Shown here piece by piece: positions 1 through 48,184 of a stretch of 48,184 bases of DNA. Position 1 is the first letter of the stretch. Every line of letters starts with the position of its first letter. The notes beneath the pieces were generated by a model. The model was given only the letters and a program-made list of their open reading frames with translations, did not search any database and was not told the origin of the DNA. The stretch comes from Planctomyces sp. SH-PL62 (GTDB lineage Bacteria > Planctomycetota > Planctomycetia > Planctomycetales > Planctomycetaceae), in assembly GCA_945893075.1 (NCBI GenBank), contig CAMDDX010000010.1:1-48184 (forward strand). The letters run 5' to 3'. Position numbers and translations under genes: made by a program.

Positions 1-3000
1 ATCGCCGTTTTGCTTTCCGAGGACAGCAGGCCATTGAAGACTTTGCCGTCGTCGGTTTGCACGGTGTAGATGCGGAAGTTGCCTTCAACCGAGCGGCTCG
101 GATCGAGAATGTGGATGATGAGTTCGTGCTTCGGATGCACCGCCATGCCCGTCAGGTCGGGACCGATCTTGGTTCCCTCGCCGGAGTGCGTGTGGCATTT
201 CGCGCAAGTCTTCTTGAAGACCGCTTTGCCACCGGCAACGTCGCCGGTCTTCTCAATCGTCGGCATCAATTCGTCGATGACTTTTTGCCGATCGGGATTC
301 GGCAGTCCGCCCCCCTTCGCCAGCAGCGGCTTCACGCGAGCAGCAAGTTGTTTGTCCGGATGCGCGGCGAGCGCTTGCTTCTGCTCCAGCGACAGATCCG
401 TGAGTTCAACCGCTCCCGCCTCGAACGCCGCGATGAGCGACTTCGTCCAATCGGCTCGCGCGAGCAACGCTCGCATCGCCGTCTGCCGCACGCTCGGAGT
501 CAGCGTCGGCCAACTGGCGATCAATGTTTCACCTGCTGCCGGTGAGTCACTGAGTCCAATCGCTTCGACGAGTCCATTCGCCAACTCGGCCGACGTGCGC
601 GGCGTGATGAGCTTCGCGAGCGACGCCGCTGTCTTCGCGTCGGACTTCTTGAATTCAACTAATTGTTTGGCGGAAGAAATTCGATCGGCGTCTTTTTGCT
701 TGTCATCCGCGGCAATGGTCGCGAAGCCTTTCGCAATCTCCGCCACATGCGATTCCAGCGTCTTGCTGCCGATGCGGCTGGCAAATGTCACCAACTTCCC
801 ACGATTCTCCGGAGGCAGGCGCTTCACGAGTGTCAGCAATGTTTGCTCGGATTCTTGGCTGAGCTTGGCCACACGGTCCTTTGGCCAACCCTTGGTCAGC
901 CCTTCCAACACGACGGCCGCTTCCGCGACGTACGCCTGGGCACTGACCTTCAACAATTCGTCCAAGTCCTCCGGCTGGTGACGAGCGAAGTGTTCGGCCA
1001 CGACTCGCATGATGTTTCCCGGAATGAATCTGCCCCATGAGTCGCCTCGCATTTTCAACTTCAAGAAGTCGCTCGCATGTTGCGCGGCAGCCGTTGTGGC
1101 CGCGTCCTCGATCCATCGGTCGCCCCGGTTGATGTCGTAGGCCAGGGCCGAAGCGATTTCTTCCCGGGTACTTTGATGGCGACCGCCACGTATCCATGCG
1201 TTGATGTCGTCGGCCAGGGCCGAAGCGATTTCTTCAGCGGCGGCAGCGGAAGTCGGCATTTCCGCGAGTGCCAAAAATGCGGCGAGCCGAACTTGAGCAT
1301 CTCGGTCCCGCAACAAGTTCTTTTGCCCGATGGCTGCCAGGAATGGCGGTGTTCGTGGCATGACCGCCAGTGCGTTCCGCCGAACTCCGGCCGACGGGTG
1401 ATCGAGCGTCAGTAACAGCGCCTTGTTCGCATCCGAGTTCTTCCCGTTGGTCGCACCGCGTCCATGCAGCGTCCACAGAGCATGGACGACTTCGGTGTTC
1501 TGGCCGATCTCATCCGTGGCGTGGTCTTGAATCGTCGCAATCAACTGCTGCAAGACGTCGGCGGTCTTGTCCTCGACCATCAGCCGTTGAGCGTGCTTTC
1601 GCCACAGCATGTTGCCCGTTTTGAGCGCGTCGAGTTGGCCCTCGACCGTTGAAAGCTCGGGATTCGGCGGAATCGGAGCAGGCTCATCGTCAGTCCCCTT
1701 CCACACGACGCGATAGATGCGTCCGTGTTTCTTGTCGCGGAGGTCAATTTCGTAAGCGTTTCCCTTGCCGGTCTTGTAGCCGGCCGGAGTCGGGTTGTGC
1801 TGCACGATGATGTTGTACCAGTCGATCACCCAAAGCTGACCATCAGGACCGACCTCGGCCATGATGGGGGCACACCACTCGTCATCGCTGGCGAGGATGT
1901 TCCACGGATTGTTCGAGCGGAATCCGGCTCCCTCCGGACGCAGCACGAATGTCGAAACCAGCTTGCCGGTCGGTTCGCAGACGAACGCCGTGCGGTTCCA
2001 ATATTCCTTCGGCCAAGCTCTGGCCGTGTAGAGCGCATGTCCCGCCGCCGCCGTGAAGCCGCCGTGCCAATCGACCTGCCGCACCTTGTCGCTGAACGGG
2101 TCAATCTTGTTCCGATCCGCAATACCGCCGAGCACGCTGCTCGACCAGCCGCGCACTTTTTCGTAGTAGCGATTTGGGATCGGGAGGAACTCGCTGGGAT
2201 TGCCGTTCGCCGTCGAGCCGAAGATCAGACCTTCCTCGCTGAGACCGAGGCCCCAAGTGTTGTTGTTGGTGGAACGGAGAAACTCGACATCCTTCACGGC
2301 CGCCTGATCGCCCTCCCCTTCCAAGCGAAAGCGGAAGAACCCCATGCGGAACGACTCACCGGTCTTCTTGCCGTCGTCAAACACCGGCTTCGAGTTGTTG
2401 TAGCCCTGCATCGCGTAGTACCAGTTGTCGAGTCCGTATTGAAAATTGCTCACGCCGCCGTGCGTGTCGCCGAGTGCCCAGCCGGTGATCAGCACTTTGC
2501 GAATGTCAGCCTTGTCGTCGCCGTCGGTGTCCTTGAGATAGATAGTCTGAGGGCCGTCCTGCACGATTGCTCCGCCGCGATAGAACGTGATCGCAGTCGG
2601 GATGCTGAGTTGCTCGGCGAAGATCGTGAACTTGTCGGCCTTGCCGTCGCCGTTGGTGTCCTCGCAGATGCGGATGCGGTCGCGGCCCTTCGTCGGTTCT
2701 TGCAGTTCGTTCGGATAGTCGAGCGTTTCGCACAGCCACAGCCGGCCCCGCTCATCCCAGTTCATCGACAGGGGCTTGCCGATCTCCGGATCAGCGGCGA
2801 ACAGTTCCACGGCGAAGCCGACCGGCGTGATGAAGTGCTTGATCGACTCTTCGGCCGGCAACGGCTTTTGCAGTTTCTTGACAGGTTCGGGAGGAACTCC
2901 TGCCTGCTTGCTCGGCGGATAGAACGGGATCACGGCATCGACGTACTCAAACGGCTTCACGTCTTTTCGCGGAGCGGTCATCTCCACGCGATCCGAGAAG

Positions 3001-3725
3001 CTCGGCACTTTGCTGACATCGTCGTTGCACGCCCAACGAATTCCTCGCTCGACGAGATTTTGAAAACCAGCGTTGCCCCAGGTCCGCTCGTCATGTCCCC
3101 AAGCCGTGTAGAAGACACGCCCTTTGCCGTGCGTTCGTACCCAAGTCCAAGGCTCTTGGCCCTCGCCCTCGGCGCGTGTCTCCAAGACGACGCGATCTTT
3201 CTCGTTGTGCTTCGTGTGGACGTAGGTCTCATCAAAACTCTCGAAGCCTTTGTAGCCTTTCAAGAGCGGATGCGACTTACCTGCCTCGGTCGTCGCCACT
3301 CGAAACACTCCGGTCCCGTGCCGCTGAAACTGAGCACCCATCAGCGCAACGATCTCGTCATTGTTGCGAAAGCAGTAACTCGCGCAGTGCAGCGGAATGA
3401 ATCCCTTGCCGCTGGCGACGTAGGCCAGCAGCGCCTTCGCTTGGTCGTCCTCGATCTTGTCGATGTTGGCAAACAGCACCAGCCCATCAAACTTCGCGAG
3501 CTTCTCAGCATTCAGATCGCCAACGACATCGGTGTATTCCAACCCAATTCCACGAGCCTTCAGCACCGGCTGCAACTGCCCGAACCGAGCCCGCGGCTGA
3601 TGATGCCCGTTGTCGCCCAGATACAGCAACTTGAGCGGCTTGGAGTCGGCGGCATTCGCCAAGTTCGACTGGTCAAACGCGATCGCAAAGCTCAGCAGGC
3701 ACAGGGCACTGACAATCCAACGCAT
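1..3725 (-). CDS. ThuA / membrane-bound dehydrogenase / HEAT / cytochrome c giant protein (3' end outside window)
   Basis: The frame is open from ATG 3725 (GGGAG ribosome site 6 nt upstream) to the window edge, over 1241 residues. A signal peptide comes first, then a ThuA-like domain at about residues 27-260 starting with a YLGDNGHHQ segment. A planctomycete membrane-bound dehydrogenase beta-propeller with Asp-rich DTDGDDKAD and NGDGKAD segments follows at about 290-750, then alpha-helical HEAT-like repeats to about 1130. A cytochrome c heme motif CAKCH lies at residues 1174-1178. This multi-domain order is typical of planctomycetes and verrucomicrobia. By family it is probably a periplasmic or paryphoplasmic heme-linked sugar dehydrogenase, but the substrate is unknown. 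The C-terminus and stop lie beyond base 1. Confidence 0.9.
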   Translation of the reverse strand, partial: MRWIVSALCLLSFAIAFDQSNLANAADSKPLKLLYLGDNGHHQPRARFGQLQPVLKARGIGLEYTDVVGDLNAEKLAKFDGLVLFANIDKIEDDQAKALLAYVASGKGFIPLHCASYCFRNNDEIVALMGAQFQRHGTGVFRVATTEAGKSHPLLKGYKGFESFDETYVHTKHNEKDRVVLETRAEGEGQEPWTWVRTHGKGRVFYTAWGHDERTWGNAGFQNLVERGIRWACNDDVSKVPSFSDRVEMTAPRKDVKPFEYVDAVIPFYPPSKQAGVPPEPVKKLQKPLPAEESIKHFITPVGFAVELFAADPEIGKPLSMNWDERGRLWLCETLDYPNELQEPTKGRDRIRICEDTNGDGKADKFTIFAEQLSIPTAITFYRGGAIVQDGPQTIYLKDTDGDDKADIRKVLITGWALGDTHGGVSNFQYGLDNWYYAMQGYNNSKPVFDDGKKTGESFRMGFFRFRLEGEGDQAAVKDVEFLRSTNNNTWGLGLSEEGLIFGSTANGNPSEFLPIPNRYYEKVRGWSSSVLGGIADRNKIDPFSDKVRQVDWHGGFTAAAGHALYTARAWPKEYWNRTAFVCEPTGKLVSTFVLRPEGAGFRSNNPWNILASDDEWCAPIMAEVGPDGQLWVIDWYNIIVQHNPTPAGYKTGKGNAYEIDLRDKKHGRIYRVVWKGTDDEPAPIPPNPELSTVEGQLDALKTGNMLWRKHAQRLMVEDKTADVLQQLIATIQDHATDEIGQNTEVVHALWTLHGRGATNGKNSDANKALLLTLDHPSAGVRRNALAVMPRTPPFLAAIGQKNLLRDRDAQVRLAAFLALAEMPTSAAAAEEIASALADDINAWIRGGRHQSTREEIASALAYDINRGDRWIEDAATTAAAQHASDFLKLKMRGDSWGRFIPGNIMRVVAEHFARHQPEDLDELLKVSAQAYVAEAAVVLEGLTKGWPKDRVAKLSQESEQTLLTLVKRLPPENRGKLVTFASRIGSKTLESHVAEIAKGFATIAADDKQKDADRISSAKQLVEFKKSDAKTAASLAKLITPRTSAELANGLVEAIGLSDSPAAGETLIASWPTLTPSVRQTAMRALLARADWTKSLIAAFEAGAVELTDLSLEQKQALAAHPDKQLAARVKPLLAKGGGLPNPDRQKVIDELMPTIEKTGDVAGGKAVFKKTCAKCHTHSGEGTKIGPDLTGMAVHPKHELIIHILDPSRSVEGNFRIYTVQTDDGKVFNGLLSSESKTA
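1128..1235 (-). repeat. 36-bp direct repeat inside the HEAT region, 72-nt period
   Basis: The segments 1128-1163 and 1200-1235 differ at one base. They lie in frame inside the dehydrogenase/HEAT gene and encode EEIASALADDIN and EEIASALAYDIN, 24 residues apart. The unit is shorter than a usual HEAT repeat of 30-40 residues, so a recent local duplication is likely. Confidence 0.85.
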
Positions 3726-3840
3726 GGGAAACTCCCTGACAAGCAGTTTTACTTTTCGTGTCTTTGAGGCATACATCCGTGAAAAAGCGACATCGCACAT
3801 ACAGTTTTTCAAGGATAAACGGTGATCTCACGGCTCCGCA

Positions 3841-4494
3841 TCAACCGCCGCGCGGCAGTTTACCTCGCGGAGTTTTTTTCATTCGATCCTCAACATTCTT
3901 CACCGTGCTCTCAAAGAAACCCACAAGGTCGGTTTCAGAAAGAGCCTCGGAAAAGTCTGTCAGCCACCGACGAATATATTCGGCGTCGAGATTCTTGCCC
4001 TGTGTGGCAATGATTCGTTCGATGTCATCGACGTCGCGAGGACGACCGGCGATCGACTTCATCACGACGATGTCTTCGGCCGTCGCCGTACGAACTCGAA
4101 CCCCCGGAAGCACCTCTTTGATCTTGGCCCGACGCAGCATTTCTTCCTCGAAGGGGAGCGCTCCCAACGACACGTCGATGCCAACTCCGGCTTTGGTCTG
4201 TAACAACACAACTCGACTGACCAACGCAAACTTGTCCGCGCCGGCGACTCGGACGGGAAACGCGGCTGTCAGTGGCTTGATGAATCGCTCCTCGTCGCCG
4301 ATGCCAGTCAGCAACACAAGATCAACGTCTTTCGTACTTCGTGGCTGCCCCCAGTACGAGGCGGCAAGGCCACCTATGAGGCAGTATTGCCAACCTTGTT
4401 TTTCAAGGAACGTGGCGATTTCGGCGAGCGCGGCCGAGTTTTTTTCTCGTTCTTGAGCATCGCCAATCGCTTGTTTTCGTTGTGAGCCAGACAT
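3841..4494 (-). CDS. Nucleotidyltransferase-fold protein (AbiEii/MNT-like)
   Basis: The protein has 217 residues. The polymerase-beta-type nucleotidyltransferase signature is visible near residues 40-62: GGLAASYWG followed by the metal-binding pair in STKDVDLVL. A later TAEDIVVMKSIAGRPRDVDD segment matches the second half of such folds. Relatives act as toxin-antitoxin or abortive-infection components or as small-molecule nucleotidyltransferases. The substrate here cannot be told. The ATG at 4494 has a weak AAGGTG ribosome site. The gene begins 121 nt inside the preceding small gene on the same strand, an unusually long overlap. Its stop lies about 115 nt before the dehydrogenase start. Confidence 0.75.
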   Translation of the reverse strand: MSGSQRKQAIGDAQEREKNSAALAEIATFLEKQGWQYCLIGGLAASYWGQPRSTKDVDLVLLTGIGDEERFIKPLTAAFPVRVAGADKFALVSRVVLLQTKAGVGIDVSLGALPFEEEMLRRAKIKEVLPGVRVRTATAEDIVVMKSIAGRPRDVDDIERIIATQGKNLDAEYIRRWLTDFSEALSETDLVGFFESTVKNVEDRMKKTPRGKLPRGG

Positions 4495-4739
4495 CGTTCA
4501 CGCACCTTCTGCCAAGCGATCCAACCCGACGCATCGTTCGGCGTTCCTGGCCACTGACACGCCAGCAGCGAGGCCAGTTCGCTTGCTCGCTGCGCCGGAG
4601 TCTTTCGACGCGCCTCCCAAAACGCCAGCCCTTCGAGGATCGGACCGAGCCGCTTCCAGCGCTCGAAGTGCTGCCGTGTTAATTCTTTTTCTTCGTCCGT
4701 CCATTGTCTGGCCGGCGTTACTTTTGAACGAGCCATCAT
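4374..4739 (-). CDS. Small protein of unknown function, partner of the nucleotidyltransferase
   Basis: The protein has 121 residues, is charged and largely helical (WTDEEKELTRQHFERWKR near the N-terminus), and has no signal peptide. I do not recognise the family. The start overlaps the stop of an 18-codon reading frame as ATGA, so coupled translation is likely. The last 40 codons overlap the nucleotidyltransferase and encode a basic tail (RPRSPKSPRSLKNK) that may only be a by-product of the overlap. The tight coupling suggests one functional unit, possibly a toxin-antitoxin-like pair. No HEPN-type RxxxxH motif was found, so a standard MNT-HEPN pair is not supported. Confidence 0.55.
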   Translation of the reverse strand: MMARSKVTPARQWTDEEKELTRQHFERWKRLGPILEGLAFWEARRKTPAQRASELASLLACQWPGTPNDASGWIAWQKVRERCLAHNENKRLAMLKNEKKTRPRSPKSPRSLKNKVGNTAS

Positions 4740-4792
4740 TCATCCTCTGTAAAGAAGTCGGAATCGACTCGTTTGATTTCGTAGGTTTGCAT
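4736..4792 (-). CDS. 18-codon leader ORF coupled to the small protein gene
   Basis: ATG 4792 has a good ribosome site (GGAGA, 6-nt spacer) and encodes the acidic peptide MQTYEIKRVDSDFFTEDE. The stop at 4736 overlaps the next start as ATGA. It could be a leader for translational coupling, a tiny antitoxin-like peptide, or the remnant of a longer gene. The strong ribosome site and exact overlap support translation. Function is unknown. Confidence 0.45.
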   Translation of the reverse strand: MQTYEIKRVDSDFFTEDE

Positions 4793-4878
4793 AACACATC
4801 TCCAATCGTTGGTGAGTTGGCGTGGGCATTGGGAATCCACCCCATCATTTCCACGGGCACAGCGGTTCCAGGTGCCAG

Positions 4879-6849
4879 CTATTCGCGGAACTCCCAGTCT
4901 TCGAGTTCCAGGATGTAGCCGTTGTCTCCCTGCCGGAGGATGGCCGCGTCGCCGGGTTGCAGGGCGTGCCAGGTCACGACGCGCGGATCGGTCGCTTGTA
5001 GAAAGATGTGCGCCAACTTCTTTCCGGAGACTCGTAAGCGATTGGCCTGAGCGATCAGCGCGGTGTCCTCTTCGACCGCCAGGCCGATCATCTTTTTCGG
5101 TTCGCAGGTGGGAGCGAAGTTGGCCAACCGCTTGTGGTCGCGCAGCAGTCCCGTGAGCCGTTCGATGCGTCCGCTGCGTGCGTCGAAATGTTGCTCGGCC
5201 AGAACATGCTTCATGACGCCCAGCCCTCGTGATAGCGTGGCCTCGGCCGGGCCGCCCGCTTCGGAATCGTCCCCTTCGATCATCACGTCGGCCATGATCG
5301 CCAGGCCGGCGGAGGAGCCACCCACCACGCCCCCTCGGCGGACGATGTTGAGGGCCTCTCGTTGAAACGAAGTCGGTCGCAGGTGATCGACGAAGAGATG
5401 GGCCAGCGGTCGCTGATTGCCGCCGCAGAACCACAGTGCATCCGCTTGCTTCAAAGGGCGGACGAATTCTTCGCGGTCGGCATCGGCGGGATCGCTCGTC
5501 GTGGCGAACGTGAGCGACTTCAGCCGCCCCTCGGTTTGCAGCAGTCGCCACTCGAAGAAGGTTTTCTCCAGATGTTCGGACAGCTTTGGAGGGCTGAGGT
5601 TTTCGGAGGGACGGCAGCTTTGCCGAGCGGCTGGGCAATGCACCATCCGAGGCTTCGCCGTGCCCGCGAGTTTCGGAATCGCGTCCACAATTTCATCGGT
5701 GTCACCGCCGCCATGCAAAATGACGGTTCCCACGCGAGACGGATCGGACGGGTCGGGCATTCCCAACGGGTTGAGCGCCGCCTTTGCCGGGCCGGCCTCT
5801 GCTCGCTCTGGTCTCGCCGAACGGGTCTGCACGACGAGTGGCTCTTCGCCCGCTTCGAGCGTTCGCCATGTGATCGTGCGGTCGCCGTTGCTCTTGAGAA
5901 AGATATGGCCGCGTCCTTCGCCGAACGCTCGGATCGTGTTGCCGGACAAGATCAGAACCGTGTGGGCCTCGACACCCAACCCAATCGTGCGGCGTTCGAC
6001 TCCCGGCTGACGTCGCAGTCGATCGAGTCGCGGTCCGTTGCGAAGCAAGTCGGTCAAGCGTTCCAAGCGGCCCGCTCGCGATGAGAACGTCTGGTCGGCG
6101 ATGACTCCGCTGAGCAGTGACAGCCCGAAATCCAATTCCGCGCGGACCCAACCGTCGTCATCCTCATCCTTCGAAGCATCGCCAGCGATGATCGCTTCCG
6201 GAAGGCTCGCCATTCGGCCGCCGAGTCCTCCCACCACGCCGCCGCGAGCCACGATCTCCCGCAACGCTCGCTGAAACCGATCCCCTTTCGTCGCGCGTTC
6301 GTTCGCGAACAGGTTTGGCAAAGTTCCTTGATCAATCGCCGGCATCCAGATGCCAGTGGCCTTCTCCAGCAACGCAAAGAAGCGCACGTCGTCAGGATCG
6401 TTCTGCCGATCACGATACAGAAACTGAAAGTCCACGACTTGGCGATCGTCTCGCAGCGTCGCCCACCGTCCGTAATTCGTAAACCGCGCGAGTCGAGCCT
6501 CGTATTCGGCGGCGGATTCCCCCTTATCCAGTGACTCGCCGTTTTCATTCTTTCCGAGTTGGCACATTTCAGACGGAATCAGAAGGATGCGTGCGTCTCG
6601 GCCACCGGCCAATCGAACGAACTCGTTCCGAACTTCGCTCTGAAGGCTTTGCCCACCCCCGTGCAACATGACCGATCCGAGCCGGCCTGGGTCATACGGT
6701 GCTGGCAAGCCGAAGGGATTGTCATTCCCCCACGCCGTGATCGGCGGCAAGCACACAGTTGCGATGACGATCAGAATCCGTGCGACTGATACGGAACGCG
6801 AACCGTGCGATGGATTCGCAATCCGGCTTGGTGAGAGCTTGGGCATCAT
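4879..6849 (-). CDS. Exported double-domain S51 (cyanophycinase-like) peptidase, first domain degenerate
   Basis: The start at 6849 overlaps the stop of the preceding gene as ATGA and gives 656 residues. A signal peptide around residues 20-42 is followed by two tandem cyanophycinase/peptidase E-like domains, about residues 50-330 and 360-640. The second keeps the family hallmarks: FCGGNQ near 475 and the nucleophile elbow GGSSAG at 510-515. The first has GGLGGR at the elbow, so the serine is lost, and PAIDQG in place of the GGNQ loop. Family enzymes cleave beta-aspartyl or related peptides, and the exported location suggests scavenging. The dead domain may bind substrate or serve in assembly (inference). 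A longer upstream start is rejected because of the overlap and signal peptide. Confidence 0.85.
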   Translation of the reverse strand: MMPKLSPSRIANPSHGSRSVSVARILIVIATVCLPPITAWGNDNPFGLPAPYDPGRLGSVMLHGGGQSLQSEVRNEFVRLAGGRDARILLIPSEMCQLGKNENGESLDKGESAAEYEARLARFTNYGRWATLRDDRQVVDFQFLYRDRQNDPDDVRFFALLEKATGIWMPAIDQGTLPNLFANERATKGDRFQRALREIVARGGVVGGLGGRMASLPEAIIAGDASKDEDDDGWVRAELDFGLSLLSGVIADQTFSSRAGRLERLTDLLRNGPRLDRLRRQPGVERRTIGLGVEAHTVLILSGNTIRAFGEGRGHIFLKSNGDRTITWRTLEAGEEPLVVQTRSARPERAEAGPAKAALNPLGMPDPSDPSRVGTVILHGGGDTDEIVDAIPKLAGTAKPRMVHCPAARQSCRPSENLSPPKLSEHLEKTFFEWRLLQTEGRLKSLTFATTSDPADADREEFVRPLKQADALWFCGGNQRPLAHLFVDHLRPTSFQREALNIVRRGGVVGGSSAGLAIMADVMIEGDDSEAGGPAEATLSRGLGVMKHVLAEQHFDARSGRIERLTGLLRDHKRLANFAPTCEPKKMIGLAVEEDTALIAQANRLRVSGKKLAHIFLQATDPRVVTWHALQPGDAAILRQGDNGYILELEDWEFRE

Positions 6850-7730
6850 TGGGCTTTCTCGGACACAATGCCCGCATACGGATACTTCGACACCGTCTCC
6901 CAAGCGATCTGCTGCAGGAGGGCATGTTGAGCGTCGTCCAGACCGCGTTCGGCGAGCTTCAAGCCAACGGGGCTGATGCAATAGATCGCCGCAAAGTTGC
7001 AGTACGAGGCGAGAGCCATCACTTGGCCGTTGCCGTGGCCGATGGGGTCGCGGAAGAGTTTTGATTGATTGGTGATGCCGGAAAACTTGCCCTCCACGAT
7101 CATGGCTCGCAGTTTCACAACCGCGTCCCCGACAGGGACGATGAAGACGGCTCGCTTGCCGTGCTGCTTGTTGAGATCATCGACTTGAACCTCCAGCTTC
7201 TTGCGCCACTCATCGACGGCGGCTTGCAGGTCGGCGATCTTCGCATCGTCACGCTGAGCGTTGTCGGTGATGCGACCCGTTCCGCTGGGGACGTCGAACG
7301 GATACCACGACGCCTGCACGAGCAATCGCAGGTTGGGATTGTGCTTCAGACCAAGCTCGGTGAAGTTCGTGATCCCTTGATCGGGAATCGCGACGTGAGC
7401 AGCCATCGTAAAGACATCGACCTCGCCGCCGATGAGCGCGGGCTTGGCTTTGTTCTTGTCGTCGGCCAAGTCCCAATGTTGGATGACTCGCGAGCCACCG
7501 ATCCCCTGCGTTCCGGCCAGCTTGTGCCCCTGAATGTTCGCCGATTTGACAAGCTGCTCGACGGCGGGCGGTACGAACATGTGAAAGCTGTGGCCGGTGT
7601 AGAAGACTCGCTGGCCGGCGGGCGTCTTGGTGTCTTCGGCGGTGACGACCCTGCTACCGATAAAAGCCAACAGAATTGCTGCGGTCCAAATTGGCGCGCG
7701 TCGCACGCCAGACCTTGGGTTGAATTGCAT
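6846..7730 (-). CDS. Exported SGNH/GDSL-like hydrolase family protein
   Basis: The protein has 294 residues from ATG 7730, preceded by AAGGA. A signal peptide (segment PIWTAAILLAFIGSRVVTA) leads into a GxS block (YTGHSFHMF), a GIGGS segment and a later GHGN, reminiscent of SGNH-hydrolase or DUF4886-like proteins. The catalytic Asp-His pair is not clearly assignable, so activity is uncertain. It ends with an ATGA overlap onto the S51 peptidase gene, indicating coupled expression. It is probably an exported esterase or deacetylase-type accessory of the neighbouring catabolic block (inference). Confidence 0.65.
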   Translation of the reverse strand: MQFNPRSGVRRAPIWTAAILLAFIGSRVVTAEDTKTPAGQRVFYTGHSFHMFVPPAVEQLVKSANIQGHKLAGTQGIGGSRVIQHWDLADDKNKAKPALIGGEVDVFTMAAHVAIPDQGITNFTELGLKHNPNLRLLVQASWYPFDVPSGTGRITDNAQRDDAKIADLQAAVDEWRKKLEVQVDDLNKQHGKRAVFIVPVGDAVVKLRAMIVEGKFSGITNQSKLFRDPIGHGNGQVMALASYCNFAAIYCISPVGLKLAERGLDDAQHALLQQIAWETVSKYPYAGIVSEKAQ

Positions 7731-7826
7731 GGCATCAGGTTCCTTGTCACGGCTTGGAAAAGTCTCGCATACAAAAAACAACATCTGTCGCTCGTGCGCG
7801 ACGTCACCAATGATTGATATCGGATG

Positions 7827-7930
7827 GCTGACAGAAAAATGGGGACAGAAAAAACATGAGTCGTGATCGTTGGCAATCAGGCATCGACGGGCGGTTGTTC
7901 TCTTTTTTCTGTCCCCAATTTTCTGTCAGC
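7827..7930. repeat. Intergenic inverted repeat, 28-bp arms
   Basis: Arms at 7827-7854 and 7903-7930 differ at one position (core CTGACAGAAAA and GGGGACAGAAAAAA), with a 48-nt loop. It fills the gap between the ThuA gene and the SGNH-like gene. It could act as a terminator or processing hairpin, or be an interspersed element. Confidence 0.85.
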
Positions 7931-8016
7931 TTTTGGCTTGATCGAAAACACGTCTGTCGGCAACCGCGCGAAATCTCAACAAATCCAAAGCGGTGCTGAC
8001 ACACCGCACTCCAAAG

Positions 8017-8934
8017 TCACTGCGGCTTGTTCAAATTCGATCCCAACCAGTTCACCGCGTTGGCCACGATCTTCAGCGGCAATTCTTGTTTGAAGATCGG
8101 ATACGTTTCGTGACCGGGGCGGAAGTAGAAGACGCGGCCCTCGCCGAGCTTCCAGATCAGGCCGCTGCGGAACCGCTCGCCGGCTTCCCAGCTTTCTTCA
8201 AACAAGACTTCGTCCGCATCGGGAACGTGGAACGGATCGGCATACATCTCGGTCTGCGGAAGCTCGAACGAGGCGGGCAGTCCCTTCGTGATCGGATGAT
8301 CGGGCTTCAGCACTTTGACGGTGCTCGGCTTGCCGTCGTTTCGGTACGACGGGAAGACACAGTTGGGTAGATCGACTCGGACGGTGAGTTGCGCCCCGCG
8401 TTTCATCGCGTAGTAGGCCGGTGTGCGAATCGAGTCGGCCGATGGGATGAAGCGGCCTTCGGGAGTGATGAACTCGAATTTCACCGGCGGTCCGTTCGGC
8501 GGGTCGGGATATCGCCGCCGCGCGTCCTCGCGAGTCCGCTCATTCATCGCTTCCATAAACGGCGCGGACCAGTGGGCCGAGTGCAAGCCGATGAACGCCA
8601 TCTGCCCGCGCTTGACTCGCGCGACGATGTCTTTCGCCATCTCGGCCGTGATCTCGTTGTGCCGAACATGCCCCCACCAGATGAGCACGTCGGTATTATC
8701 GAGCAAGCTGGCCGGGAGCCCTTTCTCCGGCTGATTGATGTTCGCCGAAATCACCCGCAACCCCGGCTGCTTGCCGAGATGCTCGGCGATCGCGTTGCCG
8801 AGAAAGTTTTCGTAAGCCTGCTTCTGAGCGGGCTGTTGCTCATCCCAAACGACGACGCGAATGAGCGGCTCGGCGGCGTGGGACAGACTCGCCGACAGCG
8901 TGAGGACAAGACCGATTCCCAGGATGGTTCGCAT
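8017..8934 (-). CDS. Exported ThuA-domain (trehalose-utilisation-like) protein
   Basis: The protein has 305 residues from ATG 8934 with a GGAG ribosome site. A signal peptide (MRTILGIGLVLTLSASLSHA) is followed by a single ThuA fold: VVVWDEQQP, the LIWWGH loop, GLHSAHWS, and a C-terminal RVFYFRPGHETYP typical of the family. ThuA proteins resemble class I glutamine amidotransferases without the catalytic Cys and usually sit in sugar catabolism operons. It follows the Gfo/Idh/MocA gene and a small unknown gene on the same strand. An alternative TTG start at 8979 is less likely because it would prepend residues to a clean signal peptide. Confidence 0.87.
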   Translation of the reverse strand: MRTILGIGLVLTLSASLSHAAEPLIRVVVWDEQQPAQKQAYENFLGNAIAEHLGKQPGLRVISANINQPEKGLPASLLDNTDVLIWWGHVRHNEITAEMAKDIVARVKRGQMAFIGLHSAHWSAPFMEAMNERTREDARRRYPDPPNGPPVKFEFITPEGRFIPSADSIRTPAYYAMKRGAQLTVRVDLPNCVFPSYRNDGKPSTVKVLKPDHPITKGLPASFELPQTEMYADPFHVPDADEVLFEESWEAGERFRSGLIWKLGEGRVFYFRPGHETYPIFKQELPLKIVANAVNWLGSNLNKPQ

Positions 8935-8975
8935 GGTTGACTCCAGTGGTTGCATTCCAAGCACTTCAGCATTCT

Positions 8976-9332
8976 TCAATCATTATCGAATTGCACGACT
9001 CGAATCTGGCGTGGCCGACCGTTGAGGTCCACTTGCAGGGTGAATTCCTCCTGAGCCAAGTGCTCTGGAGGAATCGTGAGTTCGAAATGCGCTGTTGTCA
9101 CGCGGATGCTTTGATGGGTCCATTCCACCACAGCGTCCTCGCCGCAATTCATGACGGTTGGCGCGATCGGCAATCGGCCGTACTCATAGGTGCAAGTCCA
9201 CTTCGAATCCGGTGGCAGTTCCTGAAGTCGTTGAGGCAGGCGAACGCAGAAGACCAGCCGCACACGAGGCTTGATAAACCCCAGCAGCCCGTCCTCCCGC
9301 AGTTTCACGCCGAACATCAACGTCGTGGTCAT
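8976..9332 (-). CDS. Conserved-looking small protein of unknown function
   Basis: The protein has 118 residues from ATG 9332, only 2 nt after the Gfo/Idh/MocA stop. No signal peptide is seen. The sequence is beta-rich (KPRVRLVFCVRLPQRL, then CTYEYGRLPI, FELTIPPEHL and FTLQVDLNGR), suggesting a compact beta-sandwich. I do not recognise the family. Position implies co-translation with the oxidoreductase and perhaps a shared role in sugar metabolism. Confidence 0.6.
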   Translation of the reverse strand: MTTTLMFGVKLREDGLLGFIKPRVRLVFCVRLPQRLQELPPDSKWTCTYEYGRLPIAPTVMNCGEDAVVEWTHQSIRVTTAHFELTIPPEHLAQEEFTLQVDLNGRPRQIRVVQFDND

Positions 9333-9334
9333 GA

Positions 9335-10453
9335 CTATTCCAACGTGAACGCCGGCAACCTCACGATCTCTCCCCCCTTCAACGCCGACTGGTGAGCACA
9401 GATGCCGACGCAGGTCCAGTTCGCGGACAGCGTCGCGTTCGGCCACGGGTCGCGGTTGTCGCGCAGTGCCGAGACGAACTCGTTGACCAAGTGCGGATGC
9501 GAGCCGCCGTGGCCGCCACCTTGGATGAACGAGAGGTGCTCGGAGTCGTGAATTTCGGCGGGCTGAGTGAATTTGCGGATCGGCTCCGGCAGCAGATGAG
9601 CGTAATCCGGGATCGTGACTTTGGTCGGAATCTCCGGCTCTGGTTTCTTGGCCGTGTGAATGACGTGCGGTTCGTGTTCGACCAGTGTCCACTCAAACGA
9701 TCGCTTCGTGCCGTAGACGTCGAAGCTCTCGCGGTACTGCCGAGCGACGTCATACAGGAACCGCCAGATGTGCGCGGTCACGTCGCTGTCCTTCACTTTG
9801 ATGTGACACGACTCGACGGCGAACTTGTTGCCGCTCTTCTGAGCGATGTCGTCGCGAACGGTTCCGGAGCCGAAGCAGGACACGTACTCGGCCCGGCCGT
9901 TGACGAGACCGAGGCACGGGCTGACGACGTGCGTTGCGTAGTGCATCGGAATCATCTTCTGCCAGTAGTCCGGCCAGCCGTCCATGTCTTGCGGGTGCGA
10001 CGCGGCGAGGTGCTGAATCTTGCCAAGCTCCCCCTTCTGGTACATCTCTTTGATGAAGAGGAATTCGCGGCTGTAAACGACGGTCTCGGCCATCATGTAT
10101 TTGAGGCCGGTGGACTTCACGAGTTCGCAAATCTGCTGGCAGTCTTCGATGGTGGTCGCCATCGGCACGGTACACATCACATGCTTGCCGGCCTTGAGAG
10201 CCTCGATCGACATCCGCGCGTGCTCGGAGATCGGACTGTTGATGTGGACGAAATCGACGTTCGGGTCTTTCAAGACGTCGGCGTATTCGGTGAATCGTTT
10301 CTCGATCTTGAACCGGTCGCCGACCTTGTGGAGCTTCTCGGTGTTCCGCTGGCAGATCGCGTAGACATTCGCGTCCGGGTGAGCCTGATAAATCGGAATG
10401 AACTCCGAGCCGAATCCCAACCCGATCATGGCGACGTTGACTGGTTTGCTCAT
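9335..10453 (-). CDS. Gfo/Idh/MocA family NAD(P)-dependent oxidoreductase
   Basis: The protein has 372 residues. The N-terminal Rossmann fold shows the dinucleotide motif GLGFGSEF at residues 12-19, the VDFVHINSPISEHA strand-loop, and the segment AGKHVMCTVPMATT where the family usually has EKP. The C-terminal domain has the substrate-side segment HGGSHPHLVNEFVSAL. No Tat signal is seen, so it is cytoplasmic. Relatives oxidise or epimerise sugars and inositols. The downstream ThuA gene supports a sugar role. The EKP variant (TVP) means the catalytic Lys is not at its usual place, so the reaction may differ. Confidence 0.9.
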   Translation of the reverse strand: MSKPVNVAMIGLGFGSEFIPIYQAHPDANVYAICQRNTEKLHKVGDRFKIEKRFTEYADVLKDPNVDFVHINSPISEHARMSIEALKAGKHVMCTVPMATTIEDCQQICELVKSTGLKYMMAETVVYSREFLFIKEMYQKGELGKIQHLAASHPQDMDGWPDYWQKMIPMHYATHVVSPCLGLVNGRAEYVSCFGSGTVRDDIAQKSGNKFAVESCHIKVKDSDVTAHIWRFLYDVARQYRESFDVYGTKRSFEWTLVEHEPHVIHTAKKPEPEIPTKVTIPDYAHLLPEPIRKFTQPAEIHDSEHLSFIQGGGHGGSHPHLVNEFVSALRDNRDPWPNATLSANWTCVGICAHQSALKGGEIVRLPAFTLE

Positions 10454-10552
10454 GGTGATCTCCTGCGAGAGTGATAGACGAATGCCGACAAATCCAATGA
10501 GGCAGGGAAGCTATCGGGAGGAACAGCAAAGTTGTAGCGACCCTCGCGCCGG

Positions 10553-11248
10553 CTACTTGCCTCGCGCATTGTCGAACTCGGCGATCTGCCAGCGGGACGA
10601 AAAACGATAGCCGAGATGCGCGGACTCGGCTTCCAACCAATTGGAGCGGGCCGCCAATTCCTCTCGCGTGCGAGCTTGTGGCATGAGCCAGATGCGGTGG
10701 CCGGGAACTTGCGGCCAAGCGGCCAGGTAGTCGGTGATTTCGGCAAGATCGGACGATTCATCGACGACAAACTTCAATTGGAATTCGGCGGCCGCGATCA
10801 ACCTCGCGATCACGTCGTGGTTCGAGCGTGTTTGCTCGTGGCGTTCCTGCCAGCGGATGGCGTCGGCCGAACCGGCTCGCAACGGAGAGGAGTTCGCCAG
10901 CTTGGGACTGATCGACATCAAGCTGGCAGGCGCGGGACGAAACACCGTGCCGGCGGTTTCGATCGTGACGAAGTGACCCGCCGCTAACAGTTGCTCGCAG
11001 AGTGGGACCGAGTCGGGCTGCAACAGAGGTTCGCCTCCGGTCAGCACGATGTGCTCGATGCCGAACGCGTCCACCTGCTGGACCAGATCGGCAACCGAGA
11101 CTTGTGGACCTTCCGGCTTCCACGACGTGAACGGCGTGTCGCAGAACCAGCAGCGGAGATTGCATCCGGTCGTGCGCACGAAGACGGAAGGGGTGCCAGC
11201 AAATTGCCCCTCTCCTTGAATCGACGCATACACCTCGGCGATACGCAC
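10553..11248 (-). CDS. queE: 7-carboxy-7-deazaguanine synthase (radical SAM)
   Basis: The protein has 231 residues from GTG 11248, with GGAG about 11 nt upstream. The start MRIAEVYASIQGEG and the radical-SAM cluster motif CNLRCWFC (C-x3-C-x2-C) followed by DTPFTSW are diagnostic of QueE. TGGEPLL is the SAM-binding GGE motif. The enzyme converts 6-carboxy-tetrahydropterin to 7-carboxy-7-deazaguanine for queuosine or deazaguanine DNA modification. No queC, queD, queF or dpd genes are in the window, so it stands alone here. Confidence 0.95.
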   Translation of the reverse strand: MRIAEVYASIQGEGQFAGTPSVFVRTTGCNLRCWFCDTPFTSWKPEGPQVSVADLVQQVDAFGIEHIVLTGGEPLLQPDSVPLCEQLLAAGHFVTIETAGTVFRPAPASLMSISPKLANSSPLRAGSADAIRWQERHEQTRSNHDVIARLIAAAEFQLKFVVDESSDLAEITDYLAAWPQVPGHRIWLMPQARTREELAARSNWLEAESAHLGYRFSSRWQIAEFDNARGK

Positions 11249-11535
11249 GGCGAATGATGACTCCAGTTCGATCAGGATGCCGCCGCGTTGGCTGGAGACA
11301 CCCCAAAGATTTCAGCGAGAACACTAACCCGAAGCGCGAGCGAGGGCGAGCGCTCCGAAGAATCGCCGCATCCAGATTTGTCACTCTGGCCGCGCAGCGA
11401 TACCGTGTTCGCCTCATAGTGGTACGACGCCTATGCAGCCACTTGATTCAGCAACCGTGCTTGTGATCGTTTCATTGGAAATCTGAGATTTGAGATCTGA
11501 AATCTGAGATTTGAAATCCCCTTTGGAGACACGCC
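11249..11535. other. Intergenic region between divergent queE and the gluconolactonase-like gene
   Basis: No convincing gene. It contains the sequence AACCCGAAGCGCGAGCGAGGG at 11327-11347, related to a segment found in frame in the vWA gene, and a tandem array of TGAGATTTGA-like units at 11478-11518, also related to an in-frame array in that gene. Promoters for both flanking genes should lie here. None was clear enough to mark. Confidence 0.6.
11478..11518. repeat. Short tandem array of ATTTGAGATCTGA-like units
   Basis: About 41 bp of alternating AAATCTGAGA and TTTGAGATCT units just upstream of the gluconolactonase-like start. The same unit makes a 99-bp array inside the coding sequence of the vWA gene at 38924-39022, so this is an interspersed family. 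Confidence 0.75.
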
Positions 11536-12651
11536 ATGACTCAGCCCGCTCAATCTGACCGCCGCTCGTTCCTGACCACCGCCGCCGCTCTGACGGCCAC
11601 CGCGATTGCTCAACAAGCTCTCGCACGCGACTACGGCCCGAACGCGCAACCGACTCGCTATCCCGATCCGGACATCGTCACGCTCGATAAGCGGTTCAAG
11701 AAATACGCGCTCGGCAACACGCCGATTCAACGGCTGTATCACAGCGACAAGATGCTGTGGGCCGAGGGGCCGGCCTGGAACGGTGTCGGCCGCTATCTGC
11801 TCTGGAGCGACATTCCCAACGACATTCAATTGCGTTGGCTGGAAGAGGACGGTCACGTCAGCGTCTTTCGCAACCCGGCCGGCAACAGCAATGGCAACAC
11901 GTTCGACTTCCAAGGCCGGCAAATCTCGTTTCAGCATGGGACTCGCAAAGTCGTCCGCTACGAATACGACGGCTCGGTGACGACGCTGGCTTCCGAGTTC
12001 AACGGCAAGTCGCTCAACGCGCCCAACGACGGAGCAGTCCATCCCAGCGGAGACATCTGGTTCACCGATCCCGGCTACGGCGGCTTGATGAACTACGAAG
12101 GGGTCAATGCCAACAATGGCTCGAAGCAGCCGTATCAGAAGGAAGCGATCTATCGCATCGACGCGAAGACCGGAAAGGTGCATCAAGTCTCCGACGAGAT
12201 CTTTAAGCCGAACGGCCTCTGCTTCTCGCCCGACTACAAGAAGCTGTACGTCGCCGACACCGGCGCATCGCACTACGACGAGGCTCCCAAGAACATCAAA
12301 GTCTGGGACATCGTCGACGAGAAAACTTTGAAGAAGGGCAAAGAGTTCGCCTCGATGAAGCTGGCGATGAAAGGTGCCGACGGCAAGATGGTCGAGAAGG
12401 CAGGCTTCGCGGACGGCATTCGTGCCGACATCGACGGCAACATCTGGGCGAGCGCCGGCTGGGTCGGCGACGGCTACGACGGCGTTCACGTCTTCGAGCC
12501 GACCGAAGGAGTTCGCATCGGCCAAATCCTGCTGCCGGAGATTTGCAGCAACGTCTGCTTCGGCGGATCGAAACGAAATCGCCTCTTCATGACCGGCAGC
12601 ACGTCGCTCTACGCGGTCTACGTCGAGACCAAGGGCGCGCACATCACCTAA
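11536..12651 (+). CDS. Tat-exported SMP-30/gluconolactonase-family protein
   Basis: The protein has 371 residues. A twin-arginine signal (DRRSFLTTAAAL) ends near residue 31 (ALA-RD). The six-bladed SMP-30 propeller shows the usual metal ligands in context: Glu in WAEGPAW, Asn in LNAPNDGAV and Asp in FADGIRADIDGN. Relatives hydrolyse sugar lactones with Ca2+ or Zn2+. Export through Tat suggests that the folded protein works outside the cytoplasm. A GGAG ribosome site precedes the start. It stands alone, followed by a repeat element. Confidence 0.9.
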   Translation: MTQPAQSDRRSFLTTAAALTATAIAQQALARDYGPNAQPTRYPDPDIVTLDKRFKKYALGNTPIQRLYHSDKMLWAEGPAWNGVGRYLLWSDIPNDIQLRWLEEDGHVSVFRNPAGNSNGNTFDFQGRQISFQHGTRKVVRYEYDGSVTTLASEFNGKSLNAPNDGAVHPSGDIWFTDPGYGGLMNYEGVNANNGSKQPYQKEAIYRIDAKTGKVHQVSDEIFKPNGLCFSPDYKKLYVADTGASHYDEAPKNIKVWDIVDEKTLKKGKEFASMKLAMKGADGKMVEKAGFADGIRADIDGNIWASAGWVGDGYDGVHVFEPTEGVRIGQILLPEICSNVCFGGSKRNRLFMTGSTSLYAVYVETKGAHIT

Positions 12652-12653
12652 CC

Positions 12654-12820
12654 CCTGGAGTGCGGTGGCTCGACACCGCCCTCCATTCGATTGGAAGAGC
12701 GATCCTCAAAGTCCAAAACACGTCGCCACGGTCATCGGGTGAGCGATGGCCGTTTTCTTGGCGATCCATGTCTACATTCCAAATGGATGGAGGGCTGCGT
12801 CGAGCCGCAGCAGTCCAGGG
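12654..12820. repeat. Hairpin-ended intergenic element, copy 1
   Basis: About 167 bp whose ends are imperfect inverted repeats (GGAGTGCGGTGGCTCGACAC and, as reverse complement, the end near 12790-12820). A second copy at 14634-14801 is collinear along its whole length and roughly 80% identical by eye. It could be a non-autonomous mobile element or a structured intergenic repeat. Confidence 0.85.
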
Positions 12821-12936
12821 TTGAAGCCCTGTTGCCTCGCTTTTGGCATGTCTGCTACAAGCCCGCCCCTCTTCCGGGCCGGCGGTTTGTCGGCTGATTT
12901 CTCCTCGCCAATCTCTGACGCCGCAGGTTTCTCAGG

Positions 12937-13950
12937 ATGGGAAAGCCTCCGTTTCATTTGTTGCTGACGTGTGCCGGTCGCAAGGTCTCGTTGGTGAATC
13001 AATTTCGCCAGGCCTTTGACGACTTGGACATCGACGGCCGGATCATCGGTGTCGATTCGTCATCGCACTCGGCGGTGCTCAGCGTTTGCGACAAGTCCTA
13101 CATCATTCCGCGCTGCGATCATCCGGCGTATGTGCCGACGTTGCTCGATGTTTGCGAGCGGCATCGCGTGCAACTGCTGCTGCCGTTGATCGACGTTGAC
13201 CTGCTCGTACTGGCCGAGCATCGCGAGCGGTTTCGCGAGGCCGGCACGCTGGCGTTGGTTTCATCGCTGCCGGTCGTGAGCATCTGCCGCGACAAGGAAA
13301 GCACCTCGCGGTTCTTTGACGACAACGGCATCCCGACGGTTCGCAACTTGTCCGTCGAAGATGTGCGGCGCGGCAATTTGCCGTATCCCGTCTTCATCAA
13401 GCCGGCCAATGGTTCCGGCAGCCAGCACGCCTACAAAGTTCAAAGCCGTGACGAGCTGGACTTCTTTCTGCGATACGTCCCGCGGCCGATGCTGCAAGAG
13501 TTCGCGACCGGGCAGGAATACACCGTCGATGTCCTGTGCGACCTCGCTGGCCGCGTCATCAACGCGGTGCCGCGCCGCCGGCTAGAAGTTCGCGCCGGTG
13601 AGATCAGCAAGGGAGTCACCTGCAAAGACTGGCGGATCATCCGGGCGACGGTCGATCTGGCGAACAAACTCGGCGGCTTCGGACCGCTGACCGTGCAATG
13701 TTTCGTCAGCGATGACGGCGACGCGAGCGTCCGCTTCACCGAGATCAACCCACGTGTCGGAGGCGGCTTGCCGTTGTCGGTCGCGGCCGGGGCGAATTAT
13801 CCCAAACAAATCATTCGCATGGCACTGGGACAGTCCCTCGCTCCGTGCATCGGCGACTTCGCCGACGAGTTTTACATGTTCCGTTACGAGGAGGGGGTGT
13901 ATGTCCCCGGAGCGTCACTCCAAGACATCCCTCAGTGCCGTGCTGCTTGA
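12937..13950 (+). CDS. ATP-grasp domain protein (carboxylate-amine ligase type)
   Basis: The protein has 337 residues. The N-terminal Rossmann-like part (LLLTCAGRKVSLVNQF, then GVDSSSHSAVLSVCDKSY) precedes an ATP-grasp core with PVFIKPANGSGSQHAYKV as the nucleotide-binding lysine loop and the metal-binding RFTEINPRVGGG. This matches carbamoyl-phosphate-synthase-like ATP-grasp ligases often found in surface polysaccharide clusters. It presumably joins a carboxylate to an amine or thiol. The substrate is unknown. The downstream HAD gene overlaps it by 50 nt, so the two are co-expressed. Confidence 0.85.
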   Translation: MGKPPFHLLLTCAGRKVSLVNQFRQAFDDLDIDGRIIGVDSSSHSAVLSVCDKSYIIPRCDHPAYVPTLLDVCERHRVQLLLPLIDVDLLVLAEHRERFREAGTLALVSSLPVVSICRDKESTSRFFDDNGIPTVRNLSVEDVRRGNLPYPVFIKPANGSGSQHAYKVQSRDELDFFLRYVPRPMLQEFATGQEYTVDVLCDLAGRVINAVPRRRLEVRAGEISKGVTCKDWRIIRATVDLANKLGGFGPLTVQCFVSDDGDASVRFTEINPRVGGGLPLSVAAGANYPKQIIRMALGQSLAPCIGDFADEFYMFRYEEGVYVPGASLQDIPQCRAA

Positions 13951-14632
13951 TCTCGACGACACGCTCTACCCCGAGAGCGAATTCGTTCGTGGCGGCTTTC
14001 ACGCAGCGGCGAAACTGTTGGCAAACCGATTATCGCGAGACGCCGACGAACTGTTCGGCTTGCTCTTGAATCAGTTTCAGTGCGGCGTGCGAGGTTCGGT
14101 GTTCGACGCGGTGCTCTTCGAGTTGAATGTGCCGCGCGACCCGCATCTGATCGACGAGCTTGTCCAAACTTACCGCTCGCACGAGCCGCAACTGACGTTG
14201 TTCCCAGATGCCGAATGGCTGTTACCGATGCTCTGGCCGTGCTACGGACTTGGTATCCTGACCGACGGGCCGGCTGAGGTGCAGCGCCGCAAAGTGAAAG
14301 CCCTCGGCTTGCAGCAACGTGTCGAAGCGATCGTTTACTCTGACGACTTCGGCCGCGAGCAATGGAAGCCGTCTTCAATCCCGTATCTCGAACTCCTGCG
14401 ACGATTGCACGCCGAGCCGTCGCACGCGGTCTACGTCGGCGACAACCCGAAGAAGGATTTCGTCGGGGCCCGCCGCCTCGGCCTGCAAACCGTCCGAATT
14501 CGCCGCCCGAACACCGAGCACTCGCACGTCGAACCACAACCCGGCTTCGAAGCCGATCACGAAATCACCACCCTCAAAGATCTCCCCGACTGGCTCACCG
14601 CCAACACACGCTCCGAACGACACGCCGCGTAG
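13901..14632 (+). CDS. HAD-superfamily phosphatase
   Basis: ATG 13901 lies inside the 3' end of the ATP-grasp gene behind a very strong ribosome site (GAGGAGGGGG) and gives 243 residues. HAD motif I is LLDLDDTLYPE (nucleophile and acid Asp), motif II lies in GILTDGPAEV, and motif IV is YVGDNPKKDF. A helical cap sits between motifs I and II. Such enzymes dephosphorylate sugar phosphates or other small molecules. Pairing with ATP-grasp suggests sequential steps in glycan precursor or amide-bond metabolism (inference). Confidence 0.88.
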   Translation: MSPERHSKTSLSAVLLDLDDTLYPESEFVRGGFHAAAKLLANRLSRDADELFGLLLNQFQCGVRGSVFDAVLFELNVPRDPHLIDELVQTYRSHEPQLTLFPDAEWLLPMLWPCYGLGILTDGPAEVQRRKVKALGLQQRVEAIVYSDDFGREQWKPSSIPYLELLRRLHAEPSHAVYVGDNPKKDFVGARRLGLQTVRIRRPNTEHSHVEPQPGFEADHEITTLKDLPDWLTANTRSERHAA

Positions 14633-14633
14633 A

Positions 14634-14801
14634 CCTTGGAGTGCGGTGGCTCGACACCGCCCTCCATTCAATTGGAATAGCGACACACAAAGTCCCAAAA
14701 CCGTCGCCACGACACTCGGCTGAGCGACCGCCGCCTACTTGGCGATCAACGTCTCTATTCCAATCGAATGGAGGGCTGCGTCGAGCCGCAGCACTCCAGG
14801 G
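14634..14801. repeat. Hairpin-ended intergenic element, copy 2
   Basis: This is the same element as at 12654-12820, in the same orientation, with shared ends (TGGAGTGCGGTGGCTCGACA and GGAGGGCTGCGTCGAGCCGC). It sits immediately after the HAD stop codon and just before the GT4 gene. Confidence 0.85.
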
Positions 14802-14822
14802 ACTGGCACCGCAGGCTGAACA

Positions 14823-16058
14823 ATGACCATTCTCCCATTTCCTCGACGACCGAAACTGGCTTACGTCACCACGCACGCCATCAGCGCAGAAAATCTGATG
14901 AACGGCCAGTTGACGTTCCTGCGCGAGCGAGGCTTCGACATCACCGTCATCGCCGCCCCCAGCGAGTCGCTCGACATCGTGCGTGAGCGCGAGCAAGTGC
15001 AGACCATTCCAATCCCCATTGAGCGAGAGATCTCGCCGCTGGCGGACGTGCGGACGCTCGCGAAACTGTGCGGCATTCTGCGCACACTGCGGCCGGACAT
15101 CGTCAACGCAGGGACTCCCAAAGCCGGGCTGTTGGGGATGCTCGCCGCCAAGCTGACCGGTGTGCCGGTGCGGCTCTACACCCTGCGCGGCTTGCGATTG
15201 GAAACAACATCGGGTTTCAAAGAACGCTTATTGGCGTCGACCGAGCGGCTGGCCGCGAGCTGTGCTCAGCAAGTGATCTGCGTCGGCGAGAGCCTGCGGC
15301 AAGAGTACGTCCGACGCAAACTGGTCATGCCCGATAAGACCATCGTGTTGCGGCACGGATCATCCAACGGCGTCAACGCCGAGCGGTTTCAATACTCAGT
15401 CGAACAGTTCATTCGCATCGGTCAACTGCGCGAGTCGTTAAAGATCCCGGCCGACGCTCCAGTGATCGGGTTCGTGGGCCGGCTGACTCGTGACAAAGGG
15501 CTTGTCGATCTCCACAACGCCTTCCGCCGATTGCTGGCCGAGTTTCCCGATCTGCGCCTGATCCTGATCGGCGGGCCGGAAGAGGGCGATCCGATCCCAC
15601 CGCAGACTTGGCAACGGATCACCGAGCATCCGCAGATCATTCGCACCGGTGCGATCAAGGACGTGTCGTTGTATTACGGTCTCTTCGATGTGTTCGTCTT
15701 CCCGTCGTACCGCGAGGGCTTTCCCAACGTCCCGATGGAAGCCGCGGCCGCCGGAGTTCCCGTGGTCGGCTATTCGGCAACCGGCACGCTCGACGCGGTG
15801 GCCGATGGCGTGACCGGCCTGTTGGTGCCACTGCACGACTCCGCGACGCTGGCCGCCGCGACGGCGTGTTACCTGCGCAATCCACTTCTACGGCGACGTC
15901 ATGGCGAGGCGGGCCGTCGGCGAGTACTCACCAACTTCCGCCGCGAAGACCTGTGGAAATCGCTGGCCGACTTGTATCACCATTGGCTGAGCGAACGCGG
16001 ATTGCCGTTGCCGATTGCAACGCCGCAACGGACAGTCTCAACACGAAAGGCGGCGTAA
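14823..16058 (+). CDS. GT4-family glycosyltransferase
   Basis: The protein has 411 residues with a GT-B fold. The N-terminal half has the acceptor-side segment NAGTPKAGLLGMLAA. The C-terminal half has GFVGRLTRDKGLVDL and the donor-binding E-x7-E motif in YREGFPNVPMEAAAAG. Family enzymes transfer a nucleotide-activated sugar with retention of configuration. The sugar-phosphate transferase gene follows in a TAATG overlap or a short gap, so the pair probably builds a lipid-linked exopolysaccharide or lipopolysaccharide unit. No signal peptide; it acts at the cytoplasmic face. Confidence 0.92.
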   Translation: MTILPFPRRPKLAYVTTHAISAENLMNGQLTFLRERGFDITVIAAPSESLDIVREREQVQTIPIPIEREISPLADVRTLAKLCGILRTLRPDIVNAGTPKAGLLGMLAAKLTGVPVRLYTLRGLRLETTSGFKERLLASTERLAASCAQQVICVGESLRQEYVRRKLVMPDKTIVLRHGSSNGVNAERFQYSVEQFIRIGQLRESLKIPADAPVIGFVGRLTRDKGLVDLHNAFRRLLAEFPDLRLILIGGPEEGDPIPPQTWQRITEHPQIIRTGAIKDVSLYYGLFDVFVFPSYREGFPNVPMEAAAAGVPVVGYSATGTLDAVADGVTGLLVPLHDSATLAAATACYLRNPLLRRRHGEAGRRRVLTNFRREDLWKSLADLYHHWLSERGLPLPIATPQRTVSTRKAA

Positions 16059-16108
16059 TGCGACGGTTGGGAATTGGCCAATCACCTGAGAAGTCGTTTG
16101 CCGCAGCA

Positions 16109-16180
16109 TCTGTGTCATCCGTGAAATCCGTGTTCTCTGAAGACCGTCCACTCCCTGAAAAGCACACGGATGCCACGGAT
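16109..16180. repeat. Interspersed repeat with ATCCGTG core, inverted ends
   Basis: TGTGTCATCCGTGAAATCCG near 16111-16130 and CACACGGATGCCACGGAT at 16163-16180 are partly inverted copies. The stretch remains open in the reading frame of the sugar transferase gene. It is either an N-terminal insertion or an intergenic element that happens to be open. Confidence 0.6.
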
Positions 16181-16243
16181 CGACACTTCGCGAATCTGCA
16201 ATCTGTTTCCCCAGTGAAACATGAGATTTTCGTTGAGGCACTC

Positions 16244-16885
16244 GTGTTGACTCCGGCACTGAACAACTGGCTTTCGCAACCTTACCGAGCGTTCGGCAAA
16301 CGACTGCTCGATCTGTGCATCTCGGCGTCGGCTCTGTTAGCGGTCGCGCCGTTGTTCGCGTTGATTGCGGTGCTGGTCAAGCTGACGTCTCGCGGACCGG
16401 CATTCTTTGTGCAGGAGCGTCTCGGCCGTGGCGGCACGACCTTTCGTGCGTACAAGTTTCGGACGATGACCGACCGGTTGCGTGTGTCTCATCAAGAGAT
16501 CTTCGGCAAGGCGGATGAAGTCACGGCGGTCGGCTACTGGCTGCGGCGGTTCAAGCTCGACGAGCTGCCGCAGTTGTGGAACATCGTCAACGGCGACATG
16601 TCGCTCGTCGGACCGCGTCCCGCGTTACCGGCCCAACTCGCCGAGTACACGGACCTCGCTCGCCGCCGATTGCACGTGCGGCCGGGGCTGACGGGATTGG
16701 CTCAGGTCCACGGCAACATTCATCTGACGTGGCCGGAACGCTGGGTCTACGACGCCGAGTATGTCGCGGGCGTGTCGTTCGCTTTGGATGTGTGGATCAT
16801 CGCCCGCACGATCGGCGTGGTGTTGCTCGGCGAAGAGCGATTCTTGTCGAAGCCAGCGGACCATTCGGCTCGTCGCGCGGCGTGA
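16244..16885 (+). CDS. Undecaprenyl-phosphate sugar-phosphate transferase (bacterial sugar transferase family)
   Basis: From GTG 16244 (GAGG ribosome site) the protein has 213 residues, the usual size of a monotopic sugar transferase. It shows the family features in order: GKRLLDLCISASAL membrane re-entrant helix, VKLTSRGPAFFVQERLGRGG, YKFRTM, FKLDELPQLWNIVNGDMSLVG, GPRP, and the C-terminal RPGLTGLAQV. The enzyme moves a sugar phosphate to undecaprenyl phosphate and starts glycan assembly. An alternative ATG at 16058 would add 62 residues, mostly encoded by a repeat, and is disfavoured. It forms a unit with the GT4 gene. Confidence 0.88.
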   Translation: MLTPALNNWLSQPYRAFGKRLLDLCISASALLAVAPLFALIAVLVKLTSRGPAFFVQERLGRGGTTFRAYKFRTMTDRLRVSHQEIFGKADEVTAVGYWLRRFKLDELPQLWNIVNGDMSLVGPRPALPAQLAEYTDLARRRLHVRPGLTGLAQVHGNIHLTWPERWVYDAEYVAGVSFALDVWIIARTIGVVLLGEERFLSKPADHSARRAA

Positions 16886-16893
16886 ACGAGGAA

Positions 16894-16992
16894 GGGGTCG
16901 GGTGTTCGGTTTTTCGGAATTGGCGGGATTGAGCGTCGTTTGCAATCCAAGCCTTCCTCCCGCCAATTCCGAAAAACCGAACACCCGACCCC
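16894..16992. repeat. Perfect 35-bp inverted repeat between convergent genes
   Basis: Arms at 16894-16928 and 16958-16992 (starting GGGGTCGGGTGTTCGG) are perfectly complementary with a 29-nt loop. It lies between the convergent sugar transferase and kinase genes, a suitable place for a two-way terminator. It has no clear U-tract, so an element insertion is equally possible. Confidence 0.9.
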
Positions 16993-17003
16993 GGCCCTCG
17001 GCG

Positions 17004-19649
17004 TCACCGAATCCACGCCGGCCATTGCGGGTCGGTCTCCCAGCGACGCAGCACCGCGTGGCTCCAGTCCCACGAAAGGAATCCCGCGCAGCGTGTCGCG
17101 ACGCACTGCTCGAATCGCTGCCGCGCGACCGCACGATCTCCGTGAGCGAGCTGCTGCAAGGCGACGAAGAACAACGCTTCGCAACGATCCCAGCGCGAAC
17201 CGCGCACCGATTCGAGCAACTCGAATTCCGTCAACTCACCGGAATTGAACGCCAAGAGACGCGAGTAGAACGCTCCGCGCAGACGGGGCGGCGTGCCGAC
17301 GGATCGCAAGCGGCGATTGGCCGACATCGCGGCGTCTGGCTCGCCCAACAGCAACAGCAAACAGGGATGAAAGTACGCGGTCAGTCCCGTCTGATAACGC
17401 TGAGCCACCGCGTCACACGCCGCACGGGCGGCTTGGGGAGCACCCGAGTCTCGCAGCAGCACCACGCGCAGAAAGGCTTCATCGGCGGTCAGCGAGTTCG
17501 TCAGCATGTCCTCTCCCGCGTCGGTGGCCGTGCGAGCCTGCAAGACACGCAGCGCGTCCGCTGATTCGCCACGACGAAACAATGCCAACGAGAAGTCATA
17601 CGCCACCAAGGCATCGTGATGCTGAGCCTCCGCGCCGCGCAGCAACTCGAACGAGGCGGGCTCGCGATCGGTCGAGAGCAGAAACAGCGCGCGGTTGTGG
17701 ATGACGGTTGGCAAGTTCCGAAACGGTTCGAGCGCAGCGAAGTCCCGTTCCGCGGCGAGGAGTTCTTCATCTCGCTCAACGAATCGACCTGCCTCCGAGG
17801 ACAACCCGGCGGTAACAAGATGCGCGTTGAGGCTCTCCAGCAGCGTGGCCGGATGATCGGGGAGCAGTTCGCGCGCGATCAACAAATCGAATAACGCCGC
17901 CTTCGCCTTCGGCAGATCGCTGGTGTCGAACGCCAAGTTGGTGCGCGCTTCCGCACGGATCAACCGCGCCAACGGCGTGTCGCGCCACCGCACCGCTTCG
18001 GTCAAGGATTGTTCGGCCTGTCGGGGATCAAAATAAATTTCCGCTTCACCCCGAAACAAGAAATCCTCGGCGGTCGTGGGCGTCAGTGCTGCAGCGCGTT
18101 CGAGCAACGTCTCGTAGTTCTCCCAAGAGCCGGCCGCGAGCTGTGCCGTCGCTTGCAAGGACAAAGCCGCGACCGTGGGCCGACTCGTCCGTGCGGCGGC
18201 TTCCAAATGTTGAATCGCCGCCGAGTACTCGCCGCGATGAAACGACACGCGGCCGCGCAGCAATTCGAGCCATTCGGCGGACACGCCCACTTGCTCCGCC
18301 CGCGCGATCGCCTCTTCGGTCGCCTTGAGGTCTCCGGTCAATGCCACGACCAACGCCGAGTCAATCGCCTGCTGCCGCTGTGCCCTCATTGAGGACTGTC
18401 GGACTCCGATCAAGTCAACGATGACGATCAACACGAGCACTGCGGCAATCGCACTCAGCGTCGTTCGCGGTCGGGCCACCATTCGCCTCTGTATCCCACG
18501 TCCCAAGCGTGTTGCGAGCGTCGGTCCGCGCGCGGCAATCGGTTCGCCATTCGCAAACCGTCGCAAGTCGGCCGCCAGTTCCGCCGCCGTCGCGTAGCGG
18601 TGACACGGCTGCTTTTCGAGCGTCTTCAAACACAGTGTTTCCAAGTCTCGTGGAAGTTCGGGACGCCAGCGACGGGGCGAGATCGGTTCGTCCTGTTGAA
18701 TGGTCGCCAACAATTGCTCACGAGAATCCGCCACGAACGGCGGCCGGCCGGTGAGGAGTTCGTACAACGTCGCGCCCAACGAATACACATCGGTCCGATG
18801 ATCGACTGGAGCGCCGTCACGCGATGCAATCTGTTCTGGCGACATGTACGCCGGCGATCCCACCGCCTCGCCCGTGCGTGTCAGGCTCGGCTGCTGCGTG
18901 AGTCGCGCCAAACCAAAGTCGCCGATCAACAATCGACCGTCGTGAGCCAGCAACAGATTCGAGGGCTTTATGTCGCGATGAATCACCCCCTGCTCGTGAG
19001 CGTGCTGCAAAGCATCGGCCACGTCGGCCAATCGGCGAGCCAGATCCCGCAACTCGGCGAGATTCTGTTTGGCAGCAAACGAAAGACGCGCAGAGCGGCG
19101 ATCCAGTGACTCGCCGTCAATTAACTCCATGACTAGAAACGGAGTGCTGCCGCACATGTCGGCGCACAATACCGGAATCAGTTGCGGATGCCGCAGGCTC
19201 ATCGCCGCCTGCGCTTCACGCTCGAACCGTTGCAACGAGTTCACATCTCCCGCCAGCCACGGGTGCAGCACTTTGATCGCGACGGTCGCATCATCACTCA
19301 CTCGTCGCGCGGCATACACCGTTCCCATGCCGCCGCGTCCGATCTCGCGCAGCAATTCGTAATCACCGAGCGGTCGTGGCAAACTTTCAGTCGCCTCAGG
19401 AGCACGCGGCCGAGTGGCATTGGCCGCCGAAACTCCGAGCATCGAAGCCGAAATTTGTCGGAAGGCGGAATGATTCTCCAAGAACTCGCGCAACTCCTCT
19501 GCAATGTCGGCGTGTCGCGCAAGGAACTCCGGCAGCGGCGGTGCGTGCCCCGATTCCGCAGCGAGCAGAAACTCCGCGATCGCTGCGTCCACGCGAGCTT
19601 CGCGGTCGGCGGCCGAATCGTTCGTCGCAGAGGGCAACGTGGCACTCAT
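17004..19649 (-). CDS. Ser/Thr protein kinase with C-terminal TPR-like region
   Basis: The start at 19649 overlaps the sigma factor stop as ATGA and gives 881 residues. The kinase domain spans about residues 95-365: glycine loop GRGGMGTVY, ATP-binding Lys126, catalytic HRDIKPSN with Asp226, and DFGLA, all intact. A helix SAIAAVLVLIVIVDLIGV near 400 anchors it in the membrane, and the last 450 residues are helical TPR-like repeats. Kinases of this build are numerous in planctomycetes. Coupling with an ECF sigma factor suggests the kinase modulates it or shares its signal (inference). Confidence 0.92.
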   Translation of the reverse strand: MSATLPSATNDSAADREARVDAAIAEFLLAAESGHAPPLPEFLARHADIAEELREFLENHSAFRQISASMLGVSAANATRPRAPEATESLPRPLGDYELLREIGRGGMGTVYAARRVSDDATVAIKVLHPWLAGDVNSLQRFEREAQAAMSLRHPQLIPVLCADMCGSTPFLVMELIDGESLDRRSARLSFAAKQNLAELRDLARRLADVADALQHAHEQGVIHRDIKPSNLLLAHDGRLLIGDFGLARLTQQPSLTRTGEAVGSPAYMSPEQIASRDGAPVDHRTDVYSLGATLYELLTGRPPFVADSREQLLATIQQDEPISPRRWRPELPRDLETLCLKTLEKQPCHRYATAAELAADLRRFANGEPIAARGPTLATRLGRGIQRRMVARPRTTLSAIAAVLVLIVIVDLIGVRQSSMRAQRQQAIDSALVVALTGDLKATEEAIARAEQVGVSAEWLELLRGRVSFHRGEYSAAIQHLEAAARTSRPTVAALSLQATAQLAAGSWENYETLLERAAALTPTTAEDFLFRGEAEIYFDPRQAEQSLTEAVRWRDTPLARLIRAEARTNLAFDTSDLPKAKAALFDLLIARELLPDHPATLLESLNAHLVTAGLSSEAGRFVERDEELLAAERDFAALEPFRNLPTVIHNRALFLLSTDREPASFELLRGAEAQHHDALVAYDFSLALFRRGESADALRVLQARTATDAGEDMLTNSLTADEAFLRVVLLRDSGAPQAARAACDAVAQRYQTGLTAYFHPCLLLLLGEPDAAMSANRRLRSVGTPPRLRGAFYSRLLAFNSGELTEFELLESVRGSRWDRCEALFFVALQQLAHGDRAVARQRFEQCVATRCAGFLSWDWSHAVLRRWETDPQWPAWIR

Positions 19650-20218
19650 CCGCGCGACTCCTGAGTCATCTGTTCTCGCAACTGTTGCAGTCCGCGCTTC
19701 AACAGTCCCGCCACCGCGGCCGGCGTGCGCTGCAGGTGCTCGGCGATTTGAGCCAGCGACCAACCGTGCCAATGCTGCAACATCAACGCTTCACGCTGAG
19801 CCTCCGGCAGTCGATCCAACGCCGCCACGATTCGCAGAGTCTGCTCCTCGTGTTGAATCGTCGTGCTCGGCGATGGATCGTCTCCGGCCAACCAGGCCGA
19901 GAGCCGCTGCGACGATTCGGCCAGGCGTTGCTCCAGCGACACCTCGCGCCGCGCGTCCCGCGCTTCGGTCGTCCACTTGCGGAGTTCATCGGTGAGATTG
20001 TTCGCCAAGATGCGCCGCAGCCACGCCAAGCGCTGGCCGTCATCACACGCTCGCAATTGATTCGCGGCTTGATGAGCCTCCAGCAACGTCTGCTGGATCA
20101 CGCCCGACAAATCGACCTTCGCCCGCCAACGTGGATCGAGCTGGGCTTGCGCCAAGACGCTCAAGTAGCGGCGGTATCGCTCCAGCGGCAAAGCAGATTC
20201 CAGTGGCGTCATCGACAT
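19646..20218 (-). CDS. ECF-type RNA polymerase sigma factor
   Basis: The protein has 190 residues. Region 2 is recognisable around residues 35-100 (SGVIQQTLLEAHQA, WLRRILANNLTDELRKW). Region 4 lies at 130-185 with LPEAQREALMLQHWHGWSLAQIAEHLQRTPAAV as helix-turn-helix. It directs RNA polymerase to specific promoters. The gene overlaps the kinase gene downstream by 4 nt, an arrangement known for planctomycete ECF groups regulated by Ser/Thr kinases. No anti-sigma gene is next to it. Confidence 0.92.
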   Translation of the reverse strand: MSMTPLESALPLERYRRYLSVLAQAQLDPRWRAKVDLSGVIQQTLLEAHQAANQLRACDDGQRLAWLRRILANNLTDELRKWTTEARDARREVSLEQRLAESSQRLSAWLAGDDPSPSTTIQHEEQTLRIVAALDRLPEAQREALMLQHWHGWSLAQIAEHLQRTPAAVAGLLKRGLQQLREQMTQESRG

Positions 20219-20279
20219 CGCGGCAGCCTTGGGGAAGGGAAGCAGCTTATCGAGCCGACTGGTTCAGAAACACCACGCG

Positions 20280-20489
20280 ACCTTTGAGTCTTGATTGATC
20301 CCGCGCTTGTCTCTTGGAGTTCCTTACATTCGCTGTCTCCCTAAATTCGCTGTCGCCTCTTTGTCTTGAATGAGAGATCGACAGCGAATTTAGGGAGACA
20401 GCGAATGGGACGCCTGCGGAAATCTTCGTGACCGCAGTTTGCATCCGTCCCTGGCCTTGAATCGTACGTGGCTCAAAAGTTGTGTGGAT
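20280..20489 (-). repeat. About 210-bp repeat element with 28-bp perfect hairpin, copy 1
   Basis: The arms at 20327-20354 and 20380-20407 are perfectly complementary (ATTCGCTGTCTCCCTAAATT core). Read on the minus strand, about 210 bp from 20489 aligns with 33570-33785, including flanks outside the hairpin. A small open frame through both copies keeps the peptide SLNSLSISHSR, but I see no ribosome site, so I do not call a gene. Confidence 0.8.
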
Positions 20490-20515
20490 CCCAATGGGAC
20501 AAGCCCAGTGGCGGG

Positions 20516-21208
20516 TCAATCAACGGATGACCGTGCTAGTTGACGCACGACATCGTCCACGTCGGTCACGTCCGCCAAGTCGATGTCGATATCGAGCAGA
20601 AACACCTCGTGCATCAATTCACAGCGTTCGCCGACCGCCTCGCGCGGGACGATGACTCGAAAACTGTCGGTCGCATCGCGGCAAGTCGCGTACACGCAGT
20701 GGCTGGTGCTGACGCCCGTGACAATCAACGTGTCGATGCCCAGCGCGGTCAGCATGGTGTGCAGGTTCGTGTCCTTGAATGCCGAGGCGTAGCGTTTGCG
20801 GATCAGCTTCTCCGTCGGCCGCCGTTCCAGTCGGGGATCGAGTTCAAACAGTTCCGTCGCGTTCTCCGGAAATTGGAATTTCAACTTCTGATCGTGTGGG
20901 CTTGGCGGCTCGGCCGGATCATGCGCGAACGACGTGAAGAAGATCGGCACTGACGCCGAGCGGGCCGCGTCGAGCACTCGGCGAGTCGCCAGCAGAACTG
21001 GATCCAGCGGGCTGCCGATCTGCTGGCCAGGGTCCAACCAGTACCGAGCCAAGTCGATGACGATCACTGCCGGCCGAGCACCAAAGCCCACACGCCCGGC
21101 CCAACCGCGCTGCAAGTAACGTTCGCGCAGAGCTTGAAGGTGTGACAACAACGGCCCGCGCAATTCATCTGGCAACCGCAGGTCTGCGGAACCGAATTCC
21201 GTCGCCAT
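20516..21208 (-). CDS. Isochorismatase-like cysteine hydrolase
   Basis: The protein has 230 residues from ATG 21208 with a GGAGAG ribosome site. The catalytic triad of the family is visible: Asp in VIVIDLARYW, Lys in EKLIRKRYASAF, and the nucleophile Cys in VTGVSTSHCVYATC. The DPGQQIGSPL loop resembles N-carbamoylsarcosine amidase and maleamate amidohydrolase relatives. It is cytoplasmic and hydrolyses an amide or similar bond. Substrate unknown. It is the last gene of a minus-strand run, separated from DUF1549 by a hairpin. Confidence 0.88.
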   Translation of the reverse strand: MATEFGSADLRLPDELRGPLLSHLQALRERYLQRGWAGRVGFGARPAVIVIDLARYWLDPGQQIGSPLDPVLLATRRVLDAARSASVPIFFTSFAHDPAEPPSPHDQKLKFQFPENATELFELDPRLERRPTEKLIRKRYASAFKDTNLHTMLTALGIDTLIVTGVSTSHCVYATCRDATDSFRVIVPREAVGERCELMHEVFLLDIDIDLADVTDVDDVVRQLARSSVD

Positions 21209-21222
21209 GATTTCTCTCCTTC

Positions 21223-21298
21223 GTAGCCACGCTCGCCAAGAGCGTGGGCGATTGTCGCTTCGCCACCGCACACCCACGCTCTCGGCGAGCGTGGCTAC
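21223..21298. repeat. Intergenic inverted repeat, 26-bp arms
   Basis: Arms at 21223-21248 and 21273-21298 (GTAGCCACGCTCGCCAAGAG) with one mismatch and a 24-nt loop. It lies between the DUF1549 stop and the ribosome site of the cysteine hydrolase. Confidence 0.88.
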
Positions 21299-21313
21299 TC
21301 CGAAGACAACACG

Positions 21314-23563
<2,250 letters not shown>

Positions 23564-23594
23564 GGTGATCGCTATCAACAAAAGTGTTTGAGGA

Positions 23595-24692
23595 CTAACG
23601 GAAGAACAAATTCAGTTTTGGTTTGGCCAATTTGAGCCGATCCCATTCATTGGAGGCCATCGTTTCATCTGAGCCACGACGCATTTTGAGCGAACTGAGC
23701 GCTGGAAATCGTGCCAGTATCGGAACGGCATCGGAAGAAATCGGTGTTTGATACAAACCCAATTCGTCAAGCCGAGGAAGCGATGCGAGATCACTCAACA
23801 CGGCGTCCGTCACCTCGGTTGAATCAACCCAAAGCGATATCAACGCCGGACAATTCACCGCCAAATCCTTGACCGCTTGGTTAGTGATTTCGCAGCCGCT
23901 GAGATCGAGATACTCCAATTCGGGTAATCGCCGCAGATGCTTGACGCCTTCATCAGTCAGATTCGAACTGTGAATCGAAAGCTGTTTGAGGCTTTGAATA
24001 TCTGCCAGCAATTCGAGGGCACGATCGCTCACTCGGCTTGGACGGAGCATGAATGCTGTCAGTCGCGGGAGTTTTGAAAGTTGTGAGAGTGCTTCATCAT
24101 CATCGACCTTGGCGTTTTGCAGCTTCAACATTGTCAGGGGCTGGCACTCGGAGAGTCCGCTGAGTCCCACGCTGGTCAGAGCCGTGTCTTCGAAGAGGAT
24201 CATTCGCAGCTTTGGTAAGCGGCCGAGATGTCGCAACCCGCGCTCGTCGATTTGCGATCCGGAGATTTCCACTAATTCCAAATCGCCAAGCTGAGCCAGC
24301 ACCTCGAATGTCGGCTCCGAGATCGTGGCTTGATGCGCAGTCAATGCCCGAATGTTCGGAAGCCGCGCAACCAACTTCACGTCGGAAGCCGATAAACTCG
24401 CATTGCCAAACGATGCAGACCCAGAGTCAGAGAAAAATGGCTCCATGAATCGCAACAGCCAACGGGGGCGCGGCGCGGTCGTACTGTCGTACGAATACTC
24501 AACCTCCCAACCACGACTCTCCAGCCGCCACCGAATCAACGCCGGATAACTGACCACGGCCAGAAGCGAGAAAACAACAAAGAGGCTGCCACCCCAACAA
24601 CCACGGCGCAACCATCGGCGATGGCGTTCGACGGCGTCCGTGACGGACTCCGGCGTGACGTTTGGCGGTGATAAGGTATTGGCAAGACTCAT
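23595..24692 (-). CDS. Membrane-anchored leucine-rich-repeat protein
   Basis: The protein has 365 residues. One membrane helix at about residues 36-52 (LFVVFSLLAVVSYPALI) is followed by a non-cytoplasmic part with about nine leucine-rich repeats of 23-24 residues (for example LPELEYLDLSGCEITNQAV and LKQLSIHSSNLTDEGVKHL), of the bacterial type related to GALA/F-box LRRs. No enzymatic domain is seen. It probably binds proteins or matrix. It ends 31 nt before the DUF1549 start, so joint transcription is likely. Confidence 0.85.
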   Translation of the reverse strand: MSLANTLSPPNVTPESVTDAVERHRRWLRRGCWGGSLFVVFSLLAVVSYPALIRWRLESRGWEVEYSYDSTTAPRPRWLLRFMEPFFSDSGSASFGNASLSASDVKLVARLPNIRALTAHQATISEPTFEVLAQLGDLELVEISGSQIDERGLRHLGRLPKLRMILFEDTALTSVGLSGLSECQPLTMLKLQNAKVDDDEALSQLSKLPRLTAFMLRPSRVSDRALELLADIQSLKQLSIHSSNLTDEGVKHLRRLPELEYLDLSGCEITNQAVKDLAVNCPALISLWVDSTEVTDAVLSDLASLPRLDELGLYQTPISSDAVPILARFPALSSLKMRRGSDETMASNEWDRLKLAKPKLNLFFR

Positions 24693-24719
24693 GGGCAGAG
24701 CAATGTGATCGTGATGGCC

Positions 24720-25181
24720 TCACGCGGTCGTCGGAATCTCGGTCCAGTCGATGGTCGGCACGAATTGAGCGATGTGTTTGTGGTTGGTCGTCACGACGGT
24801 TGCGCCAATCAGTTTGGCCTGAGCGGCCAGGATCACGTCTGTGTCCAGCGATTCTTCCGAAGCCGTGGGACGGCCTCGGCTGCGGGCGTCGGCCCAAAGT
24901 TGTGCTGCCAAGTGCATCGTGTCGGTGTCGATGGGGACGTACTCCGAGCGGAGACAAATTTCGTCCAAGCGGTCAATCGCCCTCGGCAGGGCTTGTTGCT
25001 TCGCGATCATGTGCAGCAGCTTTCGACGGACCTCGTAATCGGCGACGTCGGAAACGAAAACCTTGTTGTGCTCGCGGTCGAGAACCCGGAATGCTCGCAA
25101 ACGCTCCTGCAACGGAAGGTATTGCTTGCGGCTGGTGTGACACAGCCGTCCGAGCACACTCGAATCAAGCAACAGGAACAT
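24720..25181 (-). CDS. PIN-domain toxin (VapC-like)
   Basis: The protein has 153 residues. Acidic PIN residues are in place: Asp6 in FLLLDSSVL, the Glu of DYEVRRKLL, and the late pair in SLDTDVILAAQA, with NHKHIAQF near the end. Family members are RNases of type II toxin-antitoxin modules. The start lies 17 nt inside the small upstream gene, as expected for an antitoxin-toxin pair. The last 46 nt are duplicated at 25897-25942. Confidence 0.85.
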   Translation of the reverse strand: MFLLLDSSVLGRLCHTSRKQYLPLQERLRAFRVLDREHNKVFVSDVADYEVRRKLLHMIAKQQALPRAIDRLDEICLRSEYVPIDTDTMHLAAQLWADARSRGRPTASEESLDTDVILAAQAKLIGATVVTTNHKHIAQFVPTIDWTEIPTTA

Positions 25182-25377
25182 GCTGTTTCACTCGCGTCTT
25201 GAGGATTTCCGGTTCGCGTAGCTGAAGGCCGTCATTGTCCAACTCAGCCTCAATGACCGACATGTCGCAGTCGAACTCCGGCTCGGCAGCCCAGCGATCG
25301 AGCATGGCGATGAATTCGTCGCTCTTGCGCCGGCTCACTTCCGGAGATTCATTCGGGTTGTAGATGTTTCTTGGCAT
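25165..25377 (-). CDS. Predicted antitoxin of the PIN toxin
   Basis: The protein has 70 residues from ATG 25377. It is acidic and small (MPRNIYNPNESPEVSRRKSD, then RWAAEPEFDCDMSV) and overlaps the PIN gene by 17 nt. No classical DNA-binding motif is obvious, so assignment rests on size, charge and position. It is transcribed with the toxin. Confidence 0.65.
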   Translation of the reverse strand: MPRNIYNPNESPEVSRRKSDEFIAMLDRWAAEPEFDCDMSVIEAELDNDGLQLREPEILKTRVKQHVPVA

Positions 25378-25443
25378 CAGATGGCCCTCACTCGTTCGAT
25401 GGAGAGATTCTACAAGAATTCTGCCTACCGTCTCCCGCAAACT

Positions 25444-25752
25444 TCACGAACACACGGCAACGGAACCAGGTCGCCACTCACGGACGCGATTTGCAAGGGC
25501 TTCGACGTAATCCGGCCAGTTGTGCAACGTCTCCGGATCGAAGTCGGAACCGTTCGGCCACACCAGCGTTTTCACCTCCGGGTCCAACCGCACCTGGTTG
25601 AACATCTCCAGTTCGGCCAATGGCCCGAACAGCGGTCCGACCAAAATCGGCTGAAAGTCGATCTCGCGAACCAGGCCATCATCGAACGTCACCGCCAACG
25701 TGAATGGCGCAACGATCCGAAAGGATCTCACTTGGAAAATCGAACGCGGCAT
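25444..25752 (-). CDS. DUF2442 domain protein
   Basis: The protein has 102 residues from ATG 25752. The segment FTLAVTFDDGLVREIDFQPIL and the late WPNGSDFDPETLHNWP are typical of DUF2442 proteins, which are small, often paired with DUF4160, and found among toxin-antitoxin-like genes. A broken DUF4160 gene lies directly upstream and overlaps it, so this is the surviving half of that pair. Molecular function is not established. Confidence 0.85.
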   Translation of the reverse strand: MPRSIFQVRSFRIVAPFTLAVTFDDGLVREIDFQPILVGPLFGPLAELEMFNQVRLDPEVKTLVWPNGSDFDPETLHNWPDYVEALANRVREWRPGSVAVCS

Positions 25753-25858
25753 GATAATTCGTCTTGGCAATAGGCATGGAAGTGAGGCAGGTGATGCGGT
25801 TCACCGACTCGAAGTACATCCGAATGACGATGCCGCCAAAACGGCTGAGTTCCGGCAT
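25728..25858 (-). pseudogene. Frameshifted and shortened DUF4160 gene
   Basis: ATG 25858 begins MPELSRFGGIVIRMYFE, the standard DUF4160 N-terminus. The frame then breaks. In another frame the expected motif EPHHLPHFHAYCQDE follows directly, so one base is missing near 25807. The restored frame stops at 25728, about 43 codons in total, where intact relatives have about 80. Both a frameshift and loss of the C-terminal half are needed to explain it. Confidence 0.8.
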
Positions 25859-25896
25859 CGTATTGGTTCCTGGTTCAGTTGAATTCTCATTCGAGA

Positions 25897-25942
25897 TCAC
25901 GCGGTCGTCGGAATCTCGGACCAGTCGATGGTCGGCACGAAT
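25897..25942 (-). pseudogene. Duplicated 3' end of the PIN toxin gene
   Basis: The 46 nt match 24720-24765 (the last codons and stop of the PIN gene) with one change and would encode FVPTIDWSEIPTTA then stop. The copy begins 5 nt after the stop of the 76-residue gene and has no upstream PIN sequence. It is a scar of duplication or recombination between toxin-antitoxin loci. Confidence 0.8.
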
Positions 25943-25947
25943 CGCGA

Positions 25948-26178
25948 TCAACGAGCCATGAGTCGCTCTTCCAATTTCTGTTTCACCTCGAGCAGGTCTT
26001 TCCGAGGAAATTGGTCTAACGCCGCAAGAAAAGACGCCAGCGGGATTCGCATTTCGATAGCAGGCGCGGAACGCAGAGCTTGCTCGCGGAACAGTTCTTT
26101 GAGCCGGTTTGCGTCGGCAATTGTGTCGGCGGCGGACATCAGCTTGGCGGCGGGTTCGTGGACGGATTTGCGTTTCAT
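25948..26178 (-). CDS. Small protein coupled to the DUF3368 gene (possible antitoxin)
   Basis: The protein has 76 residues, all helical by appearance (ANRLKELFREQALRSAPAIE, then LEVKQKLEERLMAR), with no recognised family. The start overlaps the DUF3368 stop as ATGA, so the two are translated together. Position downstream of a PIN-like protein suggests a partner or antitoxin, though most antitoxins precede the toxin. Confidence 0.6.
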   Translation of the reverse strand: MKRKSVHEPAAKLMSAADTIADANRLKELFREQALRSAPAIEMRIPLASFLAALDQFPRKDLLEVKQKLEERLMAR

Positions 26179-26714
26179 GGTTGCCTCCAGCGGGATTGGG
26201 CTTCGGCACAGACGGACTGGATGAATTTGATTCCGTAATGCGTCCCTTGTTGACGGCAGGTCTCCAGCCGCCGACGAACATCGTCGGGTTTGAGTTGGCC
26301 TTGTTCAACGGCCAAGAGCAGTACTCCGGGAAAACCGGTGATGACCAAACCGAGTGATTGAGCGACTGACCGCGCCGCCAATTCATCGAGCAGCAACAGA
26401 TCGTAAGCCGGTTTGGTACGTTGAGCGAGAACGATTGCGTCCGCCTCGCCGTGATGCAGCGCAGCGGGCGATCCGTCACCGCTCAACTTCGCGATCTTCG
26501 CGACGATCCGCTTGGCCCGGCGTTGTTCTGCAATCGTCAATTCCAGGCACACGAACTGTTGAGCCGATGCGAATTCATCTCCCCAACCATGATCTTGCAG
26601 TTCAGCGACGACGCTGGCAGGCACATGAATCTCTTCAAACAGTCCGAGCAGTAGCGGGACGCTTTGCGATTGAAACGCCGAAATCAACGGGCCGGTGTTA
26701 CAGGCAACGAGCAT
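26175..26714 (-). CDS. DUF3368 / PIN-like putative RNase
   Basis: The protein has 179 residues. It starts with a PIN-like strand (VACNTGPLISAFQ), followed by IHVPASVVAEL, the acidic helix HHGEADAIVLAQ, and LLLLDELAARSVAQSLGLVITG, the signature of DUF3368 proteins. These are PIN-superfamily predicted RNases found in toxin-antitoxin loci. The conserved acidic positions are kept, so it could be active. A small gene overlaps its 3' end. Confidence 0.82.
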   Translation of the reverse strand: MLVACNTGPLISAFQSQSVPLLLGLFEEIHVPASVVAELQDHGWGDEFASAQQFVCLELTIAEQRRAKRIVAKIAKLSGDGSPAALHHGEADAIVLAQRTKPAYDLLLLDELAARSVAQSLGLVITGFPGVLLLAVEQGQLKPDDVRRRLETCRQQGTHYGIKFIQSVCAEAQSRWRQP

Positions 26715-26763
26715 GGCTGATGTCAGTCACTTTCGGACAAGAGCCTCGGTTTGGCGAAGGAAC

Positions 26764-28107
26764 TCACGCCAGCAATTCATTCAGCACTCGTCCGCCCGGA
26801 TTGACTTTGAAGGGGCGGCCGTCGGGCGAAACGAAATGCTTGTCGAGCGGGATGCCGAGCACCGTGTAGAGCGTGGCGGCGAGGTCTTCGATTTCGATCG
26901 GCTTGCCGATGGGTTGTTCGGCGTATTGGTTGCTGGCTCCGATGACTTGGCCGGTCTTGAAGCCGCCGCCGCCGATCGTGAAGACGGTTGAGCCGACCCA
27001 GTGGTCTCGGCCGGCGGCGGAGTTGATCTTTGGTGTGCGGCCGAAGTCACCCAGCCAGAAGACGACCGTGTTGTCCATCATGCCGAGCCGGTCGAGGTCG
27101 TCCAACAGCGCGGAATAACCTGTGTCCGTTTGCGGCAGAAGCGTGTTCTTCAGCGAAGCAAAATTGTTCGCGTGCGTGTCCCAACTGGCGAACGAGACGT
27201 TGACCAAGCGGACTCCCGATTGAACCAGTCGTCTTGCCAGCAAACAGCTCTGGCCGAAGCGATGTCGGCCGTACTTATCGCGCAGCTTCGGGTCTTCTTG
27301 CGAGAGGTCGAACGCCTTCTTGGCGGTGGGGGAGGTGACGATGCTGAAGGCTTTCTCGTAGAAGGCATCCATCGCGCCGACGTCGTTGGCGTTTTTCTCG
27401 ACGGTGCGTTGCCAGGAATCGAATCGGGTGAGCATCCGCTGGCGACGGGCGAATCGTGGCACGCTCATGCCACCGGGGAGCGTGATGCCGTCGATGTTGA
27501 AAGTGCCGCCGTTCGGGTCGTCGTTGATGATGAAGGGGTTGTGCTCGCTGCCGAGATAGCCCGCTTGTCCGCCGGCGTTCATCTTGTCGACCCACGGGCC
27601 GAGCTGCACATAGGGCGGCATTCCTTTGCGATAGCCGAGTTCTTGTGCGACGACGGAACCGTAACTTGGATAAACGGTGCTCGGCGAGAAGCGCCAGCCG
27701 CTGAGCATGTAGGCATCGGCGATGCCGTGCCCGCCGTTGTACGAGTAGCCGTTCCGAATGACCGTGAACTTGTCGAGGCTCTTGGCCATCAGCGGCAGGT
27801 GCTCGCAGAACTTCACGCCTGGGATCGTCGTGTCGATGACGCCGAACTCGCCGCGGATCTCGGCGGGGGCATCCGGTTTTGGATCAAATGAGTCCACGTG
27901 CGAAGGACCACCTTGCATCCAGAGGAGGATTACGCTGAGGTCGTCGCGCGTCTTCGTGGCCGCAGTTGGGTTCGCTTTCGCTTCGGCTTGCAGGCGGAGC
28001 AACGTCGGCAGCGAGAGGCTCGCGAAGCCAAGTCCGCCAACGCGGAGCAATTGGCGGCGCGAGACCCCTTCGCAATTCGGGCTGGAACCGTGATCGAACT
28101 CAAACAT
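26764..28107 (-). CDS. Tat-exported DUF1501 protein
   Basis: The protein has 447 residues. A Tat signal (SRRQLLRVGGLGFASLSLPTLL) leads into an alkaline-phosphatase-like DUF1501 fold: LWMQGGPSHVDSFDPKP, NGGHGIADAYMLSG, SFASWDTHANNF, WLGDFGRTPKINSAAGRDHW. DUF1501 proteins normally follow or precede a DUF1549/DUF1553 gene and are thought to act with it at the cell surface. The partner here is at 21314-23563 on the same strand, now separated by an islet of small genes. Confidence 0.93.
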   Translation of the reverse strand: MFEFDHGSSPNCEGVSRRQLLRVGGLGFASLSLPTLLRLQAEAKANPTAATKTRDDLSVILLWMQGGPSHVDSFDPKPDAPAEIRGEFGVIDTTIPGVKFCEHLPLMAKSLDKFTVIRNGYSYNGGHGIADAYMLSGWRFSPSTVYPSYGSVVAQELGYRKGMPPYVQLGPWVDKMNAGGQAGYLGSEHNPFIINDDPNGGTFNIDGITLPGGMSVPRFARRQRMLTRFDSWQRTVEKNANDVGAMDAFYEKAFSIVTSPTAKKAFDLSQEDPKLRDKYGRHRFGQSCLLARRLVQSGVRLVNVSFASWDTHANNFASLKNTLLPQTDTGYSALLDDLDRLGMMDNTVVFWLGDFGRTPKINSAAGRDHWVGSTVFTIGGGGFKTGQVIGASNQYAEQPIGKPIEIEDLAATLYTVLGIPLDKHFVSPDGRPFKVNPGGRVLNELLA

Positions 28108-28171
28108 GGGTGGGCCTCGTGGAGGGAGGTCGGCTGCGTAGGCGGGTAGAAAGTCGGTTGGACGAAGTCTT

Positions 28172-28274
28172 GGAACACTAATCTTCGCTAATTGACGCTA
28201 ATCAGACAGACAGACAATTTGGCGACACTCCTCTTGGTTTTGCATCAGCGTCGATTAGCGAAGATTAGTGTTCC
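28172..28274. repeat. Intergenic inverted repeat, 28-bp arms
   Basis: Arms at 28172-28199 and 28247-28274 (GGAACACTAATCTTCGCTAA) with one mismatch. It lies upstream of the DUF1501 gene, between divergent genes. The rest of 28108-28437 holds no gene that I can see. Confidence 0.88.
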
Positions 28275-28437
28275 ATTCCCTTCTCCTGGGCACGATTTGA
28301 TTATCGCACCGAGCCGCCGCAACTCACAAGCAAGGTTTCGCCGACTGGGCAGACTTCGACAAGCCGTATCGGTTGTGCCGATTTTCGAGGGCGAGTTGTT
28401 CGGCAGCGCATCGTTGAGATACGCTGACACCGCATTT

Positions 28438-28501
28438 CGTGGGGCAGGTTTTCAACCTGCCCGGACCCAATAAGTCGGGCAGGTTGAAAACCTGCCCCAC
28501 G
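28438..28501. repeat. Perfect 26-bp hairpin just upstream of the sigma gene
   Basis: Arms at 28438-28463 and 28476-28501 (CGTGGGGCAGGTTTTCAACC) are perfectly complementary with a 12-nt loop. It ends 19 nt before the sigma factor start and so would be close to its ribosome site in the transcript. Confidence 0.92.
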
Positions 28502-28520
28502 GCACGGCGAGGCTTTCGCG

Positions 28521-29279
28521 ATGGCTTCCGACGTTGATTCAAAACCAAGCGACTCGAACCCTTCAACCGACAGTAGTCAGGTCGAGTCGTACTCGCAGAC
28601 CGGCGAGCGGATGTGGCTCAACCGCATCTCGACGCGCTGGACCGCGGTCAACAATCCGACGTTGTTCGTGAAACGCTACGGCCGTGCGATCCGCAAATAC
28701 ATTGCCACGCTGATTCGCGACCCCAACGATGCAGAAGAGGTCGAGCAGGACTTCATGCTGCGAATGGTCCAGAAAGGGTTTCATACCGCCGACTCGAACA
28801 AGGGCAAGTTCCGCTACTACCTGATCACGATCGTGCGGAACGCGGCGATGCAGTGGCTCTGCCGACGCAACCAAATGCCGCTGCCGATCGAGACGCTCGA
28901 GCACATGCCGGTCTCGGAACACTCGCAGCTTGAATGGACCAGCGATTGGCGGAAGTGCATTTTGAAGGCGGCTTGGAAGGCGCTCGATAAGTATCAGCAG
29001 CGGACGACCAACAATCTGTTTTGCACCGTGCTGCGAGTCTCCGCGCAATACGAGAATGCCGATTCACCAACGCTGGCCAAGATGGTCTCTGAGATGTCCG
29101 GCCAGACGCTCACCCCGGAAGCGTTCCGCAAGCAGCTCAGCCGAGCCCGCAAACGTTTTGCTGATCACATTATTCAAGAGGTTGCCCGCACATTGATCGA
29201 ACCATCGCTCGACGGGATCAAGGACGAACTGAATTGCCTCGACCTGATGAAGTACGTCGAAGGGTATCTTCCGGAGTGA
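28521..29279 (+). CDS. RNA polymerase sigma-70 family factor (ECF-like, planctomycete type)
   Basis: The protein has 252 residues. Region 2 is at about residues 45-110 (FVKRYGRAIRKYIATLI, then DAEEVEQDFMLRMVQKGF and KFRYYLITIVRNAAMQWL). A less conserved region 4 follows (MSGQTLTPEAFRKQLSRARKRFADHI). The N-terminal 30 residues are Ser/Asp-rich and probably disordered. No anti-sigma gene is adjacent. The gene converges with an ABC permease gene across a 35-bp perfect inverted repeat. Confidence 0.85.
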   Translation: MASDVDSKPSDSNPSTDSSQVESYSQTGERMWLNRISTRWTAVNNPTLFVKRYGRAIRKYIATLIRDPNDAEEVEQDFMLRMVQKGFHTADSNKGKFRYYLITIVRNAAMQWLCRRNQMPLPIETLEHMPVSEHSQLEWTSDWRKCILKAAWKALDKYQQRTTNNLFCTVLRVSAQYENADSPTLAKMVSEMSGQTLTPEAFRKQLSRARKRFADHIIQEVARTLIEPSLDGIKDELNCLDLMKYVEGYLPE

Positions 29280-29286
29280 GTCCGAA

Positions 29287-29379
29287 TACGTAGCCGTCAT
29301 CGCTCCGCGTGACGAGCCGAACTGGTATCGAGCATTGCCTCACATTCGGCTCGTCACGCGGAGCGATGACGGCTACGTA
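29287..29379. repeat. Perfect 35-bp inverted repeat between convergent genes
   Basis: Arms at 29287-29321 and 29345-29379 (TACGTAGCCGTCATCGCTCC) are perfectly complementary with a 23-nt loop. The right arm contains the stop codon of the ABC permease gene. It lies between two converging genes. Confidence 0.93.
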
Positions 29380-30149
29380 GTGCCCTTCGGATCGGACCAG
29401 CGGCTGAGCACCGTCGTGCCAACCAGCGTCGAGGCTCCGAAGATCGTGATCCCCAGCAGCGTCGAGGCGATCACGGCGGCGAAAAGTTTTGCGGTGCTGA
29501 ATTGAGTCCCCTGCAAGATCATGTAGCCGAGTCCGTGACGTTCGGCCAAGTTGCCGGCGAAGAACTCGCCGACGATCGCGCCGACGACCGCCATGCCGCT
29601 CGACGTGCGAGCCCCCGCGACCAGAAACGGCACCGAGTGCGGCAGTCGCAGCTTCCACAACACTTGCCAGCGAGAGGCTCGGTACAGCCGAAACAGGTCG
29701 AGCAAATCCGGATCGACCGCCAGCATCCCGCTGGTCCCGTTCGTGACGATCGGAAACAGGCTGATCATGAACGACACCAACACCACGCTGTGAAAGCCCG
29801 CTCCGAACCAGACGACAATGATTGGAGCGACCGCGACGATCGGGACCGTTTGCAGAAAGATCGCGTAGGGATAGCAGCTACTCCGAATCACCCGCGACTG
29901 CGAGAACACGCACGCCGTCAACGAGCCTATCAGCAGGCTGCCGACGAAGCCGCACAGGGCCGCCGCGGAAGTCAGACCAATCGCGAACAGCAACTCTCCA
30001 CGGTTATCGACCGCTGCTTGCCACACGCCACCCGGCTTCGGCACCAAGTAGGCTTTGATACCGAATCCAACCACCAAGAAATGCCACGCGGCAATCACGA
30101 GCACAAACAGCATGGCCGGCGGCAACGTTGATTTCACGATTCGATTCAT
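29373..30149 (-). CDS. ABC transporter permease (SsuC/TauC/ThiX type)
   Basis: The protein has 258 residues with about six membrane helices (from [19 protein letters not shown] to [19 protein letters not shown]). The cytoplasmic coupling motif near residues 160-195 ([29 protein letters not shown]) identifies the nitrate/sulfonate/taurine/pyrimidine importer family. No ATPase or binding-protein gene is in the window, so the partners are elsewhere or lost. The final Thr and stop codon come from an inverted repeat. Confidence 0.9.
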
Positions 30150-30195
30150 GGGGGGAACATATCGCGAACGCAGGTGGTGCCTGCAACCCGGAAGA

Positions 30196-30312
30196 AAGGT
30201 AAAAGATTGTTGGGTAAAAAATGGGAGCAGTTCAGGAGACTTGTACGGGAACCACCAGCGTCGTTTTTCTTGCGCTGACTGTTCTATTTTTTACCCAACA
30301 TTTTTTTACCTT
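30196..30312. repeat. Inverted repeat with TGTTGGGTAAAAAAT core
   Basis: Arms at 30196-30222 and 30286-30312 with two or three mismatches. The core is close to that of the repeat at 41114-41234, so the two belong to one family. It lies between the divergent permease and RNase PH genes. Confidence 0.82.
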
Positions 30313-30444
30313 CTCCGAGATTCCCGCAACGTGCGGTGCGATCGCAATTGGGTTGAGGCCGAAGCCTGCGCACAGGTGACTCTTCCCCGTGGATTGCTAC
30401 CCTGTGCCGCCAATCACCCGAACCCCCAACTCCTGGAGTCCTTC

Positions 30445-31182
30445 ATGCGGCACGATGGCCGACAAACTGACGAACTGCGTCCAATCACAGTCCAACGCAA
30501 TTTCACCGGAGCAGTCCCCGGCAGCGTGCTGATCAAAGCGGGTCGCACGACGGTGCTCTGCACGGCCAGCATCGACAATGATCTGCCCCCCTGGATGAAA
30601 CGCGAAGCCAATCCCAAGGGCTGGGTCACGGCGGAATACAACATGTTGCCCGGCAGCACTGCTCCGCGCAAACAACGTGAGCGGACCAAAATCGACGGCC
30701 GCACCAACGAGATTCAACGGTTGATCGGCCGCAGCTTGCGAGCGGTGGTCGATCTCGCCGCGCTCGGTCCGCGCATGATTACGGTCGATTGCGATGTGCT
30801 CGAAGCGGACGGCGGCACGCGCACGCTGAGCATCACCGGCGGCTTCATCGCGCTGGTCGATTCGCTGGCGGCCATCCAGTCCTTGCTGCCGACCGATCGG
30901 CCCGTCCTCAAGAGCAGCATCGCTGCCATCAGCGTCGGGATCGTCGCCGGCCAAGTCGTCGCGGACCTCGATTACGTCGAAGACAAAGACGCCGAGGTCG
31001 ATATGAACGTCGTCATGACCGGTCAGGGAGAGTTCGTCGAAGTCCAAGGGACGGCCGAAGGGACGCCGTTCAATCGCCGCCTGCTCGATGCTCAACTGGC
31101 CCTCGCCGAGCAGTGCATCGCGCGGCTAACCGCCATTCAACGCGAGGTGTTGGGCGAGACGTGGCCGTTCCGTGTGTCGTGA
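30445..31182 (+). CDS. rph: Ribonuclease PH
   Basis: The protein has 245 residues from ATG 30445 with a GGAG ribosome site. It starts [14 protein letters not shown] and contains [46 protein letters not shown] and the metal-binding [15 protein letters not shown], all diagnostic. The enzyme removes 3' nucleotides of tRNA precursors using phosphate. Length matches the family. A large nested repeat follows. Confidence 0.96.
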
Positions 31183-31219
31183 CTTTTTCCGAAAAGGTGT
31201 CACCGGCCATCCGGTGTTT

Positions 31220-31415
31220 AGCCCCAAGGGGGCATCACTCGAAAGCCCAGGGCATCGCCCTGGGTTGGCCATGCGAGAAGGATTTTTTAGCCCTGAAGGG
31301 GCGCAACTTGCACGGAAATCAAACGAGTTACGCCCCGTTGGGGCTAAAAGTCGGTTGATGTTACACCAACCCAGGGCTACCGCCCTGGGCTTTCGAGTCA
31401 GTCCCCGTTGGGGCC
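31220..31415. repeat. Nested inverted-repeat element, about 196 bp
   Basis: The outer arms (31220-31267 and 31366-31415) share ACTCGAAAGCCCAGGGC and the inner arms pair TTTTAGCCCTGAAGGGGCG with CGCCCCGTTGGGGCTAAAA. It lies between rph and the esterase gene and can fold into one long hairpin in RNA. Confidence 0.85.
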
Positions 31416-31460
31416 AAGATCGGAAGACCGGTGCCATCCAATTTCCCAAAGGAGCATCTC

Positions 31461-33419
31461 ATGCGTCGTTCGTTTCACGGGTGCCTGCTGATCGTCTGCG
31501 TTTCCGTCGTGTTGGCGACAATGTTCCCGAGCGTTTCCGTGACAGCCGAGCCGCAAGATATTGTCGTTCTTTCCAAGTTGGACGGCACAGAGCAGCGTTA
31601 CGTGCTCGTTCTGCCGGACGGATTTGATTCGCAGTCGCCGGTCTCGGTGTTGATCGCGCTGCACGGTCATGGTTCGGATCGTTGGCAGTTCGTGAAGGAC
31701 GGCCGGGACGAATGCCGGGCGGCACGGGATGCGGCGGCGAAGCAGCGGATGATTTACGTCTCGCCGGACTATCGAGCCAAGACGTCCTGGATGGGACCGG
31801 CGGCTGAAGCGGACATGCTGCAAATCTTGGACGACCTGCGGAGTAAGTATCGCGTCCACAAAGTCGTGATCACCGGCGGATCGATGGGAGGGACCGGCGC
31901 GCTGACCTTCGCGGCATTGCATCCGGACAAAGTCGATGGGGTCGTGTCGATGAACGGGACGGCGAACTTGGTTGAGTACGCTTTGTTTCAAGACGCGATC
32001 GCAACGTCGTTTGGTGGCTCGAAGCAAGACAAGCCGGAGGAGTACCGCAAACGCTCTGCCGAATTGAATGCGGACAAGCTGACGATGCCGATGGCGATGA
32101 CGACGGGCGGCAAGGACAAGTTCGTGCCGCCAGACAGCGTGTTGCGATTGGCCGAAGCGTTGAAGAAACAGAACCGGCCGGTGAAGTCGATCCACAAGCC
32201 GGACGGCGGACACGACACCAAGTACGGGGACGCGATTGAGGCATTCGATTTCGTGTTCGCTCAGGTGTTGGCCGTTGGAACGGCGTCGGTCGCGAAGCCG
32301 TTGCTTGATTTCAATGCGAAGCCGTTGACGATTGTTTGTCTCGGCGACAGCGTGACCGGAGTCTATTACCACACCGGCGGGCGGCGGGCGTATCCGGAGA
32401 TGTTGGAGGTCGCGATCAAGCAGGCGATCCCGAATTCCAACGTGAAGGTCATCAATGCCGGCATCAGCGGACACTCAACCGACAACGGACTGAAGCGGCT
32501 CGACAGCGACGTGCTGATGCACAAGCCGGACTTGGTCACGATCAGCTTTGGTTTGAACGACATGACGCGCATGTCGGAAGAGCAGTATGGCAAGAACCTC
32601 GAAACGCTCGTCGCACGTTGCCGAGAGGCGAAGGCTCAAGTGGTGCTCTGCACGCCGAACTCGGTGATCACGACGGGTGGCCGTCCGATTGAGAAGCTGA
32701 AACGCTATTGCGATGTGATTCATGCGACCGCTCAATCGCTCAAGGTTCCGGTTTGCGATCAGTTCGCGGCGGGAGAAGCGTTTCGAGTGAAGGATGCGTG
32801 GGCGTTTCGGTGCATCCTGAGCGACGAGATTCATCCCAACATGGACGGGCACAAGTTGATGGCTCAGGAGCTTTGCCGCACGATCACCGGCAAGGAGGTC
32901 TCGCTGGCGAATGTGGGTCCGTTGCAGCCGGCGCTGGTGAAGACGAAGGCGTTGATTGAAGGGGGCAAGCCGGTGAAAGTGCTGGCGATGCCGCCGTTCG
33001 ACGCGTTGATCGGTCCCGCGCTGAAGCAGTTGTCGCCGCAGGCGACGGTTGAAGTCACGGCTTGGTCGACTGCGGGGAAGTCGTTGGCGGACATCGAACG
33101 ATTCGCGAAGGACTCTGTGCGAGCGATGAAGCCGGACCTGGTGATCATCGCCGTTCCAGCGGGGCTCACGGCGGCGACGGACGAAGAGTATTTCCGTTCG
33201 TACTCGTGGATCATGAATTGGTCGCTGAGCTTCGGCCATCAAGAGTGGGACTGCCTGGTCGTGCATCCGAGTGTCGTGACTTCGGACAGTTCCGATCCTC
33301 GGCAAGAGCTGATTCGGCGATTGGTGAAGGCTCAGGAACTCACGTTGATCGACCGGTCCGCCGGAGAGGCTGCGTCGGCCGAAGCGATCTTCGGGAAGGC
33401 TCTCAAGCAAGCGTGGTAG
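31461..33419 (+). CDS. Exported esterase / SGNH hydrolase fusion
   Basis: The protein has 652 residues from ATG 31461 with AAAGGAG. After a signal peptide, an alpha/beta hydrolase of the feruloyl-esterase type spans about 35-270 with the elbow GGSMGG (Ser141). A SGNH domain follows at about 290-470: GDSVTG (Ser297), GLND, and DEIHPN (Asp455, His458). A third segment (about 490-645) resembles a second SGNH domain but lacks clear catalytic blocks. Such double esterases probably remove acyl groups from plant or algal polysaccharides outside the cell (inference). Confidence 0.85.
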   Translation: MRRSFHGCLLIVCVSVVLATMFPSVSVTAEPQDIVVLSKLDGTEQRYVLVLPDGFDSQSPVSVLIALHGHGSDRWQFVKDGRDECRAARDAAAKQRMIYVSPDYRAKTSWMGPAAEADMLQILDDLRSKYRVHKVVITGGSMGGTGALTFAALHPDKVDGVVSMNGTANLVEYALFQDAIATSFGGSKQDKPEEYRKRSAELNADKLTMPMAMTTGGKDKFVPPDSVLRLAEALKKQNRPVKSIHKPDGGHDTKYGDAIEAFDFVFAQVLAVGTASVAKPLLDFNAKPLTIVCLGDSVTGVYYHTGGRRAYPEMLEVAIKQAIPNSNVKVINAGISGHSTDNGLKRLDSDVLMHKPDLVTISFGLNDMTRMSEEQYGKNLETLVARCREAKAQVVLCTPNSVITTGGRPIEKLKRYCDVIHATAQSLKVPVCDQFAAGEAFRVKDAWAFRCILSDEIHPNMDGHKLMAQELCRTITGKEVSLANVGPLQPALVKTKALIEGGKPVKVLAMPPFDALIGPALKQLSPQATVEVTAWSTAGKSLADIERFAKDSVRAMKPDLVIIAVPAGLTAATDEEYFRSYSWIMNWSLSFGHQEWDCLVVHPSVVTSDSSDPRQELIRRLVKAQELTLIDRSAGEAASAEAIFGKALKQAW

Positions 33420-33494
33420 ATCTCGCAAAGTCACTTGAATGACATATTGGCGAGCGGGACGGTGTCAGCCCAATGGCACGGACTTTGTCGGCAC

Positions 33495-33563
33495 AGTAGC
33501 AGGCACATTCCATGTGCCGTCCGCAAATCGCAGGGAAACGGCACATGGAATGTGCCTACTACT
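33495..33563. repeat. Intergenic inverted repeat, 26-bp arms
   Basis: Arms at 33495-33520 and 33538-33563 (AGTAGCAGGCACATTCCATG) with one mismatch and a 17-nt loop. Downstream of the esterase-SGNH gene. Confidence 0.9.
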
Positions 33564-33569
33564 TTCTAC

Positions 33570-33785
33570 ACAACTTTAGGCCGCAGGCGATTCATGGCCA
33601 GATGCGGATGCAACGGGCGATAACGAGCATTTCCGCAAGCGTCCCATTCGCTGCCTCCTTAAATTCGCTGTCGATTTCTCATTCCCGACGAAGATTCGAC
33701 AGCGAATTTAAGGAGGCAGCGAATGTCAGACTGAGAAACTCGCGCCACCAGACAAACATTGACCAGAGCCTCGATCATCGAGTTG
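33570..33785 (+). repeat. About 210-bp repeat element with 30-bp perfect hairpin, copy 2
   Basis: Arms at 33645-33674 and 33696-33725 are perfectly complementary. The element is collinear with the minus strand of 20280-20489, hairpin and both flanks, and the potential peptide SLNSLSISHSR is conserved. No ribosome site is seen. Confidence 0.8.
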
Positions 33786-33859
33786 TGTAGAGACCAATCA
33801 GGCAATCTCGATGGGGTTTGTGTCAATGTCCCCCGCGTGTGGTAGATCGGCATCACGAG

Positions 33860-33894
33860 CAGCCCGGCGCGGAACACCCGCGCCGGGCTGTTTT
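33860..33894 (+). terminator. Rho-independent terminator
   Basis: A 13-bp perfect GC-rich stem (33860-33872 with 33878-33890, CAGCCCGGCGCGG), loop AACAC, followed by TTTT at 33891-33894. It is 440 nt past the nearest upstream gene and about 140 nt before the riboswitch, so it insulates the riboswitch operon or ends a short unannotated RNA. Confidence 0.8.
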
Positions 33895-34031
33895 CGTCGA
33901 TGCGGCTGCACTTTTCCTGAAGTTGGCAAAATCAACTTGCATGGCGTCGTCGCCGACCTAGGTTGGATTTGGTCTCCTCGATCACGAGCCGTCGTGCTCC
34001 CAGCAGTCTGAGCCACCTCCTTGGCGGAGCG

Positions 34032-34132
34032 TGACTCGAAAAGGCAAACCCGTCGCGAGGCGGGGACGCAAAGCTATGGGTCTGACGCGTCGCAACGTGC
34101 GCCGCAGCAGATCGCCTGGCTACCGAAAGTCA
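34032..34132 (+). promoter_or_regulatory. GEMM-I (cyclic di-GMP type) riboswitch
   Basis: The conserved core reads GGCAAACC, then a 6-bp stem CCCGTC/GGCGGG closed by a GCGA tetraloop, then GGACGCAAAGC. A second stem is closed by GGTCTG/CAGATC, followed by GGCTACCGA. P1 is TGACT (34032-34036) with AGTCA (34128-34132). These match the c-di-GMP-I aptamer in order and spacing. The 3' P1 strand plus TCC (34129-34135) can instead pair with GGA and TGAC around the ribosome site (34147-34156), suggesting a translational ON switch. The guanine that separates c-di-GMP from cGAMP binders seems to be present, but by my alignment only. Confidence 0.88.
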
Positions 34133-34156
34133 TCCTTTAAGATCGAGGAGAGTGAC

Positions 34157-34855
34157 ATGAATACGCAGACCTTGTCGGGAATGAGCCGCCGCGCCGCGTG
34201 CCGGCGATTGCTGGGATTGGCGAGTGTATCTCCGCTGGCCTTGTCGTGGCTGGGTTCCGTTCAGCCGGCCATTGGCGACGGTGACGACTTAAGTATCGGC
34301 AACACGGTCCGGATCGAGGAGGACTGGTACGTTAAGATCGGCACGCCGGACCCCGATTCGGATTCGCCGCAGATCACCAGCGTGATCGCTCCGTCTTGGA
34401 CGCTGTCGGGCAAATACGTGGTGTTCGATATGAACTGTGCGACGCAGCCCGGCTTCGTTTCCGGTGGCGTCCAACTCCAGATGTGGCAGGATGACGCCAT
34501 CATCCAAAGTCGCAGCAATGCCAACTGGGACTCGCTGCACCTCGTCAACGAAGAGATTCGTTACACCTCAGCCATGAGCGTCGTCGACGGCAAGCTGGTG
34601 TTTGAAATCCTCAACGGCACCTCGGAATCCTGGGGCACCTTTGGCACGGGCGAATTGAAGCTCGAAGTCGACACGTGGCGGAACCATCTGAATTGGTACA
34701 GCCCGGAGTTCACGGCCTACAACTCGCGGGTCGGTTTTGCCTCGCACCGCGTGCGACGCTTCACGCTCGAACGGGTGCGCTACTTCTCGGCGAACGGCTT
34801 GAGGTCCACGGACGACACGCCGCGTGTTCTGCACACATACGACCCGCAGATGTAA
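34157..34855 (+). CDS. Tat-exported protein of unknown function under riboswitch control
   Basis: The protein has 232 residues from ATG 34157 (GAGGAGAG ribosome site). A twin-arginine-like signal (SRRAACRRLLGLASVSPLAL) ends near 38. The mature part is beta-rich with many Asp, Ser and Trp residues (DDLSIGNTVRIEEDWYVKIG, then WDSLHLVNEEIRYTSAM and ELKLEVDTWRNHLNW). I do not recognise the family. It sits directly behind a GEMM riboswitch and before a TadG-like gene, so a role in surface attachment or matrix is plausible (inference). Confidence 0.8.
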   Translation: MNTQTLSGMSRRAACRRLLGLASVSPLALSWLGSVQPAIGDGDDLSIGNTVRIEEDWYVKIGTPDPDSDSPQITSVIAPSWTLSGKYVVFDMNCATQPGFVSGGVQLQMWQDDAIIQSRSNANWDSLHLVNEEIRYTSAMSVVDGKLVFEILNGTSESWGTFGTGELKLEVDTWRNHLNWYSPEFTAYNSRVGFASHRVRRFTLERVRYFSANGLRSTDDTPRVLHTYDPQM

Positions 34856-34924
34856 CGTCGATTCACGAAATCGGCGCGTCTTGTCGGCTCGTTTTCATCC
34901 CAATCCTGGATGAGGAGAATCATC

Positions 34925-36121
34925 ATGTTTCTTACCCGATCTGGAATTCAACTGCGGCGCAAACTGCGGCACGCTCGCCACGGGGGCATTGTGGCCTGGT
35001 CGGCGGTGACGTTGACGGCCGTCATGGGGTTCACCGCGCTCGCGGTGGATGTCGGATTCATGACACAGACCAAAGCGCAGATGCAGGCGGCCGCCGATGG
35101 CTCCGCATTGTCGGCCGCGTTGGAAATGCCCAACGGGTGGGGCAGCGGCAAGACGTTGACGGCCGGGCAAGTCGCTGAGGCCGGACGCAGTGCCGCGGAA
35201 GCCGTCGCATCGAAGTACCGTCTGGGAGAACAAGCCGCCGCTTATCTGGACACGAATCGCGACGTCCGCTTCGGTCAACGGACTCAAACCGCTCAAGGGG
35301 CGTGGATCGAGACCTGGGGTGCGTCCCCGTACAACATGGTGGAAGTCACGATTCATCGCGATCAGCCACTGGCCGGAAGCACGGCCACTCGCGCCGATCA
35401 GGAGTTGCCGCTGTTCTTCGCGAAAGCTCTGGGGAATAAATCAGCGGCGCTGATCGCCAAAGCCACTGCGGTGGTCTCTCCCGGAAACGGCTTCTATATC
35501 CCTGCGGGGAGCGGTCTGACTTGCCCATTGCTGCCGCTCGCCATTGATGAGACGACTTGGAACATCCTCGTCAACGATGGTGTTGGCAGCGACAACTACA
35601 GGTACAACAGCGACGGGACGGTTGTCAGTGGCACCGATGGGATTAACGAGGTGAGCATGTATCCCGACAACAACGGGAGTTTGCCTTCCGGTAATCGCGG
35701 CAGCGTCGATTTTGGATCGCCGAATAACAGCACGGCCGACTTGTCGCGGCAGATTCGTTATGGCGTCAACGAAGATGACTTGTCCTACTTCGGAGGCAGG
35801 ATCCAGATTCCTGCGAGCGGCTTGCTGGCGGTCAATGGAGATACCGGCCTCAGTGCCGGCATCAAAGATGACCTGGACGCGATCATCGGTCAGCCGCGAG
35901 CGATCCCTGTCTTCCGCTCCGTCTCCGGTCCCGGCAACAACGCCACGTATCAAATCTGCAAGTTCGTCGGCATCCGCATCCTGTACGTGAAACTCACCGG
36001 CAGCCCCAGCGGAAAAGAAGTGATCGTGCAACCGGCACCCGTCTTTGGTGGCACGATCGTCGGTGCTCCCGGAGCCATTCAGATCGATTCGATCATGACC
36101 TCGCTCAAATTGGTCCATTGA
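34925..36121 (+). CDS. TadG-like (Flp pilus/Tad-type) exported protein
   Basis: The protein has 398 residues from ATG 34925 with a GAGGAG ribosome site. The N-terminus has the Tad pattern: a basic start, then GGIVAWSAVTLTAVMGFTALAVDVG as membrane helix, and the following TKAQMQAAADGSALSAALEM typical of TadE/TadG-family pseudopilin-associated proteins. The long C-terminal part is non-cytoplasmic. No other tad or flp genes are near. Placement in the riboswitch operon links it to c-di-GMP-controlled adhesion (inference). Confidence 0.82.
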   Translation: MFLTRSGIQLRRKLRHARHGGIVAWSAVTLTAVMGFTALAVDVGFMTQTKAQMQAAADGSALSAALEMPNGWGSGKTLTAGQVAEAGRSAAEAVASKYRLGEQAAAYLDTNRDVRFGQRTQTAQGAWIETWGASPYNMVEVTIHRDQPLAGSTATRADQELPLFFAKALGNKSAALIAKATAVVSPGNGFYIPAGSGLTCPLLPLAIDETTWNILVNDGVGSDNYRYNSDGTVVSGTDGINEVSMYPDNNGSLPSGNRGSVDFGSPNNSTADLSRQIRYGVNEDDLSYFGGRIQIPASGLLAVNGDTGLSAGIKDDLDAIIGQPRAIPVFRSVSGPGNNATYQICKFVGIRILYVKLTGSPSGKEVIVQPAPVFGGTIVGAPGAIQIDSIMTSLKLVH

Positions 36122-36157
36122 TCGTCAGCCGGCGCGACGGGGTCGGGAGTCTTTCCG

Positions 36158-36694
36158 TCACGTCACGCGCAGGTGCTTGTTGAGTTCCCAATAAATGTGC
36201 CCGGCCTGCGGCAGGATGAGCTTTTCCATCGCCAGCCGCACGGCGTTCGTCGAGCCGGGGATCGCGAACAGCACGCGATTCTGAGCGATGCCGGCCAGAG
36301 CGCGGCTCATCATCGCCGCCGGGCCGATCTCCTGGTACGAGAGCATCCGGAACAGCTCGCCAAACCCATCGAGTTGTTTTTCCAGCACCTCTGCCAGCAC
36401 CTCGATGGTCGAATCCCGCGAGGCGATGCCGGTGCCGCCATTGGTGATGACCACGTTGACCTGCGGGTCCGCCAGGCAGTCTTGCAGCAGGGTCTTGATC
36501 TGCACGCGGTCTTCTTTGAGGACTCGGTAATACGGCACCGTATGCCCGGCTTCGGCCAGCGCTTTCTTAATGAACTTGCCGCTCATGTCAGTCTCGTCGG
36601 TTCGCGTGTCCGACAGCGTGATGACGGCGAAGCCCAACGAACCAACTTTCGCGGACGCGGCGGCGTGATCCTGAAAACTCGATTCGTGCGACAT
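36158..36694 (-). CDS. moaB: Molybdenum cofactor biosynthesis protein B
   Basis: The protein has 178 residues. VITLSDTRTDETDMSGKFI at the N-terminus and VVITNGGTGIASRDSTIEVL with the GELFRMLSYQEIG segment are characteristic of MoaB/MogA-type molybdopterin adenylyltransferases. The GGTG motif binds molybdopterin. No other moa genes are in the window. It converges with the TadG-like gene and is divergent from the carbonic anhydrase gene. Confidence 0.93.
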   Translation of the reverse strand: MSHESSFQDHAAASAKVGSLGFAVITLSDTRTDETDMSGKFIKKALAEAGHTVPYYRVLKEDRVQIKTLLQDCLADPQVNVVITNGGTGIASRDSTIEVLAEVLEKQLDGFGELFRMLSYQEIGPAAMMSRALAGIAQNRVLFAIPGSTNAVRLAMEKLILPQAGHIYWELNKHLRVT

Positions 36695-36834
36695 GACGTC
36701 CTCGACAGTGTGAGATGCTCGGTCGGAGTGTCGTCACTGAGCACGAAGTTTCAACCCTGCATCGGGTGAGGCTTGCCGATCACAGCGAATTCGGCACACT
36801 GCTTCCGCGTTCAAACACCACGACGAGGAACATC

Positions 36835-37509
36835 ATGGAACACCTGCTTTCTGGCGTGCATCAGTTTCACTCGCAAGTCTTTCAGCGCGAGCGGGACTTC
36901 TTCGACAAGCTGGTCGCCGGTCAAAGCCCCAGCGCGCTGTTCGTGACCTGCTCGGACTCGCGTGTCGATCCGAACCTCATCACGCAGTCCGGGCCGGGCG
37001 AGTTGTTCGTACTGCGGAACGCCGGCAACATCGTCCCCCCTTACGGAGCCTCGAACGGCGGCGAGTCGGCGACCATCGAGTACGCCGTTGCGGCGCTCGG
37101 TGTGCGAGACATCGTGATCTGCGGGCACTCGCGCTGCGGAGCGATCAGCGCGCTGTTGCATCCGGAGAAAGCTCGCTCGATGCCACTGGTCACCAACTGG
37201 CTGAACCATGCCGAGACCACGCGCCGCATCGTGGCCGAGAACTACAGCCACGCCACCGGCGATGACTTGCTCGAAATCGCCGTTCAGGAACATGTGCTCG
37301 TGCAGGTCGAAAACATCCAGACGCATCCGTCCGTCGCCGTGAAACTCCAACGGGGCGAACTGAAACTGCACGCCTGGGTCTATCACCTGGAGACCGGCGA
37401 AATCCTCGCCTACTCCGGCGACGACCGCTGCTTCGAGCCGCTCAATAAGATTGACCACACACCGGCTGCGGAGCGAGTCATCGACAATCCGATGCTCCGC
37501 CGAACGTAA
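36835..37509 (+). CDS. Beta-class carbonic anhydrase
   Basis: The protein has 224 residues from ATG 36835 (GAGGAA ribosome site). Zinc ligands lie in CSDSRVDP (Cys and the Asp-Arg dyad) and in GHSRCGA (His and Cys), with VLRNAGNIVPPYG between them. The enzyme interconverts CO2 and bicarbonate in the cytoplasm. Length is normal for the family. No operon partner; an inverted repeat follows. Confidence 0.95.
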   Translation: MEHLLSGVHQFHSQVFQRERDFFDKLVAGQSPSALFVTCSDSRVDPNLITQSGPGELFVLRNAGNIVPPYGASNGGESATIEYAVAALGVRDIVICGHSRCGAISALLHPEKARSMPLVTNWLNHAETTRRIVAENYSHATGDDLLEIAVQEHVLVQVENIQTHPSVAVKLQRGELKLHAWVYHLETGEILAYSGDDRCFEPLNKIDHTPAAERVIDNPMLRRT

Positions 37510-37523
37510 CGCTCTCGTCTCTG

Positions 37524-37617
37524 CCTTCATTTTTCGCCCTCCATTTTCCGCCAGCACCGCTTTGATCCCATCTGCAAAGACGGCTGCGGCTGGCAAAAAA
37601 TGAAGGGCAAAAAATGG
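37524..37617. repeat. Inverted repeat, TTTTTCGCC family, copy 1
   Basis: Imperfect arms at 37524-37555 and 37589-37617 (core CTTCATTTTTCGCC and AATGAAGGGCAAAAAATGG). Same family as the repeat at 40365-40439. It lies between the convergent carbonic anhydrase and vWA genes. Confidence 0.82.
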
Positions 37618-37636
37618 AATGCCCGGATGGCAATCG

Positions 37637-40339
37637 TTACTTGGCCAACGCCTTCGCCGAGCGTACGAGGCTGACGAACTCGGACCGATAGCCCGACTTG
37701 TCCGCACCCAGCGACGACTGAGCCAACTCGACCACCGAATCGAGCGTCGCATTCCCGCGATGCGGCGAATGACGCAGGATCATGCCGAAGCTGGCGACGC
37801 TCGCGGCGAACCGGAAGTCGGTCGAAGCCTGCCCGAACGAGCGCCCGGCATCGGCCAACGGCATCTCGATCAGCGAACTCTTGTCCGCATCCGGCTGCTT
37901 GTAGCGCAGCTTGATCGTCAGCAGTTCGTTGGCAGCGTCACGGGGCCGGGAGTCTTTTTCCCGCCGGGGCAAATCAAGGATCGCTGTCGGATCCGGCTTC
38001 GGCGACGGGGAAATGACTCCCGAACCCTTCGCCGGCTGATACTTCAACTTCTCTTCGGTCACAGGCGTCGGAGCCGGCAGCTTGTTCGGCGGAACGATCT
38101 CGTACAGCGCGGTGACGGTGTGGCCGGCTCCGATTTCACCGGCGTCTTTCGTGTCATCATGAAAATCTTGAGCGGCCAACAGGCGGTTCTCGTAACCGAT
38201 CAGCCGATACGCGCCGACTTGCGACGGATTGAATTCGATTTGGATCTTCACATCCTTCGCGATCGTGATCAGCGTCCCGGTCATCTGCTCGACGAACACT
38301 TTGTTGGCTTCGCGGAGCGTGTCGATGTAGGCGTAATTCCCGTTCCCTTTGTCGGCCAGTTTTTCGAGCGTCGAGTCCTTCAAGTTCCCCATTCCGAACC
38401 CCAGCACGCTGAGGAACACACCCGACTTCGATTCCTCTTCGATCAGCCGCGTGAGATCGTCCTGGTTGGTGACGCCAACGTTGAAGTCGCCGTCGGTGCA
38501 AAGGATCACGCGGTTGGTTCCCTTGGGAATGAAATGCTTGCGAGCCAGCGCATACGCGAGCTGAATCCCCTCGCCACCGTTCGTCGAGCCCCCCGCTTGC
38601 AGGTTCTCCAGCGACGACAGGATCACATCCTTCTGCGTCGCGTTGGTCGAATCCAACGCCAACCCAGAGGCTCCGGCATAGACCACGATGCCGACGCGAT
38701 CGTTCTCGCCAAGCTGGTCCACCAACCGGCGCAACCCGGCCTTCACCAGCGGCAACCGATTCTCCGGCTGCATCGAGCCGGACACGTCGATCAGAAACAC
38801 GATGTTGCTGACCGGTCGCTTATCGAGCGCAATCTCTTTGCCCTTCAGGCCGACACGGACCAACCGATGGTCGGCATTCCAAGGACAGCCGGCAACTTCC
38901 ATGTGGACGGCAAACGGAACGTCTGGATTTGAAATTTCAGATTTCAGATTTGAGACTTCAGATTTGGAATTTGAAATGTCTGATTTGGAATTTGAGATTT
39001 GAGATTTGAGATTTGAGATTTCCGCCCCCGGCGGCGTGTAGTCATACGAGAAATAATTGACCAACTCCTCAATCCGCACCGAGTCCGCTGGCGGCCAACT
39101 CCCCTGCGTCAGAAACCGCCGCATGTTCGAGTACGACGCGGTGTCCACGTCGATCGAGAACGTCGAAAGCGGTTCTTGCAGCGGCGTCGCGAACGGGTTG
39201 TCGTGAATCGCGGCGTAGGCTTCGACACCGGACGCCTCCGCAGGTTGGCTGCGACGGACTTCAAACTCATGTTCCTTGCGCAGTGCTTCATTCTTTTCCT
39301 GCAGCTTGGCGATCTTATTCTTGGTGAGCTCGACCTCTTTACGGAGTTCGGTGAGCTTGGCGACATCCTCGGAATCCGCGAGAGGATTCAGGAGGCCTTT
39401 CCTGTAGTTGAGTTTCGCTCGTTGGACCTCCGTCTCACCGGACGGACTCCCGGACTGCTTCTCGCCGAGCGGCCGCGAAAGGTTCAATGGTTGTGCAGGC
39501 TCGGAGGCGAGTGTTCTCGAACGTACGGTCGCTCCCTTCTTGATCGGGTTACTTGCCTGGGGAGCGATACTGCGATTGGCCAACGTCGCTAGTCGCGAAC
39601 CGGAACCACGACTGCTGAAGCCCTCACTGTTACTCGCTCCGACGCCACCTGGGCCACGCACCGCTGGGCCGCTGCCGAGAGCCGTTACGTCAAAGCCTCC
39701 CAAGCCACCGAAATTCGATCCGGCCTTGGCCGCTACCGATTCGGAAAAATGCTTGCTGTAGTAGTCCGCGTCTCGCTGAGCCCCGGAATCGACGCCGTAG
39801 TCTCGCGGCGCAGTTTGCAATCTCAGTTCGACCCCATACGGCGCGACTTCCCTGCTGAGTCCTTCGCTTTCGGCCATCAGGACATCGCTGTCGAACTCGT
39901 GCCACTCCAAGCGGTGCAACCTTCTCGCGAGGTTGTCGGCCTGTTGCCGTTCATTTCGGCCGGTGATCGTGACGATCCCAAACGCACACGCCAGCGCGAG
40001 ACATGACGCGGCCACCGCGAACTTGCCGGAGGCTTTGCGACGCGGTGAAGCATCCGTCGTCACAGACGCGAGCGTCGGTGTCTCGCTGACTAATGGGCGA
40101 TGAGGTTGCGCCGTGACTTCCTCGCTGACGCTTCGGGTTACTACTGTGGTCAACACCGCTGCTTGACCTTCTTCACGCAACGCCGCTCGCAGTTCCCCGG
40201 CGACTTCGCGAATGGCTTCGATCTCCAGCAGCGTCTCGACCGATTCGCCGATCTGCTGATCAATGGCCGCTCGCTCGGCGGCATTCAACTCGCCCAAGGC
40301 ATACGCGGTGAGGCGCGGATCGTCATGATTGGTGGACAT
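37637..40339 (-). CDS. vWA-domain protein of the YfbK type with cytoplasmic N-terminal domain
   Basis: The protein has 900 residues from ATG 40339 (AAGGAG). The N-terminal part (MSTNHDDPRLTAYALGELN) resembles anti-sigma-like domains and is followed by a membrane helix at about 107-127. A YfbK N-terminal domain, a von Willebrand A domain with the MIDAS motif DVSGSM, and a C-terminal DUF3520-like domain come next. The ECF sigma gene ends about 120 nt upstream, so sigma/anti-sigma function is plausible. Two interspersed repeats lie in frame: TRSVSEEVT at 68-76 and an ISNLKS array near 440-472. A start 39 codons earlier is rejected because it would read through a hairpin. Confidence 0.9.
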   Translation of the reverse strand: MSTNHDDPRLTAYALGELNAAERAAIDQQIGESVETLLEIEAIREVAGELRAALREEGQAAVLTTVVTRSVSEEVTAQPHRPLVSETPTLASVTTDASPRRKASGKFAVAASCLALACAFGIVTITGRNERQQADNLARRLHRLEWHEFDSDVLMAESEGLSREVAPYGVELRLQTAPRDYGVDSGAQRDADYYSKHFSESVAAKAGSNFGGLGGFDVTALGSGPAVRGPGGVGASNSEGFSSRGSGSRLATLANRSIAPQASNPIKKGATVRSRTLASEPAQPLNLSRPLGEKQSGSPSGETEVQRAKLNYRKGLLNPLADSEDVAKLTELRKEVELTKNKIAKLQEKNEALRKEHEFEVRRSQPAEASGVEAYAAIHDNPFATPLQEPLSTFSIDVDTASYSNMRRFLTQGSWPPADSVRIEELVNYFSYDYTPPGAEISNLKSQISNSKSDISNSKSEVSNLKSEISNPDVPFAVHMEVAGCPWNADHRLVRVGLKGKEIALDKRPVSNIVFLIDVSGSMQPENRLPLVKAGLRRLVDQLGENDRVGIVVYAGASGLALDSTNATQKDVILSSLENLQAGGSTNGGEGIQLAYALARKHFIPKGTNRVILCTDGDFNVGVTNQDDLTRLIEEESKSGVFLSVLGFGMGNLKDSTLEKLADKGNGNYAYIDTLREANKVFVEQMTGTLITIAKDVKIQIEFNPSQVGAYRLIGYENRLLAAQDFHDDTKDAGEIGAGHTVTALYEIVPPNKLPAPTPVTEEKLKYQPAKGSGVISPSPKPDPTAILDLPRREKDSRPRDAANELLTIKLRYKQPDADKSSLIEMPLADAGRSFGQASTDFRFAASVASFGMILRHSPHRGNATLDSVVELAQSSLGADKSGYRSEFVSLVRSAKALAK
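38924..39022. repeat. In-frame tandem array of TTTGAGATTTGAGA units
   Basis: About 99 bp of degenerate 7-nt and 14-nt units that translate as NLKSQISNSKSDISNSKSEV-type repeats in the vWA protein, between the N-terminal region and the vWA core. The same units form a 41-bp array in non-coding DNA at 11478-11518. Confidence 0.9.
40112..40138. repeat. In-frame interspersed repeat encoding TRSVSEEVT
   Basis: These 27 nt read on the minus strand as ACCCGAAGCGTCAGCGAGGA and onward. The intergenic sequence at 11327-11347 carries the related AACCCGAAGCGCGAGCGAGG. In the vWA gene it is translated at residues 68-76, in the linker before the membrane helix. Confidence 0.75.
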
Positions 40340-40364
40340 GAAAAGCTCCTTATGAAGTGCCTTG

Positions 40365-40439
40365 ATTTTACGCCCTTCATTTTTCGCCAGCCGCCTGACC
40401 ACACGCCAAGGAGCTGGCGAAAAATGAAGGGCAAAAAAT
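40365..40439. repeat. Inverted repeat, TTTTTCGCC family, copy 2
   Basis: Arms at 40365-40390 and 40414-40439 (CGCCCTTCATTTTTCGCCAG) with one or two mismatches. It sits between the ECF sigma stop and the vWA start, so the two genes are separated by a hairpin in their transcript. Confidence 0.88.
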
Positions 40440-40457
40440 GTCGACGCAATGTTCAAT

Positions 40458-40967
40458 TCATTTCATCAATTCGCGTAGCCGCTTGATCCCGACGTGAATC
40501 AAGAACCCCACGTTCGTCTCCGAAAGCCCAGTGATCGCGCTGATCTCGCGATAGCTCAGGCTGTTTTGAAACTTCAGTCGCAGGACTTCCTGCTGGTTTT
40601 TCGGAAGGTCGGTCATCAACCGCAGCACGTGGTTGGATTCGTCACGCTGTTCGGCGACATCCTCCGGTTGCGGATCGAAGCTCACGGAATCCTGCACCGC
40701 TTCAAGCGTCATGGTCGTCATGCGTTGTTCCTTTCGTCGCACGTCGAGCGCCCCGTTCCGGCAGACCGTGAAGAGCCACTCGGCCAAATGCCCGTCGAGC
40801 TGACCACGATCCTGCTGGCAGAGTTTCAAGAACGTGTCTTGAACGACATCCCGCGCCCGCTCCACGTCCCCCACCAAATGCCGCGCATACCGCACGAGGT
40901 CGCTCTCCCATCGAGCAACCACGTCCAGAATCCACTCACTTGGGCTGTCCGTCGCAGACTGGTCCAT
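40458..40967 (-). CDS. ECF RNA polymerase sigma factor
   Basis: The protein has 169 residues, a normal ECF length. Region 2 is near 20-85 (LVRYARHLVGDVERARDVVQ, WLFTVCRNGALDVRRKEQR). Region 4 at 115-165 has LPKNQQEVLRLKFQNSLSYREISAITGLSETNVGF as helix-turn-helix. It directs RNA polymerase to specific promoters. The vWA gene downstream begins with an anti-sigma-like domain, so the pair may form a membrane-linked regulatory unit. Confidence 0.94.
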   Translation of the reverse strand: MDQSATDSPSEWILDVVARWESDLVRYARHLVGDVERARDVVQDTFLKLCQQDRGQLDGHLAEWLFTVCRNGALDVRRKEQRMTTMTLEAVQDSVSFDPQPEDVAEQRDESNHVLRLMTDLPKNQQEVLRLKFQNSLSYREISAITGLSETNVGFLIHVGIKRLRELMK

Positions 40968-41113
40968 CGCGATTTACCCTGCCAGCGAGGCGTTCAAGGA
41001 GAGAGACGTGCGAGTGGAAAGCTTCTTAGAGCCGTTATCCGAAACAAGTGCTTTTATTTCGTGTGGTTGTCGTAAGTCGTTCGATTTCAAGCTGCCAGCG
41101 AGTCAAAGCAGGC

Positions 41114-41234
41114 GAAGGTGAAAAATTGTTGGGTGAAACATGGGAGATGTGAAAAGAGAGCTTTTGACTGACCACTCGTAAGGTTGCTGTGAGCGACGGT
41201 GACTGAATTTTTCACCCAACAATTTTTCACCTTC
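41114..41234. repeat. Inverted repeat, TTGTTGGGTGAAA family
   Basis: Arms at 41114-41138 and 41210-41234 (GAAGGTGAAAAATTGTTGGG) are perfectly complementary over 25 bp. Core similar to the repeat at 30196-30312. It separates the CHAT gene's 3' end from the ECF sigma gene. The rest of 40968-41249 holds no gene. Confidence 0.9.
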
Positions 41235-41249
41235 TTGGGTTGCGGAATC

Positions 41250-44200
41250 CTACGCTGAGCCAATCAGCACAAACGCGGCCCAATACTTCGGGTGCTGAAA
41301 CGGACGCGGAGCATCGTCCGCAGCGTTGTCAGCCTTCTGATCTCCCGTCGGAATGAACTCTCCGCGCTGCCAATGTTTCCAGAGCCGGTCGGCCTGCGAT
41401 TGCGAAAGTTGCCGGAGCCACTCCTTCGCTTCGCGCAATGCCTCCGACGTTGAGAGCGGGGCCGTCATGCCCGGCCGCGAAGCCCAGAGGTTCTCGTAGA
41501 AGCGCTTCATCAAGAGCACCGTCGCCTGGTCATCCACTTTCCAGAGCGACAGGAGCAGGTTCTTCGCTCCGGCCAACAAGAGCGCCTGCGCGAATCCCAA
41601 ATATCCTTCGCCTCCCGCATACCGGCCCAATCCGGATTGGCACGCCGACAACACGACCAAGTCGGCGTCGAGCGCCCAGTCCCGCAGCACACGCTCGGCC
41701 GACAATTCACCGCGGTAGACTTCTGCATCAAAGCCGTCATCCAGTTTGATGTCCGCCAAATGGTCGCGCGCCAAAATCAGACGTGACCGTAACGGTTGCT
41801 CGGCATCCGGGACGCCGTGAGTGGCGAAGTGCAGCCAGCGAAATTTGCGGAGGACGTCTTGAGACGCCAGTTGCGCCAATCGTTGCTCGCTGGCATCGCT
41901 GCCTAACAACAATTCTGTTTCCGTGACGCGCGATCCGTGTTCGGCGGAGATCGCCTTGAGCTCCAAGCGTGTCCCCGGCAACTGCGCGAACTGATCCTTC
42001 AAAAACTGCAGCGGGGAGATGGCTCGCACATCCGCAGCGCCGACGGCCGCTTGATAGGCGATGATCGAGACTCCCAGTTTGCCCACTCCGACGTTGATGC
42101 TCTGACGTTTCGCGTCACGCCAGATTTCAACCGCGACCATCGTGACGTCCGCCTTCAGACCCTTCTGTGCTTGGAGTAAGTCGGCCAATTCCTTGAGCGG
42201 CGTCTCGGCATAGCTCAGCAGGATGTCTCCCGCTTGCAGACCTGCTTGCGCCGCCTGTCCTTGTGGCGAGACTTGAGTGATCTCCAACCCCGCGCGTGGC
42301 GGTTGCACAGCGGGAGTTGCCGCGAACACGGGATCGCCCACTCCCAACCACCGTCCGGGTGAAGCGGCCCGCGCGGCTTTCGATCTCAGCCAGACGAGGA
42401 CCGTGGCCGACGGCGCGTAACTGACTTCCCAACTCTCCGGAACCAGGAGTTCGACCGGCACACCACGGAGGCTCGAAGAGGGCAGTACGATCAGCTTGCG
42501 AACCGCTGGCGATTCTTTGTCGGCACGAAAGAATTCTCGCAACGGCTCCAGACGCTGTTGCCGCAACTCGGCGATCAGTTTCTGGAGGCTCGTGTCCGAC
42601 AGTGCCGTCGCGCGTCCGGCCGAGTTCGCCAGAGAACTCGCCAGCTCCGCACCCAGTTCGTCATCGTCTTCACTGGACCACGGCTTCTCTTTCGAGGAGA
42701 GATTCACCCAGCGCGGCTCACCCCGGTCGCGGAGGATGACTGCCCAGTGCTCTCCTTCCGGACGTTGCGAGTGTTCGCGGCCCGGTAAGTCGATCCAAGC
42801 AATCACGGCCTCGTCAGCCGCCAGCACTTTTTGGATCTCTGCCCGCTGCGCGGAATGCCCTGCGGGAACGGCGGATTGCTCCAGCAGCTTCTGTTCAAAT
42901 TCGGCAAGCTCAACGAGCAATCGCGACTCACGCTCACGCAGTTGGGCTTTCGATCCGCCAGCGGCCGACGCTCCGCTACTCAGCGCCGCGATCCGCACTT
43001 GGACTTGTTGCAGTTGTGTCGTCAACGCGCGTTGCTGCCGACGATCCTCGTCCGAGAGACGTTGTGATTGCCGAGTCACCAGGTCATCCAACAATCCGCG
43101 CGCGAGGTTGCGTTCCAGCATGTCCCAAGCGGCCGTCGGTTGCTGTCGTCTCGCAAGCAGAACGGCCAGCGGCTCCAACGGGCTGTACTCCGCCGAACGA
43201 GCGGCTCGGCCGATCCCCGTGAGCGCGATTCGTCGTCGCGCCTGCTCGAAGCTTTGCGCGGCACTGAGCCACATGGGTTCGGCCAGTTCCTCGTGGCCTT
43301 GATCGGCAGTGTGCCGCGCCAGCAGAGCGTAGCTGTGGGCGGTATCGGGGTGTCCTTCGCCCCACGTCTCGCGATGCAGGTCGAGCGCACGACGCAAGAG
43401 CGACTCGGCCTTCGCGCTGTCGCCGCGAGCTTCCAGACACAAGCCAAGTTCGCGAAACCCCAAGGCGGTATCCGGATGCCGGGGCAGACGTTTCTCCAAA
43501 ATGTCTGCCGCGCGTTGCAAGTGTTGCAACGCTTCGTCCGCGCGGCCGCGATGGTTCAAGTTCACTCCAAGATTGAAGTGAGCCTGGCCGGTATCCGGGT
43601 GGTCGTCGGAGAGCGTCGCTTGCCGGACCGTCAGGCAGTGCTCGAAATGCGGCTGCGCTTCGCTGAAGCGTCCTTCGCGGATGAGATTGTTCGCCAAGTT
43701 GTTGCTGGCCGTGGCATGACTCGGATGCTGAGTGCCCACCGTGCGACTGAGCAGCGTCAGGACTTCTTCATAATCGGCGTGCGCTTCTTGATAGCGTCCT
43801 TGCGAGGCCAGAGCGTTGGCCAGATTGTTGATCGGCGTTGCCAATGCGGCACCGGGCTGTTGTGAGAGTCGCTGCCACAACCCGATCGACTTGCGAAACG
43901 CAGTCTCCGCTTCACCAGCTCGACCTTGAACGAGCAGATTCAATCCCAGGACGTTGTAGCACGTCGCCGTTTCCGGACTCGGTTCCGGAGCGACCTTTTG
44001 AAACGTCTTCAGTGCCAGCCGGAGTAACGGATCGGCTTCGTCGTACCGTCCTTGCGCTCGCAGGCAGTCCGCGAGTTGCGTCTGCGTGGTGGCCGCTTCC
44101 AGGCTCTGGTCTCCGAAGATCGTGAGCGCCTGCCGAAAGTGCTGCTCGGATTCTGGATACTGGCTCAAATGAAACAGCGGGATCGCGAGCCGATTGTGGC

Positions 44201-44924
44201 TGATGGCCGTTTCATAATGCTGTGGCCCCAGGCAAGCCGTTCGGACTTCCAGCGCAGCCTGATAGTGATCGATCGCGGTGCGATATTGTCCTTGAAGCGC
44301 GAGCCACTCGCCCCATTGGTCCTGGGTCGCGGCGATCGTGGGATGCTGCTTGCCAAGCAGTTTCGTTTGAGTGCTGATGACCTCGCCGAGCGCATCGTAC
44401 GCCGCCTGCTGTTGACGCTGTCTCCAACGGAACCGCGCCTGGCGCTGACGAACCTCGGCCCATGTCAGCGACGATCGTCCAAACAAAGCGATCGTGGACT
44501 CGGCCGCGCGGTCCAACTCCATCAACGCCTCATCCCATTGGCCGAGCGTGATCAGTTCGTCCACTTCCGCCAACGATTTCTGGAGCTGTTTCGCCGATGC
44601 CAATTGTGTCTGATCGAACTTGGCTCGCAGTTTCCAAGATGCGGCCGTGAGCTGCGACTCGCGAGTTTGCCAGTGATCCTCTCCCTGCTGTTCGCGACGC
44701 AACTTCGCGATGGAGTCGGTGAGGTCGGCGACGGCCTGGAAGTCTGCTTTGAGCGTCAGGGTCGCAATCTGTTTATCCCAGTCTCGCACCTGCGCCGCGA
44801 ATTCTTTGGGCAATGGGCGTTGCCAGTCTGGTTTGCGTTCGTCCTCAGCGTGGCCGACGGCGATTAGGCACGCGGCGATGACGGCGATGCGCACCAAAAA
44901 CAAACCAGGCGAGCGGGAATCCAT
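41250..44924 (-). CDS. TPR-CHAT caspase-like protease with embedded PDZ domain
   Basis: The protein has 1224 residues from ATG 44924 (GGAG ribosome site). A hydrophobic signal segment (FLVRIAVIAACLIAVGHA) is followed by many TPR units of the Kinesin-light-chain type up to about 600. A helical stretch comes next, then the CHAT domain with a PDZ-like insertion (about 878-955: ITQVSPQGQAAQAGLQAGDI). The CHAT active site is intact: His1036 in HFATHG and Cys1095 in LSACQSGLG. CHAT proteases cleave specific protein targets in signalling or cell death. The divergent neighbours are a CHASE2 cyclase and a FecR/DUF928-like protein. Confidence 0.92.
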   Translation of the reverse strand: MDSRSPGLFLVRIAVIAACLIAVGHAEDERKPDWQRPLPKEFAAQVRDWDKQIATLTLKADFQAVADLTDSIAKLRREQQGEDHWQTRESQLTAASWKLRAKFDQTQLASAKQLQKSLAEVDELITLGQWDEALMELDRAAESTIALFGRSSLTWAEVRQRQARFRWRQRQQQAAYDALGEVISTQTKLLGKQHPTIAATQDQWGEWLALQGQYRTAIDHYQAALEVRTACLGPQHYETAISHNRLAIPLFHLSQYPESEQHFRQALTIFGDQSLEAATTQTQLADCLRAQGRYDEADPLLRLALKTFQKVAPEPSPETATCYNVLGLNLLVQGRAGEAETAFRKSIGLWQRLSQQPGAALATPINNLANALASQGRYQEAHADYEEVLTLLSRTVGTQHPSHATASNNLANNLIREGRFSEAQPHFEHCLTVRQATLSDDHPDTGQAHFNLGVNLNHRGRADEALQHLQRAADILEKRLPRHPDTALGFRELGLCLEARGDSAKAESLLRRALDLHRETWGEGHPDTAHSYALLARHTADQGHEELAEPMWLSAAQSFEQARRRIALTGIGRAARSAEYSPLEPLAVLLARRQQPTAAWDMLERNLARGLLDDLVTRQSQRLSDEDRRQQRALTTQLQQVQVRIAALSSGASAAGGSKAQLRERESRLLVELAEFEQKLLEQSAVPAGHSAQRAEIQKVLAADEAVIAWIDLPGREHSQRPEGEHWAVILRDRGEPRWVNLSSKEKPWSSEDDDELGAELASSLANSAGRATALSDTSLQKLIAELRQQRLEPLREFFRADKESPAVRKLIVLPSSSLRGVPVELLVPESWEVSYAPSATVLVWLRSKAARAASPGRWLGVGDPVFAATPAVQPPRAGLEITQVSPQGQAAQAGLQAGDILLSYAETPLKELADLLQAQKGLKADVTMVAVEIWRDAKRQSINVGVGKLGVSIIAYQAAVGAADVRAISPLQFLKDQFAQLPGTRLELKAISAEHGSRVTETELLLGSDASEQRLAQLASQDVLRKFRWLHFATHGVPDAEQPLRSRLILARDHLADIKLDDGFDAEVYRGELSAERVLRDWALDADLVVLSACQSGLGRYAGGEGYLGFAQALLLAGAKNLLLSLWKVDDQATVLLMKRFYENLWASRPGMTAPLSTSEALREAKEWLRQLSQSQADRLWKHWQRGEFIPTGDQKADNAADDAPRPFQHPKYWAAFVLIGSA

Positions 44925-45009
44925 ACGCATCTCCTGCGGCAACTCATCGCGACCGAGCGGGTGTGTCTCGGCTCGCGACTTTGATAGTATCGGGCTGCCC
45001 AGCGGCAAT

Positions 45010-45061
45010 GTAGCCGAGTCACTCCGTGACTCGAATTCGAGTCACGGAGTGACTCGGCTAC
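45010..45061. repeat. 52-bp perfect palindrome in the divergent intergenic region
   Basis: Two 26-bp arms meet without a loop (GTAGCCGAGTCACTCCGTGA from 45010, mirrored to 45061). It lies between the CHAT start (44924) and the cyclase start (45134). It may be an operator or an element insertion. An exact loopless palindrome of this length can extrude as a cruciform. Confidence 0.95.
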
Positions 45062-45133
45062 TTTGCTTTGCTCTCGGCGAGAGCGGGCGACTCTGAAGCG
45101 TGGAATGTTTCTCCTGGAATTGGATCGCGAGAC

Positions 45134-47080
45134 ATGCGGCGATTTTGGCGAATACAGAATCCGACTTATCGAGGCGCGGTTGTCGGTTTGATCTGCGCGG
45201 TGGCCTGTTGCCTCCTCAACGAAACAGTCGTGATGCGCGGTGCCGAGAACTGGGCCTTGGACAACTGCTTTGTCCTGCGGGGCAAACGCCCAACGACCGC
45301 AAATGTCGTCGTGGTGGGAATTGATGAAGACTCGTTGCGGGAGCTCAAGAAACCGCTGGCGTTCATCAGTCCTGAAATGAGCGAAGTGGTCCGTTTTCTG
45401 GATGCGGAAGGGGCCAGCGCGATTGGCATCGACTTCTTCATTCCCGCCGACGCGGAGGATCGCGACTACTTTCGGCCGGGAGCCGATGGAGACGCCGATC
45501 AATTGGGGAAAGCGATTGCTCAATCGAAGAAAGTCGTCTTGCCCGAATGGCAGCTCGGTGACGAGTGGCTGTCACCATTGTTCCAATGGAAGACCAAGAA
45601 TGACCTCGACCCCGCCTGGACGGACTTGGGGTTTGTGAATTTGACGACCGACAACGACACGTTTCTGCGCCGGCAGCAAATGCGAGCGAAGACCAAGGAC
45701 AATGAAGCCAAACCGCAATTTGGATTCGCGGTGTTCGGCCTCGCTCAGAAGAAGGACGAGGATTGGTTCACCGCCAAGTTGCTGCTGCTGGACGGGAAGG
45801 AAATCCCCACCGAGTCGGGTCGCATGTTGATCAACTTTGTCGGCCCTCCCGGCACGATCAAAACGGTTCCCTTTCATCACGTCCTCAAAGCGGCTCGCGG
45901 TGACGCGACGGCAATGCGTCACTCTTGGAAGGGCGCGACCGTCCTGGTGGGAGTGACTGCCTACACCTACCAAGACCAACATGCCACGGCCTACTCAAAT
46001 CAGGCGGCGATGTGGGCGATTCAGTATTTCACATCTTCTCCCAAACTGGATCGGATGGCCGGCACGGAGATTCAGGCCAACATCGTCGCCACGCTCAAAG
46101 ACCGCGCGTTCCTGATTCGTCCGCTAGGGAAGTTGACGACTGCGTGTACGTTGCTGCTGATCGGGCCTCTGTTGGGGATCGGGTTCGCGCGTTTGAGTTT
46201 GGGCTGGGGAGCGCTGCTGACGATTCTGCACCACTGGCTGTGGAAGCTGCTGTGCCTCGGCCTGTTTTCGTGGCTGAATTGGCGCGTGGAAATGGTGTCC
46301 ATGCTGCTGATGGGGGTGATGCTGTATGGAGTGACGTTTGGTTTGCGCTGGCGCTGGATTCGCAAAATGATGGGGATGGTGAAATCGGAGGCGGTGGCGC
46401 GCGCCCTCGAAGCCGATCCTTCCAAGCTCGATCTGCGGGGCGAAGAGCGTGAGATCTCCGTGTTGTTTTGCGACGTCCGGAACTTCACGACTTATTCGGA
46501 ACTGCATACTCCGCATCAGGTGGTGAAGTTGCTCAATGCCTACTTTGGGATCATCGTGCCGATCATCGAAGAAGAAGGAGGGATCGTGAATTCGTATATT
46601 GGCGATGGGCTGATGGTCATGTTTGGGGCACCTGAGCGGCAGTCCGATCATGCGTTTCGGGCGGCTCGCGCGGCGGTGCGCATGGTGCAGGCGGTGTATG
46701 GTCTCAGTCAGCTATGGAAGGAGCTTGGCTCCCCGGAATTCCGCATCGGTGTCGGCGTGCATACGGGCAAAGTGATCGTCGGCACGATTGGCAGCAAGAA
46801 TCGGCTGGACTACACCGCGATCGGAGATACGGTGAATACGGCCTCGCGATTGGAATCGGCGACCAAGGACGCGCAAACGGATATCTTGCTCAGCGAGACC
46901 ACGGTCGCGGAAATCTCTGAGCAGGATCGCGCCTCGCTCACCGATTCCTGGAATCCCGTGGGACTCAAGCTCAAGGGAAAAGCAGAGAAGTTAATGGGAT
47001 ATCCCATTCGTTTGTGGAACGGACCGTCCGCGCTCGGCAAAGGCCTCAACGACCAACCGAATAAGTCCATCGAGATCTGA
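45134..47080 (+). CDS. CHASE2-domain class III nucleotide cyclase
   Basis: The protein has 648 residues from ATG 45134. A membrane helix at 14-30 is followed by an extracytoplasmic CHASE2 sensor domain (about 40-325), three helices (332-405) and a catalytic domain (440-625). Metal-binding Asp447 (LFCDVRNFT) and Asp491 (IGDGLMVMFGAP) and the transition-state pair Asn568/Arg572 (DTVNTASRLE) are present. The position that usually holds the adenine-selecting Lys is Ser487 (VNSYIGDG), so the nucleotide product (cAMP or cGMP) is uncertain. It is followed 32 nt later by a FecR-like gene. Confidence 0.92.
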   Translation: MRRFWRIQNPTYRGAVVGLICAVACCLLNETVVMRGAENWALDNCFVLRGKRPTTANVVVVGIDEDSLRELKKPLAFISPEMSEVVRFLDAEGASAIGIDFFIPADAEDRDYFRPGADGDADQLGKAIAQSKKVVLPEWQLGDEWLSPLFQWKTKNDLDPAWTDLGFVNLTTDNDTFLRRQQMRAKTKDNEAKPQFGFAVFGLAQKKDEDWFTAKLLLLDGKEIPTESGRMLINFVGPPGTIKTVPFHHVLKAARGDATAMRHSWKGATVLVGVTAYTYQDQHATAYSNQAAMWAIQYFTSSPKLDRMAGTEIQANIVATLKDRAFLIRPLGKLTTACTLLLIGPLLGIGFARLSLGWGALLTILHHWLWKLLCLGLFSWLNWRVEMVSMLLMGVMLYGVTFGLRWRWIRKMMGMVKSEAVARALEADPSKLDLRGEEREISVLFCDVRNFTTYSELHTPHQVVKLLNAYFGIIVPIIEEEGGIVNSYIGDGLMVMFGAPERQSDHAFRAARAAVRMVQAVYGLSQLWKELGSPEFRIGVGVHTGKVIVGTIGSKNRLDYTAIGDTVNTASRLESATKDAQTDILLSETTVAEISEQDRASLTDSWNPVGLKLKGKAEKLMGYPIRLWNGPSALGKGLNDQPNKSIEI

Positions 47081-47112
47081 ATTGCGGCTCGACCGCATCC
47101 AGGAGTCAAAAC

Positions 47113-48105
47113 ATGTTGCGACATCATTGGGCGTTTCGTCGTTGTCTCATCGTCATCGTTGGCAGCCTTGCCCTGTTGACGAGCAATACGCTCGCGGAAG
47201 CCGCCAAACCGGTGGGCCGCTTTTTGGAAGTCGCAGGCAAAGTTCGGGTGCTCGATGTCGCCGGCAAGCCGCGCGACGCGGAGGTCTTCGGATCGGTCTA
47301 TGCCGACGAATCGTTGGAGCTCGCGGCGAATGCGTCGGCGGTCGTCTCCTTCCGCAATGGAAACTGTGAACGCATCTCGGATGCGGCCAAGGCGACCATC
47401 AAAGAATCGGGAGTCGAACCGGCCTCCGCCGCCAAGCCGATCAAACTTCCCACCAAAGCCAAAAAACTCGTCGGCGACAGCTTGGCCGAACTCGAAAAGA
47501 ATGCTGGCGGAGTCACCGTGACGCGCAGCGCGGGACCGGTGCGGCCACCTTCCATCGCGGTCTCTCCGATTCCTGGCAGCACGGTCCTGAGCACGATGCC
47601 AGCATTCTCCTGGCCGGCGAAGAAGGACGCGAAAAGTTACGAGCTGGTTCTCAAGGGAGCACGCGGCGAGAAGCGTCTGTGGACGATCGACACGAAAACC
47701 AATCAAATTGACTTTTCGGGGTCCGAGAAGCTGCGCGACGACAAGGAGTATCGCTGGGAAGTCTTCGTGACTCTCGCAGACGGCAAGGTCGAACCGTTGT
47801 GCAATGGCTCGTTCCGCATCGGGACTCCGGAAACTCGTGAAGCGGCCGCGGACCTTGTGGAGATCGCCGACGAGACGGAACCGCCGCTCGTGGCGCTCGC
47901 GGCAATCCGTTTGGAGGAATTGGGACTCTTCGCCGAATCCATTCGACAATACGAGCGGCTGGTGAAACTCGCGCCGCGCCGCGCCGAGTTTCCGGCAGCG
48001 CTGTCGGAACTCTACGACAAAGCCGGTCGAACGGCGGATGCCGCCAAGTCACGCGAATTGGCCACGCAACTCGGTTTTTCCTTCGCCAAGAAAACCGCCC
48101 CCTAG
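47113..48105 (+). CDS. Exported FecR-like / DUF928-like protein with C-terminal TPR
   Basis: The protein has 330 residues from ATG 47113 (AGGAG). After a signal peptide, a FecR-like beta domain (about 40-95: VAGKVRVLDVAGKPRDAEVF) leads into a Pro-rich segment, then a fibronectin-like DUF928-type domain (SPIPGSTVLSTMPAFSWPAK, then YRWEVFVTLADGK), and a TPR-like helical end. Such proteins occur with CHAT and CHASE2 genes in cyanobacteria and others. It probably acts outside the cytoplasm as the sensor or adaptor of the cyclase (inference). Confidence 0.75.
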   Translation: MLRHHWAFRRCLIVIVGSLALLTSNTLAEAAKPVGRFLEVAGKVRVLDVAGKPRDAEVFGSVYADESLELAANASAVVSFRNGNCERISDAAKATIKESGVEPASAAKPIKLPTKAKKLVGDSLAELEKNAGGVTVTRSAGPVRPPSIAVSPIPGSTVLSTMPAFSWPAKKDAKSYELVLKGARGEKRLWTIDTKTNQIDFSGSEKLRDDKEYRWEVFVTLADGKVEPLCNGSFRIGTPETREAAADLVEIADETEPPLVALAAIRLEELGLFAESIRQYERLVKLAPRRAEFPAALSELYDKAGRTADAAKSRELATQLGFSFAKKTAP

Positions 48106-48112
48106 CAACGTA

Positions 48113-48184
48113 GGGTGGGTCGAGTCATCGAGACCCACCACGAACCACGATTGGTATGGTGGGTCTCGATGACTCGACCCACCC
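48113..48184. repeat. Perfect 28-bp inverted repeat at the window end
   Basis: Arms at 48113-48140 and 48157-48184 (GGGTGGGTCGAGTCATCGAG) are perfectly complementary with a 16-nt loop, just after the FecR-like stop codon. It may extend beyond the window. Confidence 0.92.

Follow-up and report, generated by a model that had tools for sequence, protein, structure and literature searches.

Computational analysis of a 48-kb window (the whole stretch of planctomycete DNA under study, 48,184 nt) revealed a class I c-di-GMP riboswitch aptamer, the two-gene operon that follows it, the conservation of this arrangement and a covariation between the leader in front of the aptamer and the Shine-Dalgarno (SD) region behind it. 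With somewhat better than even confidence, we favour the reading that a class I riboswitch controls an operon for a secreted lectin-fold protein (P0001) and a TadG-like protein (P0002), and that an extension of P1 formed by leader and SD would make it a ligand-OFF switch. Within this reading, we infer the identity of the ligand, the direction of the response and the surface role of both proteins. The riboswitch class is a known one; its platform here is open to experimental test, and the secreted proteins form a family that has no name. The features on which the analysis is based are the following:

33860..33896 (+): intrinsic terminator of the upstream gene, an inverted repeat with a 13-bp perfect GC stem (CAGCCCGGCGCGG/CCGCGCCGGGCTG) followed by GTTTTC.
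34014..34022 (+): leader anti-SD strand CACCUCCUU, pairing with GAGGAG-A-GUG (34145-34154); own versus swapped partners, z -4, p 5e-5.
34014..34033 (+): putative competing leader hairpin CACCUCC-uuggc-GGAG-c-GUG of the P1-barred fold, which would occupy a portion of the P1 5′ arm.
34031..34036 (+): P1 5′ arm GUGACU, pairing with AGUCAU at 34128-34133.
34034..34128 (+): c-di-GMP class I (GEMM-I) aptamer; RF03167 62 bits, RF01051 60.8 bits, covariation.
34128..34133 (+): P1 3′ strand AGUCAU, the alternative partner of the ribosome site in a preliminary description of this DNA.
34145..34150 (+): SD GAGGAG of P0001, recognised by sequence; duplex with the 16S 3′ end, -7.6 kcal/mol.
34157..34855 (+): P0001, secreted 232-aa protein without a named family; predicted ConA/galectin-like beta-sandwich over residues about 50-230.
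34925..36121 (+): P0002, second gene of the operon; TadG-like (Tad and Tad_C, without VWA), with a long N-terminal helix.

A class I aptamer precedes the P0001-P0002 operon

Rfam cmscan of the whole window returned a single RNA match above gathering, located at 34034-34128 on the forward strand and assigned to RF03167 c-di-GMP-I-GGC (62 bits, E 2.3e-12; gathering threshold 59 bits). A covariance-model search of the whole genome scored the same positions at 60.8 bits for RF01051 (E 5.6e-11; gathering threshold 35 bits), and this was the sole match to either model in the 7.57-Mb planctomycete draft genome. The preliminary description had placed a c-di-GMP-I aptamer ahead of the gene pair and had named an Rfam covariance-model search of this region as the check; the above-threshold match bears it out, and all the boxes that it quoted are present (GGCAAACC, a GCGA tetraloop, GGACGCAAAGC, a GGUCUG/CAGAUC stem and GGCUACCGA). 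The distance that it gave between aptamer and ATG, 24 nt, needs correction, the covariance-model match ending 28 nt before the ATG at 34157. Both-sided changes were found at 13 of the 18 consensus P2/P3 pairs among 28 aligned relatives, P2 carrying a GNRA loop, while the P1 arms of each locus paired better with each other than with those of swapped loci (p 0.0002-0.003) and JAPLNX showed a compensatory change in P1 (UUGAUU/AAUCAU). Overall, these results confirmed that the element before P0001 is a genuine class I c-di-GMP riboswitch aptamer.

Between the upstream gene and the aptamer lies the terminator at 33860-33896, which the two closest relatives also have; its position would place the transcription start of the operon after it. 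A sigma-70 promoter scan of the region 5′ of the aptamer gave nothing above chance. P0002 starts at 34910 or, more likely, at 34925 and ends at 36121, and the gene after it lies on the opposite strand. The host genome encodes four GGDEF proteins, five Tad-domain proteins and three CpaB/RcpC proteins; thus, c-di-GMP signalling and Tad machinery both exist in it. Two repeats lie further upstream. At 33645-33725 (and also at 20327-20407) there is a perfect 30-bp inverted repeat with a 21-nt loop, which is a genome-wide, REP/MITE-like hairpin repeat, since its arm has 52 copies genome-wide, mostly in facing pairs at fixed spacing. The second, at 33495-33563, is palindromic (AGTAGCAGGCACATTCCATGTGCCGT ... 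ACGGCACATGGAATGTGCCTACTACT), and its core has 33 copies genome-wide, mostly in pairs 38 nt apart.

The aptamer is linked to P0001 across the family

Of 101 genomes sampled from the family to which the window belongs, 40 carried a homologue of P0001, and the 7 matches obtained in a 294-genome sample of the phylum all fell inside that family. Where enough contig remained, a P0002 homologue followed the P0001 homologue in almost every case. Using a family covariance model built from 28 family aptamers, we located, in 17 distinct genomes/contigs, an aptamer that lies 2-43 nt ahead of the P0001 start; the P0001 homologues concerned are 30-90% identical. An eighteenth case, G024, carries the aptamer before a TadG-type gene that is followed by P0001 and P0002 in the same operon. 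In most P0001-linked loci the gap between aptamer and AUG is ∼20-35 nt.

About half of the P0001 loci are without the aptamer. Two further loci retain a decayed aptamer before P0001 (L151 of G319 and L150 of G379); in G319, the P0001 frame contains three stops and the aptamer is down to 34 bits, suggesting that switch and gene may decay together. Aptamer-bearing rows cluster on the P0001 tree (5 changes versus 13 in shuffles), which is consistent with an old association of the aptamer and some losses. In G333 (contig L104), two near-identical aptamers lie 2.4 kb apart (10293-10386 and 12723-12816), the second being followed by a duplicated P0001 5′ end and then by a protein kinase/receiver gene, that is, a partial tandem duplication.

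The leader upstream of the aptamer is predicted to pair with the Shine-Dalgarno region

To look for pairings kept by evolution, we compared the energy of each locus's own partners with that of partners swapped between loci. The leader segment from -28 to -9 before the aptamer and the SD..AUG region reached -11.3 kcal/mol with their own partners and -9.1 kcal/mol with swapped ones (z -4.1, p 5e-5, 21 loci), and the result was the same in the 15 P0001-linked loci (-10.6 versus -8.2, p 5e-5). This signal is about as strong as that of the known P1 helix, while windows further 5′ gave little or no pairing signal. Among 19 aptamers from other lineages, several of them with terminator-like hairpins, the excess was not significant (p 0.08), indicating that the pairing is not phylum-wide. 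In the window, the leader-SD helix sits directly outside P1 and forms an outward extension of it; the corresponding pairs are CUCCUG with CAGGAG in G333 and CUCCUCCAG with UUGGAGGA and beyond in G349b. The covariation between leader and SD also argues that the leader is transcribed.

We then folded 25 leaders by partition function, including 30 nt of leader, with P1 either closed or barred; nearest-neighbour models of this kind take no account of ligand energy, pseudoknots or co-transcriptional order. Closing P1 lowered SD accessibility in 15 of the 25 leaders and raised it in 2, and in the window the SD was free at 0.00 with P1 closed versus 0.26 with P1 barred. The two states differed by up to about 7 kcal/mol, in most cases by 0-5, which is small enough that a ligand could tip the balance. 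When only 14 nt of leader were included, as for a transcript starting just ahead of the aptamer, the direction became ambiguous (7 leaders hiding the SD, 5 exposing it and 13 neutral), and at several loci the SD was partly hidden in the P1-open fold too. The two halves of the competing leader hairpin paired only slightly better with their own partners than with swapped ones (p 0.014, mean z -0.7).

From these models we predict a translational OFF switch. The class I riboswitch would occupy the 5′-UTR of the P0001-P0002 operon, P1 continuing outward through the pairing of the pyrimidine-rich leader CACCUCCUU (34014-34022) with the SD region across the aptamer, so that the aptamer would be enclosed in one long helix with the ribosome site at its far end. 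Binding of c-di-GMP would hold P1 and its extension closed and block the ribosome start of P0001. At low c-di-GMP the leader would fold on itself and take part of the P1 5′ arm, leaving the SD freer; in the window, this open state probably forms through the hairpin CACCUCC...GGAGcGUG. Translational OFF is the simplest reading because ligand binding requires and stabilises P1, and the conserved leader-SD pairing, which buries the ribosome site in the P1-closed state, therefore points to ligand-OFF.

The preliminary description had proposed the opposite direction, namely that the P1 3′ strand pairs either in the aptamer or with the ribosome site. In such a translational ON switch the ligand-free strand AGUCAU/CCU would pair with AGG.AGA.GUGAC, and the ligand would lock the strand in P1 and free the site. 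The hairpin can be drawn (-7.3 kcal/mol in the window and in two near-identical relatives, with a similar one in G333), in folds that omit the upstream leader SD accessibility rises from 0.27 to 0.82-0.86 once the 3′ strand is blocked, and an ON response would agree with the textbook association between high c-di-GMP and adhesion. However, the excess of own over swapped pairing was not significant in any set (p 0.09-0.42); for the 3′ P1 strand against SD..AUG, own partners were no better than swapped ones (p 0.42 for the 21 loci and 0.11 for the 15 P0001-linked loci) and the pairing was rejected, and with the leader included it is the P1-closed folds that hide the SD. We thus regard an ON switch as unlikely: the preliminary description was right on class and theme and probably wrong on the mechanism.

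Less likely still, indeed rather improbable, is control of transcription, RNA stability or Rho instead of SD occlusion, in which the leader-SD helix would be a constant structure that lowers translation. In its favour, terminator-like hairpins with U runs are common behind aptamers elsewhere in the phylum, and in G349b and G313b the leader-SD helix is predicted regardless of the P1 state, but the short distance from aptamer to AUG in most P0001-linked loci leaves little room for a terminator.

The OFF direction predicted here for pilus-type genes is not odd in itself, since both ON and OFF class I switches have been described (PMC9262584, PMC6366702). The V. cholerae pair shows opposite responses and the functional class I switches of C. 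difficile are OFF (PMC6366702), and Cd1 and pilM differ in direction (PMC9262584). Compared with the RF01051 examples (V. cholerae Vc1/Vc2 and C. difficile Cd1), the element in the window shares the aptamer fold, the tetraloop stem, the conserved core, the position in the 5′-UTR and the targeting of surface, motility or adherence genes. It differs from them in its predicted platform, where the strand that would hide the ribosome site comes from 5′ of the aptamer and extends P1 outward, and in the regulated gene, which encodes an unnamed planctomycete protein.

Ligand specificity of the aptamer

The ligand is probably c-di-GMP, judging from the letters that contact it. In the window and in the alignment of relatives, the contact letters G20 and A47 (Vc2 numbering) are in place (AGGCAAACC and GCAAAGC). 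The lead of RF03167 over RF01051 is ∼1 bit and, although the window scores above the RF03167 gathering threshold, the letter that distinguishes this variant is missing: instead of the consensus GCGAAGC the window reads GCAAAGC, the A being invariant in 28/28 aligned relatives. The element was therefore treated as an ordinary class I aptamer. Likewise, the A at position 20 that marks cGAMP-type GEMM-I aptamers is absent from the window aptamer, which has G there. That the ligand is another cyclic dinucleotide, either 3′,3′-cGAMP or an unknown ligand of the c-di-GMP-I variant class, is very improbable, the best Rfam score for the variant model and the A at the G20 position of two relatives being outweighed by the G at position 20 and the canonical GCAAAGC of the window itself.

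Position 20 is a known selectivity site, and a G20A change leads to cGAMP binding (PMC6274999). The two relatives with A instead of G at this position are the aptamers of G336 (L106:6971-7090) and G152 (L110:8269-8370), for which a cGAMP-type specificity is predicted within the same planctomycete family as the window. The G308 and G348 aptamers carry C at position 20.

P0001 has a predicted lectin-like fold and P0002 is TadG-like

P0001 matched no family in Pfam, NCBIfam or PHROGs and no PDB sequence, and its homologues did not share a consistent Pfam, NCBIfam or PHROG family either. AlphaFold2, supplied with 40 homologues, modelled P0001 as a confident beta-sandwich, with pLDDT blocks mostly >90 from residue 51. 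By VIA-align, the top structural matches were the thrombospondin C-terminal domain (Z 9.5, rmsd 3.1, 139 residues), HC7 (9.4), galectins (8.7), legume lectins (8.4) and CBM66 (8.3); with Z values of 8-9.5 to several ConA-like superfamilies, the predicted fold is the jelly-roll of ConA-like lectins. The sandwich resembles that of ConA-like/galectin-fold lectins and CBM66 over residues 50-213, but P0001 is only about 2-12% identical to them and has no sequence-family match, and neprosin-type and HC7 glycopeptide-binding folds score similarly to lectins. Because the top structural matches are all ConA-like in arrangement, P0001 might plausibly bind glycans or matrix, though this is no more than a guess.

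P0002 matched PF13400 Tad (31.8 bits, cut-off 22.3) and PF09977 Tad_C (22.4 bits, cut-off 22.1), and its predicted structure comprises a 59-residue N-terminal helix and a mixed alpha/beta body. With TadG/TadE-like proteins (PF13400, PF09977; TIGR03816) it shares the N-terminal Tad hydrophobic helix and the Tad_C region. In contrast to the TadG-VWA genes of the same regulon (proteins of L115, L111 and L114), no VWA domain was matched in P0002. Its C-terminal half is highly conserved in the P0001-linked subfamily, and a fold search against the PDB gave no match above Z 4. The operon would thus encode a secreted lectin-fold protein and a membrane-anchored pilus-type protein.

The exported protein of no named family and the TadG-like gene after it, both announced in the preliminary description, were found. 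Its view that P0001 is Tat-exported may hold locally: the nearest relatives retain the RR signal of the window protein (SRRAACRRLLGLA), and G216 has a textbook one, but most P0001 homologues carry an ordinary signal sequence, so Tat export is a local trait at best.

Sister aptamers point to a surface-protein regulon

Family aptamers that do not precede P0001 were found before TadE plus TadG-VWA genes (L114), TadG-VWA genes (L115, L111), N-methylated pilins of the type IV pilin kind (L113, L126), giant adhesin-like proteins with PKD/Big_9 or RTX/beta-helix (L118, L119, L129), subtilases (L117) and a reprolysin-like protein (L112). A prepilin peptidase-CpaB-secretin operon (L131; also called TadV-CpaB-secretin) is preceded by an aptamer in a sister family that belongs to the same class as the family of the window. 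Judged by these targets, the theme of the regulon is surface and pilus proteins. The surface or attachment theme of the operon, which had been described as a c-di-GMP-controlled surface-adhesion operon, is backed by the TadG-like partner and the sister-aptamer targets, while adhesion by P0001 itself may be read only from its fold and context. Planctomycetes alternate between swimming and attached cells. Surface, motility and adherence genes are reported targets of class I c-di-GMP riboswitches generally (PMC6366702).

A wider reading, which we hold tentatively and at a little short of even confidence, is that of a family-wide planctomycete c-di-GMP surface-protein regulon with a 5′-leader platform, whose commonest target, the secreted lectin-fold protein and TadG-like pair, would form a surface organelle or adhesin turned OFF at high c-di-GMP. 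In the open-access literature we found no paper on riboswitches of this planctomycete family, on P0001 or on riboswitch control of the switch between swimming and attached cells. The locus names a concrete c-di-GMP output in the family of the window, the two-gene pair, and offers a testable riboswitch design, with a ribosome site hidden by the strand before the aptamer and a predicted direction opposite to that described before.

In the phylum sample, family f44 (e.g. G217, G122 and G195) showed at least 15 RF03167 matches per 3-4 Mb genome, versus one in the genome of the window; judged by these matches, this other lineage of the phylum appears to have an enlarged c-di-GMP-I regulon.
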